Source of the DNA: Patescibacteria group bacterium
Lineage (GTDB): Bacteria > Patescibacteriota > Patescibacteriia > Patescibacteriales > Patescibacteriaceae
Length of the DNA: 50,505 nucleotides
Direction: 5' to 3'
NCBI GenBank assembly: GCA_030583705.1
Contig: CP129471.1
Location: 1 to 50,505 of the forward strand
In this document: positions 1-50,505 of the stretch, in pieces
Layout: each line of letters opens with the position of its first letter
Position numbering within the stretch: the first letter of the stretch is position 1
Notes under the pieces: model-generated
Seen by the model: the letters and a program-made list of their open reading frames with translations, nothing else
Told to the model about the DNA's origin: nothing
The model's database searches: none
Translations under genes and position numbers: made by a program

Positions 1-303
1 TGGAGGAAGCGCTTTTGGTTGCTCTTTATAAATCATCTCTTCCCGATCTTTTTGTTTGGTTTTTATTAAGTATTTAATTTCTTTTATCTCTTCTTTAGAA
101 ACACTCCTTAGGGTTTTTAATATATCTTCAGTGTGCTTCTTTTCTAAATATTCTTTAACAAAGGCGCTTGGTGTACAAACTATTATTACCCCGTCATCAA
201 AAGAGCTTATATAGGTTTGTTTAAACCAAGTACTAAAATTAGCGCGGGAAATATTTAATTCCATTTCTCCTAAAACAGCCTGCCAAAGTTGTTCGTTATT
301 CAT
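1..303 (-). CDS. dnaA: Chromosomal replication initiator DnaA, N-terminal part (cut by window edge)
   Basis: Reading the minus strand from the ATG at 303 gives an open frame of 101 codons that runs off the left edge. It opens MNNEQLWQAVLGEMELNI and continues with NFSTWFK and a TPSAFVKEYLEKK-like segment, the typical DnaA domain I pattern for self-assembly and helicase-loader contacts. The last visible residues enter the variable linker, so the AAA+ and DNA-binding domains lie outside the window. Divergent orientation from rpmH-rnpA is the classical arrangement around a bacterial origin. DnaA-box-like sequences in the intergenic region are compatible with autoregulation (inferred). Confidence 0.9.
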   Translation of the reverse strand, partial: MNNEQLWQAVLGEMELNISRANFSTWFKQTYISSFDDGVIIVCTPSAFVKEYLEKKHTEDILKTLRSVSKEEIKEIKYLIKTKQKDREEMIYKEQPKALPP

Positions 304-521
304 AAGTGGGGAGGGTTGACGAGGTCAACTTTAAAAAATAATAAAACTGTTTCAAGTATAGCAATAATCCCGGGGTGTGTAAAAGTGTTTAAATTTGTTT
401 ATAACCTGTTGATAACTTATCCAAGAAAAACCAAATAAGAAGATTGACTTTTATTTAAAACAATGTTATTTTTCATGGGTATTTATCTAACAACTTTTAT
501 CTATATTTTTTAAATGATTTT
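304..521. promoter_or_regulatory. dnaA/rpmH divergent intergenic region with DnaA-box-like sites
   Basis: This gene-free stretch separates the divergent dnaA and rpmH genes. TGTTGATAA (407-415, a one-mismatch DnaA box on the minus strand) is followed directly by TTATCCAAG (417-425, two mismatches from TTATCCACA). The rest is AT-rich and must contain both divergent promoters, which I could not assign with confidence. The box pair may mediate dnaA autoregulation or form part of a bipartite origin with 2521-2706. Confidence 0.5.
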
Positions 522-659
522 ATGCCAAAAAGAACTTATCAGCCCAGCGAGAGAAGGGCTAAGAAAAAACATGGCTTTATGGCTCGTATGGAGACAAAAG
601 CCGGAAGAAATGTTATTAAAAGGCGCAAAGCCAAGGGTCGCGCTGTTTTAACTAAATAA
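522..659 (+). CDS. rpmH: 50S ribosomal protein L34
   Basis: This 45-residue protein is very basic and opens [19 protein letters not shown], with the usual L34 core ([13 protein letters not shown], then [10 protein letters not shown]). L34 is normally 44-46 residues, so it is complete. It binds 23S rRNA in the large subunit. It lies 5 bp upstream of rnpA and begins the conserved rpmH-rnpA-yidD-yidC cluster next to the origin. No Shine-Dalgarno is seen; the leader is A/T-rich. Confidence 0.95.
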
Positions 660-664
660 TTTTT

Positions 665-1003
665 ATGCTCCCAAAGGCGAATTGTATACGCCTAACAAGG
701 GATTTTGAAAGAATTTTCTCTGAGAAAAGGGCGCTTAACGGAAAATTTATTAAAATTAAGGTTATTGCAACGGGCTTGCCGGTTGTTCGTTTTGGTATAA
801 TAACCAGTACAAAGGTTAGTAAAAAAGCTGTTCTTAGGAATAAGATAAGAAGAAGGATAAAGTCAATCTTAGCTAAAAACCTTATAAAAATGCCCTCAGG
901 CTTTGATGTGGTGGTTATTTGTTCTCCGGCAGCCGCTAAGGCTAGTTTTTCTGATCTACAACAAGATATTAATGAAAGCTTAAGTAATTTTTTTAAAGAT
1001 TAA
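665..1003 (+). CDS. rnpA: Ribonuclease P protein component
   Basis: The 112-residue basic protein matches RnpA in length and motifs: an N-terminal [13 protein letters not shown] segment, [17 protein letters not shown], and the RNR-like signature [13 protein letters not shown] near residues 57-69. It assists the RNase P RNA in 5' maturation of tRNA precursors. It sits 5 bp after rpmH and 11 bp before yidD. The RNA subunit gene rnpB is not seen in this window. Confidence 0.93.
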
Positions 1004-1014
1004 AGATTGGTTTT

Positions 1015-1269
1015 ATGTCTTATTTTGAGACTATTTTAGTTAAATTTTTTGTTTTTTTTATTAGGCTTTATCAGAAGATATTATCACCTGATCACAGTTT
1101 TTTAAAAAACTTCTTTCCAAACGGCTATTGTAGATTTCACCCAACTTGTTCAAACTATGCTATAATGTCTTTAGGGAAGCATGGCCTTATAAAAGGATCA
1201 TTTTTAATGATTAAAAGGCTTTTGCGTTGTCACCCCTGGAATAATGGTGGTTATGACCCTGTTCCATAA
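1015..1269 (+). CDS. yidD: Membrane protein insertion efficiency factor YidD
   Basis: The 84-residue protein has the YidD family pattern: an amphipathic N-terminus, [13 protein letters not shown], then [20 protein letters not shown] and a C-terminal [14 protein letters not shown]. The family is thought to act at the inner membrane with YidC. It stands between rnpA and yidC as in most bacteria. The end is followed by a small hairpin (about 1270-1286, ACAACC/GGTTGT) before yidC, possibly a weak attenuator. Confidence 0.93.
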
Positions 1270-1311
1270 ACAACCCAAGAGGTTGTCTTAATTTTTAATA
1301 AAAATCAATAT

Positions 1312-2076
1312 ATGGGAGGATTTTTCAATACATTTTTTTATGAGCCGATTTTAAACCTTCTGGTCTTTATTTATAATACCCTACCAGGGTCAGATATCGG
1401 CTGGTCAATTGTTATTTTAACAATAGTTATTAAGTTAATATTGTATCCATTATCAAAAAAATCAATAGAATCACAAAAAGCCCTACAAGACCTGCAACCA
1501 AAAATTGAAGAAATAAAAAGAAAATATAAGGACGATAAAGAGGCTATGAGTAAGGCTATGATGGATTTATATAAGACAGAGAAGGTTAACCCTCTTTCTT
1601 CTTGTCTGCCATTATTAATTCAATTACCCTTCTTTTGGGCTATTTTTAGGGTTTTTAATGATGAATTATCTGGCAAAACACTGGATATGATCTACCCCTT
1701 TATTGTTAACCCAGGCACCATGAATCCTATCGCCTTTGGTTTTGTTGATTTTTCTGAAACAAACATTGTTTTGGCTATTTTGGCTGGAGCCTCCCAATAT
1801 TTCCAAATTAAAATGATGCCCAATAAACCGGCGGCTATTAAAAGCGAAGGGGCTAAAGATGAGAACATGATGGCTATGATGAATAAGCAAATGCTTTACA
1901 TTATGCCTGTTTTAACGGTCGTTATTTGTATGACACTGCCCTCGGGACTGGCTTTCTATTGGTTTGTCTCAACTATTCTAACCCTAGCGCAACAGTGGTA
2001 TATATTTAGAAACAACCCTAAAAACAAAGAAAATAGCGGACAGGGCCAGGTTATTGAAGGTGAAATAATTAAATAA
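1312..2076 (+). CDS. yidC: Membrane protein insertase YidC/Oxa1, short form
   Basis: At 254 residues this is the short type lacking the large periplasmic domain of proteobacterial YidC. It has about five hydrophobic segments, beginning near residues 5-20, 28-48 (IGWSIVILTIVIKLILYPLS) and 95-115 (LPLLIQLPFFWAIFRVF), with later ones around residues 150-165 and 195-225. The cytoplasmic loop is charged (EIKRKYKDDKEAM). It inserts proteins in the inner membrane, alone or with SecYEG. The YidC family usually carries a basic residue in the first core helix; the K in TIVIKLILYP fits. It is the last gene of the cluster and is followed by a terminator. Confidence 0.93.
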   Translation: MGGFFNTFFYEPILNLLVFIYNTLPGSDIGWSIVILTIVIKLILYPLSKKSIESQKALQDLQPKIEEIKRKYKDDKEAMSKAMMDLYKTEKVNPLSSCLPLLIQLPFFWAIFRVFNDELSGKTLDMIYPFIVNPGTMNPIAFGFVDFSETNIVLAILAGASQYFQIKMMPNKPAAIKSEGAKDENMMAMMNKQMLYIMPVLTVVICMTLPSGLAFYWFVSTILTLAQQWYIFRNNPKNKENSGQGQVIEGEIIK

Positions 2077-2131
2077 GTAGTTTTATATAATTATATAACC
2101 ATATAACCATATAATAATGGTTTAATAAATA

Positions 2132-2160
2132 AAAAATAGCCCACACAGGGCTATTTTTTT
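2132..2160 (+). terminator. Intrinsic terminator after yidC
   Basis: An 11-bp stem (AAAAATAGCCC / GGGCTATTTTT) with a 5-nt loop ACACA runs straight into a T-run. It lies 56 bp past the yidC stop and should end the rpmH-yidC transcript. Confidence 0.85.
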
Positions 2161-2198
2161 GTTTGTTTAAATTAAAATAGACTTATAAAATAACTACT

Positions 2199-2487
2199 GA
2201 AAATAATAAGAGCCCCAACCGGGGCCTCATTATAATTATTATTAGACCGCGAGTTGAGGCTCATACCCTAGTGGGTATAAGTCTCCTGGTGATTTAGGGA
2301 CATGCCTTACAACCAACATTTGAACCATTCTCTATTTTATGAGTTTGGCCATTTTTTTATTTTTATTTTAAAAGCGTATCACCTCCGCTTTATTTTTAAT
2401 GGCAGTTATAAGGAGAGGAATCATAACAATGATCTTAAATGTCATTGCGTAAAACCTCTGTCTTTGTAATGTGCGATCTAAACTTAT
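2199..2487 (-). ncRNA. Candidate small RNA or small-ORF transcript between yidC and oriC
   Basis: The minus strand has a complete-looking transcription unit with no long gene: a strong promoter (2494-2522), about 280 nt of transcript, and a terminator hairpin (GAGGCCCC/GGGGCTC at 2210-2228, then TTATTATTTT). The transcript holds several hairpins. In one (2371-2391) a 6-bp stem AAAGCG/CGCTTT presents GAGGTGATA in its loop; GGAGGTGAT is the full complement of a bacterial anti-Shine-Dalgarno, yet no start codon lies at usable distance. A second hairpin is ATACCC/GGGTAT near 2265-2281. A 28-codon ORF (2242-2328, starting MVQMLVV) is the only notable reading frame near the 3' end. Whether the product is an RNA or a micropeptide cannot be decided here. 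Confidence 0.5.
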
Positions 2488-2493
2488 GCTTTA

Positions 2494-2522
2494 AGTATAG
2501 CATAGTTTAGAAAACAGGTCAA
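2494..2522 (-). promoter_or_regulatory. Sigma-70-type promoter for the 2199-2487 transcript
   Basis: On the minus strand TTGACC (2517-2522), a 17-bp spacer, then TATACT (2494-2499). It fires away from the oriC candidate towards yidC. Confidence 0.75.
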
Positions 2523-2706
2523 TGGTTTTATTGTATAATATAAAATAGGCAAAAAAGTCAATAAAAACCCTATTTTTATAACATAAAAATTTTTATTATA
2601 TAAAGTTTTCAACAGTTTAAGTCCAGGTTGTTTTAGACTTAAATCAATAAGTTATCCACCTAATCCACTAGTTATCCACAGGTATGGTAAATAAAGATGG
2701 GGATAA
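2521..2706. other. Probable replication origin (oriC) with DnaA boxes and AT-rich unwinding region
   Basis: An extremely A/T-rich stretch (about 2521-2615) precedes a cluster of DnaA boxes: TTATCCACC (2652-2660), a perfect TTATCCACA (2672-2680), and an inverted near-match TGGGGATAA (2698-2706). The first two are in the same orientation, 20 bp apart. The position in the dnaA-rpmH-rnpA-yidD-yidC neighbourhood fits an origin. AT-rich DNA flanking a box array is the standard oriC layout. No experimental evidence is available here, and the dnaA-rpmH gap is the competing or additional site. Confidence 0.65.
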
Positions 2707-2708
2707 AC

Positions 2709-2741
2709 AAAAAGAAGCTTAGATGATCTAAACTTCTTTTT
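2709..2741. terminator. Long symmetric hairpin, probable bidirectional terminator beside oriC
   Basis: A 16-bp inverted repeat (arms starting AAAAAGAAG and ending CTTCTTTTT, one C/A mismatch) has almost no loop and A/T tracts at both ends. It lies between the DnaA boxes and tRNA-Cys and could terminate transcription from the tRNA side before it enters the origin. Confidence 0.6.
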
Positions 2742-2805
2742 GGGATAGTGGTGTTGATTTGGTATTATCTGAGGGTATCAAGGGTTGGCTATTAGCCCTA
2801 TTTTG

Positions 2806-2877
2806 AGGTCACGGTGGGATTCGAACCCACGATGGCGGTTTTGCAAACCGCTGCCTTAGCCACTTGGCTACGCGACC
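2806..2877 (-). tRNA. tRNA-Cys (anticodon GCA)
   Basis: On the minus strand this folds as a 72-nt cloverleaf. The acceptor GGTCGCG pairs with CGTGACC, the anticodon loop is TTGCAAA (GCA), and the T-arm is GTGGGTTCGAATCCCAC. The discriminator is U, as expected for tRNA-Cys. The 3' CCA is not encoded (TCA follows), so it must be added. Confidence 0.95.
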
Positions 2878-2928
2878 TGGAATTATTTAGAAACCTTTTA
2901 CTTAATGACTATAACAAATTTTTTATAT

Positions 2929-2962
2929 AAAAACAACAAGAGAGATGACCCTTGTTGTTTTT
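2929..2962 (-). terminator. Intrinsic terminator after the 3D-domain gene
   Basis: A perfect 12-bp stem AAAAACAACAAG/CTTGTTGTTTTT with a 10-nt loop, followed on the minus strand by an A/T tail. It lies about 65 bp past the stop of the 3026-3694 gene. Confidence 0.75.
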
Positions 2963-3025
2963 ATAGATTGGAATTAATTTCAATCTAATCTTCCTTTCAA
3001 TTTAAATATATTTTGGCTATGTTAT

Positions 3026-3694
3026 TTATTGTTCTAAAATAACAATCCTTAAAGTTCTTTTTCCAAAATTAATAGCATCTTTTTTACTAAGCATCCAAAC
3101 GTCAACTCGGTTACCGTATTTTCTGGCTGTTCTGTCTCTTACAATAAAAACTCTTTCTCCAAAATAATCAGGGATCATAATCTTTGTACCAAAGGGTAGA
3201 AAGTTAGCGGCCACTGTATCTTCTATACCATGTTGGCAGACATTAAAGCCATTGGCCGTTATACAAGGATTACCGCTAGTTTGAGCGGGTTCCGAGTTAT
3301 AGGCTGTAATTGTCACAAAAACCCCCTCAGAGCTTATTCCAACATTACCACTGTTATTTAAATAGCTTTTGTTTGAAGCTATCTTGGGTGCGGGTGGTGT
3401 GGGTGCTTCAGGGAAGGGTACAACCTCAACTAGCTTAAAGTCCTTAGCTACCTTTGGTCTGTTGTCAGGAGTTTTGTTTTCTTTTTTCTCGGATAAATAA
3501 GTAAAGCTTATAGCTTCACTCTCCGGACTTTTAATAATTAAAACAGCTTGACTGTTTATTCGGTTTTCCGAAGCACTCGCGTGACTTGGAAAGAAAATAA
3601 CATTATAGACAAAAACAAATAAAATAAAAACTACTATATGTTTAATTGTTTTGTATTTAATAAATCTTTTTTGTCTTCGTAAATGAGGATCCAT
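3026..3694 (-). CDS. Exported 3D (Asp-Asp-Asp) domain protein, RlpA/MltA-like fold
   Basis: The last ~90 residues match the 3D domain found in cell-wall-active proteins: VTITAYNSEPAQTSGNPC, then VAANFLPFGTKIMIPDYF, and FIVRDRTARKYGNRVDVWM with the spaced aspartates. A hydrophobic segment (IVVFILFVFVYNVIFF) behind a very basic N-terminus is a signal anchor or signal peptide, followed by a Pro-rich linker (PFPEAPTPPAPK). It probably acts on or near peptidoglycan outside the membrane (inferred from the family). I place the start at the ATG at 3694; the frame stays open to 3754, but a promoter and a leader hairpin lie inside that extension and the extra 20 residues look non-coding. Monocistronic, with its own terminator. 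Confidence 0.8.
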   Translation of the reverse strand: MDPHLRRQKRFIKYKTIKHIVVFILFVFVYNVIFFPSHASASENRINSQAVLIIKSPESEAISFTYLSEKKENKTPDNRPKVAKDFKLVEVVPFPEAPTPPAPKIASNKSYLNNSGNVGISSEGVFVTITAYNSEPAQTSGNPCITANGFNVCQHGIEDTVAANFLPFGTKIMIPDYFGERVFIVRDRTARKYGNRVDVWMLSKKDAINFGKRTLRIVILEQ

Positions 3695-3696
3695 AT

Positions 3697-3734
3697 AAAA
3701 ATAAAAAAACTCCCAGTTAATCATGCATGGGAAT
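3697..3734 (-). promoter_or_regulatory. Terminator-like leader hairpin directly upstream of the 3D-domain gene
   Basis: On the minus strand ATTCCC and GGGAGT can form a 6-bp stem around a 14-nt loop. The T-rich run TTTTTTTATTTTT follows, and the ATG at 3694 comes immediately after. A weak promoter (TTGACT with TAAGGT at 17 bp) lies just upstream near 3745-3775. The geometry resembles an attenuator, but no ligand-binding domain is recognised. Confidence 0.4.
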
Positions 3735-3841
3735 TTACTCGCACACCTTAGCATATCTTCTTAAAATAGTCAATGGTATAGAGGTGGATAAATAATCGTA
3801 TTTTTATTTAAATTTAGCAGATTTATAGTGGTTTAGTTAAT

Positions 3842-4056
3842 AATTGTTCTAAGATAGCAAAACAATAGCTTATTATTAGTTTAAATTGTTCCATTGGAAC
3901 AATAGATTATTAGGTTATATTAAAAACAACATATTCTTGTTTAATATTAGCCATTTTTAATAAGGAGTATTGGTGCTAATTTAAAATATTTCTTATTTTG
4001 TTTTATATGGAACAAATATATAGTTATATTATACTTATTGTTCCATTTGGAACGAT
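3842..4056. promoter_or_regulatory. Cluster of TTGTTCCA/TGGAACAA palindromes in a 370-bp gene-free region
   Basis: The stretch 3755-4125 has no convincing gene. It contains a perfect palindrome ATTGTTCCATTGGAACAAT (3885-3903), a near-identical second copy ATTGTTCCATTTGGAACGAT (4037-4056), and two half-sites (about 3844-3851 and 4008-4015). The half-site order (GTTCC...GGAAC) is opposite to a Gram-positive LexA box. They look like operator sites for a dimeric regulator, but the regulator and the target promoter are unknown. Confidence 0.5.
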
Positions 4057-4068
4057 TCTTGATTAATT

Positions 4069-4094
4069 AAAAAATCCCACTATGGGGATTTCTT
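4069..4094 (-). terminator. Intrinsic terminator after the 4126-4524 gene
   Basis: On the minus strand AAATCCCCATAGTGGGATTT forms a short stem and loop followed by a T-run. It lies about 30 bp after the stop at 4126. Confidence 0.75.
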
Positions 4095-4125
4095 AATTAG
4101 TACTTAGTACTTAGTTATATTCTAT

Positions 4126-4524
4126 TTATTTTGGCAGATATTTCAATATTTCATGATCTCTGTCTGTTGCCTTCTTTTGTTTCTCCTTTTTATTTTTCCA
4201 TGACTTATATAATAAATATAGCCAAACAATTGAAGCTACTACCCATATTATATACCAAAATCTTGAACGAAGAACAGCCACAAATTGTTTATTGAAAAAT
4301 ATCATTGAAATAGGCACTAATATTTGTACAAGACCAAAAAATGCAATAACAAGAAAGTTATTCTTTTTATATTTTGATTTTTCGGTTAAGTATTTATATA
4401 GGAAAAAAGCGAAGATAATAACTCCTATAATAGCTATTGCTAGTAAAATATTTGTACCAATTTCGCCAATTGGTTGGGGTCTTGGGTTAAACCAATAACC
4501 AGGTGAAAGATAGTTATAATTCAT
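4126..4524 (-). CDS. Small integral membrane protein of unknown function
   Basis: The 132-residue protein has three hydrophobic segments, about residues 24-44 (TNILLAIAIIGVIIFAFFLY), 56-76 (FLVIAFFGLVQILVPISMIFF) and 88-106 (FWYIIWVVASIVWLYLLY). They are separated by short basic loops, and a charged C-terminal tail (KNKKEKQKKATDRDHE) follows. The N-terminus is aromatic and proline-rich (GYWFNPRPQP). I do not recognise a family. It follows the methyltransferase gene by 19 bp on the same strand, so the two are probably co-transcribed. Confidence 0.7.
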   Translation of the reverse strand: MNYNYLSPGYWFNPRPQPIGEIGTNILLAIAIIGVIIFAFFLYKYLTEKSKYKKNNFLVIAFFGLVQILVPISMIFFNKQFVAVLRSRFWYIIWVVASIVWLYLLYKSWKNKKEKQKKATDRDHEILKYLPK

Positions 4525-4543
4525 ATATTAACTTTAATTTAGA

Positions 4544-5095
4544 TTATTTTTCTACAACCAGGCAATAATGATAATTTCCTGGCTTTATTTCTTTAATTGA
4601 TTTTGGTGATAATATCTCTATGGCCTCTTTGGCCATTTCTTTTGAAATTCTCCTTTTTTGATCAGGTCCAATAGGAGATGGGGCGTCTTCCCAATCACAA
4701 ACAACAAGAAAACCACCTTTCTTAAGAGTTTTAAATGATTCCTTAAGCATCTCAAGACTGTTCTCAGCCTGGTGTAGGGTGTTAATTAAAAAAGAGGCTT
4801 GAGATTTATTATATAGCTCTTTAAGAGATCCTTCTGATTCAATATTTTTTTTCACTATTTCTATGTTATTTATTTTATGATGCTTAATGTCTTTTTTTGC
4901 TGAGTCTATAATTTCCGGTAATACATCTACGCCATAGACCTTTCCTTTATCTCCAACAAGCGAAGATATTGCATAAAGAAAGAATAAAGACCTTCCGCAA
5001 CCAAGATCACAAACAAAATCATTGTGCTTAATCATTCCCTGATTAATAATTAAATCAATAGAAATTAGAGATGTTTTTGTAGGTATTTTATTCAT
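4544..5095 (-). CDS. Class I SAM-dependent methyltransferase, unknown substrate
   Basis: A Rossmann methyltransferase core is clear: motif I FVCDLGCGRSLFFLY, an acidic end of strand 2 (VYGVDVLPEI), FLINTLHQA in the motif IV region, and LKKGGFLVVCDWEDAPSP after it. Proteins with this layout methylate small molecules, quinones or RNA, and nothing here fixes the substrate. I prefer the ATG at 5095 (183 residues); the frame can also start at a GTG at 5125, adding MENLLLTHIN, without a better ribosome site. It is upstream of a small membrane protein in the same direction. Confidence 0.8.
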   Translation of the reverse strand: MNKIPTKTSLISIDLIINQGMIKHNDFVCDLGCGRSLFFLYAISSLVGDKGKVYGVDVLPEIIDSAKKDIKHHKINNIEIVKKNIESEGSLKELYNKSQASFLINTLHQAENSLEMLKESFKTLKKGGFLVVCDWEDAPSPIGPDQKRRISKEMAKEAIEILSPKSIKEIKPGNYHYCLVVEK

Positions 5096-5274
5096 GTTAA
5101 TATGAGTTAATAACAAGTTTTCCACAAACTACTTTTTGGCTAATATTAGGTAAAATCTTATTTTAAGTCTAGGATTTTCTGGACTTATAAACAGGCTGTT
5201 TTTTTTATTTAATTTTAGCTTTTTTAAAATCAAAGTCTATATTATACTGGACTTATCTTTTAATTTTTATAGGG

Positions 5275-5348
5275 TGGGCGCACAAGGATTCGAACCCTGG
5301 ACCCCTTCGGTGTAAACGAAGTGCTCTAACCAGCTGAGCTATGCGCCC
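5275..5348 (-). tRNA. tRNA-Val (anticodon TAC)
   Basis: A 74-nt cloverleaf on the minus strand. GGGCGCA pairs with TGCGCCC, the anticodon stem-loop is CTTCG TTTACAC CGAAG, and the T-arm contains GGTTCGAATCC. The discriminator is A. A full CCA is not encoded (ACCC follows). Confidence 0.95.
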
Positions 5349-5359
5349 TAAAAAAACTG

Positions 5360-5433
5360 TGGACCATAAGGGACTCGAACCCTTGACCTCTTCCATGCCA
5401 TGGAAGCACTCTAGCCAACTGAGCTAATGGCCC
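5360..5433 (-). tRNA. tRNA-Ala (anticodon GGC)
   Basis: A 74-nt cloverleaf on the minus strand. The acceptor GGGCCAT/ATGGTCC includes the G3:U70 pair that identifies tRNA-Ala. The anticodon stem-loop is CTTCC ATGGCAT GGAAG. CCA is not encoded. It lies 11 bp upstream of tRNA-Val in transcription order, so the two are likely processed from one transcript. Confidence 0.95.
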
Positions 5434-5517
5434 TTATTTCTTTTTATTATCAATGAGATAAATATATATTATTTTTTTAAAAAAGACAAGGTTGTTTTTT
5501 TGTTTTTAGATTTTTGG

Positions 5518-5589
5518 TGCTCCCGGAGGGAATCGAACCCCCATTTTATCCTTAGGACGGATTTGTTCTATCCATTGAACTACGGAAGC
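5518..5589 (-). tRNA. tRNA-Arg (anticodon CCT)
   Basis: A 72-nt cloverleaf on the minus strand. GCTTCCG pairs with CGGGAGC (one G:U), the anticodon loop is GTCCTAA (CCU, reading AGG), and the T-arm is GGGGGTTCGATTCCCTC. The discriminator is A and CCA is encoded (5515-5517). It leads the Arg-Ala-Val cluster. Confidence 0.92.
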
Positions 5590-5648
5590 TTATTTGCGTT
5601 GACTATAGAACTATATAATTATTTTAAGATTTAGGCAATACTTGGAGC

Positions 5649-5679
5649 TTGACAAGGTATGGTTCTTTTTTGCTACACT
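5649..5679 (+). promoter_or_regulatory. Probable promoter of the bactofilin gene
   Basis: TTGACA (5649-5654) and TACACT (5674-5679) with a rather long 19-bp spacer, about 30 bp upstream of the ATG at 5711. Confidence 0.5.
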
Positions 5680-5710
5680 TAAGATAGATTATTAATTATA
5701 AAGAAAACAT

Positions 5711-6121
5711 ATGTTTACAAAAAACTCAGGAGGATTGGGTCAAAAAGAGGGGGTTGAAACTATTATAGGTTCATCTGTTAAGCTTGAGGGAAACTTTTCT
5801 TGCCAAGGAGGTATTGTTGTTGAGGGAGAAGTTAAGGGTAATCTTAAAACCTCTTCTTTATTAGAGGTCGGTGTTAAGGCAGTTGTTACAGCCGACATAG
5901 AAGCCGCTGAGGCTCGTGTTGCCGGAGAGATTAAAGGCAACCTCAGAGTTAACGGTTTTTTGGAGATCGCTTCTTCTGCCAAGATATATGGAGATATAGA
6001 GGCCTCTTCTATTTCAGTTGGACAAGGAGCTGTTTTAAAAGGCAAGATTTTGGTTTTAGGTAATGAGAGTAAAAATCATAAGAGTAAAGAAAAAGAAGAT
6101 ATAAAAGAAGGAGATGAATAA
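5711..6121 (+). CDS. Bactofilin (polymer-forming cytoskeletal protein)
   Basis: The 136-residue protein is almost entirely the bactofilin beta-helix. It starts with TIIGSSVKLEGNFSCQGG and repeats hydrophobic-glycine strands such as VVEGEVKGNLKTS, ADIEAAEARVAGEIKGNL, KIYGDIEASSISV and GAVLKGKI, then has a charged disordered tail (NHKSKEKEDIKEGDE). Bactofilins assemble without nucleotide into filaments that scaffold cell-wall or shape proteins. Its last 8 bp overlap the start of the next gene, suggesting translational coupling. Confidence 0.9.
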   Translation: MFTKNSGGLGQKEGVETIIGSSVKLEGNFSCQGGIVVEGEVKGNLKTSSLLEVGVKAVVTADIEAAEARVAGEIKGNLRVNGFLEIASSAKIYGDIEASSISVGQGAVLKGKILVLGNESKNHKSKEKEDIKEGDE

Positions 6122-6860
6122 TGTTTATATTTACGATTCTTATCTTTCCCAAAAAAGTCACCAAAAAGCTTTGGCGGCTATGGAAATACGTTTAACCGAC
6201 TTGGGGCTTAACGGAAAAATATATCGCTTAACCCCAATGACACGTCTTTCTGAAATAATAAGGGATGAATTAAAAAGAAAGGCTAAAACCATTGTGGCAG
6301 TAGGTGGAGATTCTTTATTTTCCAAATTGGCAACTCTTTTATCTGGAACAGATACGCCTTTAGCTATTTTGCCAATCGGTGAAAAAAGCGCCTGTGCTAA
6401 AACACTGGGTATTACTGAAGATGATCCTTGTAAGGTATTAGCAGCTAGAAGAATAGTTAATTTAGATACTGGCAAGATAGATGCCGGACAGTTTTTCTTA
6501 TGCGAAGCTTTAATTAAAACAGAAGATAGTTTAATAAGACTAAATAGAGATATTGAGATAACAGTTAAGGGGCAGGCGGAGATTAAGGTGGTTAATATTT
6601 TACCTAAAGATGATATAGAAAACACTCTTTCAGCTAACCCTGAAGATGGAAAATTTAATATTTTTATAACAGTAAAAGACAGTGGTGGTTTTTTAAAAAA
6701 GAGTGTTTCAAAAAGCTTTTTTCTTTGTGAAAGCTTAGAAATTGAAAATGGGGTTAAAGAAGTTTTAATAGATAGTTCAATTAAGCTTGATAAAGCTAGT
6801 AGAATAGATATTGTCCCTAAAGCAATTTTTGTAATAGTAGGTAAGGAAAGGAGTTTTTAG
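6114..6860 (+). CDS. Diverged diacylglycerol-kinase/NAD-kinase-like catalytic domain protein
   Basis: The N-terminal half fits the DAGK catalytic domain fold: RKAKTIVAVGGDSLFSKLA corresponds to the nucleotide-binding GGDGT motif (here GGDSL, about residues 64-68), and LAILPIGEKSACAKTLGI to the P-G-x-N-D/x-A-x-x-L-G-I segment (here GEKSA). The C-terminal beta-rich half is typical of lipid kinases of this superfamily. Both key motifs are altered, so activity on lipids is uncertain. It overlaps the bactofilin gene by 8 bp, with AAGGAG just upstream of the ATG, one of few SD-like sites here. 248 residues against about 290-310 for typical family members. Confidence 0.6.
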   Translation: MNNVYIYDSYLSQKSHQKALAAMEIRLTDLGLNGKIYRLTPMTRLSEIIRDELKRKAKTIVAVGGDSLFSKLATLLSGTDTPLAILPIGEKSACAKTLGITEDDPCKVLAARRIVNLDTGKIDAGQFFLCEALIKTEDSLIRLNRDIEITVKGQAEIKVVNILPKDDIENTLSANPEDGKFNIFITVKDSGGFLKKSVSKSFFLCESLEIENGVKEVLIDSSIKLDKASRIDIVPKAIFVIVGKERSF

Positions 6861-6864
6861 GTAA

Positions 6865-6900
6865 TAAAAAACCCCTAAAAAAGAAAGGGGCTTAAATTTT
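6865..6900. terminator. Bidirectional intrinsic terminator between convergent genes
   Basis: CCCCT/AGGGG stem (6872-6876 and 6886-6890) flanked by A-rich and T-rich runs on both sides, between convergent genes ending at 6860 and 6912. Confidence 0.65.
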
Positions 6901-6911
6901 TACAATAGATA

Positions 6912-7229
6912 TTAATTAGTCATCTTTGGAACCAGTACGAAGGTTTTTTGTTTATGTTTTGTTTGTCCAACAAAAATTTTTTCCAAACCAATAAAGGGAT
7001 TATTTATGATAATTATATCACCCTTTTTTAGTTGAATTGAAGCAAGATTTGTTTCTTTAAAAAATATTACTTTCGTTTTTCTATCCTGCTTCTTTATTAT
7101 ACTTCTTAAGCTTCGTATATCTTCAACTTCATATACATCTTCGTGATCATTAATAATTCTTTGTAGGTCTTTATTTTCGATTTTACTTTCATCGGCTGTA
7201 AGACCAAAATTGACTCTTAATTTCTCCAT
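6912..7229 (-). CDS. Hypothetical protein, 105 residues
   Basis: I do not recognise a family. The protein is soluble and charged with an alpha/beta look: an acidic N-terminal half with predicted helices (KDLQRIINDHEDVYEVEDIRS), then strands (KVIFFKETNLASIQ, GDIIIINNPF, KTFVLVPKM). There is no signal peptide, membrane segment or cysteine motif. It is monocistronic, convergent with the kinase-like gene and divergent from clpP. The open frame, ATG start and own terminator support a real gene. Confidence 0.65.
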   Translation of the reverse strand: MEKLRVNFGLTADESKIENKDLQRIINDHEDVYEVEDIRSLRSIIKKQDRKTKVIFFKETNLASIQLKKGDIIIINNPFIGLEKIFVGQTKHKQKTFVLVPKMTN

Positions 7230-7317
7230 TGTTTGTTTTTAAGGTTTTTGAAAACCATTTAAATATACTACTATTAAAAAATAAAGTCAATATGTTTTTT
7301 GGGTTATTTATTGCTTA

Positions 7318-7346
7318 TTGAAAAATATTTGTTTTTATGCTACAAT
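7318..7346 (+). promoter_or_regulatory. Promoter of clpP
   Basis: TTGAAA (7318-7323), 17-bp spacer, TACAAT (7341-7346). Transcription should start near 7353, which rules out the upstream TTG at 7318 as the clpP start codon. Confidence 0.8.
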
Positions 7347-7374
7347 TTATTCACTATTATTTATATATAAATAT

Positions 7375-7953
7375 ATGCCTTTAATCCCTACTGTTATTGA
7401 AAAGTCCGGGCACTACGAAAGAGCCTATGATATCTATTCCCGCCTTTTACGGGATCGTATTATTTTCTTAGGTGAGCCTATTAATGATCATGTAGCCAAT
7501 ATTATTATTGCCCAACTACTTTTTCTTGATGCTGAAGCTAAGGAAAAGGATATAAAGTTCTATATAAATTCCCCAGGAGGCTCTGTTACTGCTGGTTTGG
7601 CTATTTATGACACTATGCAGTATGTTAAGTCGGATGTTTCCACTATTTGTGTTGGTATGGCCGCTTCTATGGGTGCTACCCTTTTAGCAGCCGGAGCCGA
7701 GGGTAAGCGCTTTGCTTTGCCTAATTCAGAGATTATGATCCACCAGGTAATGGGTGGTTTTGAGGGCCAGGCCTCTGATATTAAGATTCGTTCAGAGCAT
7801 ATTTTAAAGATTAAAGATAAATTGAATAGAATTTTATCTAAACATACCGGACAAAAAGTTGATGATATTGAGAAAGACACAGATAGAGATCGCTTTCTTT
7901 CTACCGAAGAAGCCAAAAAGTATGGTATTATTGATAAAATAATAGGGAGATAA
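7375..7953 (+). CDS. clpP: ATP-dependent Clp protease proteolytic subunit
   Basis: The 192-residue protein is a standard Clp[21 protein letters not shown] at the N-terminus, [19 protein letters not shown], the catalytic serine in GMAASMGA (S98), histidine in IMIHQ (H123) and aspartate in DRDRFLS (D172). It forms the tetradecameric cytoplasmic protease with ClpX/ClpA-type unfoldases, which are not in this window. The start is set at the ATG at 7375 because a promoter overlaps the longer in-frame extension and this start matches the family. The leader has no Shine-Dalgarno. Confidence 0.96.
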
Positions 7954-7967
7954 GGCTTTTTTAAGTC

Positions 7968-7996
7968 TTGACAACCTCTAACTATTGGTGTAGAAT
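7968..7996 (+). promoter_or_regulatory. Promoter of rplS
   Basis: TTGACA (7968-7973), 17-bp spacer, TAGAAT (7991-7996), about 35 bp upstream of the L19 start. Confidence 0.85.
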
Positions 7997-8030
7997 CTGG
8001 ATATTGTTTATTAATTAAATTTTTTCTGTT

Positions 8031-8450
8031 ATGACAGCAGCTAAGAAGCTTTTAAAGAAAAAAAGCAAAAATGTTTCCGTTGAATCCAATAAAACTCTTG
8101 AAGAAATAAAGGAAGAGTTAAAACCAGGGATGAGTGTTCGTATTTACCAAAAGATTAAAGAACTTAATCCCAAGGGTGAAGAAAAAGAACGTGTCCAGTA
8201 TTTTGATGGCCTAGTTATTGCTCGTAAGCATGGTAAAGAGGTTGGTTCAACTATTACGGTTCGTAAGGTAACCGATGGAGTTGGGGTAGAAAAGATTTAT
8301 CCTCTTAATTTGCCAACCATTACCAAAATAGAAGTCCAAAAACAAGCTCGTGTTCGTCGTGCCAAACTTTATTATCTTCGTTCCGGTTATAATAAGAGAC
8401 TTAAGGAAAAGGTTGTAAAGGAAAAAGTTGTAGCTTTGGAAAAGAAATAA
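8031..8450 (+). CDS. rplS: 50S ribosomal protein L19
   Basis: The core carries L19 signatures: LKPGMSVRIYQKIKE, ERVQYFDGLVIARKHG, TITVRKVTDGVGVEKIYPL and the C-terminal VRRAKLYYLR. The 139 residues exceed the usual 115-120 because of a lysine-rich N-terminal extension (about 25 residues) and a basic tail. L19 sits at the subunit interface. It has its own promoter and a long terminator hairpin, so it is monocistronic here rather than in a trmD operon. Confidence 0.95.
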   Translation: MTAAKKLLKKKSKNVSVESNKTLEEIKEELKPGMSVRIYQKIKELNPKGEEKERVQYFDGLVIARKHGKEVGSTITVRKVTDGVGVEKIYPLNLPTITKIEVQKQARVRRAKLYYLRSGYNKRLKEKVVKEKVVALEKK

Positions 8451-8477
8451 TTTAAGTATTTTAAAATAGAGAGTTAT

Positions 8478-8540
8478 AAAAGCGGGAAGTGGAAAGTGAA
8501 AGAAAATTGTTTAATATTTCACTTAACGCTTCTCGTTTTT
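8478..8540 (+). terminator. Long imperfect terminator hairpin after rplS
   Basis: About 24 paired positions with mismatches and G:U pairs (AAAAGCGGGAAGTGG... against ...CGCTTCTCGTTTTT), ending in a T-run, just before tRNA-Leu. Confidence 0.65.
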
Positions 8541-8549
8541 ATATTATCT

Positions 8550-8633
<84 letters not shown>

Positions 8634-8677
8634 CAGTAAAGAAGTTTTTTAAAAATTTAATCGAGGGAGGGATTAAA

Positions 8678-9034
8678 ATGAAAACACTTTTATTTTTACT
8701 TTTTTTAGGCTTAATTCTTTTAATTTGTAATTTTGCTTTTAATAAACAAGCAAAAAATCTTCTTGACGGACAAGTTAATGTTTTGTCCGAAAAAGATGGA
8801 GATAATAAGTTTATTTTTCTTAATTTCCGACGTGATGGAATATATCATGTAGAAATAAAGAAACAAGATGATGTGAGTGGTCAATATAATAAACTTATTT
8901 TTTCAAGTAGGATTAATAGCCTATCCAAAGACAGTGGTTCTTTGTTCACCTATAATCCAGGAGAAGAAATTTTGTTTGTTATTAGAAAAATTGATCATGA
9001 CCCACCTAAAGTGGATTCTGTCGTTCTTTATTAG
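8678..9034 (+). CDS. Small exported or membrane-anchored protein of unknown function
   Basis: A strongly hydrophobic N-terminus (LLFLLFLGLILLICNFAF, residues 4-21) acts as a signal peptide or anchor; the cysteine at 17 is not in a convincing lipobox. The rest (about 97 residues) is beta-rich, with strands such as DGIYHVEIKKQ and GEEILFVIRKI, perhaps a small extracytoplasmic beta-sandwich. Unlike most genes here it has a good Shine-Dalgarno (GAGGGAGGG, 8 bp upstream of the ATG), hinting at strong or differently controlled translation. Followed by a terminator. Confidence 0.65.
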   Translation: MKTLLFLLFLGLILLICNFAFNKQAKNLLDGQVNVLSEKDGDNKFIFLNFRRDGIYHVEIKKQDDVSGQYNKLIFSSRINSLSKDSGSLFTYNPGEEILFVIRKIDHDPPKVDSVVLY

Positions 9035-9052
9035 TGTATTAGTGATAAGTTT

Positions 9053-9079
9053 AAAGGAGATTTATAATCTCCTTTTTTA
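9053..9079 (+). terminator. Intrinsic terminator after 8678-9034
   Basis: AAAGGAGAT/ATCTCCTTT stem with a short loop and a T-run. Confidence 0.8.
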
Positions 9080-9117
9080 TTTACAAAACATCTTTTTTTG
9101 TAATATAATGGTTATAT

Positions 9118-9564
9118 ATGAAAATACACTTTATTTGTTCGTTTAATGCTACTCGCAGTCGTTTAGCTGAGGCTTATGCTCGCTCGGTTTTTCCTAAAGG
9201 TTTTTTAATAGATTCAAGTGGAGTAAAGGCTACTGGAAAAGGTTTTAATAAAGGGCTTTCTCGCTATGCTTATAATATTATAAAAAAGAATAATTTGGAA
9301 AAATATGTTTCTAAGAAGTCAGTAGGTACCACCCTTGAGCTTTTACAAGATCGTGATTTAATAATCTTCATGGAACCTCGTCATCTTAGTTATGTACAAA
9401 CTAACTTTAATTATACTCCTCTTAATTATGAGTGCTGGGGCATTAAAGACGAATCCAATGATTTTATGAGACATCTTTTTGGTTTGGGGTTTAAAAAAGA
9501 AGACCAGATGGATATTTTAATTATGAACAAGGTTGATGATTTATTAAAAAGATTGGTTGTATGA
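9118..9564 (+). CDS. Low-molecular-weight protein tyrosine phosphatase family
   Basis: The N-terminus FICSFNATRSRLAEAYAR contains the P-loop C-x5-R-S (C7, R13) with the LMW-PTP asparagine (N10). LIIFMEPRHLSYV and a helical C-terminus follow the family layout; 148 residues is the usual length. Such enzymes dephosphorylate protein tyrosines or, in related branches, reduce arsenate; the single P-loop cysteine pattern favours phosphatase. The stop TGA overlaps the ATG of tsaE (ATGA), so the two are translationally coupled, and the TGA shows that the standard code is in use. Confidence 0.8.
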   Translation: MKIHFICSFNATRSRLAEAYARSVFPKGFLIDSSGVKATGKGFNKGLSRYAYNIIKKNNLEKYVSKKSVGTTLELLQDRDLIIFMEPRHLSYVQTNFNYTPLNYECWGIKDESNDFMRHLFGLGFKKEDQMDILIMNKVDDLLKRLVV

Positions 9565-9995
9565 AAAAAATAATAAAAGTTTTAAATTCTGAGGCAGAAA
9601 CCAAAAAATTTGGACAAGAATTAGCTAAGAGCTTTAAAGGAGGAGAGGTAATTGGTTTAATTGGAGAGTTGGGAGCCGGCAAGACTTCTTTAGTTAAGGG
9701 ACTAGCCTTGGGTTTAGGGGTTAAAAAGAACATTACTAGTCCTACCTTTATTATTATGAATATTTATAAAGTTAAACATGAGAAGATTAAGAACCTTGTT
9801 CATGTTGATGCCTATAGGATAAAAAAAGGCCAAGCTTTATTGGGTATAGGGCTTGGTGATTATCTTGGGGATCCGCAAAGTATAACAATTATAGAGTGGG
9901 CCGATCTAGTACCGGATATTTTAAATAAAAAGGTTACTATTATTAAACTAAAACATTTAGGAGGAGATAAAAGAAAGATTAGTATTAATTACTAA
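9561..9995 (+). CDS. tsaE: tRNA threonylcarbamoyladenosine biosynthesis ATPase TsaE
   Basis: The P-loop GELGAGKTS lies at residues 35-43, followed by LVKGLALGLGV, ITSPTFIIMNIY (the SPT motif), VHVDAYRI and IIEWAD, all hallmarks of TsaE (YjeE). It supports the TsaB-TsaD complex in making t6A37 on tRNAs reading ANN codons; TsaB and TsaD are not in this window. 144 residues fits. It overlaps the phosphatase gene by 4 bp and is followed by a bidirectional terminator. Confidence 0.92.
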   Translation: MKKIIKVLNSEAETKKFGQELAKSFKGGEVIGLIGELGAGKTSLVKGLALGLGVKKNITSPTFIIMNIYKVKHEKIKNLVHVDAYRIKKGQALLGIGLGDYLGDPQSITIIEWADLVPDILNKKVTIIKLKHLGGDKRKISINY

Positions 9996-10018
9996 GAGTT
10001 TTTATTAATAAAAAGATT

Positions 10019-10042
10019 AAAGGTCTACCGAAGTAGACCTTT
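10019..10042. terminator. Bidirectional terminator between tsaE and 10045-10236
   Basis: A perfect 10-bp stem AAAGGTCTAC/GTAGACCTTT with loop CGAA, A/T-rich on both sides, between convergent genes. Confidence 0.85.
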
Positions 10043-10044
10043 AT

Positions 10045-10236
10045 TTATCTTAAAACCTCTTCCTTTGCTAGTTGTAATATTTCATCTTCATCTATATCCA
10101 TTTCCTTTAGAGATAATTTAATTTCATTTATCTCTTTTGTTATCTTTTCATCTTCTCCATCACTAATCATTTTTAATCTTAAATATTTAGCTAGCAAAAA
10201 TCTTTTGCTTTTTTTATTATTTTCTTTATTTTCCAT
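10045..10236 (-). CDS. Small charged hypothetical protein, 63 residues
   Basis: A highly charged helical protein (KENNKKSKRFLLAKYLRLKM, then acidic EINEIKLSLKEMDIDEDEI) with no known motif. It begins 1 bp after the stop of the 152-residue gene upstream on the same strand, so the two almost certainly form one operon and may act together. No membrane segment or signal peptide. Confidence 0.55.
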   Translation of the reverse strand: MENKENNKKSKRFLLAKYLRLKMISDGEDEKITKEINEIKLSLKEMDIDEDEILQLAKEEVLR

Positions 10237-10237
10237 T

Positions 10238-10696
10238 TTATTTAGTTTGATTATTTTTATTATTCAATTTGTTTAAAACCATACTATAAACTAACTCCAT
10301 CGCTAGAACTCGGTAGGCAATCCTATTATCACCAACAAAGCTTTTGATTAGGTTGGCTGATTCTTTACCCTTTTCATTTAGCTGTCTATAGAAAGGGTTA
10401 ATGGTTGATATTAGGCTATTATGAAGAATTGTTCTAGCTCTGTCTTTTTCGGCTAATTCTTCAGAGCTTTCCCTACTTCCATCCATAGTCTCTTCATATT
10501 CAATCATCTCGCAGACATCTTTAATATATTGAAATGATTTTTCTTTAACCTCTTCAAAGAGTTCTTCCAATACCTCATCTTTAAGACAATCTTCTTGAAG
10601 TGACTCAAGTATAGTTGAATCATTAAAGTTTTTTTTCATTTCTCCAAAAAACTCTTCATGCTTATTTGGAAACTCTTTTATTTCTTTTTCAAACAT
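10238..10696 (-). CDS. Acidic helical protein of unknown function, 152 residues
   Basis: Mostly helical and acidic in the first two thirds (ILESLQEDCLKDEVLEELFEEVKEKS), then a more neutral C-terminal part (NRIAYRVLAMELVYSMVL). I do not recognise a family; there are no catalytic motifs, membrane segments or zinc ligands. It heads a two-gene unit with the 63-residue protein and lies downstream of lspA on the same strand, separated by 53 bp. Confidence 0.6.
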   Translation of the reverse strand: MFEKEIKEFPNKHEEFFGEMKKNFNDSTILESLQEDCLKDEVLEELFEEVKEKSFQYIKDVCEMIEYEETMDGSRESSEELAEKDRARTILHNSLISTINPFYRQLNEKGKESANLIKSFVGDNRIAYRVLAMELVYSMVLNKLNNKNNQTK

Positions 10697-10749
10697 AATG
10701 TATTAAGGTTATGTTATTTTTTTATCACAAAAAATAGGAAAAGTCAATA

Positions 10750-11199
10750 CTAGGTCTTTTTAAGATAGATTAAGTAAATTATTCCTAGAACAATCATTAC
10801 GTCAGCTAGGTTGATTACTGTTAAGTTAAAAAAGTTAAGGTAATCAATAACATGACCATACACTATTCTGTCGTAAAGGTTAGCGGTTGCTCCAGCTGTG
10901 ATAAATAACCAAGCTGAAGATTCTTTAAGTTTGTTTTCTTTTAATGATTTTATTAGTATGAAGATAAGTAATATGGTTATTGGAATAATGATTATTATCG
11001 GGTTAAAGCCGGTTTTAAGAGAAAGAGCAATATTATAATTAGCAAAGTATTCAAAAGATAAAACTTTGGGGATTATTTCTTGTTGTTTGTTTTGAAAAAA
11101 ATTAAGAGCAGTAGATTTTAAAAGTCTATCTATCACTATACACAACACGACGCTGATAAGCGCCGTGTTAAAGTTTTCTTTTGTTACCATTTTATTCAT
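10750..11199 (-). CDS. lspA: Lipoprotein signal peptidase (signal peptidase II)
   Basis: Four membrane helices and the family's active-site region are visible: GATANLYDRIVYGHVIDYL and NLTVINLADVMIVLG hold the catalytic aspartates (in YDR and LAD). DRLLKS near the N-terminus matches the IDRL-type motif. It cleaves signal peptides of diacylglyceryl-modified lipoproteins, acting after Lgt (present at 35938-36729); predicted lipoprotein substrates are encoded at 35418 and 39127. It begins on the last base of the upstream dksA-like stop codon (TAATG). Confidence 0.9.
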   Translation of the reverse strand: MNKMVTKENFNTALISVVLCIVIDRLLKSTALNFFQNKQQEIIPKVLSFEYFANYNIALSLKTGFNPIIIIIPITILLIFILIKSLKENKLKESSAWLFITAGATANLYDRIVYGHVIDYLNFFNLTVINLADVMIVLGIIYLIYLKKT

Positions 11200-11555
11200 T
11201 AGCTTTGCTGAAGTTTTTTCTTACACTCAACACAGGAGCTAGAGAAGGGACGGATTAAAAGTCTTTTTTCTTCAATCTCATTACCACAATATTTACAAAT
11301 ACCATAAGTACCTTTGTCTATACTTTCCAGAGCTGACTTAATGTCGCTTAGGGTTTTTTCGAGAACCTTATCAGTCTCAAGATTAGTGGTATATTGTTCT
11401 ACCTCTTGGGCGTTCTCATCACTTTCGTCTCCATAGTCCGGCATTTTAATTGGCTTATGTTCACCTTCAGAGCCAACCGAAACAAGCTCTTTCTCTAATT
11501 TTTCTTTAAGAGATAAGAGATCTTGTCTGATTTTTTCAATAATTTCTTTATTCAT
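11199..11555 (-). CDS. DksA/TraR-type C4 zinc-finger protein
   Basis: The N-terminal half is a helical hairpin (LLSLKEKLEKELVSV ... LEKTLSDIKSALESIDKGTYG). The C-terminal zinc finger is CKYCGNEIEEKRLLIRPFSS followed by CVEC, the DksA/TraR signature. In better-known relatives such proteins bind RNA polymerase's secondary channel or serve as small transcription or sporulation-like regulators. 118 residues is between TraR and DksA. Coupled to lspA by TAATG; their pairing recurs in other bacteria (general knowledge). Confidence 0.88.
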   Translation of the reverse strand: MNKEIIEKIRQDLLSLKEKLEKELVSVGSEGEHKPIKMPDYGDESDENAQEVEQYTTNLETDKVLEKTLSDIKSALESIDKGTYGICKYCGNEIEEKRLLIRPFSSSCVECKKKLQQS

Positions 11556-11597
11556 ATGGTTATTATAATTATAGCGTAGTCTTGCTTCTAAATCAAG

Positions 11598-12296
11598 CTA
11601 CTTCCAACCCTTGTTTATAAGGCCCTGGGCGGCGGCAGAGACTTGCGCCTCTTGTTTTGAAGAACCTTTACCTACTGCTATAAGATCATCTTGGAGGTAA
11701 AGACCAACTTCAAATATTTTATTATGATCAGGTCCTGATTCTGATATTACCTTATAATGAGGGGTAATACTGACAAATTCTTGAGCCTTTTCTTGGAAAT
11801 GAGATTTGGGGTCAAGGTAAAGACGATTTTTAAGGATATGATCAAGTCTAGAGAGAATAAAAGTATGGATAAATTCTTTAGCCGGTTCAATACCCCCATC
11901 CAGGTAAATTGATCCAATTAAAGATTCCATGGCATTAGCTAAAATATATTGCCTGGCCTTTGATTCGTTATCTTTTTCTTCTCCTTTAGAAAGGTAAAGG
12001 TTTTCTTCCAAGGAAATATCTTTGGCAATTTCCGCCAAAATCTTAGCGTTAACTAGGCTGGCTCGCCAGTCTGTTAAATCTCCTTCCGGAGTGTGAGGAA
12101 AATTATGATATAAATATTCGGTTACTACGATCTCCAAGACCGCATCGCCTAAAAATTCCAGTCTTTCGTTATGACCTAATTCAAATTCTGGATGCTCATT
12201 AATATAAGAGCGGTGGGTCATGGCTTGTTTAAGTAGGTTGTTATTTTTAAAAGAATAGTTAACTGTTTTTTGCAGTTTATTAAAATCTTTTGGCAT
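11598..12296 (-). CDS. rnc: Ribonuclease III
   Basis: With the ATG at 12296 the protein has 232 residues and starts MPKDFNKLQ. The signature NERLEFLGDAVL (43-54) gives the metal-binding residues, completed by E124 in NAMESLIGSIYLDGG. The dsRNA-binding domain fills about 158-230 (DPKSHFQEKAQEF ... GKGSSKQEAQVSAA). It processes rRNA precursors and cleaves structured mRNA. The frame extends upstream to 12380, but that part lies in a leader that folds into a long hairpin and is unlikely to be coding. It lies downstream of nusB on the same strand. Confidence 0.94.
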   Translation of the reverse strand: MPKDFNKLQKTVNYSFKNNNLLKQAMTHRSYINEHPEFELGHNERLEFLGDAVLEIVVTEYLYHNFPHTPEGDLTDWRASLVNAKILAEIAKDISLEENLYLSKGEEKDNESKARQYILANAMESLIGSIYLDGGIEPAKEFIHTFILSRLDHILKNRLYLDPKSHFQEKAQEFVSITPHYKVISESGPDHNKIFEVGLYLQDDLIAVGKGSSKQEAQVSAAAQGLINKGWK

Positions 12297-12313
12297 ATTT
12301 TTAATTGGCGACC

Positions 12314-12371
12314 GGCGCTGTTTTAAGAAGAGTAATCGGCTTATTTTAGTGAGCCGACTTAAAGCACCGCC
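12314..12371 (-). promoter_or_regulatory. Long stem-loop in the rnc mRNA leader, possible RNase III autoregulation site
   Basis: The minus-strand sequence forms a 14-position outer stem (12358-12371 with 12314-12327, 12 paired) stacked on a 6-7 bp inner stem (AGCCGA/TCGGCT, 12352-12357 with 12336-12341). One strand is continuous; the other has an 8-nt bulge. The whole is about 20 bp of helix ending 17 nt upstream of the rnc start. Autocleavage of an rnc leader hairpin is known in E. coli; that it happens here is inferred. Confidence 0.55.
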
Positions 12372-12483
12372 TGGCGTCAATGATTAATAATTAATAGTGG
12401 TTAATAATAATTTACTATTTAGATAAATTATTAAAACCTTTTAATATTTTTATTGTTGTTAAACAAAAATTATTTATTATTTT

Positions 12484-13017
12484 TTATTCTTCTTCCCTGG
12501 TTTCTTTTTCTGTGTCTTTTTCTATTTCTTTATTTCCTTTTTTCTCTTCTTTCTCTTCCTTTTCTTTTTTATCATTCTGGTTATTTTCTTCATCTATGGC
12601 CTTAGTTGGCATTTCTTTCATAATAGCACCCAGTACGCCGTTAATGAACTTACCTGAAGAATCTCCACCAAAGGTTTTAGCCACTTCAATAGCTTCGTTA
12701 ATGGCTACCTTGGCTGGAATCTTTTGGTCATAGACTAATTCATAAATACCCAATCTTAAGACATTACGATCCACAATAGTTATTTGATCTAACGGCCATT
12801 CGGTAGCGTACTTAACTATATGGTTATTTATTTCTTCTAAATGATCTAGAACTCCTTGAACTAGATTTTCTACAAAACCTTGGTCATCAAAGCTGGGAGC
12901 AAATTGTTCAAAGTTTTGCGCCACCAATTCCTTAAGGTTATTATTTTCTTGGTTATTAAAATCCCAAGCAAACAAAGTTTGCATGGCAATGGTTCTGGAA
13001 AGGTGTCGGTTAGCCAT
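12484..13017 (-). CDS. nusB: Transcription antitermination factor NusB
   Basis: The first ~140 residues are a standard all-helical Nus[61 protein letters not shown] and [12 protein letters not shown] highly charged tail of about 35 residues ([17 protein letters not shown]...) is extra and probably disordered. NusB binds boxA RNA with S10 (NusE) in rRNA antitermination. It begins 18 bp after rpmF and shares its promoter. Confidence 0.94.
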
Positions 13018-13035
13018 AGTAAATTTATTTTATTT

Positions 13036-13227
13036 TTATTCTTTAATCTTTGGTTGTTTTACTTTAACAACCTGCACTGAACGATATGTTCCACAAAAAG
13101 CGCAGGCAAAGTGTGGTTTAACAGCTTTACCGCATTTTGTGCAGGCAATTAAGGTTTTGGGTTTTAGCGCGTGGTGTGAGCGACGATTATTAGTCGCGCT
13201 TTTGGTGCGCTTTTTCATTTGTACCAT
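13036..13227 (-). CDS. rpmF: 50S ribosomal protein L32, zinc-ribbon form
   Basis: From the ATG at 13227 the protein has 63 residues: MKKRTKSATNNRRSHHAL matches the L32 N-terminus, and CTKCGKAVKPHFACAFCG forms the four-cysteine zinc ribbon. The longer in-frame start at 13263 would put coding sequence inside a structured leader and is rejected. L32 binds 23S rRNA. It heads an rpmF-nusB unit transcribed from a strong promoter through a structured leader. Confidence 0.93.
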   Translation of the reverse strand: MVQMKKRTKSATNNRRSHHALKPKTLIACTKCGKAVKPHFACAFCGTYRSVQVVKVKQPKIKE

Positions 13228-13244
13228 ATAATACGATATTTTAA

Positions 13245-13308
13245 GGTGTTGGCAATCGGTCATTGGCCGCCGCAGGGGACAGGCGAACAGTGATCGTTTC
13301 CCAACACC
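13245..13308 (-). promoter_or_regulatory. Structured 5' leader of the rpmF-nusB mRNA
   Basis: On the minus strand a perfect 8-bp closing helix GGTGTTGG (13301-13308) with CCAACACC (13245-13252) encloses 48 nt that is unusually G/C-rich for this genome and contains further complementary segments such as CGGCCAATGACCG. It ends 17 nt before the rpmF ATG. A ribosomal-protein autoregulatory leader is the simplest reading (inferred); I do not match it to a named family. Confidence 0.55.
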
Positions 13309-13328
13309 AGTTAATAATAATACCTTAT

Positions 13329-13357
13329 TTATAACTTATTCAATGCCAATTAGTCAA
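13329..13357 (-). promoter_or_regulatory. Promoter of rpmF-nusB
   Basis: TTGACT (13352-13357), 17-bp spacer, TTATAA (13329-13334) on the minus strand, giving a leader of about 95 nt before rpmF. Confidence 0.75.
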
Positions 13358-13460
13358 GAGCTGGCCTTTATCTTCTTATATTAAAAGCTTTTGTTTTGTT
13401 TTAAAAGTGCTATAATTAAAATATAATTATTATTATTGATTATATATAGGTTATATTAAT

Positions 13461-14675
13461 ATGAGTATGAATGAAAACACTAAGACTTTCCCTAAGGGCT
13501 TTTTATGGGGTGCGGCTACGGCTGGACACCAAATAGAGGGTGGTTTAGAAGATGACTGGAGTGAGTGGGAGGAATCTTCTAAAAGAGTGAAAGAACTTAA
13601 GGATAAAGGCCTTAATCCTGAAGATTTTCAAGCTAAAATTGCCGCTGATTCTTGGAATAGACTTGAAGAAGATATTGCTTGTCTTAAAAAACTAGGCGCT
13701 ACCGCCTATCGTTTTTCTGTGGAGTGGTCTAGGATAGAGCCGGAAGAGGGAAAATTCAATGAACAAGCTTTGTTAAAATACCATAACTTCATTAAAAGAC
13801 TTAAAGAAGAAGGTATTGAGCCTTTTGTTACTCTTTGGCATTGGCCTGTTCCTTTATGGGTTAGAGATAAAGGCGGTTGGAGTAATAAAAAGATAGTGGG
13901 TTATTTTAAAAAATATGCCGAAAAGGTTGTACAAACCTTTGGGGAAGTTGATTTTTGGTTAACCATTAACGAACCGCAAGTTTATACCAGTAAAGGCTAT
14001 TTAGTTGGTCATTGGCCGCCCAATAAGAAAAGTCCTTTGTCTTATTTAAGAGTTCTTCTTAATATGGCTAAGGTCCATAACGAGGTTTATGGGATTATAA
14101 AAAGCATTAAACCAAAAGCTAAGGTAAGTTTTGCTCATCACCATGTTTATTTTTCTTCAGCTAAGGGAGATCTAATTAGTGAAACAATAGTTAAGGTGGC
14201 GGATTGGTTGGTTAATCATTGGTTTATGAATAAGGTAATTAAGCAACTTGATTTTATAAGCATTAACCACTATTTTCATAATGTAATAAACTATTGGAAG
14301 ATATCCAGAAAGACTGAAAAAGAAATTTCAGATATGGATTGGGGACTTTATCCAAAAGGTCTTTATGAATCGGTTAAAGCTTGGCAAAAAACTTCTTTAC
14401 CGATTTATATTACCGAACATGGTTTGGCTGACGAAAAAGACAGGTATCGTGCTTGGTACATAAAAGAATCTTTAGCTTGGCTTCATAAGGCTATTGAGGA
14501 GGGAGTGGATATTCGTGGTTACCTTCATTGGTCTCTTTTGGATAATTTTGAATGGGCGGATGGGCTTAGTAAAAAATTTGGCTTGTTTGAGATAGACAGA
14601 AAAACCCTTGAAAGAAAACCCAGAGCCAGTGTTAGTACTTACACTGAGATTATTAAAAACAATGGTTTGCTTTAG
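13461..14675 (+). CDS. Glycoside hydrolase family 1 (beta-glucosidase-like)
   Basis: GH1 hallmarks are in order: FPKGFLWGAATAGHQIEG, AYRFSVEWSRIEPEEG, FVTLWHWPVPLWV, the acid/base glutamate in WLTINEPQVY (E171), the nucleophile in YITEHGLAD (E319; usual motif TENG, here TEHG), and GYLHWSLLDNFEWADG near the end. At 404 residues it is short for GH1 (usually 440-480), so some loops are trimmed. No signal peptide, so it is cytoplasmic and probably hydrolyses beta-linked disaccharides or glycosides. The -10 TATAAT lies at about 13411. The genes that follow suggest envelope or sugar context, but a direct link is not shown. Confidence 0.92.
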   Translation: MSMNENTKTFPKGFLWGAATAGHQIEGGLEDDWSEWEESSKRVKELKDKGLNPEDFQAKIAADSWNRLEEDIACLKKLGATAYRFSVEWSRIEPEEGKFNEQALLKYHNFIKRLKEEGIEPFVTLWHWPVPLWVRDKGGWSNKKIVGYFKKYAEKVVQTFGEVDFWLTINEPQVYTSKGYLVGHWPPNKKSPLSYLRVLLNMAKVHNEVYGIIKSIKPKAKVSFAHHHVYFSSAKGDLISETIVKVADWLVNHWFMNKVIKQLDFISINHYFHNVINYWKISRKTEKEISDMDWGLYPKGLYESVKAWQKTSLPIYITEHGLADEKDRYRAWYIKESLAWLHKAIEEGVDIRGYLHWSLLDNFEWADGLSKKFGLFEIDRKTLERKPRASVSTYTEIIKNNGLL

Positions 14676-14733
14676 AATAATAAAGTGTAATAATTAAAAA
14701 AGCTTTTTATAATTTTTATAACCTAAACAATTT

Positions 14734-15711
14734 ATGTATTTTGTCATTGCCGCTACTTCTTATCTTTTAAACGCTGGTGTTTATGTAGCTGATAAGTTTT
14801 TGCTTTCCAAAAAGATCCACTCTTCGGTGGTTTACGCTTTTTATGTTGGTATTTGGAGTGTAGGTAATTTTGTTCTTTTGTTTTTTGAACCTTTTATACC
14901 CACTTGGTCACAACTTTGGTTTGATCTATCTGCTGGTTTTTTATTCTTATTCACCTTAATCTTTTGGTATAGAGCTCTTCACCAAAGTGAGGCTACCAGA
15001 GTAGTTCCGATTGTTGGAGCGCTTACTCCGATCTTTGCTTTTATTTTTTCTTTTATCTTTTTAGGAGACGTTCTTCGTCTAGAAGAAGGCATAGCCTTTA
15101 TAGTTTTAATTGCCGGAGGACTACTTATTTCGGTTAAAAGAACCAGGCTCTATGTTTTAAACGAAGCTTCAGAGAAGATAAAGGATATTTTTGGTAGGGT
15201 TTTGGGTAAGGTGAGAGCTGATCTTAATCCAACAAAAAGACTTTTGTTTAACTCTTTTATTTCAGCCTTTTTATTTGCTGCTTATTATGTTTTAATTAAA
15301 TACATTTATTCAGACACTGGACAACCTTTTATTGGAGCCTTTGTTTGGTCTAGGTTAGGCAGTTTTTTGGGAGTTATGGCTATCTTGCTTGTTCCCGCTT
15401 GGCGACGTTTAATTAAAGAAGCTAATTCTTCAAAAAAAAGAACCCCCAAAGAACTGGTCTTTTTCTTAGCTGTCCGCTTAACCGCTGCCGTAGCCTTTAT
15501 TATGCTTAACTGGGCGGTTAGTTTGGCGGATAACGTTTCTTTGGTTAATGCCTTACAAGGTGTTCAGTATGCTTTCTTACTTGGTATAGTTATTGTCTTA
15601 TCTAGAAAATATCCCAATATTTTATCTGAAGAAAATAATAGGGGTGTGATGATTCAGAAGTTTATTGGGGTGGTTTTAGTTAGCCTTGGTCTTTATCTTT
15701 TAATATTATAG
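14734..15711 (+). CDS. EamA/DMT-superfamily transporter
   Basis: About ten hydrophobic helices in two repeats, each with an EamA-type pattern: first half FWYRALHQSEATRVVPIVGA followed by LTPIFAFIFSFIFLGD, second half LNWAVSLADNVSLVNALQGV followed by QYAFLLGIVIVL. A charged loop of about 45 residues (KRTRLYVLNEASEKIKD...) divides the halves. 325 residues fits an inner-membrane drug/metabolite carrier; the substrate is unknown. It is 2 bp upstream of the O-antigen-ligase-like gene, so the two are probably one operon, and a role in envelope precursor movement is possible. Confidence 0.8.
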   Translation: MYFVIAATSYLLNAGVYVADKFLLSKKIHSSVVYAFYVGIWSVGNFVLLFFEPFIPTWSQLWFDLSAGFLFLFTLIFWYRALHQSEATRVVPIVGALTPIFAFIFSFIFLGDVLRLEEGIAFIVLIAGGLLISVKRTRLYVLNEASEKIKDIFGRVLGKVRADLNPTKRLLFNSFISAFLFAAYYVLIKYIYSDTGQPFIGAFVWSRLGSFLGVMAILLVPAWRRLIKEANSSKKRTPKELVFFLAVRLTAAVAFIMLNWAVSLADNVSLVNALQGVQYAFLLGIVIVLSRKYPNILSEENNRGVMIQKFIGVVLVSLGLYLLIL

Positions 15712-15713
15712 GT

Positions 15714-17132
15714 ATGACACTTTTAGTTTTATTGCTTTTCATAGTTTGTTTTATCGCCTTGTCTTGGCGTCGTTTTGAGTGGGCGGCTTTATTGACCGTC
15801 TTTTCTCTACCGCTTTACACCGTACGTTTTTCTTTAGGTGTACCGACTACCCTACTTGAGATAATGATCCTTTTATTGTTTGCGGTTTGGTTTTTAAAAA
15901 ACAGACAAGCGCTTTTTAAAAGAGTACCGGCTAATTTAGAAAGACTAAAAGAAAAAAAACCTTTACTTAATCAGTACCCATGGCGTGGGCAGATTATTTT
16001 TTGGTTATTGGTTTCTTATTTGGCGGTTGGTGTAGCTTCTTGGAGTTGGCCGGCCTTAGGTCTTTGGAGAGCTTATTTTCTTGAGCCAATTCTTTTGTTT
16101 ATTGTTATAGTAAACACCTTTAAGAATAAAGAATCTTTAATTCGTCTTTTAACTATCCTTGGTTTGTCTGGGGCTCTAACGGCTCTTTTGGCGGTTTATC
16201 AGTTCATGGTGGGTGGACTTGAGACATATACCCTTAAAGATTTTTTTGTTCGTCAACATGAATTACGAGCAGTTTCACTTTTTGCCTATCCTAACGCTGT
16301 TGGTCTTTATGCTGGACCATTGGCGGTTATTTTATTCGGACTTTTCTTATATTGGTTAAAGGTTAAAAAACATTGTTATGCAATATTATCCTTACTAGCA
16401 GTTTTAGTATCAATACTAGGTATAATGGCCGCTCGTTCTGAGGGGGCATTACTGGCATCTTTAGTTTGTCTTTTAATTATTTTGTTTTTTGCTGGTAAGA
16501 AGTTTAGAATAGTGGCTACAATTATTACCATCGCTTTAGTGGTTGTTATAACCTCAATTCCGGCTCTTTCTTCCTATACCAAAGACCGTCTTCTTTTAAG
16601 AGATGTTTCAGGACAAATTAGGCGAGCGCAATGGAGTGAGACTGTTGAGATGATGCAGGATAAGACACATAGGGTTTTATTAGGGGTTGGTTTAGGTAAT
16701 TACCAAAAAGCTCTTGAGCCTTATCACATAGACGGTATCTTTGTTAAAGATTATAGTGACCCAGATTACCAAAGAAAGGTTTTGTTTAACGAGGAATATC
16801 ATAAACAAGCTTGGCAACCTTTAGAGATCTATCTTTATCCCCACAATGTTATATTGAACTTTTGGACAGAGCTGGGCTTTTTAGGAGTTTTAGCTTTTAT
16901 CTGGCTTTTGGTTGCTTACTTTAAAGAAGGTTATTTAGCTACCAAAAAATATCTTAAAGAAAAAAAGGCTTTTGCTATGATTACCCTAGCCTTGACGTTA
17001 GCTATGGCAACCAGTATGATTCACGGACTGGTTGATGTCCCCTATTTTAAAAACGATCTCTCCGCCCTCTTTTGGATCTTAATGGCCGTTATGGCAGTGG
17101 TTAAGATAAGGAGGGAGAAAAAGATTAATTAA
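15714..17132 (+). CDS. O-antigen ligase/Wzy-like polysaccharide polymerase family membrane protein
   Basis: This 472-residue protein has about 11 membrane segments and the O-antigen ligase (Wzy_C) domain: the large extracytoplasmic loop near residues 300-385 contains LLGVGLGNYQKALEPYH and ends with the diagnostic LYPHNVILNFWTELGFLG histidine motif. Family members polymerise or transfer lipid-linked glycans outside the inner membrane. With the upstream EamA transporter it suggests surface glycan or glycoprotein assembly (inferred). Confidence 0.85.
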   Translation: MTLLVLLLFIVCFIALSWRRFEWAALLTVFSLPLYTVRFSLGVPTTLLEIMILLLFAVWFLKNRQALFKRVPANLERLKEKKPLLNQYPWRGQIIFWLLVSYLAVGVASWSWPALGLWRAYFLEPILLFIVIVNTFKNKESLIRLLTILGLSGALTALLAVYQFMVGGLETYTLKDFFVRQHELRAVSLFAYPNAVGLYAGPLAVILFGLFLYWLKVKKHCYAILSLLAVLVSILGIMAARSEGALLASLVCLLIILFFAGKKFRIVATIITIALVVVITSIPALSSYTKDRLLLRDVSGQIRRAQWSETVEMMQDKTHRVLLGVGLGNYQKALEPYHIDGIFVKDYSDPDYQRKVLFNEEYHKQAWQPLEIYLYPHNVILNFWTELGFLGVLAFIWLLVAYFKEGYLATKKYLKEKKAFAMITLALTLAMATSMIHGLVDVPYFKNDLSALFWILMAVMAVVKIRREKKIN

Positions 17133-17202
17133 GGCTTTTTTTAACACAATATATTAGATATTAGCTAGTTATTATATTAGATAGTTATTATTAGATTATT
17201 AT

Positions 17203-17946
17203 ATGAACAAAGAAGATAGTACAATCATCCAAAAAATAATAGCAGAGTCTGGTGTCTTTTCTAGAAGAGAGGCTGAGGCTTTGGTTAAAGATGGGAAGGT
17301 TAGGGTTAATGGGAGGTTGGCTCAGGTGGGGCAAATGGTTAATAGAGAAGATAATATTATTGTTAAGGGACAAGAGTTGGAACTAACTAAACGTTTTCTA
17401 TATATTAAACTTAATAAGCCAATGGGCTATGTTTGTACTACTAGGGATTTTGATAACGAAAAAAACGTTTTTGATCTGGTTAAGGTTTCACAAAAGCTTT
17501 CCATTGTTGGAAGATTAGATAAAGATAGTGAAGGTTTAGTGCTTTTATCCAATGATGGGGATTTAGTTAATAAGTTAACTCATCCAAGGTATAAGGTAAG
17601 TAAGGTATATAGTGTTACCCTTTCTCATGATCTTGGAAAAAGTAAGGGAGATATTTTGATTAAGGCGGGAAAGATTAGAGAAGCTTTTTTATCTGGTATT
17701 AACTTGGGACAAGAAGATGGTTTAGCTAAAGCAATTAGAGTTAAACACTTAAGAGGTAGAACCTTTGAAGTGGTTTTACAACAAGGTAAGAAAAGACAGA
17801 TTAGGAGAATGTTTAGGAAGTTAGGTTGTCATATTAGCGCTTTAAAGAGAGTGAGGATAGCCAATATAACCTTAGGTAAACTAAGAAAAGGACAATGGGC
17901 CAAATTAACCAGGGAAGAAATTGATGGTTTAAAGAAGTTAGGTTAA
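17203..17946 (+). CDS. Pseudouridine synthase, RsuA/RluB/RluE/RluF family
   Basis: An S4 RNA-binding domain (IIAESGVFSRREAEALVKDG, KVRVNGRLA) occupies residues ~9-60. The catalytic domain has LNKPMGYVCTT, VGRLDKDSEGLVLLSNDG with the catalytic aspartate (in LDKDSEG), and QGKKRQIRRMFRKLGC. This combination defines the rRNA/mRNA-type large family; RluB-like 23S modification is most likely, but the target base cannot be assigned. 247 residues. It is followed by tRNA-Ser. Confidence 0.92.
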   Translation: MNKEDSTIIQKIIAESGVFSRREAEALVKDGKVRVNGRLAQVGQMVNREDNIIVKGQELELTKRFLYIKLNKPMGYVCTTRDFDNEKNVFDLVKVSQKLSIVGRLDKDSEGLVLLSNDGDLVNKLTHPRYKVSKVYSVTLSHDLGKSKGDILIKAGKIREAFLSGINLGQEDGLAKAIRVKHLRGRTFEVVLQQGKKRQIRRMFRKLGCHISALKRVRIANITLGKLRKGQWAKLTREEIDGLKKLG

Positions 17947-17956
17947 TAACTTAAAA

Positions 17957-18044
17957 GGAGAGATGGCTGAGTTGGTTGAAGGCGCTGCTCTCGAAAAGCA
18001 GTAAGGATGAAAGTCCTTCCAGGGTTCGAATCCCTGTCTCTCCG
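17957..18044 (+). tRNA. tRNA-Ser (anticodon CGA)
   Basis: An 88-nt class II tRNA. GGAGAGA pairs with TCTCTCC, the anticodon stem-loop is CTGCT CTCGAAA AGCAG, a long variable arm (TAAGGATGAAAGTCCTT) follows, and the T-arm is CAGGGTTCGAATCCCTG. The discriminator is G and CCA is encoded at 18045-18047. The restriction-modification island begins just downstream; tRNA 3' ends are common integration sites. Confidence 0.96.
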
Positions 18045-18051
18045 CCAATTA

Positions 18052-18079
18052 AAAATAGTCCCTAAATAGGGACTATTTT
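18052..18079 (+). terminator. Intrinsic terminator after tRNA-Ser
   Basis: AAAATAGTCCCTA/TAGGGACTATTTT stem (13 bp, 2-nt loop). It separates the tRNA transcript from the island. Confidence 0.85.
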
Positions 18080-18170
18080 GATAGGGAGTTTATTACTTTA
18101 GAATAAAATAAAGATTCAATCTAATATTGCTTAAATTTTTCATAGAAACACTGTTTTTATACTTGTATTA

Positions 18171-18209
18171 TAATACACTATTGTGTTAAAAATCAAGATA
18201 CGCTATAAT
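18171..18209 (+). promoter_or_regulatory. Promoter and palindromic operator of the restriction-modification island
   Basis: TATAAT (18204-18209) with TTGTGT (18181-18186) at 17 bp. The palindrome TAATACACTATTGTGTTA (18171-18188, core ACAC-N4-GTGT) overlaps the -35, and a related TGTGTATA lies just after the -10. This is the expected layout for C-box autoregulation by the XRE protein encoded 28 bp downstream of the -10 (inferred). Confidence 0.6.
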
Positions 18210-18236
18210 GTGTATATTGATAATTTCTTATAGGAT

Positions 18237-18446
18237 ATGATAAAAACTACGGCACAAAGATTTGGTGAAAACATGAAGAAAATACGACTCAAAAAAGATA
18301 TGTCGCAAGGCGATGTTTGTCGAGTGTTGGATTTAGATAGAGCGTACATTAGTAATATTGAGAATGGCAAGCAAAATATAACGATCACGACAATGGAAAA
18401 AGTTGCTAAGGCACTAGGTGTGAATATTGATATACTTTTAAAATAA
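18237..18446 (+). CDS. XRE-family helix-turn-helix regulator, likely restriction-modification controller (C protein)
   Basis: This 69-residue protein is a single HTH_3 domain: FGENMKKIRLKKDMSQGDVC, then LDRAYISNIENGKQNITITT as the recognition region, and VAKALGVNIDILLK. The size and position, as first gene before a restriction enzyme and methyltransferase, match C proteins that delay endonuclease expression until DNA is methylated. The palindrome at 18171-18188 is the likely operator. It ends 4 bp before the restriction gene. Confidence 0.85.
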   Translation: MIKTTAQRFGENMKKIRLKKDMSQGDVCRVLDLDRAYISNIENGKQNITITTMEKVAKALGVNIDILLK

Positions 18447-18450
18447 TTTT

Positions 18451-19431
18451 ATGGTCAGTGTAGATTCAAGACAAATGACAACTGGAAAATCATTTGAATA
18501 CGCTCTTCTTATTTCGTTCGAAGAAAAGTTAAAAAATAAAACCAATCTTGTTATTATAAAAAATTCATCTTTTGATGTTGCTAAGAGTTGTTTTGATAGT
18601 GTTTCCATAAATGAAAAGAGTGAATATCTATTATCAGCTAGTTTTGCAGTAAACTTTTTAATAGATATAGAGCCAAGACTTTCTAATGATATTGGTAAAA
18701 ATGATATTCTTCAACTTGAAATTCTATCTGATTATTATGGTAAAGCTGGGGATGTTCGCGATATTATTGCTATTCGTTTGCTTCAAAAATGGGAAATTGG
18801 TGTTTCTGCAAAAAATAATCATAAAGCAGTAAAACACTCTCGACTTTCTTCTAATATAGATTTTGGTGATAAATGGTTAGGAATCAAAAATTCAAAAGAA
18901 TATTTTGACACAGTGACACCAATTTTTAATAGCTTAGAAAAAATAAGAAAAGAAAGCGGGGCAAAGAAGAAATGGAGCGAACTTGGTGACTATCACTCAT
19001 CTATTTATATTCCAATTCTCAAGGCATTTGTAAAAGAACTAAAAAATCTTTATAAAAACGATTCTAAAAAAGTTGCCTTTAATCTAGTTGCTTACTTGGT
19101 TGGAAATAAGGATTTCTACAAAGTTATTAAGGGAAAGAATTCGGTTGAGATTCACGCTTATAATATAAATGGGACATTAAATCTTCCATTTAAAGAAATT
19201 CAACCAAAATATAAAACACCCAGGGTTCCACTTCCTACCAAAATTATTAATATAGATTTCAAAATGGATAGCAATACAACGGTAGTAGTTACAATGGATA
19301 ATGATTGGACACTTTCTTTTAGAATTCATAATGCAAGCTCAAGAGTAGAATCATCGCTTAAATTTGATATAAACCTCTTAAAATCCCCAAAGAAATTATT
19401 TAAAAATACATTAAATATAAGTAAAGATTAA
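18451..19431 (+). CDS. Type II restriction endonuclease, HaeIII-like family (predicted GGCC)
   Basis: The 326-residue protein resembles the HaeIII restriction family. The central block GKAGDVRDIIAIRLLQKWEI, then GVSAKNNHKAVKHSRLS and DFGDKWLG, corresponds to the family's conserved region and contains a D...E-x-S-x-K nuclease-like core (about residues 110-130). The N-terminus (GKSFEYALLISFEEKL ... NSSFDVAKSCFDSVS) also fits. The recognition sequence is inferred as GGCC from this similarity and from the adjacent M.HaeIII-like methyltransferase. It lies 4 bp after the controller and 4 bp before the methyltransferase. No frameshift is seen, so it appears intact. Confidence 0.78.
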   Translation: MVSVDSRQMTTGKSFEYALLISFEEKLKNKTNLVIIKNSSFDVAKSCFDSVSINEKSEYLLSASFAVNFLIDIEPRLSNDIGKNDILQLEILSDYYGKAGDVRDIIAIRLLQKWEIGVSAKNNHKAVKHSRLSSNIDFGDKWLGIKNSKEYFDTVTPIFNSLEKIRKESGAKKKWSELGDYHSSIYIPILKAFVKELKNLYKNDSKKVAFNLVAYLVGNKDFYKVIKGKNSVEIHAYNINGTLNLPFKEIQPKYKTPRVPLPTKIINIDFKMDSNTTVVVTMDNDWTLSFRIHNASSRVESSLKFDINLLKSPKKLFKNTLNISKD

Positions 19432-19435
19432 ATCT

Positions 19436-20419
19436 ATGAAATTAGCCTCATTGTTTACAGGTGCAGGAGGACTTGATCTCGGCTTTGAAAAAGCTGGTTT
19501 TCATGTTGTCTGGGCAAATGAATATGATCCAACAATTTGGGAAACTTTCGAATATAATTTTCCCAAAACAAAATTAGACCGCCGTAGCATTGTTGATGTT
19601 TCTCCTTCCGATATACCCAATGGAGTTGATGGAATTATTGGGGGACCACCTTGTCAAAGTTGGAGTGAAGCTGGAGCTGGACGTGGAATTAATGACAAGA
19701 GGGGTCAATTATTTTTTGATTACATTCGATTACTTAAAAAAAAGCAACCAAAGTTTTTTCTTGCAGAGAATGTTTCAGGTATTCTTCATCCAAAGCATGC
19801 TGAAGCATTTTCTAATATAATTAAGGAATTTGAAGGTGCTGGGTATGTTGTATCTTGGAAGTTATTAAATGCGAACAATTATGATGTTCCTGAAGATAGA
19901 TTACGTGTAATTATCATTGGTTATAATAAGAAACTTAAAAAGAAATTTGAGTTTCCAGAACCATGCAAGCATAAACCCGTATTAAAAGATGCAATCTTTG
20001 ATTTGCGCTTAGCAAAACCAGCCAAAGATAAGAATAAAACAAATGGTGATGCTTTAAAAGTTCCAAACCATGAGTATATGAATGGTGGTTTTTCCACTAT
20101 CTATATGTCACGAAATAGGGTTCGATCATGGGATGAACCTTCTTTTACGATTCAGGCAGGAGGTCGTCATGCACCTATTCATCCTCAAGCACCAAAAATG
20201 AAGTTTATAAGTCAAAATGAAAGAGTTTTTGTGCCGGGAAAGGAACGTTTATATCGTCGTTTATCTGTTCGAGAATGTGCAAGAATTCAAACTTTTCCTG
20301 ATAATTTTATCTTTAAATATCGTGATGTTGCTGATGGTTACAAAATGATTGGGAATGCTGTTCCAGTGAATTTTGCATATCATCTTGCAAAAAAAATAAT
20401 GCAGGATTTGAAATACTAA
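19436..20419 (+). CDS. DNA (cytosine-5) methyltransferase, M.HaeIII-like (predicted GGCC)
   Basis: All key C5-methyltransferase motifs are present: I LASLFTGAGGLDLGFEKAG, IV GGPPCQSWSEAG with the catalytic cysteine, VI FFLAENVSG, VIII PEDRLRVIIIG, IX LYRRLSVRECARIQTFP, and X YKMIGNAVPVNFA. The target-recognition region contains NHEYMNGGFSTIYMSRNRVR, close to M.HaeIII, which modifies the inner C of GGCC. 327 residues equals the family size. It protects host DNA from the endonuclease encoded just upstream. Confidence 0.9.
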   Translation: MKLASLFTGAGGLDLGFEKAGFHVVWANEYDPTIWETFEYNFPKTKLDRRSIVDVSPSDIPNGVDGIIGGPPCQSWSEAGAGRGINDKRGQLFFDYIRLLKKKQPKFFLAENVSGILHPKHAEAFSNIIKEFEGAGYVVSWKLLNANNYDVPEDRLRVIIIGYNKKLKKKFEFPEPCKHKPVLKDAIFDLRLAKPAKDKNKTNGDALKVPNHEYMNGGFSTIYMSRNRVRSWDEPSFTIQAGGRHAPIHPQAPKMKFISQNERVFVPGKERLYRRLSVRECARIQTFPDNFIFKYRDVADGYKMIGNAVPVNFAYHLAKKIMQDLKY

Positions 20420-20423
20420 CTAA

Positions 20424-21494
20424 ATGAATCAATTAAATAAAAAACTAAAAGCAATCGATTTCTTCTGTTCTGGTGGAGGAATGAGTTTTGGTTTGCAACA
20501 AGCTGGGATAGACGTTATAGCAGGAATTGATTTTGATCCTGATTGCAAAGATACATATGAAGCGAATGTAAAAGGTGCAAAGTACATTCTTGCTGATGTC
20601 GGGAAACTAAACGAAGAGGATTTAGCAAGAGAAGTAGATATAAAAAAGAATGACAATAATCTAATTCTAGTTGGATGTAGCCCTTGTCAATATTGGACGA
20701 TTATTCGAACAAATAAAAATAAGTCTCAAAAATCTAAAAACTTACTACATGAATTTCATAGATTTGTGAAATATTACAACCCTGGGTATGTTGTCGTAGA
20801 AAACGTTCCGGGAATTTTAAATAAGCACAAAGAAAGTGGGTTAGATAAATTTGTCGATGATTTAAAAAAGCAAGGATATACAGTTCACTACGAAATAGTA
20901 AACCTAAATGAATACGGCGTACCCGAAACGAGAAAAAGGTTTTCTCTAATTGCCAATAGAGTTGCTGGTAAAGAAATATTTCCAAAACCTGAGCATTCTT
21001 GCCCGACTGTTTCAGATTACATAGGAAAGAAAAACGGCTTCAAAACAATTTCAGCAGGACATAAGGATGATACTGATTTTTTGCACACTGCCGCTGGCTT
21101 GAGTGATACAAACATACAACGCCTCAAATTAACTCCCAAAAATGGTGGCACACGCCATTCGTGGGCAAATACAAATTTGCAAATCAACGCTTACAAAAAA
21201 GGTGCTGGAAATATTTCTTTTAATGATACTTATGGACGAATGTCTTGGGATAAACCAGCTCCAACAATAACTACAAAATTTTTCAGTATTTCAAATGGTA
21301 GATTTGCTCATCCAGAAGAAAATCGAGCAATCTCTTTGCGTGAGGGTGCTACCCTGCAAACATTCCCTAAAAAGTATAAGTTTGTAGGAAACAGTATAGC
21401 TACGATTGCAAGAATGATCGGGAACGCAGTCCCTCCACTTTTTGCAAAGCAAATTGGAAAAACCATAATCAAAAATCATCATGCTAGAAAATAG
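20424..21494 (+). CDS. Second DNA (cytosine-5) methyltransferase, different specificity
   Basis: Motifs: I AIDFFCSGGGMSFGLQQAG, IV VGCSPCQYWT, VI YVVVENVPGIL, VIII VPETRKRFSLIA, IX-like ISLREGATLQTFP, X IARMIGNAVPPLFA. The recognition region differs completely from the neighbouring M.HaeIII-like enzyme, so it should modify another sequence; the site cannot be predicted. It lies 4 bp after the first methyltransferase, and its end overlaps the ATPase/HEPN gene by 14 bp. That tight coupling suggests it partners that protein rather than the HaeIII pair. Confidence 0.88.
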   Translation: MNQLNKKLKAIDFFCSGGGMSFGLQQAGIDVIAGIDFDPDCKDTYEANVKGAKYILADVGKLNEEDLAREVDIKKNDNNLILVGCSPCQYWTIIRTNKNKSQKSKNLLHEFHRFVKYYNPGYVVVENVPGILNKHKESGLDKFVDDLKKQGYTVHYEIVNLNEYGVPETRKRFSLIANRVAGKEIFPKPEHSCPTVSDYIGKKNGFKTISAGHKDDTDFLHTAAGLSDTNIQRLKLTPKNGGTRHSWANTNLQINAYKKGAGNISFNDTYGRMSWDKPAPTITTKFFSISNGRFAHPEENRAISLREGATLQTFPKKYKFVGNSIATIARMIGNAVPPLFAKQIGKTIIKNHHARK

Positions 21495-23172
21495 TACACA
21501 AAAATTGCAAATGAAATTTGCGCCCAATACGATAGAACATCTTGGTGTGAAAATGTATTCTACACTACCACCAGTTGTATCTGAACTTATTGCAAATTCT
21601 TATGATGCTGATGCTAAAGAAGTAAAAATTTTACTTAATGATTCTGAAAATAAAGAAATAGTGGTATCTGATGACGGACATGGAATGTCTTTTGATGAAA
21701 TCAACGAAAGTTTTTTAACAATCGGCAGAAATAGACGTGTTAAAAATTCGACAGATGAGTCACCAAAAGGGCGAAAGGTTATCGGGAAAAAAGGTCTTGG
21801 AAAATTATCATTTTTCGGAATTGCTCACGAAATTGAGATTATTACAATTAAAGACAATAAAAAGAACTCGTTTGTAATGGATTGGGAAGCAATAATGCGC
21901 ATGGAGAATGAGGAGGGTGGAATAGAAAACTATGAACCAGGAATTTTGATATTGGATGAGGATACAGATGAAGATAACGGGACAATAGTAACTTTAAGAA
22001 AAATACAGAGGGTGAGTAATTTCGATGTTGAAACATTAGCAGATAGTATTTCTAAATATTTTATTTTACCAGATGATTTTAATATTAAATTATCTCACAA
22101 TGATAATGAATGGATAGAAATTGATAATACTAGACGTTATGCCTCGACACCTGCAGAAGTTGAGTGGACTGTACCAAAAGACGTAGAGTTTGGTGATGAT
22201 TGTGAACATTTTAAAAATATCACAGGGCACCTTCTTGCCACCGAAAAACCAATTTCTCCCAATACAAATATGCGAGGGGTTACTCTTTTTTCAAGAAAGA
22301 AATTAGTAAATCTTCCAGAATACTTTTCTGATAGTACATCAAGTCACTTTTTTAACTATCTAACAGGGTGGTTAGAAGTAGATTTTATAGATGAATTAGA
22401 CGAAGATGTTATTGGAACTAACCGACAGACATTAAATTGGGATCATCCAGAAATGCAAAAATTAAGGCTCTGCCTGCAAAATCTTCTTAAATGGATAGAG
22501 AGGGATTGGCGTGTAAAGAGAAAAAGTATTCGCGAAACAAAGTTGGATGATGAATTAAAGAAAGTTGATATTACAATAGGCGAATGGCAAGAAAATGTTC
22601 CAGACAAAATTAAACTTGATTTAATACCAGTTCTAGAAAAAATAGTTGGTGATTCCGAATTATCAAATGAAGAAATAACTGGTGCGGTAAAGCATTTAAA
22701 AAATGTTTTACCTCCATACACTTACTATCATTATCAAAATCTCCACAGCAATTTAAGTGATGCTGTATTTCAGTACTATGCAGATCAAAATTACTATGAA
22801 GCGGTAAGAATGGGCACAATAAGATACATTACTTTACTTAGAGCTAAAATATCAAAACAAGACGGTAATGAGGAGCAGGTGATAGTCCATGCTTTTAAGG
22901 AACAAGGTGCGGTACTAAGTGTTGTCAAAAAGTATAGTTCATATAAAAACGTAAACACTGGTGCTGAAATTACAGACATAACAAAAGAAACGATTAGTCG
23001 CGGGCATAGATTATTGGCCCAAGCAATGATTGCCTCTTTTAGAAACCCTGTGTCACACCAAGAGCCGCATGATTTAAAGATGTCTGAGATATATACGGAA
23101 CAAGATTGTCTTGATGCCCTGGGTTTATTGTCTCACCTTTTCAGACGTCTTGATAATACAGAGTCAGTTTAA
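21481..23172 (+). CDS. GHKL-type ATPase fused to a C-terminal Ymh-like HEPN domain; candidate defence effector
   Basis: Residues ~15-200 form a GHKL ATPase (histidine-kinase/MutL/MORC-like): N-box SELIANSYDADAKEVKI (E35, N39, D42), DDGHGM (65-69 region), and lid motif GKKGLGKLS (about 102-110). The middle (200-400) is unassigned, with an acidic, aromatic stretch (FNYLTGWLEVDFIDEL). The last ~130 residues resemble the TIGR02391/Ymh-type HEPN domain, ending with MIASFRNPVSHQEPHD, where R521-N-P-x-x-H526 is the HEPN RNase signature. Domain order suggests an ATP-gated sensor driving an RNase. It overlaps the methyltransferase gene and precedes an HNH-like gene. Prokaryotic GHKL/MORC-type ATPases are known near restriction-modification genes; this exact fusion is not one I recognise as characterised. 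Confidence 0.75.
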   Translation: MLENSTQKLQMKFAPNTIEHLGVKMYSTLPPVVSELIANSYDADAKEVKILLNDSENKEIVVSDDGHGMSFDEINESFLTIGRNRRVKNSTDESPKGRKVIGKKGLGKLSFFGIAHEIEIITIKDNKKNSFVMDWEAIMRMENEEGGIENYEPGILILDEDTDEDNGTIVTLRKIQRVSNFDVETLADSISKYFILPDDFNIKLSHNDNEWIEIDNTRRYASTPAEVEWTVPKDVEFGDDCEHFKNITGHLLATEKPISPNTNMRGVTLFSRKKLVNLPEYFSDSTSSHFFNYLTGWLEVDFIDELDEDVIGTNRQTLNWDHPEMQKLRLCLQNLLKWIERDWRVKRKSIRETKLDDELKKVDITIGEWQENVPDKIKLDLIPVLEKIVGDSELSNEEITGAVKHLKNVLPPYTYYHYQNLHSNLSDAVFQYYADQNYYEAVRMGTIRYITLLRAKISKQDGNEEQVIVHAFKEQGAVLSVVKKYSSYKNVNTGAEITDITKETISRGHRLLAQAMIASFRNPVSHQEPHDLKMSEIYTEQDCLDALGLLSHLFRRLDNTESV

Positions 23173-23204
23173 TTTTTATGGATAAGTATCCGTAATCAAT
23201 AATT

Positions 23205-23885
23205 ATGAAGCAGCGTGAGAATTTTGGAGATGTGAGACAAATAGAATCTTGCATTTACTGTGGCAAAGGAATAGAAACAAGAGAGCATACCCCTCCCAAG
23301 GTTTTGCTTGATGAACCATACCCAGAAAATTTACCAGTTATACGAGCCTGCAAAATCTGTAATCAGGGGTATTCTTTAGATGAAGAATATTTTGCTTGTT
23401 TGATTGAGTGTGCCCGAGTAGGAAGCGTAGACTTGAAAGTGATTGAACGAGATAAAATCCGTGCAATCTTATCAAGAAAGAAAGCTTTATTGAATAAGTT
23501 AGAAAAAGCTGTAACAAAAACACCAGAAGGACAAAAAGCTTTTTTAATCGAGCTAGAACGTTTTAGGAAAGTTTTATTTAAAATTGCTCAAGGTTATACG
23601 CTTTTTGAGCATAATGAACCAAAGAAAGAAGAGGATGTTAATAGTTTTACTTTCGGCACGCTAGAAATGTTATCAGATGAATCAAGAGATGTTTTTGAAA
23701 CAGTTCCGTATGCTAGTAAAGCTCCTGAGGTTGGTAGTCGAGCAATGCAGAATATCCTAATGGTTAGGGATTTTATCGGAATGCCTTGGATTGAAGTACA
23801 AGAAAATAGATATCGTTACTTAACTTTTGATGAAGGAGTTCGCATGGTTTTCAGTGAATATGTTTGGTGTGAGATTATCTGGTAA
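23205..23885 (+). CDS. HNH-like zinc-finger protein, probable nuclease
   Basis: The N-terminal ~65 residues carry a treble-clef/HNH-like motif: C16-x2-C19, R26-E-H28-x-P-P-K, then C49-x2-C52-N53 and YSLDEEYF. The pattern CxxC ... EHxPPK ... CxxCN is typical of HNH variants in defence loci. The rest (to 226) is helical and unassigned, with a tryptophan-rich C-terminus. It is the last gene of the island operon, 32 bp after the ATPase-HEPN gene. It could be the DNA-cutting part of the second methyltransferase system; activity is not proven from sequence. Confidence 0.7.
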   Translation: MKQRENFGDVRQIESCIYCGKGIETREHTPPKVLLDEPYPENLPVIRACKICNQGYSLDEEYFACLIECARVGSVDLKVIERDKIRAILSRKKALLNKLEKAVTKTPEGQKAFLIELERFRKVLFKIAQGYTLFEHNEPKKEEDVNSFTFGTLEMLSDESRDVFETVPYASKAPEVGSRAMQNILMVRDFIGMPWIEVQENRYRYLTFDEGVRMVFSEYVWCEIIW

Positions 23886-24060
23886 ATATGTTAATCGAAG
23901 CTACCGAGCGAACATGAAGCAAGCACCGAGTAGGCATCGCGACCGCAGGGAGCACGAGGCGCGCGATGTTCGCTTCACTACGCAATCGGAGCGTACGGTT
24001 TAGTTCAGAGCCGCCACGCGCTCAGCGCGCGCGTCAGTCGGGGTTTTGCTCAAAAAAAGT
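23886..24060. other. GC-rich, strongly structured segment at the right edge of the island
   Basis: In an otherwise A/T-rich window this ~175 bp stretch is G/C-rich and full of inverted repeats: CATCGCG with CGCGATG, AGCGAACAT with ATGTTCGCT, and ACGCGC/GCGCGT around TCAG (about 24015-24033). No convincing ORF lies on either strand. It may be a remnant of mobile DNA, a structured RNA, or a boundary element. It is followed at 24082-24090 by CCGCCAATT, which also occurs at the tRNA-Ser 3' end (18042-18050). Confidence 0.6.
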
Positions 24061-24112
24061 TCGAACATCAATCAAAAACGACCGCCAATTTACAAATTTA
24101 AAGAGCCCACCC

Positions 24113-25426
24113 CTACTCCTCACAAAACACCTCCTTTATTAGTTTATTAAAATCATAGTCTGGAGGAAAATGTTTTTCAAAAAGTTTTATGGCTACTTCC
24201 CCGGAATATTCCTTACTACGTGCTGCATAGTGCATAGCTAGAATCATTTCTTCCGGCTCTCCCACACAATCAAGAGGCTTAAAGCCTTCAATGCCTAGAA
24301 TACGCTTAAATAGGGGTAGAAGACGTCTTCTAGCATAGAGATCTGCACTGAAGATGCTAACCACCTCTTTTTTCTTTAGAAAGGCGGAAAAACAGGCAAA
24401 CAGAAAAACACATTTTGGACAACTCTTACACCAGTAGTTGGTACGAGATAATTGTTGTTGTATACGTGGTAGCCAAAAATAGGTATTACAACTGGTAAAG
24501 TCATAAAGATATTTTGGGTACTGTACAAAACGTTTTACAATCTCTAACTCATTGTATTCTCTTAAAAGCGAATGGGTTGAAATATTGGGTGTAATAAAAG
24601 ACTGTATGTAGTTATTAATCATCTTCTCCGCCTCAGATGATTTACACCACTGATGATTTACCTCTAAACCAAGGTATTTAAGATTACCGAAATCTGAACT
24701 TCGTTCATTAGAAAAAATTATTGAGTCATAACCAAGTAGTTCCGCCAACAAGATGGCGATAAAGGTAAAAGTTGAAACAGATGGATAAGCACCAGATAAG
24801 ATAGCATTAAGCCATGGATCTCTCCGACGTTTAACACTAATGGTTTTTGCCCCTACGAGCTTAGCGGTGCGTTCATGAGCTGGTGTTGGAGCAAAAGCGA
24901 AAAAGTCAAAAGGTGTACCAGCTGCTTTTAATATCTCAGCCGAGAGAATAGAGTCTTTACCAGCCCCATTTAAAAGAAGAGCTCTTTTGGGAAGTTTAAA
25001 TTCAGTTGGAGTTGGTGCGGTAATAGAGTTGTCATAAGGAAAAGCAATAAGGTTACGGAAGTCTATTTGCAGAAGATAAAAAAACTCTCCAAGTCCGTTT
25101 AAATAAAGCGAGTCCCAAAATTTTGCTTGTTCATGTGTAAGGCTAAAGCCTTCAATTTTAATGTTCTTAGTTGGGAAAGCACTCCAATAATTAATACCAA
25201 GCATTAAAAGAAGAGCTTGGAGGGTTGGTTCTAAGACAGCCTTAGGTACTTTAGCCCAGGACTCTGGAGGCACATCTTTTAAAAACAGGCGATCGGTAAA
25301 AGTCTTAACTATGCCTAATTTAAACTCAACCTTATAGGTAAAGCTAATGATTGAACGTTTTGTGTCCACTTCGTAGGTACCAAAAGTAAAGGATAACGCC
25401 TGTATTTTTTTTGTGATATGCCACAT
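24113..25426 (-). CDS. murL: MurL-like UDP-MurNAc-L-Ala-L-Glu epimerase (PP-loop-like)
   Basis: The 437-residue protein has the layout I associate with MurL: a divergent N-terminal domain, a nucleotide-binding ALLLNGAGKDSILSAEIL (GGKDS-like) at about 160, IIFSNERSSDFGNL, VNHQWCKS, LREYNELEIVKRF, TSCNTYF, WCKSCPKCVFLF, and FKPLDCVGEPEE near the end. MurL converts the L-Glu of UDP-MurNAc-L-Ala-L-Glu to D-Glu using ATP, an alternative to MurI for peptidoglycan. The assignment rests on motif recall, so a related PP-loop enzyme is possible. It points towards the GC-rich patch, beyond the island, and is monocistronic. Confidence 0.7.
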   Translation of the reverse strand: MWHITKKIQALSFTFGTYEVDTKRSIISFTYKVEFKLGIVKTFTDRLFLKDVPPESWAKVPKAVLEPTLQALLLMLGINYWSAFPTKNIKIEGFSLTHEQAKFWDSLYLNGLGEFFYLLQIDFRNLIAFPYDNSITAPTPTEFKLPKRALLLNGAGKDSILSAEILKAAGTPFDFFAFAPTPAHERTAKLVGAKTISVKRRRDPWLNAILSGAYPSVSTFTFIAILLAELLGYDSIIFSNERSSDFGNLKYLGLEVNHQWCKSSEAEKMINNYIQSFITPNISTHSLLREYNELEIVKRFVQYPKYLYDFTSCNTYFWLPRIQQQLSRTNYWCKSCPKCVFLFACFSAFLKKKEVVSIFSADLYARRRLLPLFKRILGIEGFKPLDCVGEPEEMILAMHYAARSKEYSGEVAIKLFEKHFPPDYDFNKLIKEVFCEE

Positions 25427-25648
25427 ATTGATTATTTTATCTTAGCTTATCTTAACTTATCTTATCTGTTATCTTATTCTCTCTTTTCCTTTCCTTAGAA
25501 AAACCCCTATTTATACCAAGTTATTTATTATTCTTGCCTTATATAGTATAATAGTATAACAAGGTCTCTTAAAATAAATTCTTATATCAATACTAACACG
25601 GATTAAGACTTTCCTCAATTATTAAAGGACTTAAAATAAGCTAAAAAT

Positions 25649-26002
25649 ATGTCATTACTAATGCCAAAGCGAGTACCAGAAGTTGGTTTTTATTATCACT
25701 ATAAGCATGATCCAAACGGAGCAGTGAATAACTATGCTTATGAGGTTATAGGCCTAGGCTTTCATACCGAGGATGATCCTCGTCCTGGTGAGAAACATTT
25801 TCTGGTTTATCGCCCTTTATATGAATCAGCGGTTTATTTAGCTTCAAAAGAACTTAATATTCCTTGTTTTGATAATCGCCCACTGGAAATGTGGATGGAA
25901 GATGTTAATAAAGACGGAAAGACCTTTGCGCGTTTTCAAAAGATTAGTGATCCTAATATTATTAACGAACTTAAAAAGATTAGAGAAGAAATGTATTCAT
26001 AA
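25649..26002 (+). CDS. DUF1653-domain protein
   Basis: The 117-residue protein shows the DUF1653 pattern: GFYYHYKHDPNGAVNNYAYE, EVIGLGFHTEDDPRP, HFLVYRPLYESA, then FDNRPLEMWMEDV and FARFQKI. The family's function is unknown; many members are small stand-alone cytoplasmic proteins. It is followed 4 bp later by the TspO-like gene, so they are probably co-transcribed. The 222-bp gap upstream (25427-25648) holds a TATAAT near 25544 but no other structure that I can name. Confidence 0.75.
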   Translation: MSLLMPKRVPEVGFYYHYKHDPNGAVNNYAYEVIGLGFHTEDDPRPGEKHFLVYRPLYESAVYLASKELNIPCFDNRPLEMWMEDVNKDGKTFARFQKISDPNIINELKKIREEMYS

Positions 26003-26006
26003 AAAT

Positions 26007-26759
26007 ATGTTTATAAAAATACTTACAGGCTTTAGTTATGTTGCCATGGTGGTGGTAAACTTCTTGGCTAATGCCCTGCCAATTAATAATCGTTCTACTG
26101 GGCAGATATCGGATGACTACCTTAACCTTTTTGCCCCGGCTGGAGTAACTTTTTCCATTTGGGGATTAATCTATCTTCTATTGGCTGGTTACGTGGTTTA
26201 TCAGTATATAAATAATGATTCAAAGACCCAGAAGCTTTTTAAAAAGATTAACCCGCTTTTTATTGGCACCTCGTTAGCTAATATTTGTTGGATATTTTCT
26301 TGGCATTATGATTATATCGCCCTCTCAGTAATTATTATGGCAGTACTTCTTTTCTTACTTATTAAGATTGCCGATATTATTAGAAAAGAGAAATTTGCTT
26401 CATGGGATAAATTACTTATTTGGGCACCTTTTAGTATATATTTTGGTTGGATTACCGTAGCTACTATTGCCAACGTAACGATATTTTTAGTGAGTATAGG
26501 TTGGAACGGCTTTGGTCTTGCCGACTTTGTTTGGACCATTATTATCTTACTGGTTGGAGCCTTAATTGGGATACTGCGAGTGCATAAAGACAAAAATATT
26601 GCCTATGCCTTGGTTTTAATTTGGGCCTATTTGGGAATATTATTAAAGCATATCTCTAGTAATGGTTTTAATGGACAATATACCAGTATTATAACCACAG
26701 TGATCTTATGTTTAGCCTTGTTTACATTCTTTACGACTAGGTTGGTTTATAAGAAATAA
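26007..26759 (+). CDS. Tryptophan-rich TspO/MBR-related membrane protein
   Basis: With the ATG at 26007 the protein has 250 residues and about seven or eight hydrophobic helices. The first region VVVNFLANALPINNRSTG, then DDYLNLFAPAGVTFSIWGLI and YLLLAGYVVYQY, is characteristic of the long Firmicutes-type TspO-like proteins. Tryptophans are frequent (FSIWG, CWIFSWHY, LIWAPFS). TspO relatives bind porphyrins or lipids, but this long branch is uncharacterised. The open frame continues upstream to 25869, overlapping DUF1653 in another frame; that part is not coding. Confidence 0.75.
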   Translation: MFIKILTGFSYVAMVVVNFLANALPINNRSTGQISDDYLNLFAPAGVTFSIWGLIYLLLAGYVVYQYINNDSKTQKLFKKINPLFIGTSLANICWIFSWHYDYIALSVIIMAVLLFLLIKIADIIRKEKFASWDKLLIWAPFSIYFGWITVATIANVTIFLVSIGWNGFGLADFVWTIIILLVGALIGILRVHKDKNIAYALVLIWAYLGILLKHISSNGFNGQYTSIITTVILCLALFTFFTTRLVYKK

Positions 26760-26776
26760 ATAAAGTAACTGTAATT

Positions 26777-27415
26777 TTATATAAAAAAGCTTTTTAAATG
26801 GTTTATAAGCATGTCATTGTTTTTTATTAGAGATATTTCAAAACCTAATTTTTTATAGACACCTGATTTTTCTTCACTATCATCTAATAGCACAGCATCA
26901 CTATATTGCAATTGATTTTCTTTTAAAAAAGTATCAAAAAAAGGCATGGTGTTATTACTGATATTATATTTCAAGGTTTGTAATTCACTGGATATAAGAA
27001 AATCATCGAAAATTTTATCTAGCCCTAATTTTTTTATAGTAAACCTCCTAAAAGTATCCATATTATCGGTAGCTATTATTACCTTAATCCCTGTTTTACG
27101 TAGCTTGTTTATTATTCCTATTATTTCCTTTGAACATAATTGCATATTTTCACAACTTTCTTTTAGTGTGTAATATATTATTTTTTCATTTAAATTATTC
27201 TCTACAGAAATCTTTTGACAGATTTGTTCGGCAGTAAAAAAACCCAACATCCATTTTTCAACTAGAGTACTATTTTTTTTAAATAACCATTGATCTATTA
27301 TTTGGTGATAATTATTGTAGGGGTGATTTTTATCGCTTAATTGCGACCAAAAAAAAGAATGAGATAAAGTTTTATGCCAATCTACAAATAACACTTTTGG
27401 GCTTTTTCTTAGCAT
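26777..27415 (-). CDS. HAD-superfamily hydrolase
   Basis: HAD motifs: I VLFVDWHKTLS (nucleophile D12; the usual second aspartate D+2 is H14), II VIIATDNMD, III K near KKLGLDKIFD, and IV AVLLDDSEEKS. A helical cap lies between residues ~20 and 100. The D-W-H-x-T variant is present in some HAD lineages but removes the standard acid/base aspartate, so phosphatase activity may differ. The substrate is unknown. It is convergent with the TspO-like gene and has its own A/T-rich promoter region. Confidence 0.8.
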   Translation of the reverse strand: MLRKSPKVLFVDWHKTLSHSFFWSQLSDKNHPYNNYHQIIDQWLFKKNSTLVEKWMLGFFTAEQICQKISVENNLNEKIIYYTLKESCENMQLCSKEIIGIINKLRKTGIKVIIATDNMDTFRRFTIKKLGLDKIFDDFLISSELQTLKYNISNNTMPFFDTFLKENQLQYSDAVLLDDSEEKSGVYKKLGFEISLIKNNDMLINHLKSFFI

Positions 27416-27562
27416 ATTTATTGACTTATTTTTTTAGAATTATTTTATTATATATATACTATAACTATAATAATATTATATAAAAAAGCAAGTTAATATT
27501 TAAACTCATTTTATAAGAAATAGTCATTTAGTTATTATTGATTAAAACTAACATTATTAATA

Positions 27563-27593
27563 AAAAAACCTCCAAACAAAATTATTTGGAGGC
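27563..27593 (-). terminator. Intrinsic terminator at the end of 27582-28187
   Basis: CCTCCAAA/TTTGGAGG stem followed on the minus strand by TTTTTTTA. Its 5' arm overlaps the last codons of the gene. Confidence 0.8.
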
Positions 27594-28187
27594 TACCGCT
27601 TTATACAGTGCTTCAACTTCTTCTTTTAGTAAGGAAATCTTTTCCAGTATTTCTTTACTGTGCCATTTATTACTATCCAGATGATATGGATCAATAATCG
27701 GCTTAAAACTTTTCATTTCAGAGAATGGAGGGTGACGATAGAATATATATCTATCTTGTGAGAATTTTAATGAGTCAAATTTTACTACATCAAAATGCCA
27801 CCCACCTTTATCATAATCCCAATATAACAAAGCAGTTAGATACTCTCCGGAAGAAATTTGAATCTGGAAAATATTAAAAGCACTCTTAGTTGTTATCATT
27901 AACATTCCTTTCTCTCCCAAAGGTTGTTGCTTAAGATAACCACCCGCTACCACCGCTAATTCAGTGGGAGTAAAAGGCAGAGAGGGATTAAGATATCTTT
28001 GAATTTCCGAATCTGTCATATTCGCTTTTGTTTTAGATCTGCGAATACGTCTTTCCAGGTGAGGGGCTGAAATCCCTATTTCCGGAAGCACCAAGGCGAT
28101 AAAATCTGGCGAAAAATTTATTTTCGGGCTTTTACCAAAAGCCTTTAAACAAATTAACTTATTGCGAGAAGCAAATAGAAATTTCAT
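27582..28187 (-). CDS. Hypothetical protein, 201 residues
   Basis: I do not recognise a family. The N-terminus is basic with LERRIRRSKTKANMTDSEIQ, the middle beta-rich with aromatic residues (ALLYWDYDKGGWHFDVVKF, DRYIFYRHPPFSEM), and the C-terminal 30 residues form a predicted helix (ILEKISLLKEEVEALYKAV). No signal peptide or membrane segment. Clear ATG and terminator, independent transcription. The 248-bp gap to the next gene is described under its promoter. Confidence 0.65.
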   Translation of the reverse strand: MKFLFASRNKLICLKAFGKSPKINFSPDFIALVLPEIGISAPHLERRIRRSKTKANMTDSEIQRYLNPSLPFTPTELAVVAGGYLKQQPLGEKGMLMITTKSAFNIFQIQISSGEYLTALLYWDYDKGGWHFDVVKFDSLKFSQDRYIFYRHPPFSEMKSFKPIIDPYHLDSNKWHSKEILEKISLLKEEVEALYKAVASK

Positions 28188-28359
28188 TTTTATATTTTTA
28201 AATTACTAAAAATTATTGTTGTTTAAGACTAATACTAATAGGCTTAAAGGTCAAGTTCGGTAAAATAGTTAATTATAGTGGATTTTTCTGGTTAATTTTA
28301 ATATTTTTATCCTATATATTTATTTAAAAAATCAAAAAGACGTTTTAGCTAGTTTTTAT

Positions 28360-28388
28360 TTGACATATTATTAAACATAGTGTTAGAT
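28360..28388 (+). promoter_or_regulatory. Promoter of 28436-28942
   Basis: TTGACA (28360-28365), 17-bp spacer, TTAGAT (28383-28388). The rest of the gene-free stretch 28188-28435 is A/T-rich, and I see nothing else in it. Confidence 0.7.
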
Positions 28389-28435
28389 TGTAAATTAATT
28401 AGCACATTTTCAAATTAAAGGAAGGAGAATAGTAT

Positions 28436-28942
28436 ATGAGTATTATATCAAGTATTTTTTTACGATATAAGGCCACAAAATGTGGTCATAATACCAAAAG
28501 AAGAGGTCCAGTATCAGCCTTTGGTATAACAATTAATACTAAGATGCCAAAGAATGAAAACGGTTCTATTGACTATTGTCTTGATTGTATTGCCAAAATG
28601 TCAATTCGTTGTGCATGGTGTAGAGAGCCGATTTTTATTGGCGATCCTGTTACATTATATACTCCGCGTCAAGATTTTCAGATACCCAAACATGCAGTTG
28701 TTCATAGTAATGATCCATTACAATTAGTTGGTTGTCTTGGTTCAAATTGTGCCCACACTGGTGCAGATAGAGCAGGATTCTGGCTGCCTGGAGAAGATGA
28801 CAAGGGTTGTGTTTATCTTGTTCAAACTCCCTATGAGGCAATCCTTAATGCCCAAGAGCCATCTATGGTAATCATAAAAAATCTAGCAGATAAAAAAGAG
28901 GCACTTAATCTAAGGACTATTACTCTTGAGGATAAGAGATAA
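28436..28942 (+). CDS. Cysteine-rich zinc-binding-type hypothetical protein
   Basis: The 168-residue protein has several cysteine/histidine pairs that suggest zinc sites: KCGHNTKR (16-21), YCLDCIAKM, RCAWCREPIF, and GCLGSNCAHTGADRAG. The rest is short strands and turns (WLPGEDDKGCVYLV). No catalytic motif is recognised; a treble-clef or rubredoxin-like protein is plausible. A strong Shine-Dalgarno (GGAAGGAG) precedes the ATG, unusual here. Own promoter, and a terminator shared with the convergent GtrA remnant. Confidence 0.65.
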   Translation: MSIISSIFLRYKATKCGHNTKRRGPVSAFGITINTKMPKNENGSIDYCLDCIAKMSIRCAWCREPIFIGDPVTLYTPRQDFQIPKHAVVHSNDPLQLVGCLGSNCAHTGADRAGFWLPGEDDKGCVYLVQTPYEAILNAQEPSMVIIKNLADKKEALNLRTITLEDKR

Positions 28943-28965
28943 TACCCTTTCTTTTAAAAAATCAA

Positions 28966-28998
28966 AACCCCGCAATTATTAATTATTCTTGCGGGGTT
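28966..28998. terminator. Bidirectional terminator between 28436-28942 and the GtrA remnant
   Basis: AACCCCGCAA/TTGCGGGGTT perfect 10-bp stem with a 13-nt loop. The minus-strand gene's stop lies in the loop. T-rich tails on both strands. Confidence 0.8.
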
Positions 28999-29485
28999 AT
29001 TTGTTTAAAAATCTTTCTTGTTACTAGAAAGTTAACTACAGTTATAAGCATGGTTGCCAATAACTGAGATAATATTTCCGTTAGTTTAAATATTTCAATG
29101 CTTAAGATTAGAATTAGGGAGTTAACTATAACTGTCCCGGTTTTTAAGACAAAGTATTGCCTGCTCTGCTTAAGAGCCTCTTTTTTATTATTGTTTTTAA
29201 AGGTCCAATACTTATGTATTAGGAAGCCCACCAAGTAGTTTACAATAAAAGCAGCTAGACTGGAGTAGATATACCATACCCCTATTTTATTAGTGGAATA
29301 AAAACCACATAATATAACCCTCCGGCTATTAAACCACCTGTTAAGAACCTTATTACTGTCCTAACCTCTTTCTTAAGAGCTTCTTTTAGTGTTTTATAGT
29401 CACTAAACTTTAACTTTCTTTCTTTTTTAATCACTTTTAAAGTTATTTTTTTAAAAAAACTTTTAATATTTATTAATCCTTCCAA
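28983..29485 (-). pseudogene. GtrA-family membrane protein interrupted by a frameshift
   Basis: Two open pieces on the minus strand complement each other. 29485-29282 encodes a basic N-terminus and the first helix (TVIRFLTGGLIAGGLYYVVF). 29234-28983 encodes the rest (LVGFLIHKYWTFKNNNKKEA, then two helices). Reading on in a shifted frame from about 29295 gives TNKIGVWYIYSSLAAFIVNY, which joins exactly to the second piece and supplies the missing second helix. One base lost near the T-run and CC at about 29296-29303 would explain it. GtrA proteins are four-helix membrane proteins in glycosyl-lipid flipping or cell-wall polysaccharide synthesis. Decay and a sequencing error are both possible. 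Confidence 0.8.
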
Positions 29486-29593
29486 GTTATCCCCACTTTT
29501 AGTTTACTCGTACTTTATAGTTGTTTTTCTTAGTTGTCAATAAATCATTTTTCTTCTTCTTTTTTATCCATTTTTAGCAAAATTATATTTCTC

Positions 29594-29622
29594 TTGCCCA
29601 CTTCTTTTTTTAGGTGTATAAT
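29594..29622 (+). promoter_or_regulatory. Promoter of the cobalamin/ribonucleotide reductase operon
   Basis: TTGCCC (29594-29599), 17-bp spacer, TATAAT (29617-29622). The leader is only about 55 nt, too short for a cobalamin riboswitch. Confidence 0.8.
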
Positions 29623-29682
29623 AGTTTAGCAGTTTCGAAACTCCTAAATTTAAAAAGACTCTTTGTCTCTTTTTTTAACTCT

Positions 29683-30231
29683 ATGACCTCTTTTAATAAA
29701 TTTCCTTGGCTTAAATATTCTCTAGGTCTTTTAGTTTGTCTTTTACTTCGCCTTATTCCTTTTAGACCGGCTAATTTGGAGCCTATTTTAACCTCCCAGA
29801 TGCCTTTTGCCAAAGCCTATGGCAAGATAGCCGGCTTTCTTTTCGCTTGTTTAAGTATTATTATTTATGATTTTATTACCGGCCGAGTTGGAGTCTGGAC
29901 TGGTGTTGTTGCCGCTGCCTATGGACTACTTGGTATTTGGGCCGCCTACTACCTTAAAAACAAGAAAAACAGCCCCTTAGCTTACGCTAAGTTCGCTTTA
30001 ATGGGCACCCTAGCCTTTGACGCTGTTACTGGTCTGGCTTTTGGTCCCTTATTCTTTGGACAAAGCTTTATGGAAGCCCTGATCGGGCAAATCCCTTTTA
30101 CAGCCAGACATCTTTTAGGTAATTTAATATTAGCTTTAACTGTTTCTCCTCTTCTTTATAGATTTGTTGTAGATAATAAATTTTTGGCCACCAAAACTTT
30201 GTTTAATTTATTAACGCGTAAACCCATATGA
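29683..30231 (+). CDS. ECF-transporter S component-like protein, probably for cobalamin
   Basis: With the ATG at 29683 (downstream of the promoter) the protein has 182 residues and about six hydrophobic segments. The C-terminal IPFTARHLLGNLILALTVSP resembles the end of ECF S components (PFT..HLLGN..F), and an AxxxA-type first half is present. Its stop overlaps the start of the B12-dependent reductase (ATGA), and a cobalamin adenosyltransferase follows, so uptake of B12 or a precursor is the natural inference. The energising EcfA/EcfT parts are not in the window. Confidence 0.72.
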   Translation: MTSFNKFPWLKYSLGLLVCLLLRLIPFRPANLEPILTSQMPFAKAYGKIAGFLFACLSIIIYDFITGRVGVWTGVVAAAYGLLGIWAAYYLKNKKNSPLAYAKFALMGTLAFDAVTGLAFGPLFFGQSFMEALIGQIPFTARHLLGNLILALTVSPLLYRFVVDNKFLATKTLFNLLTRKPI

Positions 30232-32507
30232 TTAGTCTAAGCAAACCACGTTACGCTCGTCTGCGCCAAATTCGCAAGCGGGATGGTACTGTTGTGCCTT
30301 TTGATCCTAAACGTATTGCCCGTGCTATCTGGCGAGCTATGCTGTCGGTTAGAGAAGGAGATGAGGTATTAGCGGAAAAAGTCGCTAGAGGGGTTTTAGA
30401 GAATCTTTTAATAATTAAAAAGAATTATAAGGGGAAAAGTTATATTCCAGAGGTAGAATTTATTCAGGACATAGTGGAAAAGGAATTAATTGACTCAGGT
30501 TTTGGAAAAACCGCTAAGGCTTATATATTGTATCGCCAAGAAAGAAGTCTTTTGCGTAAGAAGATTGGTTTTGTACCGGAAAAAGTTAGGGAACTAGCTA
30601 AAGAGAGTAAGAAGTATTTTAAGAACCCTTTAGCTGAATTTGTTTATTACAGAACCTATGCTCGTTGGATCGCTGAAGAAGGACGACGTGAAACCTGGGT
30701 GGAAACTGTTGATCGTTATTTTGAGTTTATGAGAGAAAATCTTGGGACAGCCTTAACTAAGACCGAATATGAAGAGCTTAGACAGGCGGTTTTAGAGCAA
30801 AGGATTATGCCTTCTATGCGTCTATTGCAATTTGCCGGACCCGCCGCTCGTAGAACCAATGTCTGTGCGTATAACTGTTCTTTTATTGCACCATCTTGTC
30901 TTAGGGATTTTGCCGAAATTATGTATGTCTGTATGTGTGGTACAGGGGTGGGTTTTTCTGTTGAAAGTGAGAATGTTGAAAAACTACCACAAATTAAAAA
31001 ACAAACACCTCAAAAGCCCGAGACTCATGTAGTGGCAGATAGTAAGGAAGGTTGGGCAGATGCCTTGTCTTTGGGTCTTGAGGCTTGGTTTGCCGGACGT
31101 GATCTGGTTTTTGATTACTCTCAAGTTCGTCCTGCCGGTTCTCGCCTTAAAACCATGGGTGGCAAGAGCTCTGGCCCGGCTCCGCTTAAATCTTTACTTG
31201 ATTTTACCAGAGAAAGAGTTTTTCGTAAGCAAGGTAGGCGCTTGGGTACTTTGGATGTGCATGACATTATTTGTAAGATAGGAGAATGTGTGGTAGCCGG
31301 AGGCGTTAGAAGGAGTGCCACTATTTCTTTGTCTGATCTGGATGATGAAGCCTTAAGAGACGCTAAAAAAGGACAGTTTTATTACAATGAACCACAGAGA
31401 ATGTTAGCTAATAATTCCGCGGTCTATAACCAAAAACCTGAAGCTACGGAGTTTCTTGAGGAATGGTTGGCCTTAGCTAAAAGTGGTAGTGGCGAAAGAG
31501 GTATTTTTAATCGCGGGGGTTTAAAAGAAACCCTACCTAAAAGGCGCTTAGATAAGTATAAGGACAATAATTTTCCTGCTTGGGGAACTAATCCTTGCGG
31601 AGAGATTATTTTACGCTCTAAACAGTTTTGTAATTTAAGCGAGGTGGTAGCTAGAGCTGAGGATAATGAAGAAAGCCTTTTGGAAAAAGTAAGGTTGTCT
31701 ACTATTTTAGGTACCTACCAAGCGAGTCTAACCTATTTTCCCTATTTGTCTACTGAGTGGAAGAAGAATTGTGAACAAGAAGCACTTTTAGGAGTTTCCA
31801 TTACCGGACAATGGGATTGTCGGGCAGTACGAGATGAAGAGGTTTTAAAGAAAATGAAAAAGTTGGCGATTTTAACCAATAAGAAATATGCTAAAAGATT
31901 TGGTGTTAAAGAGTCTACTTGTATTACTTGTGTTAAACCATCCGGTACGGTTTCGCAAGTAGTGGACTGCTCTTCTGGTATGCACCCCAGACACGCCCCT
32001 TATTATATTCGTCGGGTAAGAATTTCTGCTACGGATGCTTTATTTCATATGTTAAAGGATCAGGGAGTGCCTTATCTACCAGAAGTTGGACAAACTGAAG
32101 AAGAAGCTACTACTTTTGTTTTAGAGTTTCCGGTTAAAGCACCAAGTGGGGCAATCTTTAAAGATGACATTGGAGCGCTTGAACAATTAGAGCATTGGAA
32201 GAAAGTTAAAAAGGCTTTTACTGAACATAATCCTTCAGTAACTATTTCAGTGGGCGAAGACGAGTGGATCGCGGTGGCGGACTGGGTTTACAAAAACTGG
32301 GAAATTGTTGGTGGGTTGTCTTTTTTGCCTCGCTCCAATCATGTTTACGCCCTAGCTCCTTATGAGCCAATAGATAAAGAAACTTATGAGAATATGAAAC
32401 GTCGTCTTGGTGATTTAGATTTTTCTAAAATTATAACTTACGAAAAAGAAGATCAGACAGATATTAAAAAAGAGTTGGCTTGTGCCGGTGGTGCTTGTGA
32501 AATATAA
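30228..32507 (+). CDS. nrdJ: Adenosylcobalamin-dependent (class II) ribonucleotide reductase
   Basis: The 759-residue protein begins with an ATP-cone (IRKRDGTVVPFDPKRIARAI, about residues 15-100). The catalytic barrel has MRLLQFAGPAARRTNVCAYN, MCGTGVGFSVE, GGVRRSATISLSD, WGTNPCGEIILRSKQFCNLS and CVKPSGTVSQVVDCSSGMHP; the C-terminal tail has the redox cysteines C752 and C757 (ACAGGACEI). This is the B12-dependent class, which reduces ribonucleotides with or without oxygen. It overlaps the ECF S gene by 4 bp, and the adenosyltransferase that makes its cofactor is 58 bp downstream. Confidence 0.93.
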   Translation: MISLSKPRYARLRQIRKRDGTVVPFDPKRIARAIWRAMLSVREGDEVLAEKVARGVLENLLIIKKNYKGKSYIPEVEFIQDIVEKELIDSGFGKTAKAYILYRQERSLLRKKIGFVPEKVRELAKESKKYFKNPLAEFVYYRTYARWIAEEGRRETWVETVDRYFEFMRENLGTALTKTEYEELRQAVLEQRIMPSMRLLQFAGPAARRTNVCAYNCSFIAPSCLRDFAEIMYVCMCGTGVGFSVESENVEKLPQIKKQTPQKPETHVVADSKEGWADALSLGLEAWFAGRDLVFDYSQVRPAGSRLKTMGGKSSGPAPLKSLLDFTRERVFRKQGRRLGTLDVHDIICKIGECVVAGGVRRSATISLSDLDDEALRDAKKGQFYYNEPQRMLANNSAVYNQKPEATEFLEEWLALAKSGSGERGIFNRGGLKETLPKRRLDKYKDNNFPAWGTNPCGEIILRSKQFCNLSEVVARAEDNEESLLEKVRLSTILGTYQASLTYFPYLSTEWKKNCEQEALLGVSITGQWDCRAVRDEEVLKKMKKLAILTNKKYAKRFGVKESTCITCVKPSGTVSQVVDCSSGMHPRHAPYYIRRVRISATDALFHMLKDQGVPYLPEVGQTEEEATTFVLEFPVKAPSGAIFKDDIGALEQLEHWKKVKKAFTEHNPSVTISVGEDEWIAVADWVYKNWEIVGGLSFLPRSNHVYALAPYEPIDKETYENMKRRLGDLDFSKIITYEKEDQTDIKKELACAGGACEI

Positions 32508-32565
32508 ATTTTAATTACAGATAATTATTTTAGATAATTTTTGTATTATCTTTAGGTTATTAAAT

Positions 32566-33123
32566 ATGCTTTATACCGGCCGGGGAGATAAAGGTACGAG
32601 CACTCTTTATCTTAATAAAAAAAGATTACCAAAGGATCACGCAATCTTTGAAGCTTTAGGATCTTTAGATGAACTTAATTCTTATCTTGGCATCTTAGCT
32701 TTTTTACTGCGAGATAAGAAACTTTATTTTATAAAAAATCAACAAAAAGTTTTTTATGAAAAAGAAATTAAAAAAGTACAGAATAAGATTTTTTGTTTAC
32801 AAGCTGAGTTGGCCGGAGCTGATAAAAAAATCAAGAAAGAGGATATTAAAGATTTGGAATTAATAATTAATTATTGGGAAGAAGCTATGCCCAAAGCTAA
32901 ATCTTTTTTCTTACCAGGCGGCAGTGAGGTATCTGCTCATTTGGACTTTTGCCGGACTTTAGTACGCCGGGCCGAAAGAAGATTTTTAACTGTTTACCGA
33001 AAAAAGAAAAATCTTATAACCTATTCCATCCCCTATCTTAATCGTCTATCTAGCTTCTTATACGCTATGGCTAGGTATTTAAACTACCAGGAGGGATACA
33101 AGGAAGAAAAACCTACTTATTGA
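32566..33123 (+). CDS. ATP:cob(I)alamin adenosyltransferase, PduO type
   Basis: PduO motifs are clear: YTGRGDKGTSTLYL (ATP-binding N-terminus), FEALGSLDELNSYLGIL, SFFLPGGSEVSAHLDFCRTL, VRRAERRFL and LNRLSSFLYAMARYL. 185 residues fits. It transfers the adenosyl group from ATP to cob(I)alamin to make coenzyme B12, the cofactor of the NrdJ encoded just upstream. An A/T-rich 58-bp gap separates them; they may still be co-transcribed. Confidence 0.92.
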   Translation: MLYTGRGDKGTSTLYLNKKRLPKDHAIFEALGSLDELNSYLGILAFLLRDKKLYFIKNQQKVFYEKEIKKVQNKIFCLQAELAGADKKIKKEDIKDLELIINYWEEAMPKAKSFFLPGGSEVSAHLDFCRTLVRRAERRFLTVYRKKKNLITYSIPYLNRLSSFLYAMARYLNYQEGYKEEKPTY

Positions 33124-33181
33124 TTATATTTATTATTACCATCTTGTTTTTTTATTAATTGTTTATTATACTTTATTTACT

Positions 33182-33487
33182 ATGACAATCAAACAACCAT
33201 TACCAAAATCCGCTTATTTACGCAATGCCGATATTTACAAGATATTGGCTAATGCTAAGCGTTTGGAAATTTTGAACTTATTAAGAGAGCAAGAGTTATC
33301 TGTGGAACAGTTGGTTAAAACCCTTAAAGCAGCTAAGGCCAATGTTTCACAACATCTTTCTCTTTTGCGTCACGCTGGCCTCGTAACCGTTAGACGTAAC
33401 GGAGTTAATAGTTATTATAAGATCGTTGATCCGCGCATAGTGGAGCCTTGTCGGATTCTTCATAAACTTTCCCAGAAAAGAATTTAG
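33182..33487 (+). CDS. ArsR-family transcriptional regulator
   Basis: A 101-residue winged-helix protein: IYKILANAKRLEILNLLREQ, LSVEQLVKTLKAAKANVSQH (recognition helix) and LSLLRHAGLVTVRRNGVNSY with the wing. No clear metal-binding cysteine motif (the only cysteine is near the C-terminus), so it is probably not a classical metal sensor. It sits 19 bp upstream of the rhodanese gene, which it may control (inferred). Confidence 0.88.
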   Translation: MTIKQPLPKSAYLRNADIYKILANAKRLEILNLLREQELSVEQLVKTLKAAKANVSQHLSLLRHAGLVTVRRNGVNSYYKIVDPRIVEPCRILHKLSQKRI

Positions 33488-33506
33488 TTTTTATAAATTA
33501 GTTTTT

Positions 33507-34394
33507 ATGAACAAATACACTGTAATTTTATTTTATAAATTTATTAACATAGAAAACCCCCAAGCCTTGCGTGATGAACAAAAGGCTTTGTGTAAGGAGC
33601 TTGGTTTATTGGGTCGGGTTTTAGTGTCAGGTGAAGGAATTAACGGAACACTAGAAGGAGAAACTTTAGCTATTGAAAAATACCAAGAAGCTTTAAAGAA
33701 GAATTCTTTATTTAGTGATTTGGTTTTTAAAAGGAGTAAGGGTAATGGTCAGGCTTTTACTAAATTAGAAATAAAGGTTAGATCCGAAGCTGTTACGCTT
33801 GGTGCCGGTACTTTTAATATTGCCGAAGAAACCGCCCCGACTTTAACTGCTGAAGAGTTGGAAGCTATGTACCAAAAAGATGAAGACTTTATTGTGCTTG
33901 ATCTTCGTAATGATTTTGAAATAGAGGTTGGTCGTTTTGAAAAAACTTTTGATCCTGGTTTAAGAAACTTTAGAGACTTACCCAATAAACTTAAAGAGTT
34001 AAAAGAGGCTAAAGAACTTAAAGGTAAAAAAGTCGTAACCGTTTGTACCGGCGGTATTCGTTGCGAAAAAGCTACTTGCCTTTTAAAGCGTCATGGCTTT
34101 GATAACCTATATCAGCTAAAAGACGGTATTCATACTTACATGGAAAAATTTCCAACCTCTCATTTTAAAGGTTCTCTTTATGTTTTTGATAACCGCTTAA
34201 CCGATCCCCTAACCGACTCTTCTGAAAGAGAGATTATTGGGAGGTGTTCATACTGCTCTTCTTTAACTGAAAGTTTTTATAGCGACGATAATGTCCGTCC
34301 CTCAAGAAAAGTAATTTGTTGCGAAGAATGTTTTAACCAAAGGCGTGATGTTTTAAGAAGCTGCCGACCACCTGAAGAGGTTGTTAGAGAATAA
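33507..34394 (+). CDS. trhO: tRNA uridine(34) hydroxylase, TrhO/YceA rhodanese family
   Basis: An N-terminal ferredoxin-like domain (LCKELGLLGRVLVSGEGING) is followed by a rhodanese domain with the active-site loop VVTVCTGGIRCEKAT (cysteine in CTGGIR) and LKDGIHTYMEKF. The C-terminal zinc-type part is RCSYCSSLTESF ... VICCEECFNQR. This order and the CTGGIRCEKA signature define TrhO, which hydroxylates U34 of certain tRNAs. 295 residues. It probably forms an operon with the ArsR regulator. Confidence 0.9.
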   Translation: MNKYTVILFYKFINIENPQALRDEQKALCKELGLLGRVLVSGEGINGTLEGETLAIEKYQEALKKNSLFSDLVFKRSKGNGQAFTKLEIKVRSEAVTLGAGTFNIAEETAPTLTAEELEAMYQKDEDFIVLDLRNDFEIEVGRFEKTFDPGLRNFRDLPNKLKELKEAKELKGKKVVTVCTGGIRCEKATCLLKRHGFDNLYQLKDGIHTYMEKFPTSHFKGSLYVFDNRLTDPLTDSSEREIIGRCSYCSSLTESFYSDDNVRPSRKVICCEECFNQRRDVLRSCRPPEEVVRE

Positions 34395-34534
34395 ACAACC
34401 CATCCAATAGTCATATTCTTTCTAAGATGGTTTTTTATAACAAGTTTTTGCAATAAAATAAGAAAAGGAGTATAATATAAGATATTAAGTTTAAACAATA
34501 ATATAATTGTTTTAAATAGTTTTACTATAAAGAT

Positions 34535-35167
34535 ATGAAACATCGTCATTTTACCATGGTTCATAAAATAGTTCTGGGAGCTTTAGTGTTGGCTTTTGTG
34601 GTTTTGTTTATTATCCAAAAGGTTAATCAAGCACAGGACAGACAAGAGAGCATTAGAACAACACCTCTTGGGGCTGATGAACAAACTTGGTTTTCTTTTA
34701 TAGACAACCTATATTCCTTCTCAGCCTCTTATCCTGAAACATATAGATTAAATGAAGAGTATGTTTACGAAGCCTTAGGTGAAGACTTAGGCATCCCTGG
34801 CTTAGCCGTTATGATGCCTGAATTAACCGCCAAGCAGATAGGCTTAACCAGGGAGTCATATTTTGGTTTAGAGGTCTTACCCCTCTTTAACGGTTGTAGC
34901 GCCCTATACTTTGCTAGAGGTACACTTAAGGAAGAAACCATCACAGAGGGAGAAAGAGAATATTCGGTAGCTAGGGCAAGGTTTACAGAAAACGGACAAG
35001 TGCGTGAAGAAACGGTTTATAGCTTTCCTGGACAAATGTATTGTTATGGACTGCGGGGAGTGGCGGTTATCTCTTTACCTAATAAAGAAAATCCAAACGC
35101 AGAATTTGATCGCACCTACTTTGAGGAAATCTATTCTCGTTTGCGGCAGGAATTTAAGCCCCTCTAA
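34535..35167 (+). CDS. Membrane-anchored hypothetical protein, 210 residues
   Basis: An N-terminal helix (IVLGALVLAFVVLFIIQKV, residues 12-30) anchors an extracytoplasmic domain of about 175 residues with no recognised family. It contains FSFIDNLYSFSASYPETYRL, a common opening of small exported beta-rich domains in these bacteria, and two cysteines (NGCSALYF, QMYCYGLRG) that could pair. The stop lies 14 bp before tRNA-Arg. Function unknown. Confidence 0.65.
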   Translation: MKHRHFTMVHKIVLGALVLAFVVLFIIQKVNQAQDRQESIRTTPLGADEQTWFSFIDNLYSFSASYPETYRLNEEYVYEALGEDLGIPGLAVMMPELTAKQIGLTRESYFGLEVLPLFNGCSALYFARGTLKEETITEGEREYSVARARFTENGQVREETVYSFPGQMYCYGLRGVAVISLPNKENPNAEFDRTYFEEIYSRLRQEFKPL

Positions 35168-35181
35168 ATTAAACATTAAAC

Positions 35182-35253
35182 GCCTTCGTCGTTTAATGGA
35201 TAGGACATGAGTTTCCGGAACTCAAAATCTAGGTTCGATTCCTAGCGAGGGCA
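35182..35253 (+). tRNA. tRNA-Arg (anticodon CCG)
   Basis: A 72-nt cloverleaf. GCCTTCG pairs with CGAGGGC (one U:G), the anticodon stem-loop is TGAGT TTCCGGA ACTCA, and the T-arm is CTAGGTTCGATTCCTAG. The discriminator is A. CCA is not encoded. Confidence 0.94.
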
Positions 35254-35275
35254 CAAAATAGCTAATATTAAATAA

Positions 35276-35300
35276 AAAATAGTCTACTATTGACTATTTT
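35276..35300 (+). terminator. Terminator after tRNA-Arg(CCG)
   Basis: AAAATAGTC/GACTATTTT stem with a 7-nt loop and a T-run. Its 3' arm overlaps the -35 of the next promoter. Confidence 0.75.
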
Positions 35301-35318
35301 TGTTATATATGCTATAAT
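35290..35318 (+). promoter_or_regulatory. Promoter of the lipoprotein gene 35418-35867
   Basis: TTGACT (35290-35295), 17-bp spacer, TATAAT (35313-35318). The leader is about 90 nt, with CCC/GGG complementarity around 35357-35381, and ends in a good Shine-Dalgarno (AAGGAG). Confidence 0.85.
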
Positions 35319-35417
35319 TAAAGATATGGTTCTTTAAGAAACATTTGTGATTAAGCCCAAGATTCTGAACAATTCGGGGTTTTTGGTTTAATTAAAAACT
35401 AAAAGGAGAATTAAAAA

Positions 35418-35867
35418 ATGAGAAATATCATTTTCTTATTTATTATTATTGCTTTACCAATTTTGTCATCATGCGGAGTCAGCGATGCCGATCTTGATAG
35501 AGTTTCTAAGTCAAGTTGGGGACCCCACGGCTTCGTTGTTGAAAAAGAGGATATACTTTTTCCTCGTTACGAATTTACCGGAGCAGGGGTTGAAGTGTTA
35601 GAAAACATAAGATATGAGGATGGAAGTTTTGTTCCTCTATCAGACATAAATCATCCGGACCATGAAATTTTTTACCCACTTAAAGAAAAGCTTGGGTATA
35701 AATTTTATGAGCCTTATAGCTCAAGGGTCAAATTTAAAAACTTCTCTTTTAATACAAAAGAGTTTTTAAAAAACAATCCAGATGAAGCTCTTTGGGTTGG
35801 TGACGGAGGAGGAGATGGTCTAAGAATAGCCACTGTTTTAACGAATAGAGCTTATATAGAAAGGTGA
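35418..35867 (+). CDS. Predicted lipoprotein, unknown function
   Basis: The signal sequence IIFLFIIIALPILSSC ends in a lipobox (LSSC, C19) followed by G, the target of Lgt and LspA, both encoded in this window. The mature part (about 130 residues) is soluble, rich in aromatic and charged residues, and unassigned (HGFVVEKEDILFPRYEFTG, DEALWVGDGGGDGLRIATVL). It has its own strong promoter, Shine-Dalgarno and terminator, an unusually complete expression cassette here. Confidence 0.75.
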   Translation: MRNIIFLFIIIALPILSSCGVSDADLDRVSKSSWGPHGFVVEKEDILFPRYEFTGAGVEVLENIRYEDGSFVPLSDINHPDHEIFYPLKEKLGYKFYEPYSSRVKFKNFSFNTKEFLKNNPDEALWVGDGGGDGLRIATVLTNRAYIER

Positions 35868-35871
35868 TTTT

Positions 35872-35900
35872 AACCCGGTTGTTTATACACCGGGTTTTTT
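35872..35900 (+). terminator. Terminator after the lipoprotein gene
   Basis: AACCCGG/CCGGGTT stem with an 11-nt loop and a run of T. Confidence 0.85.
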
Positions 35901-35937
35901 ATTTTCCTTTATTTGGTTTTTTATATATAATATAGCT

Positions 35938-36729
35938 ATGTCTTTGTTTAGCTTTTTTATCTCTCCTTCTCCAGTGGCTTTTAACCTTGGCCCTTTGCTT
36001 GTTTATTGGTATGGCTTGGTTATGGTTTTGGCTATTGTTTTAGCTCTTCTTCTATCTTTACGTTTAGCTCGTCTTTATAATCTGTCTTCAGAAAAAGTTA
36101 TTGACATAGCTTTTTATCTGATTATTTTCGGTTTTATTGGGGCTCGTTTATATGAGGTTATTCTTGAGTGGCCTTATTACCTTACTTACCCTTCACAGAT
36201 CCCGCAAATTTGGCGTGGTGGTTTAGCTATTCATGGAGCTTTATTGGGAGGGCTATTGGGACTTTGGTTTTATTGCCGACGTTTTTCTTTAAATCTCTGG
36301 CAAACAATTTCTATTTTCTTACCAGGAGTTGCTTTAGGACAAGCTATTGGGAGATGGGGTAATTGGTTTAATCAAGAACTTTTCGGGTTACCGACAAACT
36401 CTTCTTGGGGTATTTTTATTAATCCAATAAATCGCCCTTTGGGTTATGAAGCTTTTGCTTTTTTTCATCCAACCTTTTTATATGAATCACTGGGTTGTTT
36501 ATTGCTAACCGGCCTTTTGGTTTTCTTGGTTTACAAAAAACATTCACCCTTAGTTGTTATTGCCTCATATTTAGCGGGTTATGGTCTTTTACGTTTCTTT
36601 TTGGAATTTATTAAAATAGATTATACCCCCATCTTATGGGGACTACGTTGGCCGCAGATTATAAGTTTAATGTTTATTTTGTTTTCTCTTTTGCTTTTTT
36701 ATAAGACTTATAAGGAAGAAAGATCTTAG
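35938..36729 (+). CDS. lgt: Phosphatidylglycerol:prolipoprotein diacylglyceryl transferase
   Basis: Seven membrane helices and the Lgt signatures: WYGLVMVLAIVLALLLSLRL, IWRGGLAIHGALLGGLLGLW (the H-G-A-L/GG motif), GVALGQAIGRWGNWFNQELF (GRxGNxxNxE signature), and a C-terminal LRFFLEFIKID. It attaches diacylglycerol to the lipobox cysteine, the step before LspA. 263 residues is normal. The lipoprotein gene just upstream has its own terminator, so lgt is transcribed separately. Confidence 0.93.
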   Translation: MSLFSFFISPSPVAFNLGPLLVYWYGLVMVLAIVLALLLSLRLARLYNLSSEKVIDIAFYLIIFGFIGARLYEVILEWPYYLTYPSQIPQIWRGGLAIHGALLGGLLGLWFYCRRFSLNLWQTISIFLPGVALGQAIGRWGNWFNQELFGLPTNSSWGIFINPINRPLGYEAFAFFHPTFLYESLGCLLLTGLLVFLVYKKHSPLVVIASYLAGYGLLRFFLEFIKIDYTPILWGLRWPQIISLMFILFSLLLFYKTYKEERS

Positions 36730-36793
36730 GTGGTTGGTGGTTTTTATACCTTAAGTTATCTATTTTTTCCTATTTTTAATAATCACTTGATAC

Positions 36794-36856
36794 TTGACAA
36801 GCCCTCTCTTCTTGTCTAAGATAAGGTAGTTAGCACTCTAATACCTAGATTGCTAA
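36794..36856 (+). promoter_or_regulatory. groES-groEL promoter with CIRCE operator (HrcA site)
   Basis: TTGACA (36794-36799), 17-bp spacer, TAAGAT (36817-36822). It is followed by TTAGCACTC-N9-GATTGCTAA (36830-36856), which differs from the CIRCE consensus (GAGTGCTAA) at one position of the second arm. The operator sits at the transcription start, so HrcA repression is expected. The rest of the leader (36857-36947) shows no further element. hrcA is not in this window. Confidence 0.9.
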
Positions 36857-36947
36857 AGTTTAAAAGATAAGATATAAGAGCAGACATTCAGGCTTTGTGT
36901 TTTATCTTTTTTAGTTTGTTTTAATTATTATTATTAATTTTAAATAT

Positions 36948-37238
36948 ATGAATTTAAAACCTTTATCTGATTACTTAATCATTAAGCCGGCTGATGAAGA
37001 AAGCGTTACCGCTTCCGGCATTGTCTTACCGGATACGACAGACAAAGAAAAGCCCGAACGTGGTGAGGTGGTAGCTATGGGTGTTGGTAAGAGACAAGAC
37101 AATGGAGACTTGGCTCCCATGAGTGTTAAAGTCGGAGATGTTGTAATGTTTAAAAAGTATGCACCTGATGAAATTAAAGTTGATGGACAAGAATATTTAG
37201 TTATCCGAGAATCGGATGTTATGTTAATTGTTGAATAA
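36948..37238 (+). CDS. groES: Co-chaperonin GroES
   Basis: A 96-residue GroES: LKPLSDYLIIKPADEE, a mobile loop SGIVLPDTTDKEKPERGEVV, GDVVMFKKYAPDEIKVDGQE and YLVIRESDVMLIVE. It forms the heptameric lid on GroEL in the cytoplasm. First gene of the groES-groEL operon, 61 bp before groEL, controlled by the CIRCE promoter. Confidence 0.96.
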   Translation: MNLKPLSDYLIIKPADEESVTASGIVLPDTTDKEKPERGEVVAMGVGKRQDNGDLAPMSVKVGDVVMFKKYAPDEIKVDGQEYLVIRESDVMLIVE

Positions 37239-37245
37239 TTCTTAA

Positions 37246-38949
<1,704 letters not shown>

Positions 38950-38988
38950 TAGTTATAATACCTTAAAAGGTTTAATTGTTTAATTTTT

Positions 38989-39020
38989 AACAGGTTTGGG
39001 TCTTATCCTAAACCTGTTTT
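38989..39020 (+). terminator. Terminator after groEL
   Basis: AACAGGTTT/AAACCTGTT stem with inner GG/CC pairs, followed by TT and a T-rich stretch. Confidence 0.75.
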
Positions 39021-39126
39021 GTTTGCAGTTTTTTAATCTCTTATGGTATAATAAGAATAAGTTAGATTCTCAAATTAATTAAGTTAATTTTGATACTAAG
39101 GTTATTAATTTAAATTTTCAATTTTT

Positions 39127-40509
39127 ATGCGTTTAAAGATTTTAGCCTTTTCTCTTATTCTGGTTTTTGTTGCTACCGCCGGTTTGGGTTGCAAAACCCT
39201 TTCTCGGGAAGTTAAGGATAGCATGCAACCAGTAGTCCTTAATTACTGGAGAGTTTGGGAGGGACCGGATGATTTTGCTGAACTTATCGGTCGTTATAAT
39301 GCCCAGCATCCTTATGTAACTATCAATTACCGTAAGCTTACCTATGAAGAGTATGAAAACGCTCTAGTGGATGCTTTGGCAGAGGATCGTGGTCCGGATA
39401 TTTTTTCCATTCAAAATACTTGGGTTAAAAAATATCAGACCAAAATTGCTCCTATGCCGGAAACCATTACCATGGTTTATCCCATAGAAAAAGGAACTAT
39501 TAAAAAAGAAGTAATACCAGAGCTTAGAACCACCAGGAGTATTAGTGCGGCCGATGTTCGTAATGCTTTTATTGATACTGTTTATCAAGACGTGGTAATT
39601 AGTGCTGAAGGTAAACAGTTCATCTATGGCCTACCTTTATCGGTAGATACTATGGTGATGTTTTTTAATAAAGATCTTTTAAATAATGCTGGTATTGCTG
39701 AACTACCCCCTTATTGGAATAGAGATTTTCAGGAGGCCATTAAAAAACTAACCAGACAAGATGCTAGGGGAGAAATACTGCAAGCCGGAGTAGCTTTAGG
39801 TGGTGGAGATAGTATTGAAAGATCGGTGGATATTTTAGCTACTTTAATGATGCAAAATGGTGCTGTTATGATGGAAAATAATTCAGTTATGTTTAACCAG
39901 GTGCCAAATATTTTTAGAGAAAGAGGTTATAACCCAGGCATGGAAGCTGTTCGTTTTTATACTGATTTTGCTAATCCAGCTAAAGAAGTTTATTCCTGGA
40001 ATGATGATTTGGAAAATTCCTTACAGCAATTTATTAATGGCAGATTGGCTATCTTTTTTGGTTATGCCTATAACCTCCCGGTTATTAAAGCACAGGCTCC
40101 AAGGCTTAACTTAGGAATTCAGAAATTCCCGCAAATTGAGGGAGCTTCTGTTGAGGTTAACAGTGCTAATTATTGGGTGGAGACTGTCTCGGCTAAGAGT
40201 CGTCATAAGAACGAAGCTTGGAATTTTGTACAATTTATGACTACTCAGCCGGATAATGCTAAGATATTTTTGGAAAGAACTAAAAAACCCACCGCTCTAA
40301 GGACTTTAATTCCCGGACAACTTGAAGATGATGATTTGAAGGTTTTTGCCAGTCAGCTTTTAACCGCTAAGAGTTGGTATAGAGGAAGAGATGTAATTTC
40401 GGCCGAAAGAGCTTTGCATGAAATGATAGAGGCAGTGGTTATGAATCCAGATAATTTAGTGGAAGCGGTTAATTTATCTGCTTCACGTATCCAACAAACC
40501 ATTTATTAG
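39127..40509 (+). CDS. ABC-type extracellular solute-binding lipoprotein (sugar-type)
   Basis: The signal peptide ends in a lipobox (TAGLGC, C22). The mature protein has the family 1 solute-binding pattern: VVLNYWRVWEGPDDFAELIG, PDIFSIQNTWV, GLPLSVDTMVMFFNKDLLNN, AIFFGYAYNLPVI and a C-terminal KNEAWNFVQFMTT. Such proteins capture oligosaccharides or similar substrates at the cell surface for an ABC importer. No permease or ATPase genes lie nearby, so its transporter is encoded elsewhere or it acts alone. 460 residues. Confidence 0.87.
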   Translation: MRLKILAFSLILVFVATAGLGCKTLSREVKDSMQPVVLNYWRVWEGPDDFAELIGRYNAQHPYVTINYRKLTYEEYENALVDALAEDRGPDIFSIQNTWVKKYQTKIAPMPETITMVYPIEKGTIKKEVIPELRTTRSISAADVRNAFIDTVYQDVVISAEGKQFIYGLPLSVDTMVMFFNKDLLNNAGIAELPPYWNRDFQEAIKKLTRQDARGEILQAGVALGGGDSIERSVDILATLMMQNGAVMMENNSVMFNQVPNIFRERGYNPGMEAVRFYTDFANPAKEVYSWNDDLENSLQQFINGRLAIFFGYAYNLPVIKAQAPRLNLGIQKFPQIEGASVEVNSANYWVETVSAKSRHKNEAWNFVQFMTTQPDNAKIFLERTKKPTALRTLIPGQLEDDDLKVFASQLLTAKSWYRGRDVISAERALHEMIEAVVMNPDNLVEAVNLSASRIQQTIY

Positions 40510-40528
40510 TTTTTCTTTAATTCTTTAT

Positions 40529-41281
40529 ATGATTAAAAAAAACCAAATATTTTTCTTTCTCTTACTCCTCTTCTCTTTGTTTTTTTATGCCAACTCTTTT
40601 GTTCTGCCCGTTCACGCAGAAACAGAACCTTTATTAACTAGCGATATTATAGCGGCAGCTGAATGTAAAGATGGTTGTTCAATTTCCGTTTTTATGAAGG
40701 TAGTGATTCAAGCAGCTAAGATTATTCTGGGACTAGTTGGCTCCCTTACCTTATTAATGTTTGTCTATGGCGGTTTCATGCTTTTGGTATCTGCCGGTAA
40801 CACCGAGAGAATACAAAAAGGTAAAGATATTTTATTGGGCTCAATAGTTGGTTTATTAATTGTTTTTGGTAGTTATATATTCATTAATTTTGTAATTAAT
40901 GATTTATTGGGAGCCCAAGGAGATTTTAAATTTACCGGTTCTTCTTCAATCGAGACTTCAACACAAAGTGCTGTTGTGGGAGTTCGCCAATGTCCAAATA
41001 GAGATGAGACTTGTATTCAACCCAATGAAAAATGTTTTTATATGGATGGCCATATTGAAATATTAGGAACAAGAACAGGCTATTGTGGTGTGGGGCATTG
41101 TTGTAAATTACCAGAACTCACTTCTTTAACTTGCAGGCAAAGATCTGGTTCTTGTGGCGTCGTAACTTGTACAAACAATCAAGAAAATTTAGGTAAGTTA
41201 GATTGTCCAAACAATAGTGTGGGAATGGCAGGTGTCTGTTGTAGAAATAAACCGGAAACAGGAAATCAAGGAAATGAATAA
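40529..41281 (+). CDS. TrbC/VirB2-type pilin-like protein with cysteine-rich C-terminal domain
   Basis: A signal peptide (IFFFLLLLFSLFFYANSF ... HAET) is followed by two helices with the VirB2/TrbC pattern: AAKIILGLVGSLTLLMFVYG, FMLLVSAGNTERIQKGKDIL and LLGSIVGLLIVFGSYIFINF. Such two-helix proteins are frequent in CPR genomes. The remaining ~110 residues are extracytoplasmic and hold about a dozen cysteines (CPNRDETCIQPNEKC, GHCCKLPE, CCRNKPE), probably disulfide-bonded. No other secretion genes adjoin it. 17 bp upstream of the RodZ-like gene. Confidence 0.75.
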   Translation: MIKKNQIFFFLLLLFSLFFYANSFVLPVHAETEPLLTSDIIAAAECKDGCSISVFMKVVIQAAKIILGLVGSLTLLMFVYGGFMLLVSAGNTERIQKGKDILLGSIVGLLIVFGSYIFINFVINDLLGAQGDFKFTGSSSIETSTQSAVVGVRQCPNRDETCIQPNEKCFYMDGHIEILGTRTGYCGVGHCCKLPELTSLTCRQRSGSCGVVTCTNNQENLGKLDCPNNSVGMAGVCCRNKPETGNQGNE

Positions 41282-41298
41282 ATAAACCAAAATTATCT

Positions 41299-41958
41299 AT
41301 GCCCCCTTTTTCCTCCACGCCTATTTTTCTTGATTCCGAAACCGTGGCGGAACAGTTACGTAGAACCAGACAGTCTAATAACCTATCTCTTCAAGAGGTT
41401 TCCAAAAAATTAAACATAAAGATTGAATATCTTGACGCTTTGGAGAAAAATCAATATAACAAGCTTCCAAAGGGAGTATATGGTAAAACCTTTTTAAGGG
41501 AATATTGTGATTTTTTAGGACTGGATTATAAGAGTTTGGTTAAAAAACTTGAAAAAAACTCCCCTTCGTCTCGTGGCGATGTTTTTGAAAGAAAAGTTGT
41601 GAGTAAAAGACAACTTATTACCTTGCCTCTAGTCATTAGGAATGCTATAATTGGAGTATTGATTATCAGTTGCTTGGCTTATTTGGTTTTTCTTTTGCGT
41701 GATATGGTTAGTCCTCCTTTTCTGGAGATTGATCATCCTCCTCATGATTTTATCACTAATGAGGCTACGATAAACATCATGGGACGAAGTGAACCGGAGT
41801 CTGAAGTTATTATTAACGGACAGAGTGTTCTATTAGATACTGCCGGTGAATTTAGCAGAGAAATATTTTTACGTCCCGGTCTTAACCAAATTGTTATCAC
41901 AGCCAGTAAAAAATATAGCCAAAGCGCCACTGTAACCAGACAAATACTCTTTGAGTAA
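41299..41958 (+). CDS. RodZ-like protein: HTH domain, one membrane helix, exported beta domain
   Basis: Residues ~12-75 form a RodZ-type helix-turn-helix ([57 protein letters not shown]). A membrane helix ([21 protein letters not shown]) is followed by an extracytoplasmic Big/glucodextranase-like beta domain ([20 protein letters not shown]). RodZ links MreB to cell-shape machinery; this shorter version lacks the long linker. It lies between the pilin gene and recA. Confidence 0.82.
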
Positions 41959-41999
41959 TTGCTCAATCAATACCCTCGATTATTCATTATTTTTTTAAT

Positions 42000-43037
42000 A
42001 TGACGGAAGCAACAAAAAAGAATACCTCCAAAGCCGCCGAAGGCGGAGAGAAGTTTGCCGCTGCGACTGCAGCCATGGAACAAATTAAGTCCATGTTTGG
42101 CGAAGGTTCTATTATGAAGTTCGGTGACGTTAAGACTGCTCAGGTGGATGCTATTCCAACGGGCTGTACCTCTCTTGATTTAGCCTTGGGAGTTGGCGGA
42201 GTTCCCAGAGGTAGAATTATTGAAATTTTTGGTCCTGAAGCCTCTGGTAAAACAACCTTGGCACAGCATGTTATTGCTGAGGTACAAAAACAAGGAGGCA
42301 TTGCAGCTTTTATTGACGCTGAACATGCCCTTGACCCTGATTATGCCACTAAGATCGGAGTTAACATTAAAGATCTTTTAATTTCTCAGCCAGATACTGG
42401 TGAACAGGCTTTAGAGATTCTTGAAACCCTAGTACGGTCTAACGCTATTGATGTAGTAGTGGTTGACTCGGTGGCTGCTTTGGTTCCGAAGAAAGAAATT
42501 GAAGGAGATATGGGTGATTCTCATATGGGATTACAAGCTAGGTTAATGAGCCAAGCTTTGCGTAAGTTAACCGGTGTAGTATCTAAATCAAAAACAGTAG
42601 TTATTTTTATCAACCAGATTAGAATGAAGATCGGAGTATTCTTTGGCAACCCAGAAACAACTACTGGTGGTACAGCTTTGAAGTTTTATTCTTCTGTTCG
42701 TTTAGAGGTTCGTCGTAGCGCCCAAATAAAACAAGGAGAAAGAAATATCGGTAATAGGGTTAAGTGTAAGGTGGTAAAGAATAAGGTTAGCGCTCCCTTT
42801 AAAACTTGTGAATTTGATATCATGTATAATGAAGGTATTTCTTTAGCAGGTGACCTTTTAGATATTGGTGTTGAATTCGGATTAATTAACAAATCCGGTA
42901 ATTCATACAGCTACGGAGAGGTTAAATTGGGTGTTGGTAGAGAAAACGCCAAACAAACCCTTAGGGCAGATAAGAAAATGATGGCTGAGATAAGGAAAAA
43001 GGTTTTAGCTGAGGCTAAAATCAGAGATGATCAGTAG
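42000..43037 (+). CDS. recA: Recombinase RecA
   Basis: The 345-residue protein is standard RecA: Walker [13 protein letters not shown] (about 79-90), [54 protein letters not shown] and [17 protein letters not shown]. It catalyses strand exchange and would activate LexA-type repressors if present. The N-terminal ~20 residues are an Ala/Lys-rich extension. Followed by a strong terminator. Confidence 0.97.
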
Positions 43038-43056
43038 CTCTATTTAAAATAATTAT

Positions 43057-43089
43057 AAAAGAACGAGCCAATTAAAGACTCGTTCTTTT
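43057..43089 (+). terminator. Terminator after recA
   Basis: AAAAGAACGAG/CTCGTTCTTTT stem (11 bp), an 11-nt loop, then TATATTTTT. It also faces the convergent efp gene. Confidence 0.85.
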
Positions 43090-43172
43090 ATATTTTTATA
43101 AAGATATTTTTCTATAAATATATATCTAGGTTAAAAAGTTTAAAATTAAGTTTAAGTATCTGGTTATTGCTT

Positions 43173-43730
43173 TTACACTCTTTCTACGTATTCTCCAGTT
43201 TGGGTATTAACCCTAATCATGTCATCGGTGTTAACAAACATTGGTACAGAGATTTCAACTCCGGTTTCCAGTTCGGCGGTTTTCATAACATTACCGGCTG
43301 AGTTACCCCTAACGCCTGGTGGAGCAGAGGTAACCTTTAATTCTACCTTAATCGGTAGTTCAATAGTCATTGGCTTTTCTTCAAAATGCAGTACAGTAAC
43401 ATTAATACCGTCTTTCATAAACTTAGCTTGTTCCCCGATTGTTTCCATGTCTAGGGTAAATTGTTCAAAATTATCATTATCCATAAAATAGGCTAGGTTT
43501 CCGTCTTGGTAAAGAAAATCTGCTTTACGTTTTTCTACAGCTGCTTCCTCGGCTTTATCATTACCTTGCCAGGTTTTTTCAATTACGTTACCAGAGATTA
43601 GATTACGAAGTTTGGTTTTTAAAACCGCTCCACCTCTTCCCATTTTATGATGTTCGGCTTTAATGACAGCGTAAGGCTCTCTATTAATAGTAATAACCGA
43701 ACCCATTTTTATTTCCGTTAAACTAAGCAT
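43173..43730 (-). CDS. efp: Elongation factor P (arginine-type)
   Basis: EF-P with three beta-barrel domains: MGSVITINREPYAVIKAEHH, KMGRGGAVLKTKLRNLISG, FLYQDGNLAYFMDNDNFEQF and a C-terminal APPGVRGNSAGNVMKTAELE. It relieves stalling at polyproline. The tip residue normally modified lies in GRGG, where R32 replaces the lysine (K34 of E. coli). This places it in the arginine-bearing group rather than the EpmA-lysylated one. Last gene of rpsF-ssb-rpsR-efp. 185 residues. Confidence 0.95.
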   Translation of the reverse strand: MLSLTEIKMGSVITINREPYAVIKAEHHKMGRGGAVLKTKLRNLISGNVIEKTWQGNDKAEEAAVEKRKADFLYQDGNLAYFMDNDNFEQFTLDMETIGEQAKFMKDGINVTVLHFEEKPMTIELPIKVELKVTSAPPGVRGNSAGNVMKTAELETGVEISVPMFVNTDDMIRVNTQTGEYVERV

Positions 43731-43746
43731 AGGTTTCTTCGTTAAT

Positions 43747-43968
43747 TTAGCGTCTTTGGTTAGGGAAGTGGATCAGGGCCATAATACGAGCTCGCTTAAT
43801 GGCGGTCGCTAGTTTTCTTTGGTAGGTAGCGGAAACACCAGTACGGCGACTTGGTAAGATCTGTCCGTATGAATTGGTGAATTTTTTAAGTAACTCAACA
43901 TCTTTATAATCTATTTCTTTAATGTTGTTACTTTTAAAATAACACTGTTTGGCTTTAGTAGTGGGCAT
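43747..43968 (-). CDS. rpsR: 30S ribosomal protein S18
   Basis: A 73-residue protein with S18 signatures: [40 protein letters not shown] and [19 protein letters not shown]. It forms a heterodimer with S6 on the small-subunit platform. It lies 16 bp upstream of efp and 32 bp after ssb in the S6 operon. Confidence 0.95.
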
Positions 43969-44000
43969 AGAAGGGTTTTAAATTAATTATTAAGAATAAA

Positions 44001-44492
44001 TTAAAAAGGAATATTTTCCACTTTAATTTCATTATCTGAAGGAGCAAAACCTCCATCATCGCTATATTGAGGAGCTGGTCCATCGTTGTTTATATCAATA
44101 ACAGCTTCGTTGTCTTTGCTATCTTGAGCATAATTATTATCTTGGCGGGGAGCTCCGTTAGCGGGACGATCAAGCATGATCATGTTTTCCGCAATAATTT
44201 CTGTGATAAATCTTTTCTGTCCGGTATTTTTATCCACCCAATCGCGAGTTTGCAATCTACCTTCAACATAAACTTTAGAGCCTTTGCGCAAATATTGTCC
44301 GCAGATGTCGGCTAGTTTGCGCCAGGCGACAATGTTATGGAATTCTACTCTGTCCTGTCTTTGGCCCATAGCGTCATTCCAAAAGAAGTTGGTCGCTACT
44401 GAAAAAGAAGCGACTGAAGTACCGTTGCCGGTTTGTCTTACTTCGGGGTCTCGGGTTACGTTCCCGATAATCATGGCTTTATTAAGATTCAT
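44001..44492 (-). CDS. ssb: Single-stranded DNA-binding protein
   Basis: An OB-fold of about 110 residues: MNLNKAMIIGNVTRDPEVRQ, VASFSVATNFFWNDAMGQRQ, VEFHNIVAWRKLADICGQYL and GSKVYVEGRLQTRDW. A disordered acidic linker follows, with the conserved acidic-hydrophobic tip at the C-terminus (NEIKVENIPF). The start at the ATG at 44492 is preferred over a GTG at 44507. It lies between rpsF and rpsR, the classical order, and coats ssDNA in replication and repair. Confidence 0.95.
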   Translation of the reverse strand: MNLNKAMIIGNVTRDPEVRQTGNGTSVASFSVATNFFWNDAMGQRQDRVEFHNIVAWRKLADICGQYLRKGSKVYVEGRLQTRDWVDKNTGQKRFITEIIAENMIMLDRPANGAPRQDNNYAQDSKDNEAVIDINNDGPAPQYSDDGGFAPSDNEIKVENIPF

Positions 44493-44556
44493 ATGTTTTT
44501 TGTCCACCGGAAGGTCGGTGGCGTATAAATAATAAGTAAATTAAGGTTAGAGGGAA

Positions 44557-45042
44557 TTATTGAATCATGTTACTGGCATCAATAATTTTGTCCAAATCTT
44601 TATCCAGGTCTTTAAGATCGGCACGTTCATCTTTTTCATCTTTTTTATCTTCTTCGTCCTCGGCCTCTTGCTTTTTACGAGCTGCAATCTTTTGGGCGAT
44701 TCTTTGTTCTTCTTCTAGTTCAACAGCTGTCTTAAGTCTTTTCTTAATTATCTGATGCCTTAAGATATCACTAGACAAACGCAAGCGATTATTAAGGTCA
44801 TTAAGTTTAACACCCTCAAGATCAAATTCCACCAAATGGTAGTAACCATGGCGGAAGCCGTCTATTTGATAGGCGAGCTTTCTTTTACCCCAATATTCTT
44901 GGGAAGTTATTTTACCACCATTGTCGGTGATAAGCTTCGTTATTTTTTCACGAATCGGCTCAACTTCCGCTTCGCTGAATTTATTGGAGACAAGACACAG
45001 AAGCTCATAGTGTGGAATCTCCGATGATTTTACTTTGGCCAT
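44557..45042 (-). CDS. rpsF: 30S ribosomal protein S6
   Basis: From the ATG at 45042 (161 residues): HYELLCLVSNKFSEAEVEPI, NGGKITSQEYWGKRKLAYQI, GYYHLVEFDLEGVKLNDLNN and LSSDILRHQIIKK form the ferredoxin-like S6 core of about 100 residues. A long charged C-terminal tail (RKKQEAEDEEDKKDEKDE...) is extra. The longer upstream frame lies in the structured leader and is rejected. First gene of the S6-SSB-S18-EF-P operon. Confidence 0.95.
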   Translation of the reverse strand: MAKVKSSEIPHYELLCLVSNKFSEAEVEPIREKITKLITDNGGKITSQEYWGKRKLAYQIDGFRHGYYHLVEFDLEGVKLNDLNNRLRLSSDILRHQIIKKRLKTAVELEEEQRIAQKIAARKKQEAEDEEDKKDEKDERADLKDLDKDLDKIIDASNMIQ

Positions 45043-45060
45043 AATAATATAAATAAAAAA

Positions 45061-45112
45061 CCTCCCGGTATTCAATCCGTCATTGTTTAACAATGGCAGA
45101 TACCTCGGAGGG
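45061..45112 (-). promoter_or_regulatory. S6:S18-type ribosomal protein leader RNA
   Basis: On the minus strand CCTCC/GGAGG and GGTAT/ATACC form a two-part outer stem with the asymmetric loop containing CCG (ATACCGGGAGG), capped by CCATTGTT...CAATGACGG. The known S6:S18 motif has this outline and a conserved CCG bulge that mimics the 16S rRNA binding site, so S6:S18 would repress its own operon. It ends 18 nt before the rpsF ATG. Two further hairpins lie upstream in the leader (ATCCGGC/GCCGGAT about 45158-45175, and about 45125-45150). Confidence 0.78.
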
Positions 45113-45204
45113 CAAGTAGAATACCTGTACCGAAACAATTAAAATGTTTTGGTATCCGGCAGAAGCCGGATGTGGAAAAGGTTTGGTTATTAAGTTGTAT
45201 TGGG

Positions 45205-45232
45205 ATTATAGCACAATAAAAAAGAAAGTCAA
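45205..45232 (-). promoter_or_regulatory. Promoter of the rpsF-ssb-rpsR-efp operon
   Basis: TTGACT (45227-45232), 16-bp spacer, TATAAT (45205-45210) on the minus strand. The leader before rpsF is about 155 nt. Confidence 0.85.
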
Positions 45233-45281
45233 GAGCTAACCTGTTTCCCCTTTTCCTTATTTTTCTATATACTTAAGTTAT

Positions 45282-46475
45282 ATGAAATACTTTTTTATTC
45301 TAGGTAACCACCAAGTCCTTTCTTTGGCTGAAATAAAGGCGGTTTTTCCTAAAGCCTCTTTATCTTTTGTTGATGAGGTTTGTTTTTTGGAAACCTCCGA
45401 AACCCCTGGAGCTTCCAGCTCTTTTAATGAAAAAGCCCTAATAAAGAACCTTGGAGGTACCATTAAAATTGGTAGGGTTTTATCTCAAATTAAAAACATG
45501 GAAGAAGGTAGAAAGCTAGCCTTAAAAGAACTTCTTTTGGTACCAAAAGAAGGAAAATTTAACTTTGGCATTTCAGTGTATGGTTCGGCTAAGGTTAAAG
45601 CTTTAGCCTTGGGTCTTGAATTAAAAAAAGACTTAAAGGCTCATTATAAGAGTCTACGTTTAGTAACTAGTAGAGACAAGGCTTTGTCTAGTGTAGTAGT
45701 TGAACAAAACAAACTTGTTTCTTCTGGTAAAGAAATAGTCTTTTTTGGTTTTAAAGATAAGTTATTTTTGGGTATTACCGAGGCGGTACAACCTTTTAAG
45801 GAGTTGTCTTTTAGAGATTATGGACGACCAGCTAGAGATGATCTTTCTGGTATGTTGCCACCAAAGTTAGCGCAAATTATGATTAATCTATCTCAGGCTA
45901 AGAAGAACGAAACCATTCTCGATCCTTTTTGCGGTTCAGGTACGATCTTAACCGAAGCTATGCTGATGGGTTATAAAAAGATTATTGGTTCGGATATTTC
46001 CGCTAAGGCGATTAAAGATAGTCGCGAGAACATAGAATGGATAGCTGAGAAATTTAATTTAGATACAGAAGTTTCTTTATCTGAGGCGGATGTTAAACAA
46101 TTAAGTAAAAAATTTAAACCAAACTCTATTTCTTCCATTATTACCGAAACCTATCTTGGACCACAGCGTGGTAAGGTGGATATTTTTAAAACTAGCCAAG
46201 AACTTACAAGTCTTTATAATAAAGCGCTTAAAGAAATAAAAGAAATTTTAAGTCCAGGAGGAAGCGTGGTTATGGTCTTACCTGTTTTTTTACAAAACGG
46301 ACAAAAAAGAATTTTGCCGATTACTATTCCAATGGGGTTAAAGATTAAAGAGAGTGATATAAGGGATTATAGGGATCATAAAGACTATAGGGAAGGAATT
46401 ACTCCAAGAGGGAGTTTTATCTACGGAAGATCAGGACAAAAGATTTGGCGAGAGATTATTATTTTGAAAAAATAA
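45282..46475 (+). CDS. TRM11-like/THUMP-type RNA methyltransferase
   Basis: The N-terminal ~180 residues look like a diverged THUMP-containing region (MKYFFILGNHQVLSLAEIKA; later FRDYGRPARDDLSGMLPPKL, the typical entry into the methyltransferase domain). The catalytic half has ILDPFCGSGTILTEAMLMGY, IIGSDISAKAIKDSRENIEW and ITETYLGPQRGK, in place of the usual D/N-PP-Y catalytic motif. The family methylates guanosine N2 in tRNA (Trm11/TrmG10). The T-E-T-Y-L-G version may alter the target. 397 residues. It is convergent with a candidate structured RNA. Confidence 0.82.
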   Translation: MKYFFILGNHQVLSLAEIKAVFPKASLSFVDEVCFLETSETPGASSSFNEKALIKNLGGTIKIGRVLSQIKNMEEGRKLALKELLLVPKEGKFNFGISVYGSAKVKALALGLELKKDLKAHYKSLRLVTSRDKALSSVVVEQNKLVSSGKEIVFFGFKDKLFLGITEAVQPFKELSFRDYGRPARDDLSGMLPPKLAQIMINLSQAKKNETILDPFCGSGTILTEAMLMGYKKIIGSDISAKAIKDSRENIEWIAEKFNLDTEVSLSEADVKQLSKKFKPNSISSIITETYLGPQRGKVDIFKTSQELTSLYNKALKEIKEILSPGGSVVMVLPVFLQNGQKRILPITIPMGLKIKESDIRDYRDHKDYREGITPRGSFIYGRSGQKIWREIIILKK

Positions 46476-46706
46476 AAAAGCCTTAGTGGTCTTCTCGTTT
46501 GTCTCTATCCTTTTCGGGATTAATTATCCGCACTGGATAATCGTACAAACCAAGAAGCCATAAGGCTCAAAATTTAAAAGGCTCCTCATTGCCTTTTACG
46601 TATTAGTTATTTTTTTAAAAAGAACAGATACAGATTACTTAAATGTTTTTGTTCATCTTAGGCATTTGCCAGAGGAGCCAGTTTGTTTCAAAGGAGAAAA
46701 AATGGC
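46466..46706 (-). ncRNA. Candidate structured RNA, about 240 nt, between ychF and 45282-46475
   Basis: The gene-free 46476-46761 region looks like a self-contained minus-strand unit: promoter at 46713-46741, then two folded domains, then a T-run. Domain 1 is closed by GGCTCCTC/GAGGAGCC (46672-46679 with 46580-46587) around an A/U-rich interior. Domain 2 is a long hairpin with arms AGCCTTA (46561-46567 with 46479-46485) and GTTTG/CAAAC (46546-46550 with 46497-46501), capped by ATTATCC-GCACT-GGATAAT (46523-46541). It ends CTTTTTTATTTTTT, a good terminator. No ORF of note on this strand. It does not match tmRNA, RNase P or SRP RNA; a 6S-like role is possible but unproven. Confidence 0.55.
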
Positions 46707-46712
46707 ACTTAT

Positions 46713-46741
46713 AATCTATCTTAAAATGACTTTTTTGTCAA
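46713..46741 (-). promoter_or_regulatory. Promoter of the candidate structured RNA
   Basis: A perfect TTGACA (46736-46741), 17-bp spacer, TAGATT (46713-46718) on the minus strand, just past the ychF stop. Confidence 0.65.
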
Positions 46742-46761
46742 GTTTGGATTCCTGGGTAATC

Positions 46762-47820
46762 CTAAGTATTTACCAAGAAATTACAAACATCTCCGTCTTG
46801 GATAATATAGTCTTTACCTTCCGTACGTATTAGACCTTGGGCTTTGGCGGTTGTTTCAGAGCCTGCTTTAACAAAGTCTTGCCAGTTAATAACTTCTGCT
46901 CTAATGAAGCCTTTAATAAAGTCGGTATGAATAACTCCGGCGGCTTCGGGGGCTAGAGAACCTTTTTTAACTGTCCAGGCTCTGGTTTCTTCGGGCCCGG
47001 TAGTTAGGAAGGTAATAAGTCCCAATAGGTCATAGCCGGCACGAATCAGGCGATCAAGGCCACTTTCTTTAAGACCTAGTTCTTGAATATATAAAGTTTG
47101 TTCTTCTTCTCCTAGTGAAGCTATTTCAGCTTCAAGTTTGGCATCAATACAAATAACCGGTACATTATCCCAGCTTTGTCCACTTTTTGTTTCATTGGTG
47201 TTAAGAATATATAAAAGAGGTTTAACGGTAATTAGGCCGAGTTGTTTGATAAAAAGCCTTTCTTCTTCGTTAAGGTTCATGTCTCTGGCGGATTGTTCTT
47301 TTTCTAAATGGTCTTTGGTTCTTTCTAGAAGTTCTTTAGCCCATAAAGCTTCTTTATTACCGCTTTTAGCTTCCCGGACAACTTTATCTAATCTTTTAGT
47401 TACAGTGCTAAGATCGGCTAGAATAAGTTCAAGATTAATGGTTTCTCTATCTGCTTCAGGATCTACCTTGTTATGAACATGGATAATATTATCGTCGTTA
47501 AATTCTCTAATTACTTGGCAAATGGCGTCGCATTCTCTGATGTGTGAAAGGAATTGGTTACCAAGACCCTCGCCTTGTGAGGCGCCTTTAACCAAGCCGG
47601 CAATATCCACAAACTCAATGGCCGTGGGGATAATCTTTTTAGGTTGGGAGATTTTAGCCAATTCGTTAAGACGATGATCCGGGACAGCTACCAATCCGAC
47701 ATTGGGTTCAATGGTACAAAAAGGATAATTGGCAGCTTCAGCTTGTTTTTTAGTTAAGGCGGTAAAGAGAGTGGATTTACCGACATTTGGTAAACCGACA
47801 ATACCAATGGATAAAGGCAT
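46762..47820 (-). CDS. ychF: Redox-regulated ATPase YchF (OLA1-like)
   Basis: A 352-residue Obg-family protein: Walker A GIVGLPNVGKSTLFTALTKK, FVDIAGLVKGASQGEGLGNQ, ECDAICQVIREF and ILNTNETKSGQ in place of the NKxD motif, which explains ATP rather than GTP use. The C-terminal TGS-like domain holds LLGLITFLTTGPEETRAW, IHTDFIKGFIRAEVINW and YIIQDGDVCNFLVNT. YchF/OLA1 binds ribosomes and responds to oxidative stress. Its downstream flank is the candidate structured RNA. Confidence 0.95.
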   Translation of the reverse strand: MPLSIGIVGLPNVGKSTLFTALTKKQAEAANYPFCTIEPNVGLVAVPDHRLNELAKISQPKKIIPTAIEFVDIAGLVKGASQGEGLGNQFLSHIRECDAICQVIREFNDDNIIHVHNKVDPEADRETINLELILADLSTVTKRLDKVVREAKSGNKEALWAKELLERTKDHLEKEQSARDMNLNEEERLFIKQLGLITVKPLLYILNTNETKSGQSWDNVPVICIDAKLEAEIASLGEEEQTLYIQELGLKESGLDRLIRAGYDLLGLITFLTTGPEETRAWTVKKGSLAPEAAGVIHTDFIKGFIRAEVINWQDFVKAGSETTAKAQGLIRTEGKDYIIQDGDVCNFLVNT

Positions 47821-48034
47821 AAGGGGTTATTGTTTATTAGATTATTTAATAATCTGTTTAAGGGTTATGTATTATTAGGATAGGTAAAAAAAGAGTTTTT
47901 GTCCAGGAGATTAGTTTTTATTTAAAATAATCCATAATTGATATATTGACTAAATATTTAACCAGTGTTATTATTTCCATAGCTGACTACTTAAAGTTAG
48001 CGGTTCTTGAGGCTACTATGCCTCGTTATGTTTT

Positions 48035-48108
48035 GGAGCGGTAGTTCAGTTGGTTAGAATGCTGCCCTGTCACGGCAGAGGTCGCGGGTTCGAGTCCCGT
48101 CCGCTCCG
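48035..48108 (+). tRNA. tRNA-Asp (anticodon GTC)
   Basis: A 74-nt cloverleaf. GGAGCGG pairs with CCGCTCC, the anticodon stem-loop is CTGCC CTGTCAC GGCAG, and the T-arm is GCGGGTTCGAGTCCCGT. The discriminator is G, as expected for Asp. CCA is not encoded. The 214-bp stretch upstream to ychF has no further feature I can support. Confidence 0.95.
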
Positions 48109-48163
48109 CAATTTAGACTAAGAAATTTTGATTCTCTATTTCCCTTAAAAATGAGAAAATAAA

Positions 48164-48196
48164 AAACCGCATCTTATATAATCTTAGATACGGTTT
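48164..48196 (-). terminator. Terminator after the 80-residue gene
   Basis: On the minus strand AAACCGTATCT pairs with AGATGCGGTTT (one mismatch) and a T-run follows. Confidence 0.75.
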
Positions 48197-48223
48197 AAGT
48201 TGTTTAACTAAAGTGTACATGAA

Positions 48224-48466
48224 TCACTGGAAGTCGTTAATAAATTTTTCCAAGCTTTCTTTTGTCGATAAGTGACCACCTGCAAGCATTATTGTTCCCA
48301 ACTCAAGTGCAGCGTGATCCCTGGTTTCTTCATGTTTAGATAAATCTGATACAAATGATGCCCAACAATTATTTAAGTTACCTTCTTCAATATGTTCCAG
48401 GGCTCTTTTTTTAGCCCCTTCCAGGTGTTCTTTTCTAGTTTGGCTTGACGACATGTTTTGCTCCAT
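48224..48466 (-). CDS. Small hypothetical protein, 80 residues
   Basis: A soluble helical protein with LEGAKKRALEHIEEGNLNNC, WASFVSDLSKHEETRDHAAL and LGTIMLAGGHLSTKESLEKF. I recall similar small proteins in CPR genomes but cannot name a function. It has its own promoter, a 62-nt leader hairpin that starts 6 nt before the ATG, and a terminator. The promoter shares an upstream element with that of 49486-50289. Confidence 0.65.
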   Translation of the reverse strand: MEQNMSSSQTRKEHLEGAKKRALEHIEEGNLNNCWASFVSDLSKHEETRDHAALELGTIMLAGGHLSTKESLEKFINDFQ

Positions 48467-48471
48467 TTTTA

Positions 48472-48533
48472 ATTATTGAATAATTTACAGATTCTCTGAA
48501 TAATTTCTGAAATTCAGTAAATTATTCAATAAT
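48472..48533 (-). promoter_or_regulatory. Long leader hairpin directly upstream of the 80-residue gene
   Basis: A perfect 17-bp inverted repeat ATTATTGAATAATTTAC (48472-48488) with its complement at 48517-48533 encloses a second stem CTGAAT/ATTCAG (48496-48501, 48512-48517). In the mRNA it would form a near-continuous hairpin next to the start codon. Confidence 0.7.
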
Positions 48534-48564
48534 CAATTTAGTTGTCAAAAAACTAAGATTGTTT

Positions 48565-48593
48565 ACTATATTATACAAATATAAAATTGTCAA
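48565..48593 (-). promoter_or_regulatory. Promoter of the 80-residue gene
   Basis: TTGACA (48588-48593), 17-bp spacer, TATAGT (48565-48570) on the minus strand. The -35 lies at the edge of the duplicated element 48586-48640. Confidence 0.75.
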
Positions 48594-48640
48594 TAGATTC
48601 TGCTGAATTTAAGCTTGAAGTGTAATTAATATAATAAATA
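48586..48640 (-). repeat. 55-bp promoter-upstream element, copy 1
   Basis: This 55-bp block and 50428-50482 agree at about 46 positions. On the minus strand it reads TTTATTATATTAA, then CACTTCAnGCTTnAATTCAGC, a variable 5 bp, and TATTGACAAT including the -35 box. It may be a regulator site or UP element. The rest of 48641-48800 holds nothing I can name. Confidence 0.75.
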
Positions 48641-48800
48641 CCAGTTATAATGTCTGATGAATGTATCTAATGAACGAATAGTCAAGGCGATATATTTATA
48701 GAACCCTAGAAACTATTTTACTTTGTTTGAAAAAGGTTATAATCTCGTCTACTACGCTTCTTAATCATTAAGTTAGATATCAATTAGATTTTTTAAAGGT

Positions 48801-48834
48801 AAAAAAAGAACCGCTGGGCTTACCATGCGGTTCT
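48801..48834 (-). terminator. Terminator after the tautomerase-like gene
   Basis: On the minus strand AGAACCGC/GCGGTTCT with a 12-nt loop, then a run of seven T. Confidence 0.85.
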
Positions 48835-48850
48835 GTTACTTAGAGATTAT

Positions 48851-49444
48851 TTATTTTATTTCTCGGAGTATAAATGTTAGAAAAATTAGGCAACTTGAAA
48901 GAAAAAAGTTTGCGCTATCCGTTAAGAAAAGATTAATTAGGAGTTGCCATGTCTTGGGCTCGGGTGAGGACATCATCCCTGTGAATATACTTAAGAAGAG
49001 AAGACCACCTATACCAACGTATATTATTACTAATAAATATAAACTGATACTGTTAAGCACTTTTGATATTTTTTCCCATGTGCTTTCTTCCTTCTGATTT
49101 GTGTCCGAACTCCAAAACCCCTCTTCAGGTTTAAAGCGATGAATAGAACATTCTACTTTTGCTGTGGGGTAGAGTTTTTTAACTGCTGAACCTACGTCTT
49201 TTGCAAGTTTTTGAAGAATTTTTGTAGTTCTTTTTGGCTTATTAAAGACTTCTATCTCGACGATTATTTCATTACCCAGTCCATACTTCATGGAGTCGGG
49301 TGGGAATAAGCACGTCATGTCGTTTTCGTCTTTGAGTTCCATTTCAGGAATCTCTATTACCGCCGCAACGATCTTTTTATGAAGAGTGTTGAGTTCTTCT
49401 TCGCTTTGACCATCCTTTAAGCACCATACTTTAATTATTGGCAT
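48851..49444 (-). CDS. Tautomerase-like N-terminal domain fused to two membrane helices
   Basis: Residues 1-115 look like a tautomerase-superfamily (4-oxalocrotonate tautomerase/MIF-type) domain: MPIIKVWCLKDGQSEEELNT with a potential catalytic Pro after the start Met, HKKIVAAVIEIPEMELKDEN, NEIIVEIEVFNKPKRTTKIL and LAKDVGSAVKKLYPTAKVEC. A linker (WSSDTNQKEEST) leads to two membrane helices (ISLYLLVIIYVGIGGLLFLS and FFLSSCLIFLTFIL). The membrane fusion is unusual for this family. 41 bp downstream of the 267-residue membrane-protein gene, probably the same operon. Confidence 0.65.
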   Translation of the reverse strand: MPIIKVWCLKDGQSEEELNTLHKKIVAAVIEIPEMELKDENDMTCLFPPDSMKYGLGNEIIVEIEVFNKPKRTTKILQKLAKDVGSAVKKLYPTAKVECSIHRFKPEEGFWSSDTNQKEESTWEKISKVLNSISLYLLVIIYVGIGGLLFLSIFTGMMSSPEPKTWQLLINLFLTDSANFFLSSCLIFLTFILREIK

Positions 49445-49485
49445 TTCTGCTCCTTTTTTGATTAATTGTTTAACTTATTATTTTT

Positions 49486-50289
49486 TTACTCCTGCACTAA
49501 CTGCTTAATATATGCTGTATCTTTAGCATATCCATTAGCGCAGAAGTAATACACTAATTTATAACAAACCTCGTCCCTAATTTCTTGTGGAGTATTAATA
49601 ACATCGAATGCTTCCATGAGCTTATTAAAGGGAGGATAGTCCTCAGTTCCTTCCGATTCGGGTATTTGAGGTACTATCGAGAACATTAGCTTATTAAAGC
49701 TATAGTTTGGAGAAGTACCATCTGTTTCTTCTTCAAAGCCTTTACCTTGAATTAGAAGCTGCACCCAATTAGTAAAGCCTGAAGGAGAAGTTACTAACAG
49801 ATCATATACTTTTTCAATTACTACTTCATTAAACATTTCTTTTATCTGATCGTATTCTTTATTCAGCTCCAAGTTATAGTAATTGAAGAAGTTGTTATAG
49901 AAAAATCCTAGATGAAGCATTGGTACTTCGTCCAATTTTCTTCTGAATTTTTCTACTAAGAATTGTTTCAATACAATGTCCAGTCCATTCTTTTTATACT
50001 TCTCAAACCCGAATACATTAAGAGAGGTGAATGCATTCTCTAACGCATCCTCTAATGAATTTTTAGTAAAGGGTGACAAGAGAGTTTGCATTGTTTTCTT
50101 CCTCCACATATAGATCTGGGCTATGACTAAAAAGCCGAGAACGCCAACTATAAGAAATGCTGCAAAAGATCCTTTGTTGAGGGGAAGTAGATTCTCTAAT
50201 GTTTTTTGGAATCCTTCTGAGAATCCCGCAAACACCGATATAACTAGTAATATAACAGTAAGTATTAATGCAATTTTTCTTTTTCTCAT
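49486..50289 (-). CDS. Membrane-anchored protein of unknown function, 267 residues
   Basis: Two N-terminal hydrophobic segments (IALILTVILLVISVFAGF, residues 6-23, and SFAAFLIVGVLGFLVIAQIY, 41-60) are followed by a ~205-residue helical, cytosol-type domain rich in aromatic residues (LHLGFFYNNFFNYYNLELNK, EVCYKLVYYFCANGYAKDTA). No family is recognised. It heads an operon with the tautomerase-like membrane protein, under a promoter with the duplicated upstream element and a leader hairpin. Confidence 0.65.
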   Translation of the reverse strand: MRKRKIALILTVILLVISVFAGFSEGFQKTLENLLPLNKGSFAAFLIVGVLGFLVIAQIYMWRKKTMQTLLSPFTKNSLEDALENAFTSLNVFGFEKYKKNGLDIVLKQFLVEKFRRKLDEVPMLHLGFFYNNFFNYYNLELNKEYDQIKEMFNEVVIEKVYDLLVTSPSGFTNWVQLLIQGKGFEEETDGTSPNYSFNKLMFSIVPQIPESEGTEDYPPFNKLMEAFDVINTPQEIRDEVCYKLVYYFCANGYAKDTAYIKQLVQE

Positions 50290-50306
50290 TTTTAGCTTAG
50301 ATTTAG

Positions 50307-50372
50307 TTTATGATTAAGAAATAACTCTTTAGGGCTAAAACCTAGAAAATAGAGCTATTTCTTAACCATAAA
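50307..50372 (-). promoter_or_regulatory. Long leader hairpin upstream of 49486-50289
   Basis: TTTATG, TTAAGAAATA and CTCT on one arm pair in register with AGAG, TATTTCTTAA and CATAAA on the other (20 bp with two 1x1 mismatches), closed by TAGG/CCTA. It begins 17 nt upstream of the ATG. Confidence 0.65.
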
Positions 50373-50406
50373 TTATTAAATTGTAAGGAACTAAGCACTA
50401 TCTTAT

Positions 50407-50435
50407 ATAATAGCATATTGTATGGATATTGTCAA
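50407..50435 (-). promoter_or_regulatory. Promoter of 49486-50289
   Basis: TTGACA (50430-50435), 17-bp spacer, TATTAT (50407-50412) on the minus strand, adjoining the duplicated element 50428-50482. Confidence 0.75.
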
Positions 50436-50482
50436 TAGTGAGGGCTGAATTCAAGCCTGAAGTGCACTTAATATAATAAATA
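50428..50482 (-). repeat. 55-bp promoter-upstream element, copy 2
   Basis: Second copy of the block at 48586-48640, about 46 of 55 positions identical, in the same orientation and the same place relative to the -35 box. Confidence 0.75.
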
Positions 50483-50505
50483 CTTATTTTTTAGTTAAAC
50501 TATTT

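Follow-up and report, generated by a model that had tools for sequence, protein, structure and literature searches.

A candidate orphan small RNA gene in the gap between convergent ychF and methyltransferase genes of a Patescibacteria genome

What is encoded on the minus strand of the gap between the convergent ychF and methyltransferase genes of this Patescibacteria group bacterium? An initial annotation, made by eye from the letters, had proposed a stand-alone structured RNA gene there. We followed up that proposal in the window, namely bases 1-50505 of a one-contig genome of 869,590 bases (870 kb), in which the candidate is single-copy; its features are collected in Table 1. The closest named relative of this ychF in the genome collection is that of a Candidatus Falkowbacteria MAG, at 68% identity.

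Table 1. Features of the candidate RNA gene and its surroundings (window coordinates)
Feature	Position	Strand	Remarks
-35 element TTGACA	46736..46741	-	perfect consensus; about 20-21 nt past the ychF stop
-10 element TAGATT	46713..46718	-	spacer 17; 4/6 consensus bases
Predicted transcript, about 235 nt	46474..46708	-	extent predicted from the placement of the two signals
T6 run of the intrinsic terminator	46474..46479	-	directly 3' of the long hairpin; touches the methyltransferase stop codon
Domain 1	46580..46679	-	closing stem GGCTCCTC/GAGGAGCC; z -3.6
Domain 2	46480..46568	-	long imperfect rod, doubling as terminator stem; z -6.3
Candidate seed CATTTTTTCTCCTTT	46690..46704	-	exact complement of AAAGGAGAAAAAATG
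ychF GTPase gene	46762..47820	-	Pfam PF06071 and PF01926; upstream of the RNA, same strand
UPF0020/RlmKL-like methyltransferase gene	45282..46475	+	Pfam PF01170; convergent with the RNA
43-aa ORF	46702..46833	+	opposite the RNA 5' end and promoter; tail antisense to ychF

The signals named in the initial annotation are in place: the -35 element is perfect as claimed, the -10 element that it called plausible is present though less than ideal (10 of 12 consensus bases over both elements), the minus-strand terminator lies opposite the end of the plus-strand gene with its T-run touching the methyltransferase stop, and neither strand of the interval holds an ORF of 80 aa or more, in keeping with the statement that there is none. 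Judging from these letters, the transcript would start at G46708 or G46706 and end within the T-run. Promoter-like sites are common around the locus (16 observed vs. 10.2 expected in a 4 kb scan), so the promoter by itself proves little; the combination that marks a stand-alone intergenic sRNA gene at the sequence level is nonetheless complete, with a promoter of its own, an intrinsic terminator and no usable ORF between them.

The pairing of the two signals is less common by chance. In a background sample of 290.5 kb of the same genome (the window plus twelve 20-kb stretches) we counted units, defined as a promoter followed by a terminator 120-600 nt on, on the same strand and inside one intergenic gap of at least 150 bp. 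Such units occurred in 8 of the 69 gaps of that length, while ten shuffled runs yielded 1, 0, 0, 0, 0, 1, 0, 0, 1 and 1 units; promoter and terminator are thus paired within one gap more than by chance. Two of the eight unit-bearing gaps also contain a tRNA gene. Convergent gaps made up 6 of the 69, and two of these six carried a unit, one being the candidate locus.

Folding adds a second line of evidence. The minimum free energy of 46712-46466 (247 nt) was -64.5 kcal/mol, compared with -45.5 (sd 4.2) for shuffles, giving a z of -4.5. Folded by themselves, domain 1 (tested as 46681-46577) reached -24.8 and domain 2 (tested as 46570-46473) -36.9 kcal/mol, with 0 of 200 shuffles as low in either case. 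The claim of two stable domains thereby holds for domain 2 and for the solid 8-bp closing stem of domain 1, and less well for the domain 1 interior, because that is a mix of near-equal structures, several within 1 kcal/mol. When the 5' piece and domain 1 were folded together the z was only -2.4, and 2 of 200 shuffles were equally good.

The foremost rival explanation is that the gap holds only the ychF 3' UTR and its terminator, which might serve the opposite gene too, the promoter being a chance match of the kind so common in this AT-rich DNA. The minus strand does run from the ychF stop to the terminator with no other terminator-like site listed except a weak one in domain 2, and no structure here is stronger than that of the terminator domain. 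There is also a motif of similar placement, HRC-28-1, which according to its authors' account of that motif may be a structured 3' UTR (PMC8632094); like it, the candidate lies 3' of a gene, ends in a terminator and faces a neighbor gene of opposite direction, but HRC-28-1 is described there from 33 examples, whereas the candidate is a single case with its own promoter sequence. Against the 3' UTR, domain 1 beats its shuffles though a terminator has no need of it, shuffled DNA seldom pairs a promoter with a terminator in this way, and a 290-nt UTR is dispensable: ychF was found in 10 of the 13 family genomes, the convergent methyltransferase gene adjoins it in all ten, and in four of them (G001, G009, G010 and G011) the gap is just 2-5 bp. 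On balance we consider this explanation rather unlikely, although it deserves to be taken seriously.

In the other six genomes, namely G000 (that of the candidate RNA), G002, G003, G004, G005 and G008, the gap spans 221-1283 bp, and all six contain a promoter-like TTGACA or TTGACT site in ychF orientation; five of the sites fit TTGA[CT][AT]-N(15-18)-TANNNT, the -10 element of G003 being CATACT. As a control for length, TTGAC[AT] was found with the same pattern in 0 of 9 long gaps (>150 bp) elsewhere in the order, gaps that each contain an opposite-strand ORF of at least 87 aa; TTGAT variants occurred in three. One uncultured relative (L003) has the same promoter type in its gap, but with a 97-aa ORF. 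We aligned the gap transcripts, promoter left out, in 21 pairs. The best partner of the candidate RNA was the G003 transcript, at 0 of 200 shuffles as high and then 36 of 5000 on retest; common ancestry of this pair was rejected, because shuffles reach its score, as do 2 of 136 unrelated intergenic strands. Its pair with G005 (1 of 200 shuffles) aligns over an AT-rich 23-mer. With the gap transcripts unrelated in sequence and the RNA not convincingly found elsewhere, it is the position that recurs, and the RNA is an orphan. Among the other five family transcripts, a CTCC near the 5' end was seen in that of G002 only, which tells against the reading favored below. The G002 gap (1283 bp) holds several successive promoter-terminator units, one of them encoding a cysteine-rich protein of 96 aa that has CxxC pairs. 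Separately, in genus g41 (L132, L133, L137, L140, L144 and L150) the gap is occupied by a related opposite-strand gene for proteins of 177-188 aa, most copies ending in an RPPMIPL-like tail.

Searches for homologs of the RNA itself brought up nothing convincing. BLASTN at E<=0.001 in four genomes of the genus returned matches in the RNA's own genome only, and at E<=10 in the 13 family genomes it returned, beyond the own copy, short and mostly AT-rich scraps. Among 111 genomes of the order (E<=0.001), matches appeared in six: the own genome plus five with scraps of 20-40 bases, lying in an A/T-rich stretch or the terminator tail. We also built a covariance model (R1) from the single sequence entered twice with a guessed structure. 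At E<=0.1 it matched 4 of 109 genomes, the own one and three weakly (E 0.015-0.08); these three were judged chance, as they cover only 117-156 nt of its 209 positions. Against 23 loci R1 gave eight weak matches up to E 10. Taken together, BLASTN and R1 found no convincing homolog in 108-110 other genomes of the order, a phage search likewise found none, and one exact 25-mer of the RNA was absent from viral contigs. Conservation confined to the terminator hairpin, which the initial annotation regarded as telling against its proposal, was not what these searches returned: no conservation was detected anywhere, terminator included.

Such isolation would also befit functionless debris, or DNA inserted recently into a convergent gap that tolerates it, its promoter perhaps being active but to no effect. 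A single copy with no homolog found accords with this, as does a family gap that varies from 2 to 1283 bp with unrelated contents. A genome as compact as 870 kb, a folding stability in excess of shuffles, the recurrence of promoters at the same place in relatives and the exact 15-mer complementary to translation starts, described below, all argue the other way, and we hold debris to be unlikely.

That 15-mer lies near the 5' end of the RNA, whose first 20 nt are pyrimidine-rich and predicted to be largely unpaired. Within the candidate seed, a weak hairpin of 4 bp is predicted to present the core UCCUUU unpaired in its loop, so that by prediction the RNA displays an accessible anti-Shine-Dalgarno stretch. 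Its complement AAAGGAGAAAAAATG occurs at three places in the own genome and two in the sister genome G001, and is absent from the remaining 11 family genomes; the reversed 15-mer, as a control, has no occurrence in the family genomes. The copies outside the window, four in number, all lie at the starts of ORFs, whose lengths are 121, 203, 212 and at least 225 aa (the 203-aa one being NlpC/P60, and the 212-aa one including a masked stretch); what the RNA 5' end complements is therefore a real class of translation start. Together with the near match at a 160-aa ORF described next, this points to a seed directed against Shine-Dalgarno sequences, like that of the C-rich sRNAs of Gram-positive bacteria. 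Allowing up to three mismatches to the 19-mer revealed two further places in the own genome: 816458, at the start of a 160-aa ORF with no Pfam match and with 16 contiguous bases in common, and 515470, inside a long ORF, among its first codons.

The first 30 nt of the RNA were then tested for duplex formation with 248 start regions, of which three had been included on account of their match, while the rest came from roughly one third of the genome; one gene was entered twice. As controls, 100 shuffled seeds were used. The best duplex, with the 160-aa ORF, had -27.0 kcal/mol, followed by -19.8 and -19.1 for the two other matched genes. The best values of the shuffled seeds averaged -17.6 (sd 2.1) with none below -23.4, and 0 of 100 reached -27.0. 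Mean pairing was weaker at start regions (-6.2) than in mid-ORF DNA (-8.5), so the seed is not a general anti-start sequence and just a few sites stand out. The energy of this type of Shine-Dalgarno site alone is not exceptional: an equal or better upstream site was found for 34 of 1091 intergenic ATGs. Such starts are a minority class, since only 7 of 244 ORF starts in the own genome match equally well.

The same complementarity could be put to use in cis. Antisense RNAs of type I toxin-antitoxin systems are structured and lie opposite the ribosome-binding site of a short ORF, and the candidate is alike in this, covering the ribosome-binding site and start of the 43-aa ORF: the plus strand here carries AAAGGAGAAAAAATG, whose other four family copies all precede a gene, and the 43-aa peptide looks rather hydrophobic by eye. 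Unlike in those systems, this ORF overlaps ychF, about half of it being antisense to that gene, has no evident promoter (no good -35 lies a short way 5' of it on the plus strand) and shows no conservation independent of ychF. Among relatives at E<=1 it had four matches: three (G002, G010 and G008) lie at the ychF end and cover residues 15-43 only, so that ychF itself explains them, and the fourth (G004, E 0.05) is weak and lies elsewhere; a conserved small toxin ORF on the opposite strand was accordingly not seen in relatives at this threshold. Cis-antisense action strikes us as quite improbable.

As for known families, Rfam at gathering score reported only tRNA (eight matches) in the whole window, and to E 10 the 601 bases around the RNA gave 14 matches, all far under their cut-offs. 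No match to the tmRNA, RNase P or SRP RNA models was found in the region, nor did any described Rfam family of C-rich, Shine-Dalgarno-targeting sRNAs match, whether at gathering score or, in the search to E<=10, close to the cut-off. The statement that this is no common housekeeping RNA is borne out. A divergent 6S RNA binding RNA polymerase, a comparison that the initial annotation had recommended and that yielded nothing, would agree with a size near 200 nt and with the apparent vacancy in the family (RF00013 at E<=1 in 0 of 13 family genomes vs. 6 of 14 control genomes), but it was rejected as extremely improbable, as the region has no RF00013 match, folds as two separate predicted domains rather than as a single rod that is paired at its ends and opens into a central bubble, ends in a terminator and, unlike a housekeeping RNA, was not found in sister genomes.

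The proposal of a stand-alone structured RNA gene therefore remains the best reading, albeit without an Rfam match: we tentatively favor, with less than even confidence, a lineage-specific, trans-acting orphan sRNA gene, a well-formed candidate of an ordinary intergenic kind. A sigma-70-type promoter just past ychF would start the RNA of some 235 nt, which would end at an intrinsic terminator built from its 3' domain; read-through from ychF into it is also probable, and processing may occur. The two 3' domains would form a stabilizing scaffold, while a few mRNAs would be bound across their Shine-Dalgarno sequence and start codon through the loop UCCUUU and the U-rich bases beside it; first among these mRNAs is the predicted target at G000:C1 816458-816476, the 160-aa ORF. 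This pairing, we infer, would block ribosome entry and turn off translation of those few genes with no help from Hfq, for which no match was found in any of the 13 family genomes.

Firmicutes C-rich sRNAs act largely without Hfq, and among them RoxS, FsrA and CsfG of Bacillus subtilis bind mRNAs at or near the ribosome-binding site, as summarized in PMC8216469. Like these, on that account, the candidate would be a separate gene with a C-containing stretch directed against the ribosome-binding site, Hfq not being thought globally necessary. Unlike them, it has predicted targets and predicted expression only, no sequence relation to them was found, and its stretch U6CUCCUUU reaches across the start codon where theirs are runs of C. 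In the open-licence literature we found no report of base-pairing sRNAs from Patescibacteria. One study (PMC12045711) reportedly deals with guide RNAs of TIGR-Tas systems from phages and parasitic bacteria. A candidate RNA with a named seed and targets, in an 870 kb genome with no detected Hfq, would make post-transcriptional control of this kind in such reduced cells testable, and would bear on how new sRNA genes arise.

Two features go beyond the initial annotation and raise the interest of the locus, namely the 5' end exactly complementary to a ribosome-binding site and start, and the repeated presence, at this spot in relatives, of promoter units whose sequences are unrelated. A broader proposal would join them: in this Patescibacteria family, the 3' side of ychF may be a place where orphan sRNA genes arise again and again, and which here has produced an Hfq-free translational repressor whose 5' end is an antisense copy of a strong start-site sequence of the genus. 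Such a spot would repeatedly gain short promoter-terminator units of unrelated sequence. As a whole we think this proposal unlikely to hold.

Three other loci also drew attention. One of the eight units of the background sample, at L155:793-1219 on the plus strand (G000:C1 about 190793-191219), has a strongly folding leader some 240 nt long that carries AGGTGGAACCGCG and a GC-rich terminator; by its motif it looks like a T-box leader, and Rfam at gathering score did not report it. In the window, the long convergent gap at 2077-3025 (minus strand) has promoter-like sites and a hairpin-rich unit of 363 nt (-101.7 kcal/mol) followed by a terminator, with short ORFs only in the unit and a tRNA-Cys in the same gap. 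Finally, the 23S rRNA gene at L153:17048-19300 matches its Rfam model at 15-2044 of 2925 only, the stretch ending 700 bases on, and may contain an intron or be split.

Follow-up and report, generated by a model that had tools for sequence, protein, structure and literature searches.

A genome-restricted sequence element upstream of seven promoters in a Patescibacteria group bacterium

Two neighbouring transcription units of a Patescibacteria group bacterium are preceded by nearly the same sequence, which raises the question of what this upstream block is and how many other promoters carry it. The window (the whole stretch of 50,505 nucleotides that was analyzed) spans positions 1-50505 of a genome that is assembled as one contig of 869,590 bases (approx. 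95% complete) and whose small size and gene content point to a Patescibacteria-like organism. Our genome-wide motif searches covered all 869,590 bp.

The two promoters of the window and their leaders

A first-pass annotation had reported two promoters, each preceded by a near-identical block of 55 bp, and both were found where it had placed them. The promoters are of the sigma70 type, and when the blocks are anchored on TTGACA, 45 of the 55 ungapped positions match (approx. 46 according to the annotation). A 39-nt pattern of the block matched twice in the window, versus zero times in 100 dinucleotide shuffles. The features of the two units, S1 and S2, are as follows.

48602-48630, minus strand: S1 copy of the 29-bp motif, ATTAATTACACTTCAAGCTTAAATTCAGC
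48631-48640, minus strand: AT-rich 5′ extension of S1, TATTTATTAT, with the same letters in S2 and part of them in S3
48565-48593, minus strand: S1 promoter, TTGACA-17-TATAGT
48469-48536, minus strand: S1 leader hairpin with a 20-bp outer stem, ending just 5′ of a Shine-Dalgarno-like site, GGAGC
48224-48454, minus strand: S1 gene (76 aa), which probably begins at its second ATG, the one that follows GGAGC
50444-50472, minus strand: S2 copy of the 29-bp motif, ATTAAGTGCACTTCAGGCTTGAATTCAGC
50473-50482, minus strand: AT-rich 5′ extension of S2, TATTTATTAT
50407-50435, minus strand: S2 promoter, TTGACA-17-TATTAT
50307-50372, minus strand: S2 leader hairpin with a 22-bp outer stem
49486-50289, minus strand: first S2 gene (267 aa), with two N-terminal TM-like segments
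48851-49444, minus strand: second S2 gene (197 aa), with C-terminal TM helices

The genes themselves were described as unrelated, and sequence comparison indeed detected no common ancestry. The 76-aa protein had no relatives among 97 order-level genomes; it has a partial match (49%) in a Rhizobium plasmid and a sub-threshold match to DUF6437. For the 267-aa protein, no relative above background was found among 60 other genomes, and it is on these two genes that absence from relatives rests. The soluble part of the 197-aa protein is predicted, with moderate confidence and from a single-sequence model, to have a tautomerase-superfamily-like fold.

Each leader contains a hairpin close to the start codon, as had been claimed, with lengths of approx. 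68 and 66 nt (60-66 nt in the annotation) and folding energies of −27.4 kcal/mol (z = −5.8) for S1 and −30.6 kcal/mol (z = −4.5) for S2. Such strong structures in both leaders would fit control of the units at the RNA level, through long leader hairpins. The two hairpins, which lie outside the shared element, have no sequence in common, an Rfam covariance-model search of the window returned tRNAs only and no leader family, and the leaders of the other five members of the set described below contain no comparable hairpin (z between −0.3 and +1.1). Since the hairpins are unrelated in sequence and missing from five of the seven members, the RNA-based control put forward as a shared feature is unsupported, and we consider it extremely improbable as the explanation of this locus. 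The S1 and S2 hairpins could protect their own mRNAs or tune initiation, and they may tune the stability of these mRNAs.

Seven copies of the motif and the genes behind them

The genome-wide search for further copies of the block, which the annotation had proposed, revealed five more, bringing the total to seven. That part of the proposal which invoked a small regulon was therefore supported, with the block at the same position of seven promoters, whereas the part which invoked RNA-based control, with strong leader hairpins in two of the seven, was not. The additional copies and their targets are listed below.

Genome 814095, minus strand: S3 (whole-genome pattern search); product of 160 aa, with no fold assignable and a poor predicted model
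Genome 605617, minus strand: S4 (whole-genome pattern search); the genes behind it encode small membrane proteins and, farther along, a DUF3800 protein
Genome 813255, minus strand: S5 (whole-genome pattern search); products are a membrane protein of 250 aa and a second protein of 398 aa
Genome 141245, plus strand: S6 (whole-genome pattern search); target is a bS21-like ribosomal protein gene (Pfam match sub-threshold, homologues in 35 relatives)
Genome approx. 569096-569132, minus strand: S7 (profile search, E = 4e-7); target is a cold-shock-domain protein gene

All seven copies precede a TTGACA-17-TATAAT-like promoter. In the direction of transcription, the 29-bp consensus ATTAATTGCACTTCAAGCTTGAATTCAGC is followed by 7, 8 or 10 bases, TTGACA, approx. 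17 bases and a TATAAT-like box; the placement of TTGACA 7-10 bp downstream of the motif is thus near-fixed and constrained in the seven sites. S7 retains chiefly the right half of the motif, CAAGCTTGAATTTAGC.

Copies S3-S6 came from queries with the motif only, without the promoter, yet an exact TTGACA follows every one of them at a distance of 7-10 bp, which would happen by chance with a probability of approx. 0.001 per random position. Three weaker decoys in the genome (3 mismatches) have no TTGACA in this slot, and reversed-pattern controls gave zero matches in the genome. When the promoter-proximal half of the motif was combined with a fixed 8-base spacer, four matches were obtained, all of them known sites with this spacer length (reversed control, 0).

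S7 was recovered with a first profile, a sequence-only model of motif plus promoter built from S1-S6, before it entered any model. A second, shorter profile, which ends at the −35 box and has S7 among its building sequences, returned exactly seven sites at 30-42 bits and no others at E ≤ 3 in the genome, where profile E-values are circular for the sequences used to build the profile and the −35 part of both profiles is common to ordinary promoters. The best 150 first-look candidates were scored in this search, so that weak additional members could escape. The top score of the second profile in 13 relatives was 16.5 bits.

Between S1-S6, identity amounts to 19-27 of 29 positions in the motif versus 1-4 of 7 in the spacer, approximately the chance level. 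A conserved motif beside a random spacer looks like a constrained protein-binding site, and not like a recent copy of DNA. Recent duplications, or a promoter-bearing repeat (a mini mobile element) moved beside new genes, would be in keeping with the tandem pairs S1/S2 and S3/S5 (1-2 kb apart), the ten further upstream bases common to S1 and S2, the accessory genes among the targets and the tRNA gene that adjoins the S1/S2 island. Such an origin is nevertheless very unlikely, because motif but not spacer identity exceeds chance, neither sharp ends nor target duplications were seen, and the cspA copy lies before a promoter and a leader which are themselves conserved across the genus. A duplication of the tRNA-Asp 3′ end was considered as the boundary of the island and rejected, as a second copy is absent from the 13 kb read.

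The targets are two core genes (cold-shock-domain and rpsU/bS21-like) and five accessory transcription units, whose products are mostly small proteins or membrane proteins without an assigned function. The accessory proteins have no detectable common ancestry. A phage or plasmid origin of their genes was also dismissed: the products of S2, S3 and S5 are unmatched, with no confident PHROG, and S1 has its one partial plasmid match. A fatty acid desaturase gene (L005:8392-9492) lies just upstream of S3 and has no motif copy of its own. RelA/SpoT-like HD genes (L024:7737-8318 and L025:5680-7146) adjoin S4 (divergent, same gap) and S6 (convergent), which may be due to chance.

Possible roles of the block and candidate regulators

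We favour, with moderate confidence, the view that the block is an activator binding site upstream of the −35 box which defines a regulon of seven promoters. A sequence-specific DNA-binding protein would occupy about −72 to −44, just upstream of the −35 box, and once bound would most likely activate transcription by the housekeeping sigma factor by touching RNA polymerase; the seven units (two core and five accessory) would be co-regulated via the block. It is from position only that we infer activation rather than another role. Three observations count against this reading: the search for a regulator gene found none, the spacing to the −35 box is variable (7, 8 or 10 bp), and the cspA promoters and leaders of genus mates are conserved yet blockless. 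The cspA-like and bS21-like targets lead us to speculate that the signal is related to growth or temperature.

The core of the motif contains a palindrome, TTCAAGCTTGAA, centred near −55 as counted from the promoter boxes. Such a palindromic core, and the fact that accessory genes are often silenced, would be compatible with a repressor that binds the block and acts from this upstream position, or with a nucleation site of a nucleoid protein. This is quite unlikely, since the block lies upstream of the −35 box and not over the core promoter, the −35 boxes are perfect consensus sequences and two of the targets are core genes.

Another possibility is an unusual UP element, to which the C-terminal domains of the RNA polymerase alpha subunits would bind directly, strengthening the promoters with no dedicated regulator. 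Its appeal lies in the position directly upstream of the −35 box, the AT-rich 5′ part of the block (ATTAATT and TATTTATTAT), the cold-shock and bS21-like targets, which are of often highly expressed types, and the fact that no regulator was found. However, the A- and T-tract composition expected of a UP element at about −59 to −38 was not observed; the conserved core, CTTCAAGCTTGAATTCAGC, is mostly not A/T-tract, and its G and C positions are conserved. Moreover, the element is present at seven promoters only and is missing from others in the genome and the genus. We regard a UP element as unlikely.

A dedicated regulator is plausible. The OmpR-type and HTH_3 families of the genome were listed, and none of their members could be linked to the motif. 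The genome encodes a single OmpR-type response regulator (279831-280046); in relatives G002 and G003, no OmpR-type regulator was found. The one encoded here is an unlikely candidate, because its homologue in relative G001 has the same recognition helix and G001 lacks the motif, although the G001 assembly is fragmented and the absence of the motif there is not fully decisive. The gene belongs to a cluster (L160:748-4985 and L161) of a response regulator, a histidine kinase and a weakly cyclase-like third gene, seen in both genomes; the homologue in G001 is accompanied by a similar kinase and third gene.

Two HTH_3 proteins were rejected. The one encoded at 18273 adjoins DNA methyltransferases, has no link to the motif and is probably a restriction-modification controller. 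Its small gene is followed, within window positions 18273-23172, by a pair of C5-methyltransferase-like genes and one ATPase-like gene, an arrangement suggestive of a restriction-modification island that has its own controller protein. The other, at 702020, is the neighbour of a toxin-like gene and likewise has no link to the motif.

Distribution of the element and relation to known systems

No well-placed copy of the motif with up to three mismatches was found in three genus mates and 94 other relatives of the order; four 3-mismatch matches elsewhere were regarded as background. In G001-G003, the −35/−10 region and leader of cspA are recognizable and the block is absent, as it is from the regions upstream of rpsU. 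The element thus leaves no phylogenetic footprint, being without conservation in genus mates, and it is claimed for one genome only, because cspA and rpsU of G001-G003 have no site and none rose above background in the 97 relatives.

An exact scan with 21 fixed bases across approx. 85,000 species genomes, a set which may omit the genome of the window itself and a search which drifted versions would escape, gave one match, in an archaeal MAG, which we took as chance. The same scan of IMG/VR gave no match. In the literature, we found no description of this motif or of a comparable regulon.

The element is real and restricted to one genome, where it precedes seven promoters; in kind it represents an ordinary regulon. 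This restriction, and the mixture of core and orphan targets, are what make it moderately interesting. It is conceivable, although we hold this only tentatively, that a lineage-specific regulator was gained or re-specified after this species diverged from its genus mates and captured core growth or stress genes (cspA-like and bS21-like) together with newly acquired orphan genes under a single 29-bp site, forming a young regulon in a reduced genome. Its absence from the examined genus mates would make the element an example of rapid regulon birth. Transcription control is little mapped in small-genome uncultured bacteria. A site with seven targets and a sharp score gap from the background predicts which orphan genes act jointly with a cold-shock protein and a protein of the ribosome, and the motif offers a bait toward the regulator.

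The arrangement resembles promoters of the PhoB/OmpR and CRP/FNR types, in which a site of 20-30 bp abuts the −35 box of a sigma70 promoter and is partly repeated (here CTTCA/ATTCA) or palindromic; unlike those promoters, the present ones have perfect −35 boxes. OmpR/PhoB-type promoters contain at least two direct repeats with a period of 10-11 bp; the period observed here, by inspection of the alignment, is an imperfect 12 bp. A motif of this type should also follow its regulator, which does not appear to be the case in the fragmented G001 genome with its same-helix homologue. To our knowledge, the sequence of the motif matches no described site. The likeness to UP elements extends to the position and the AT-rich 5′ part of the block, but not to the strict core of mixed composition or to the occurrence in seven copies only.

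Cold-shock regulons have targets such as cspA and rpsU, similar to the cold-shock-domain and bS21-like genes found here. Known cold-shock control resides mostly in the mRNA leader, whereas this element lies upstream of the promoter and is missing from the cspA genes of relatives. The cspA leaders (L091-L101) contain a GTCGA-TTC-like block across genera, and within the genus the conserved part of the leader is longer, which makes it a candidate cold-shock leader element. At the starts of rpsU across the order (L026-L055), we observed a common block, TCTAGAAAGGYAGGTG, a few nucleotides 5′ of the start codon, which is Shine-Dalgarno-like but odd and extended. The genome studied here has its copy at approx. 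141357-141380, and translational control of bS21 through this start block is possible.
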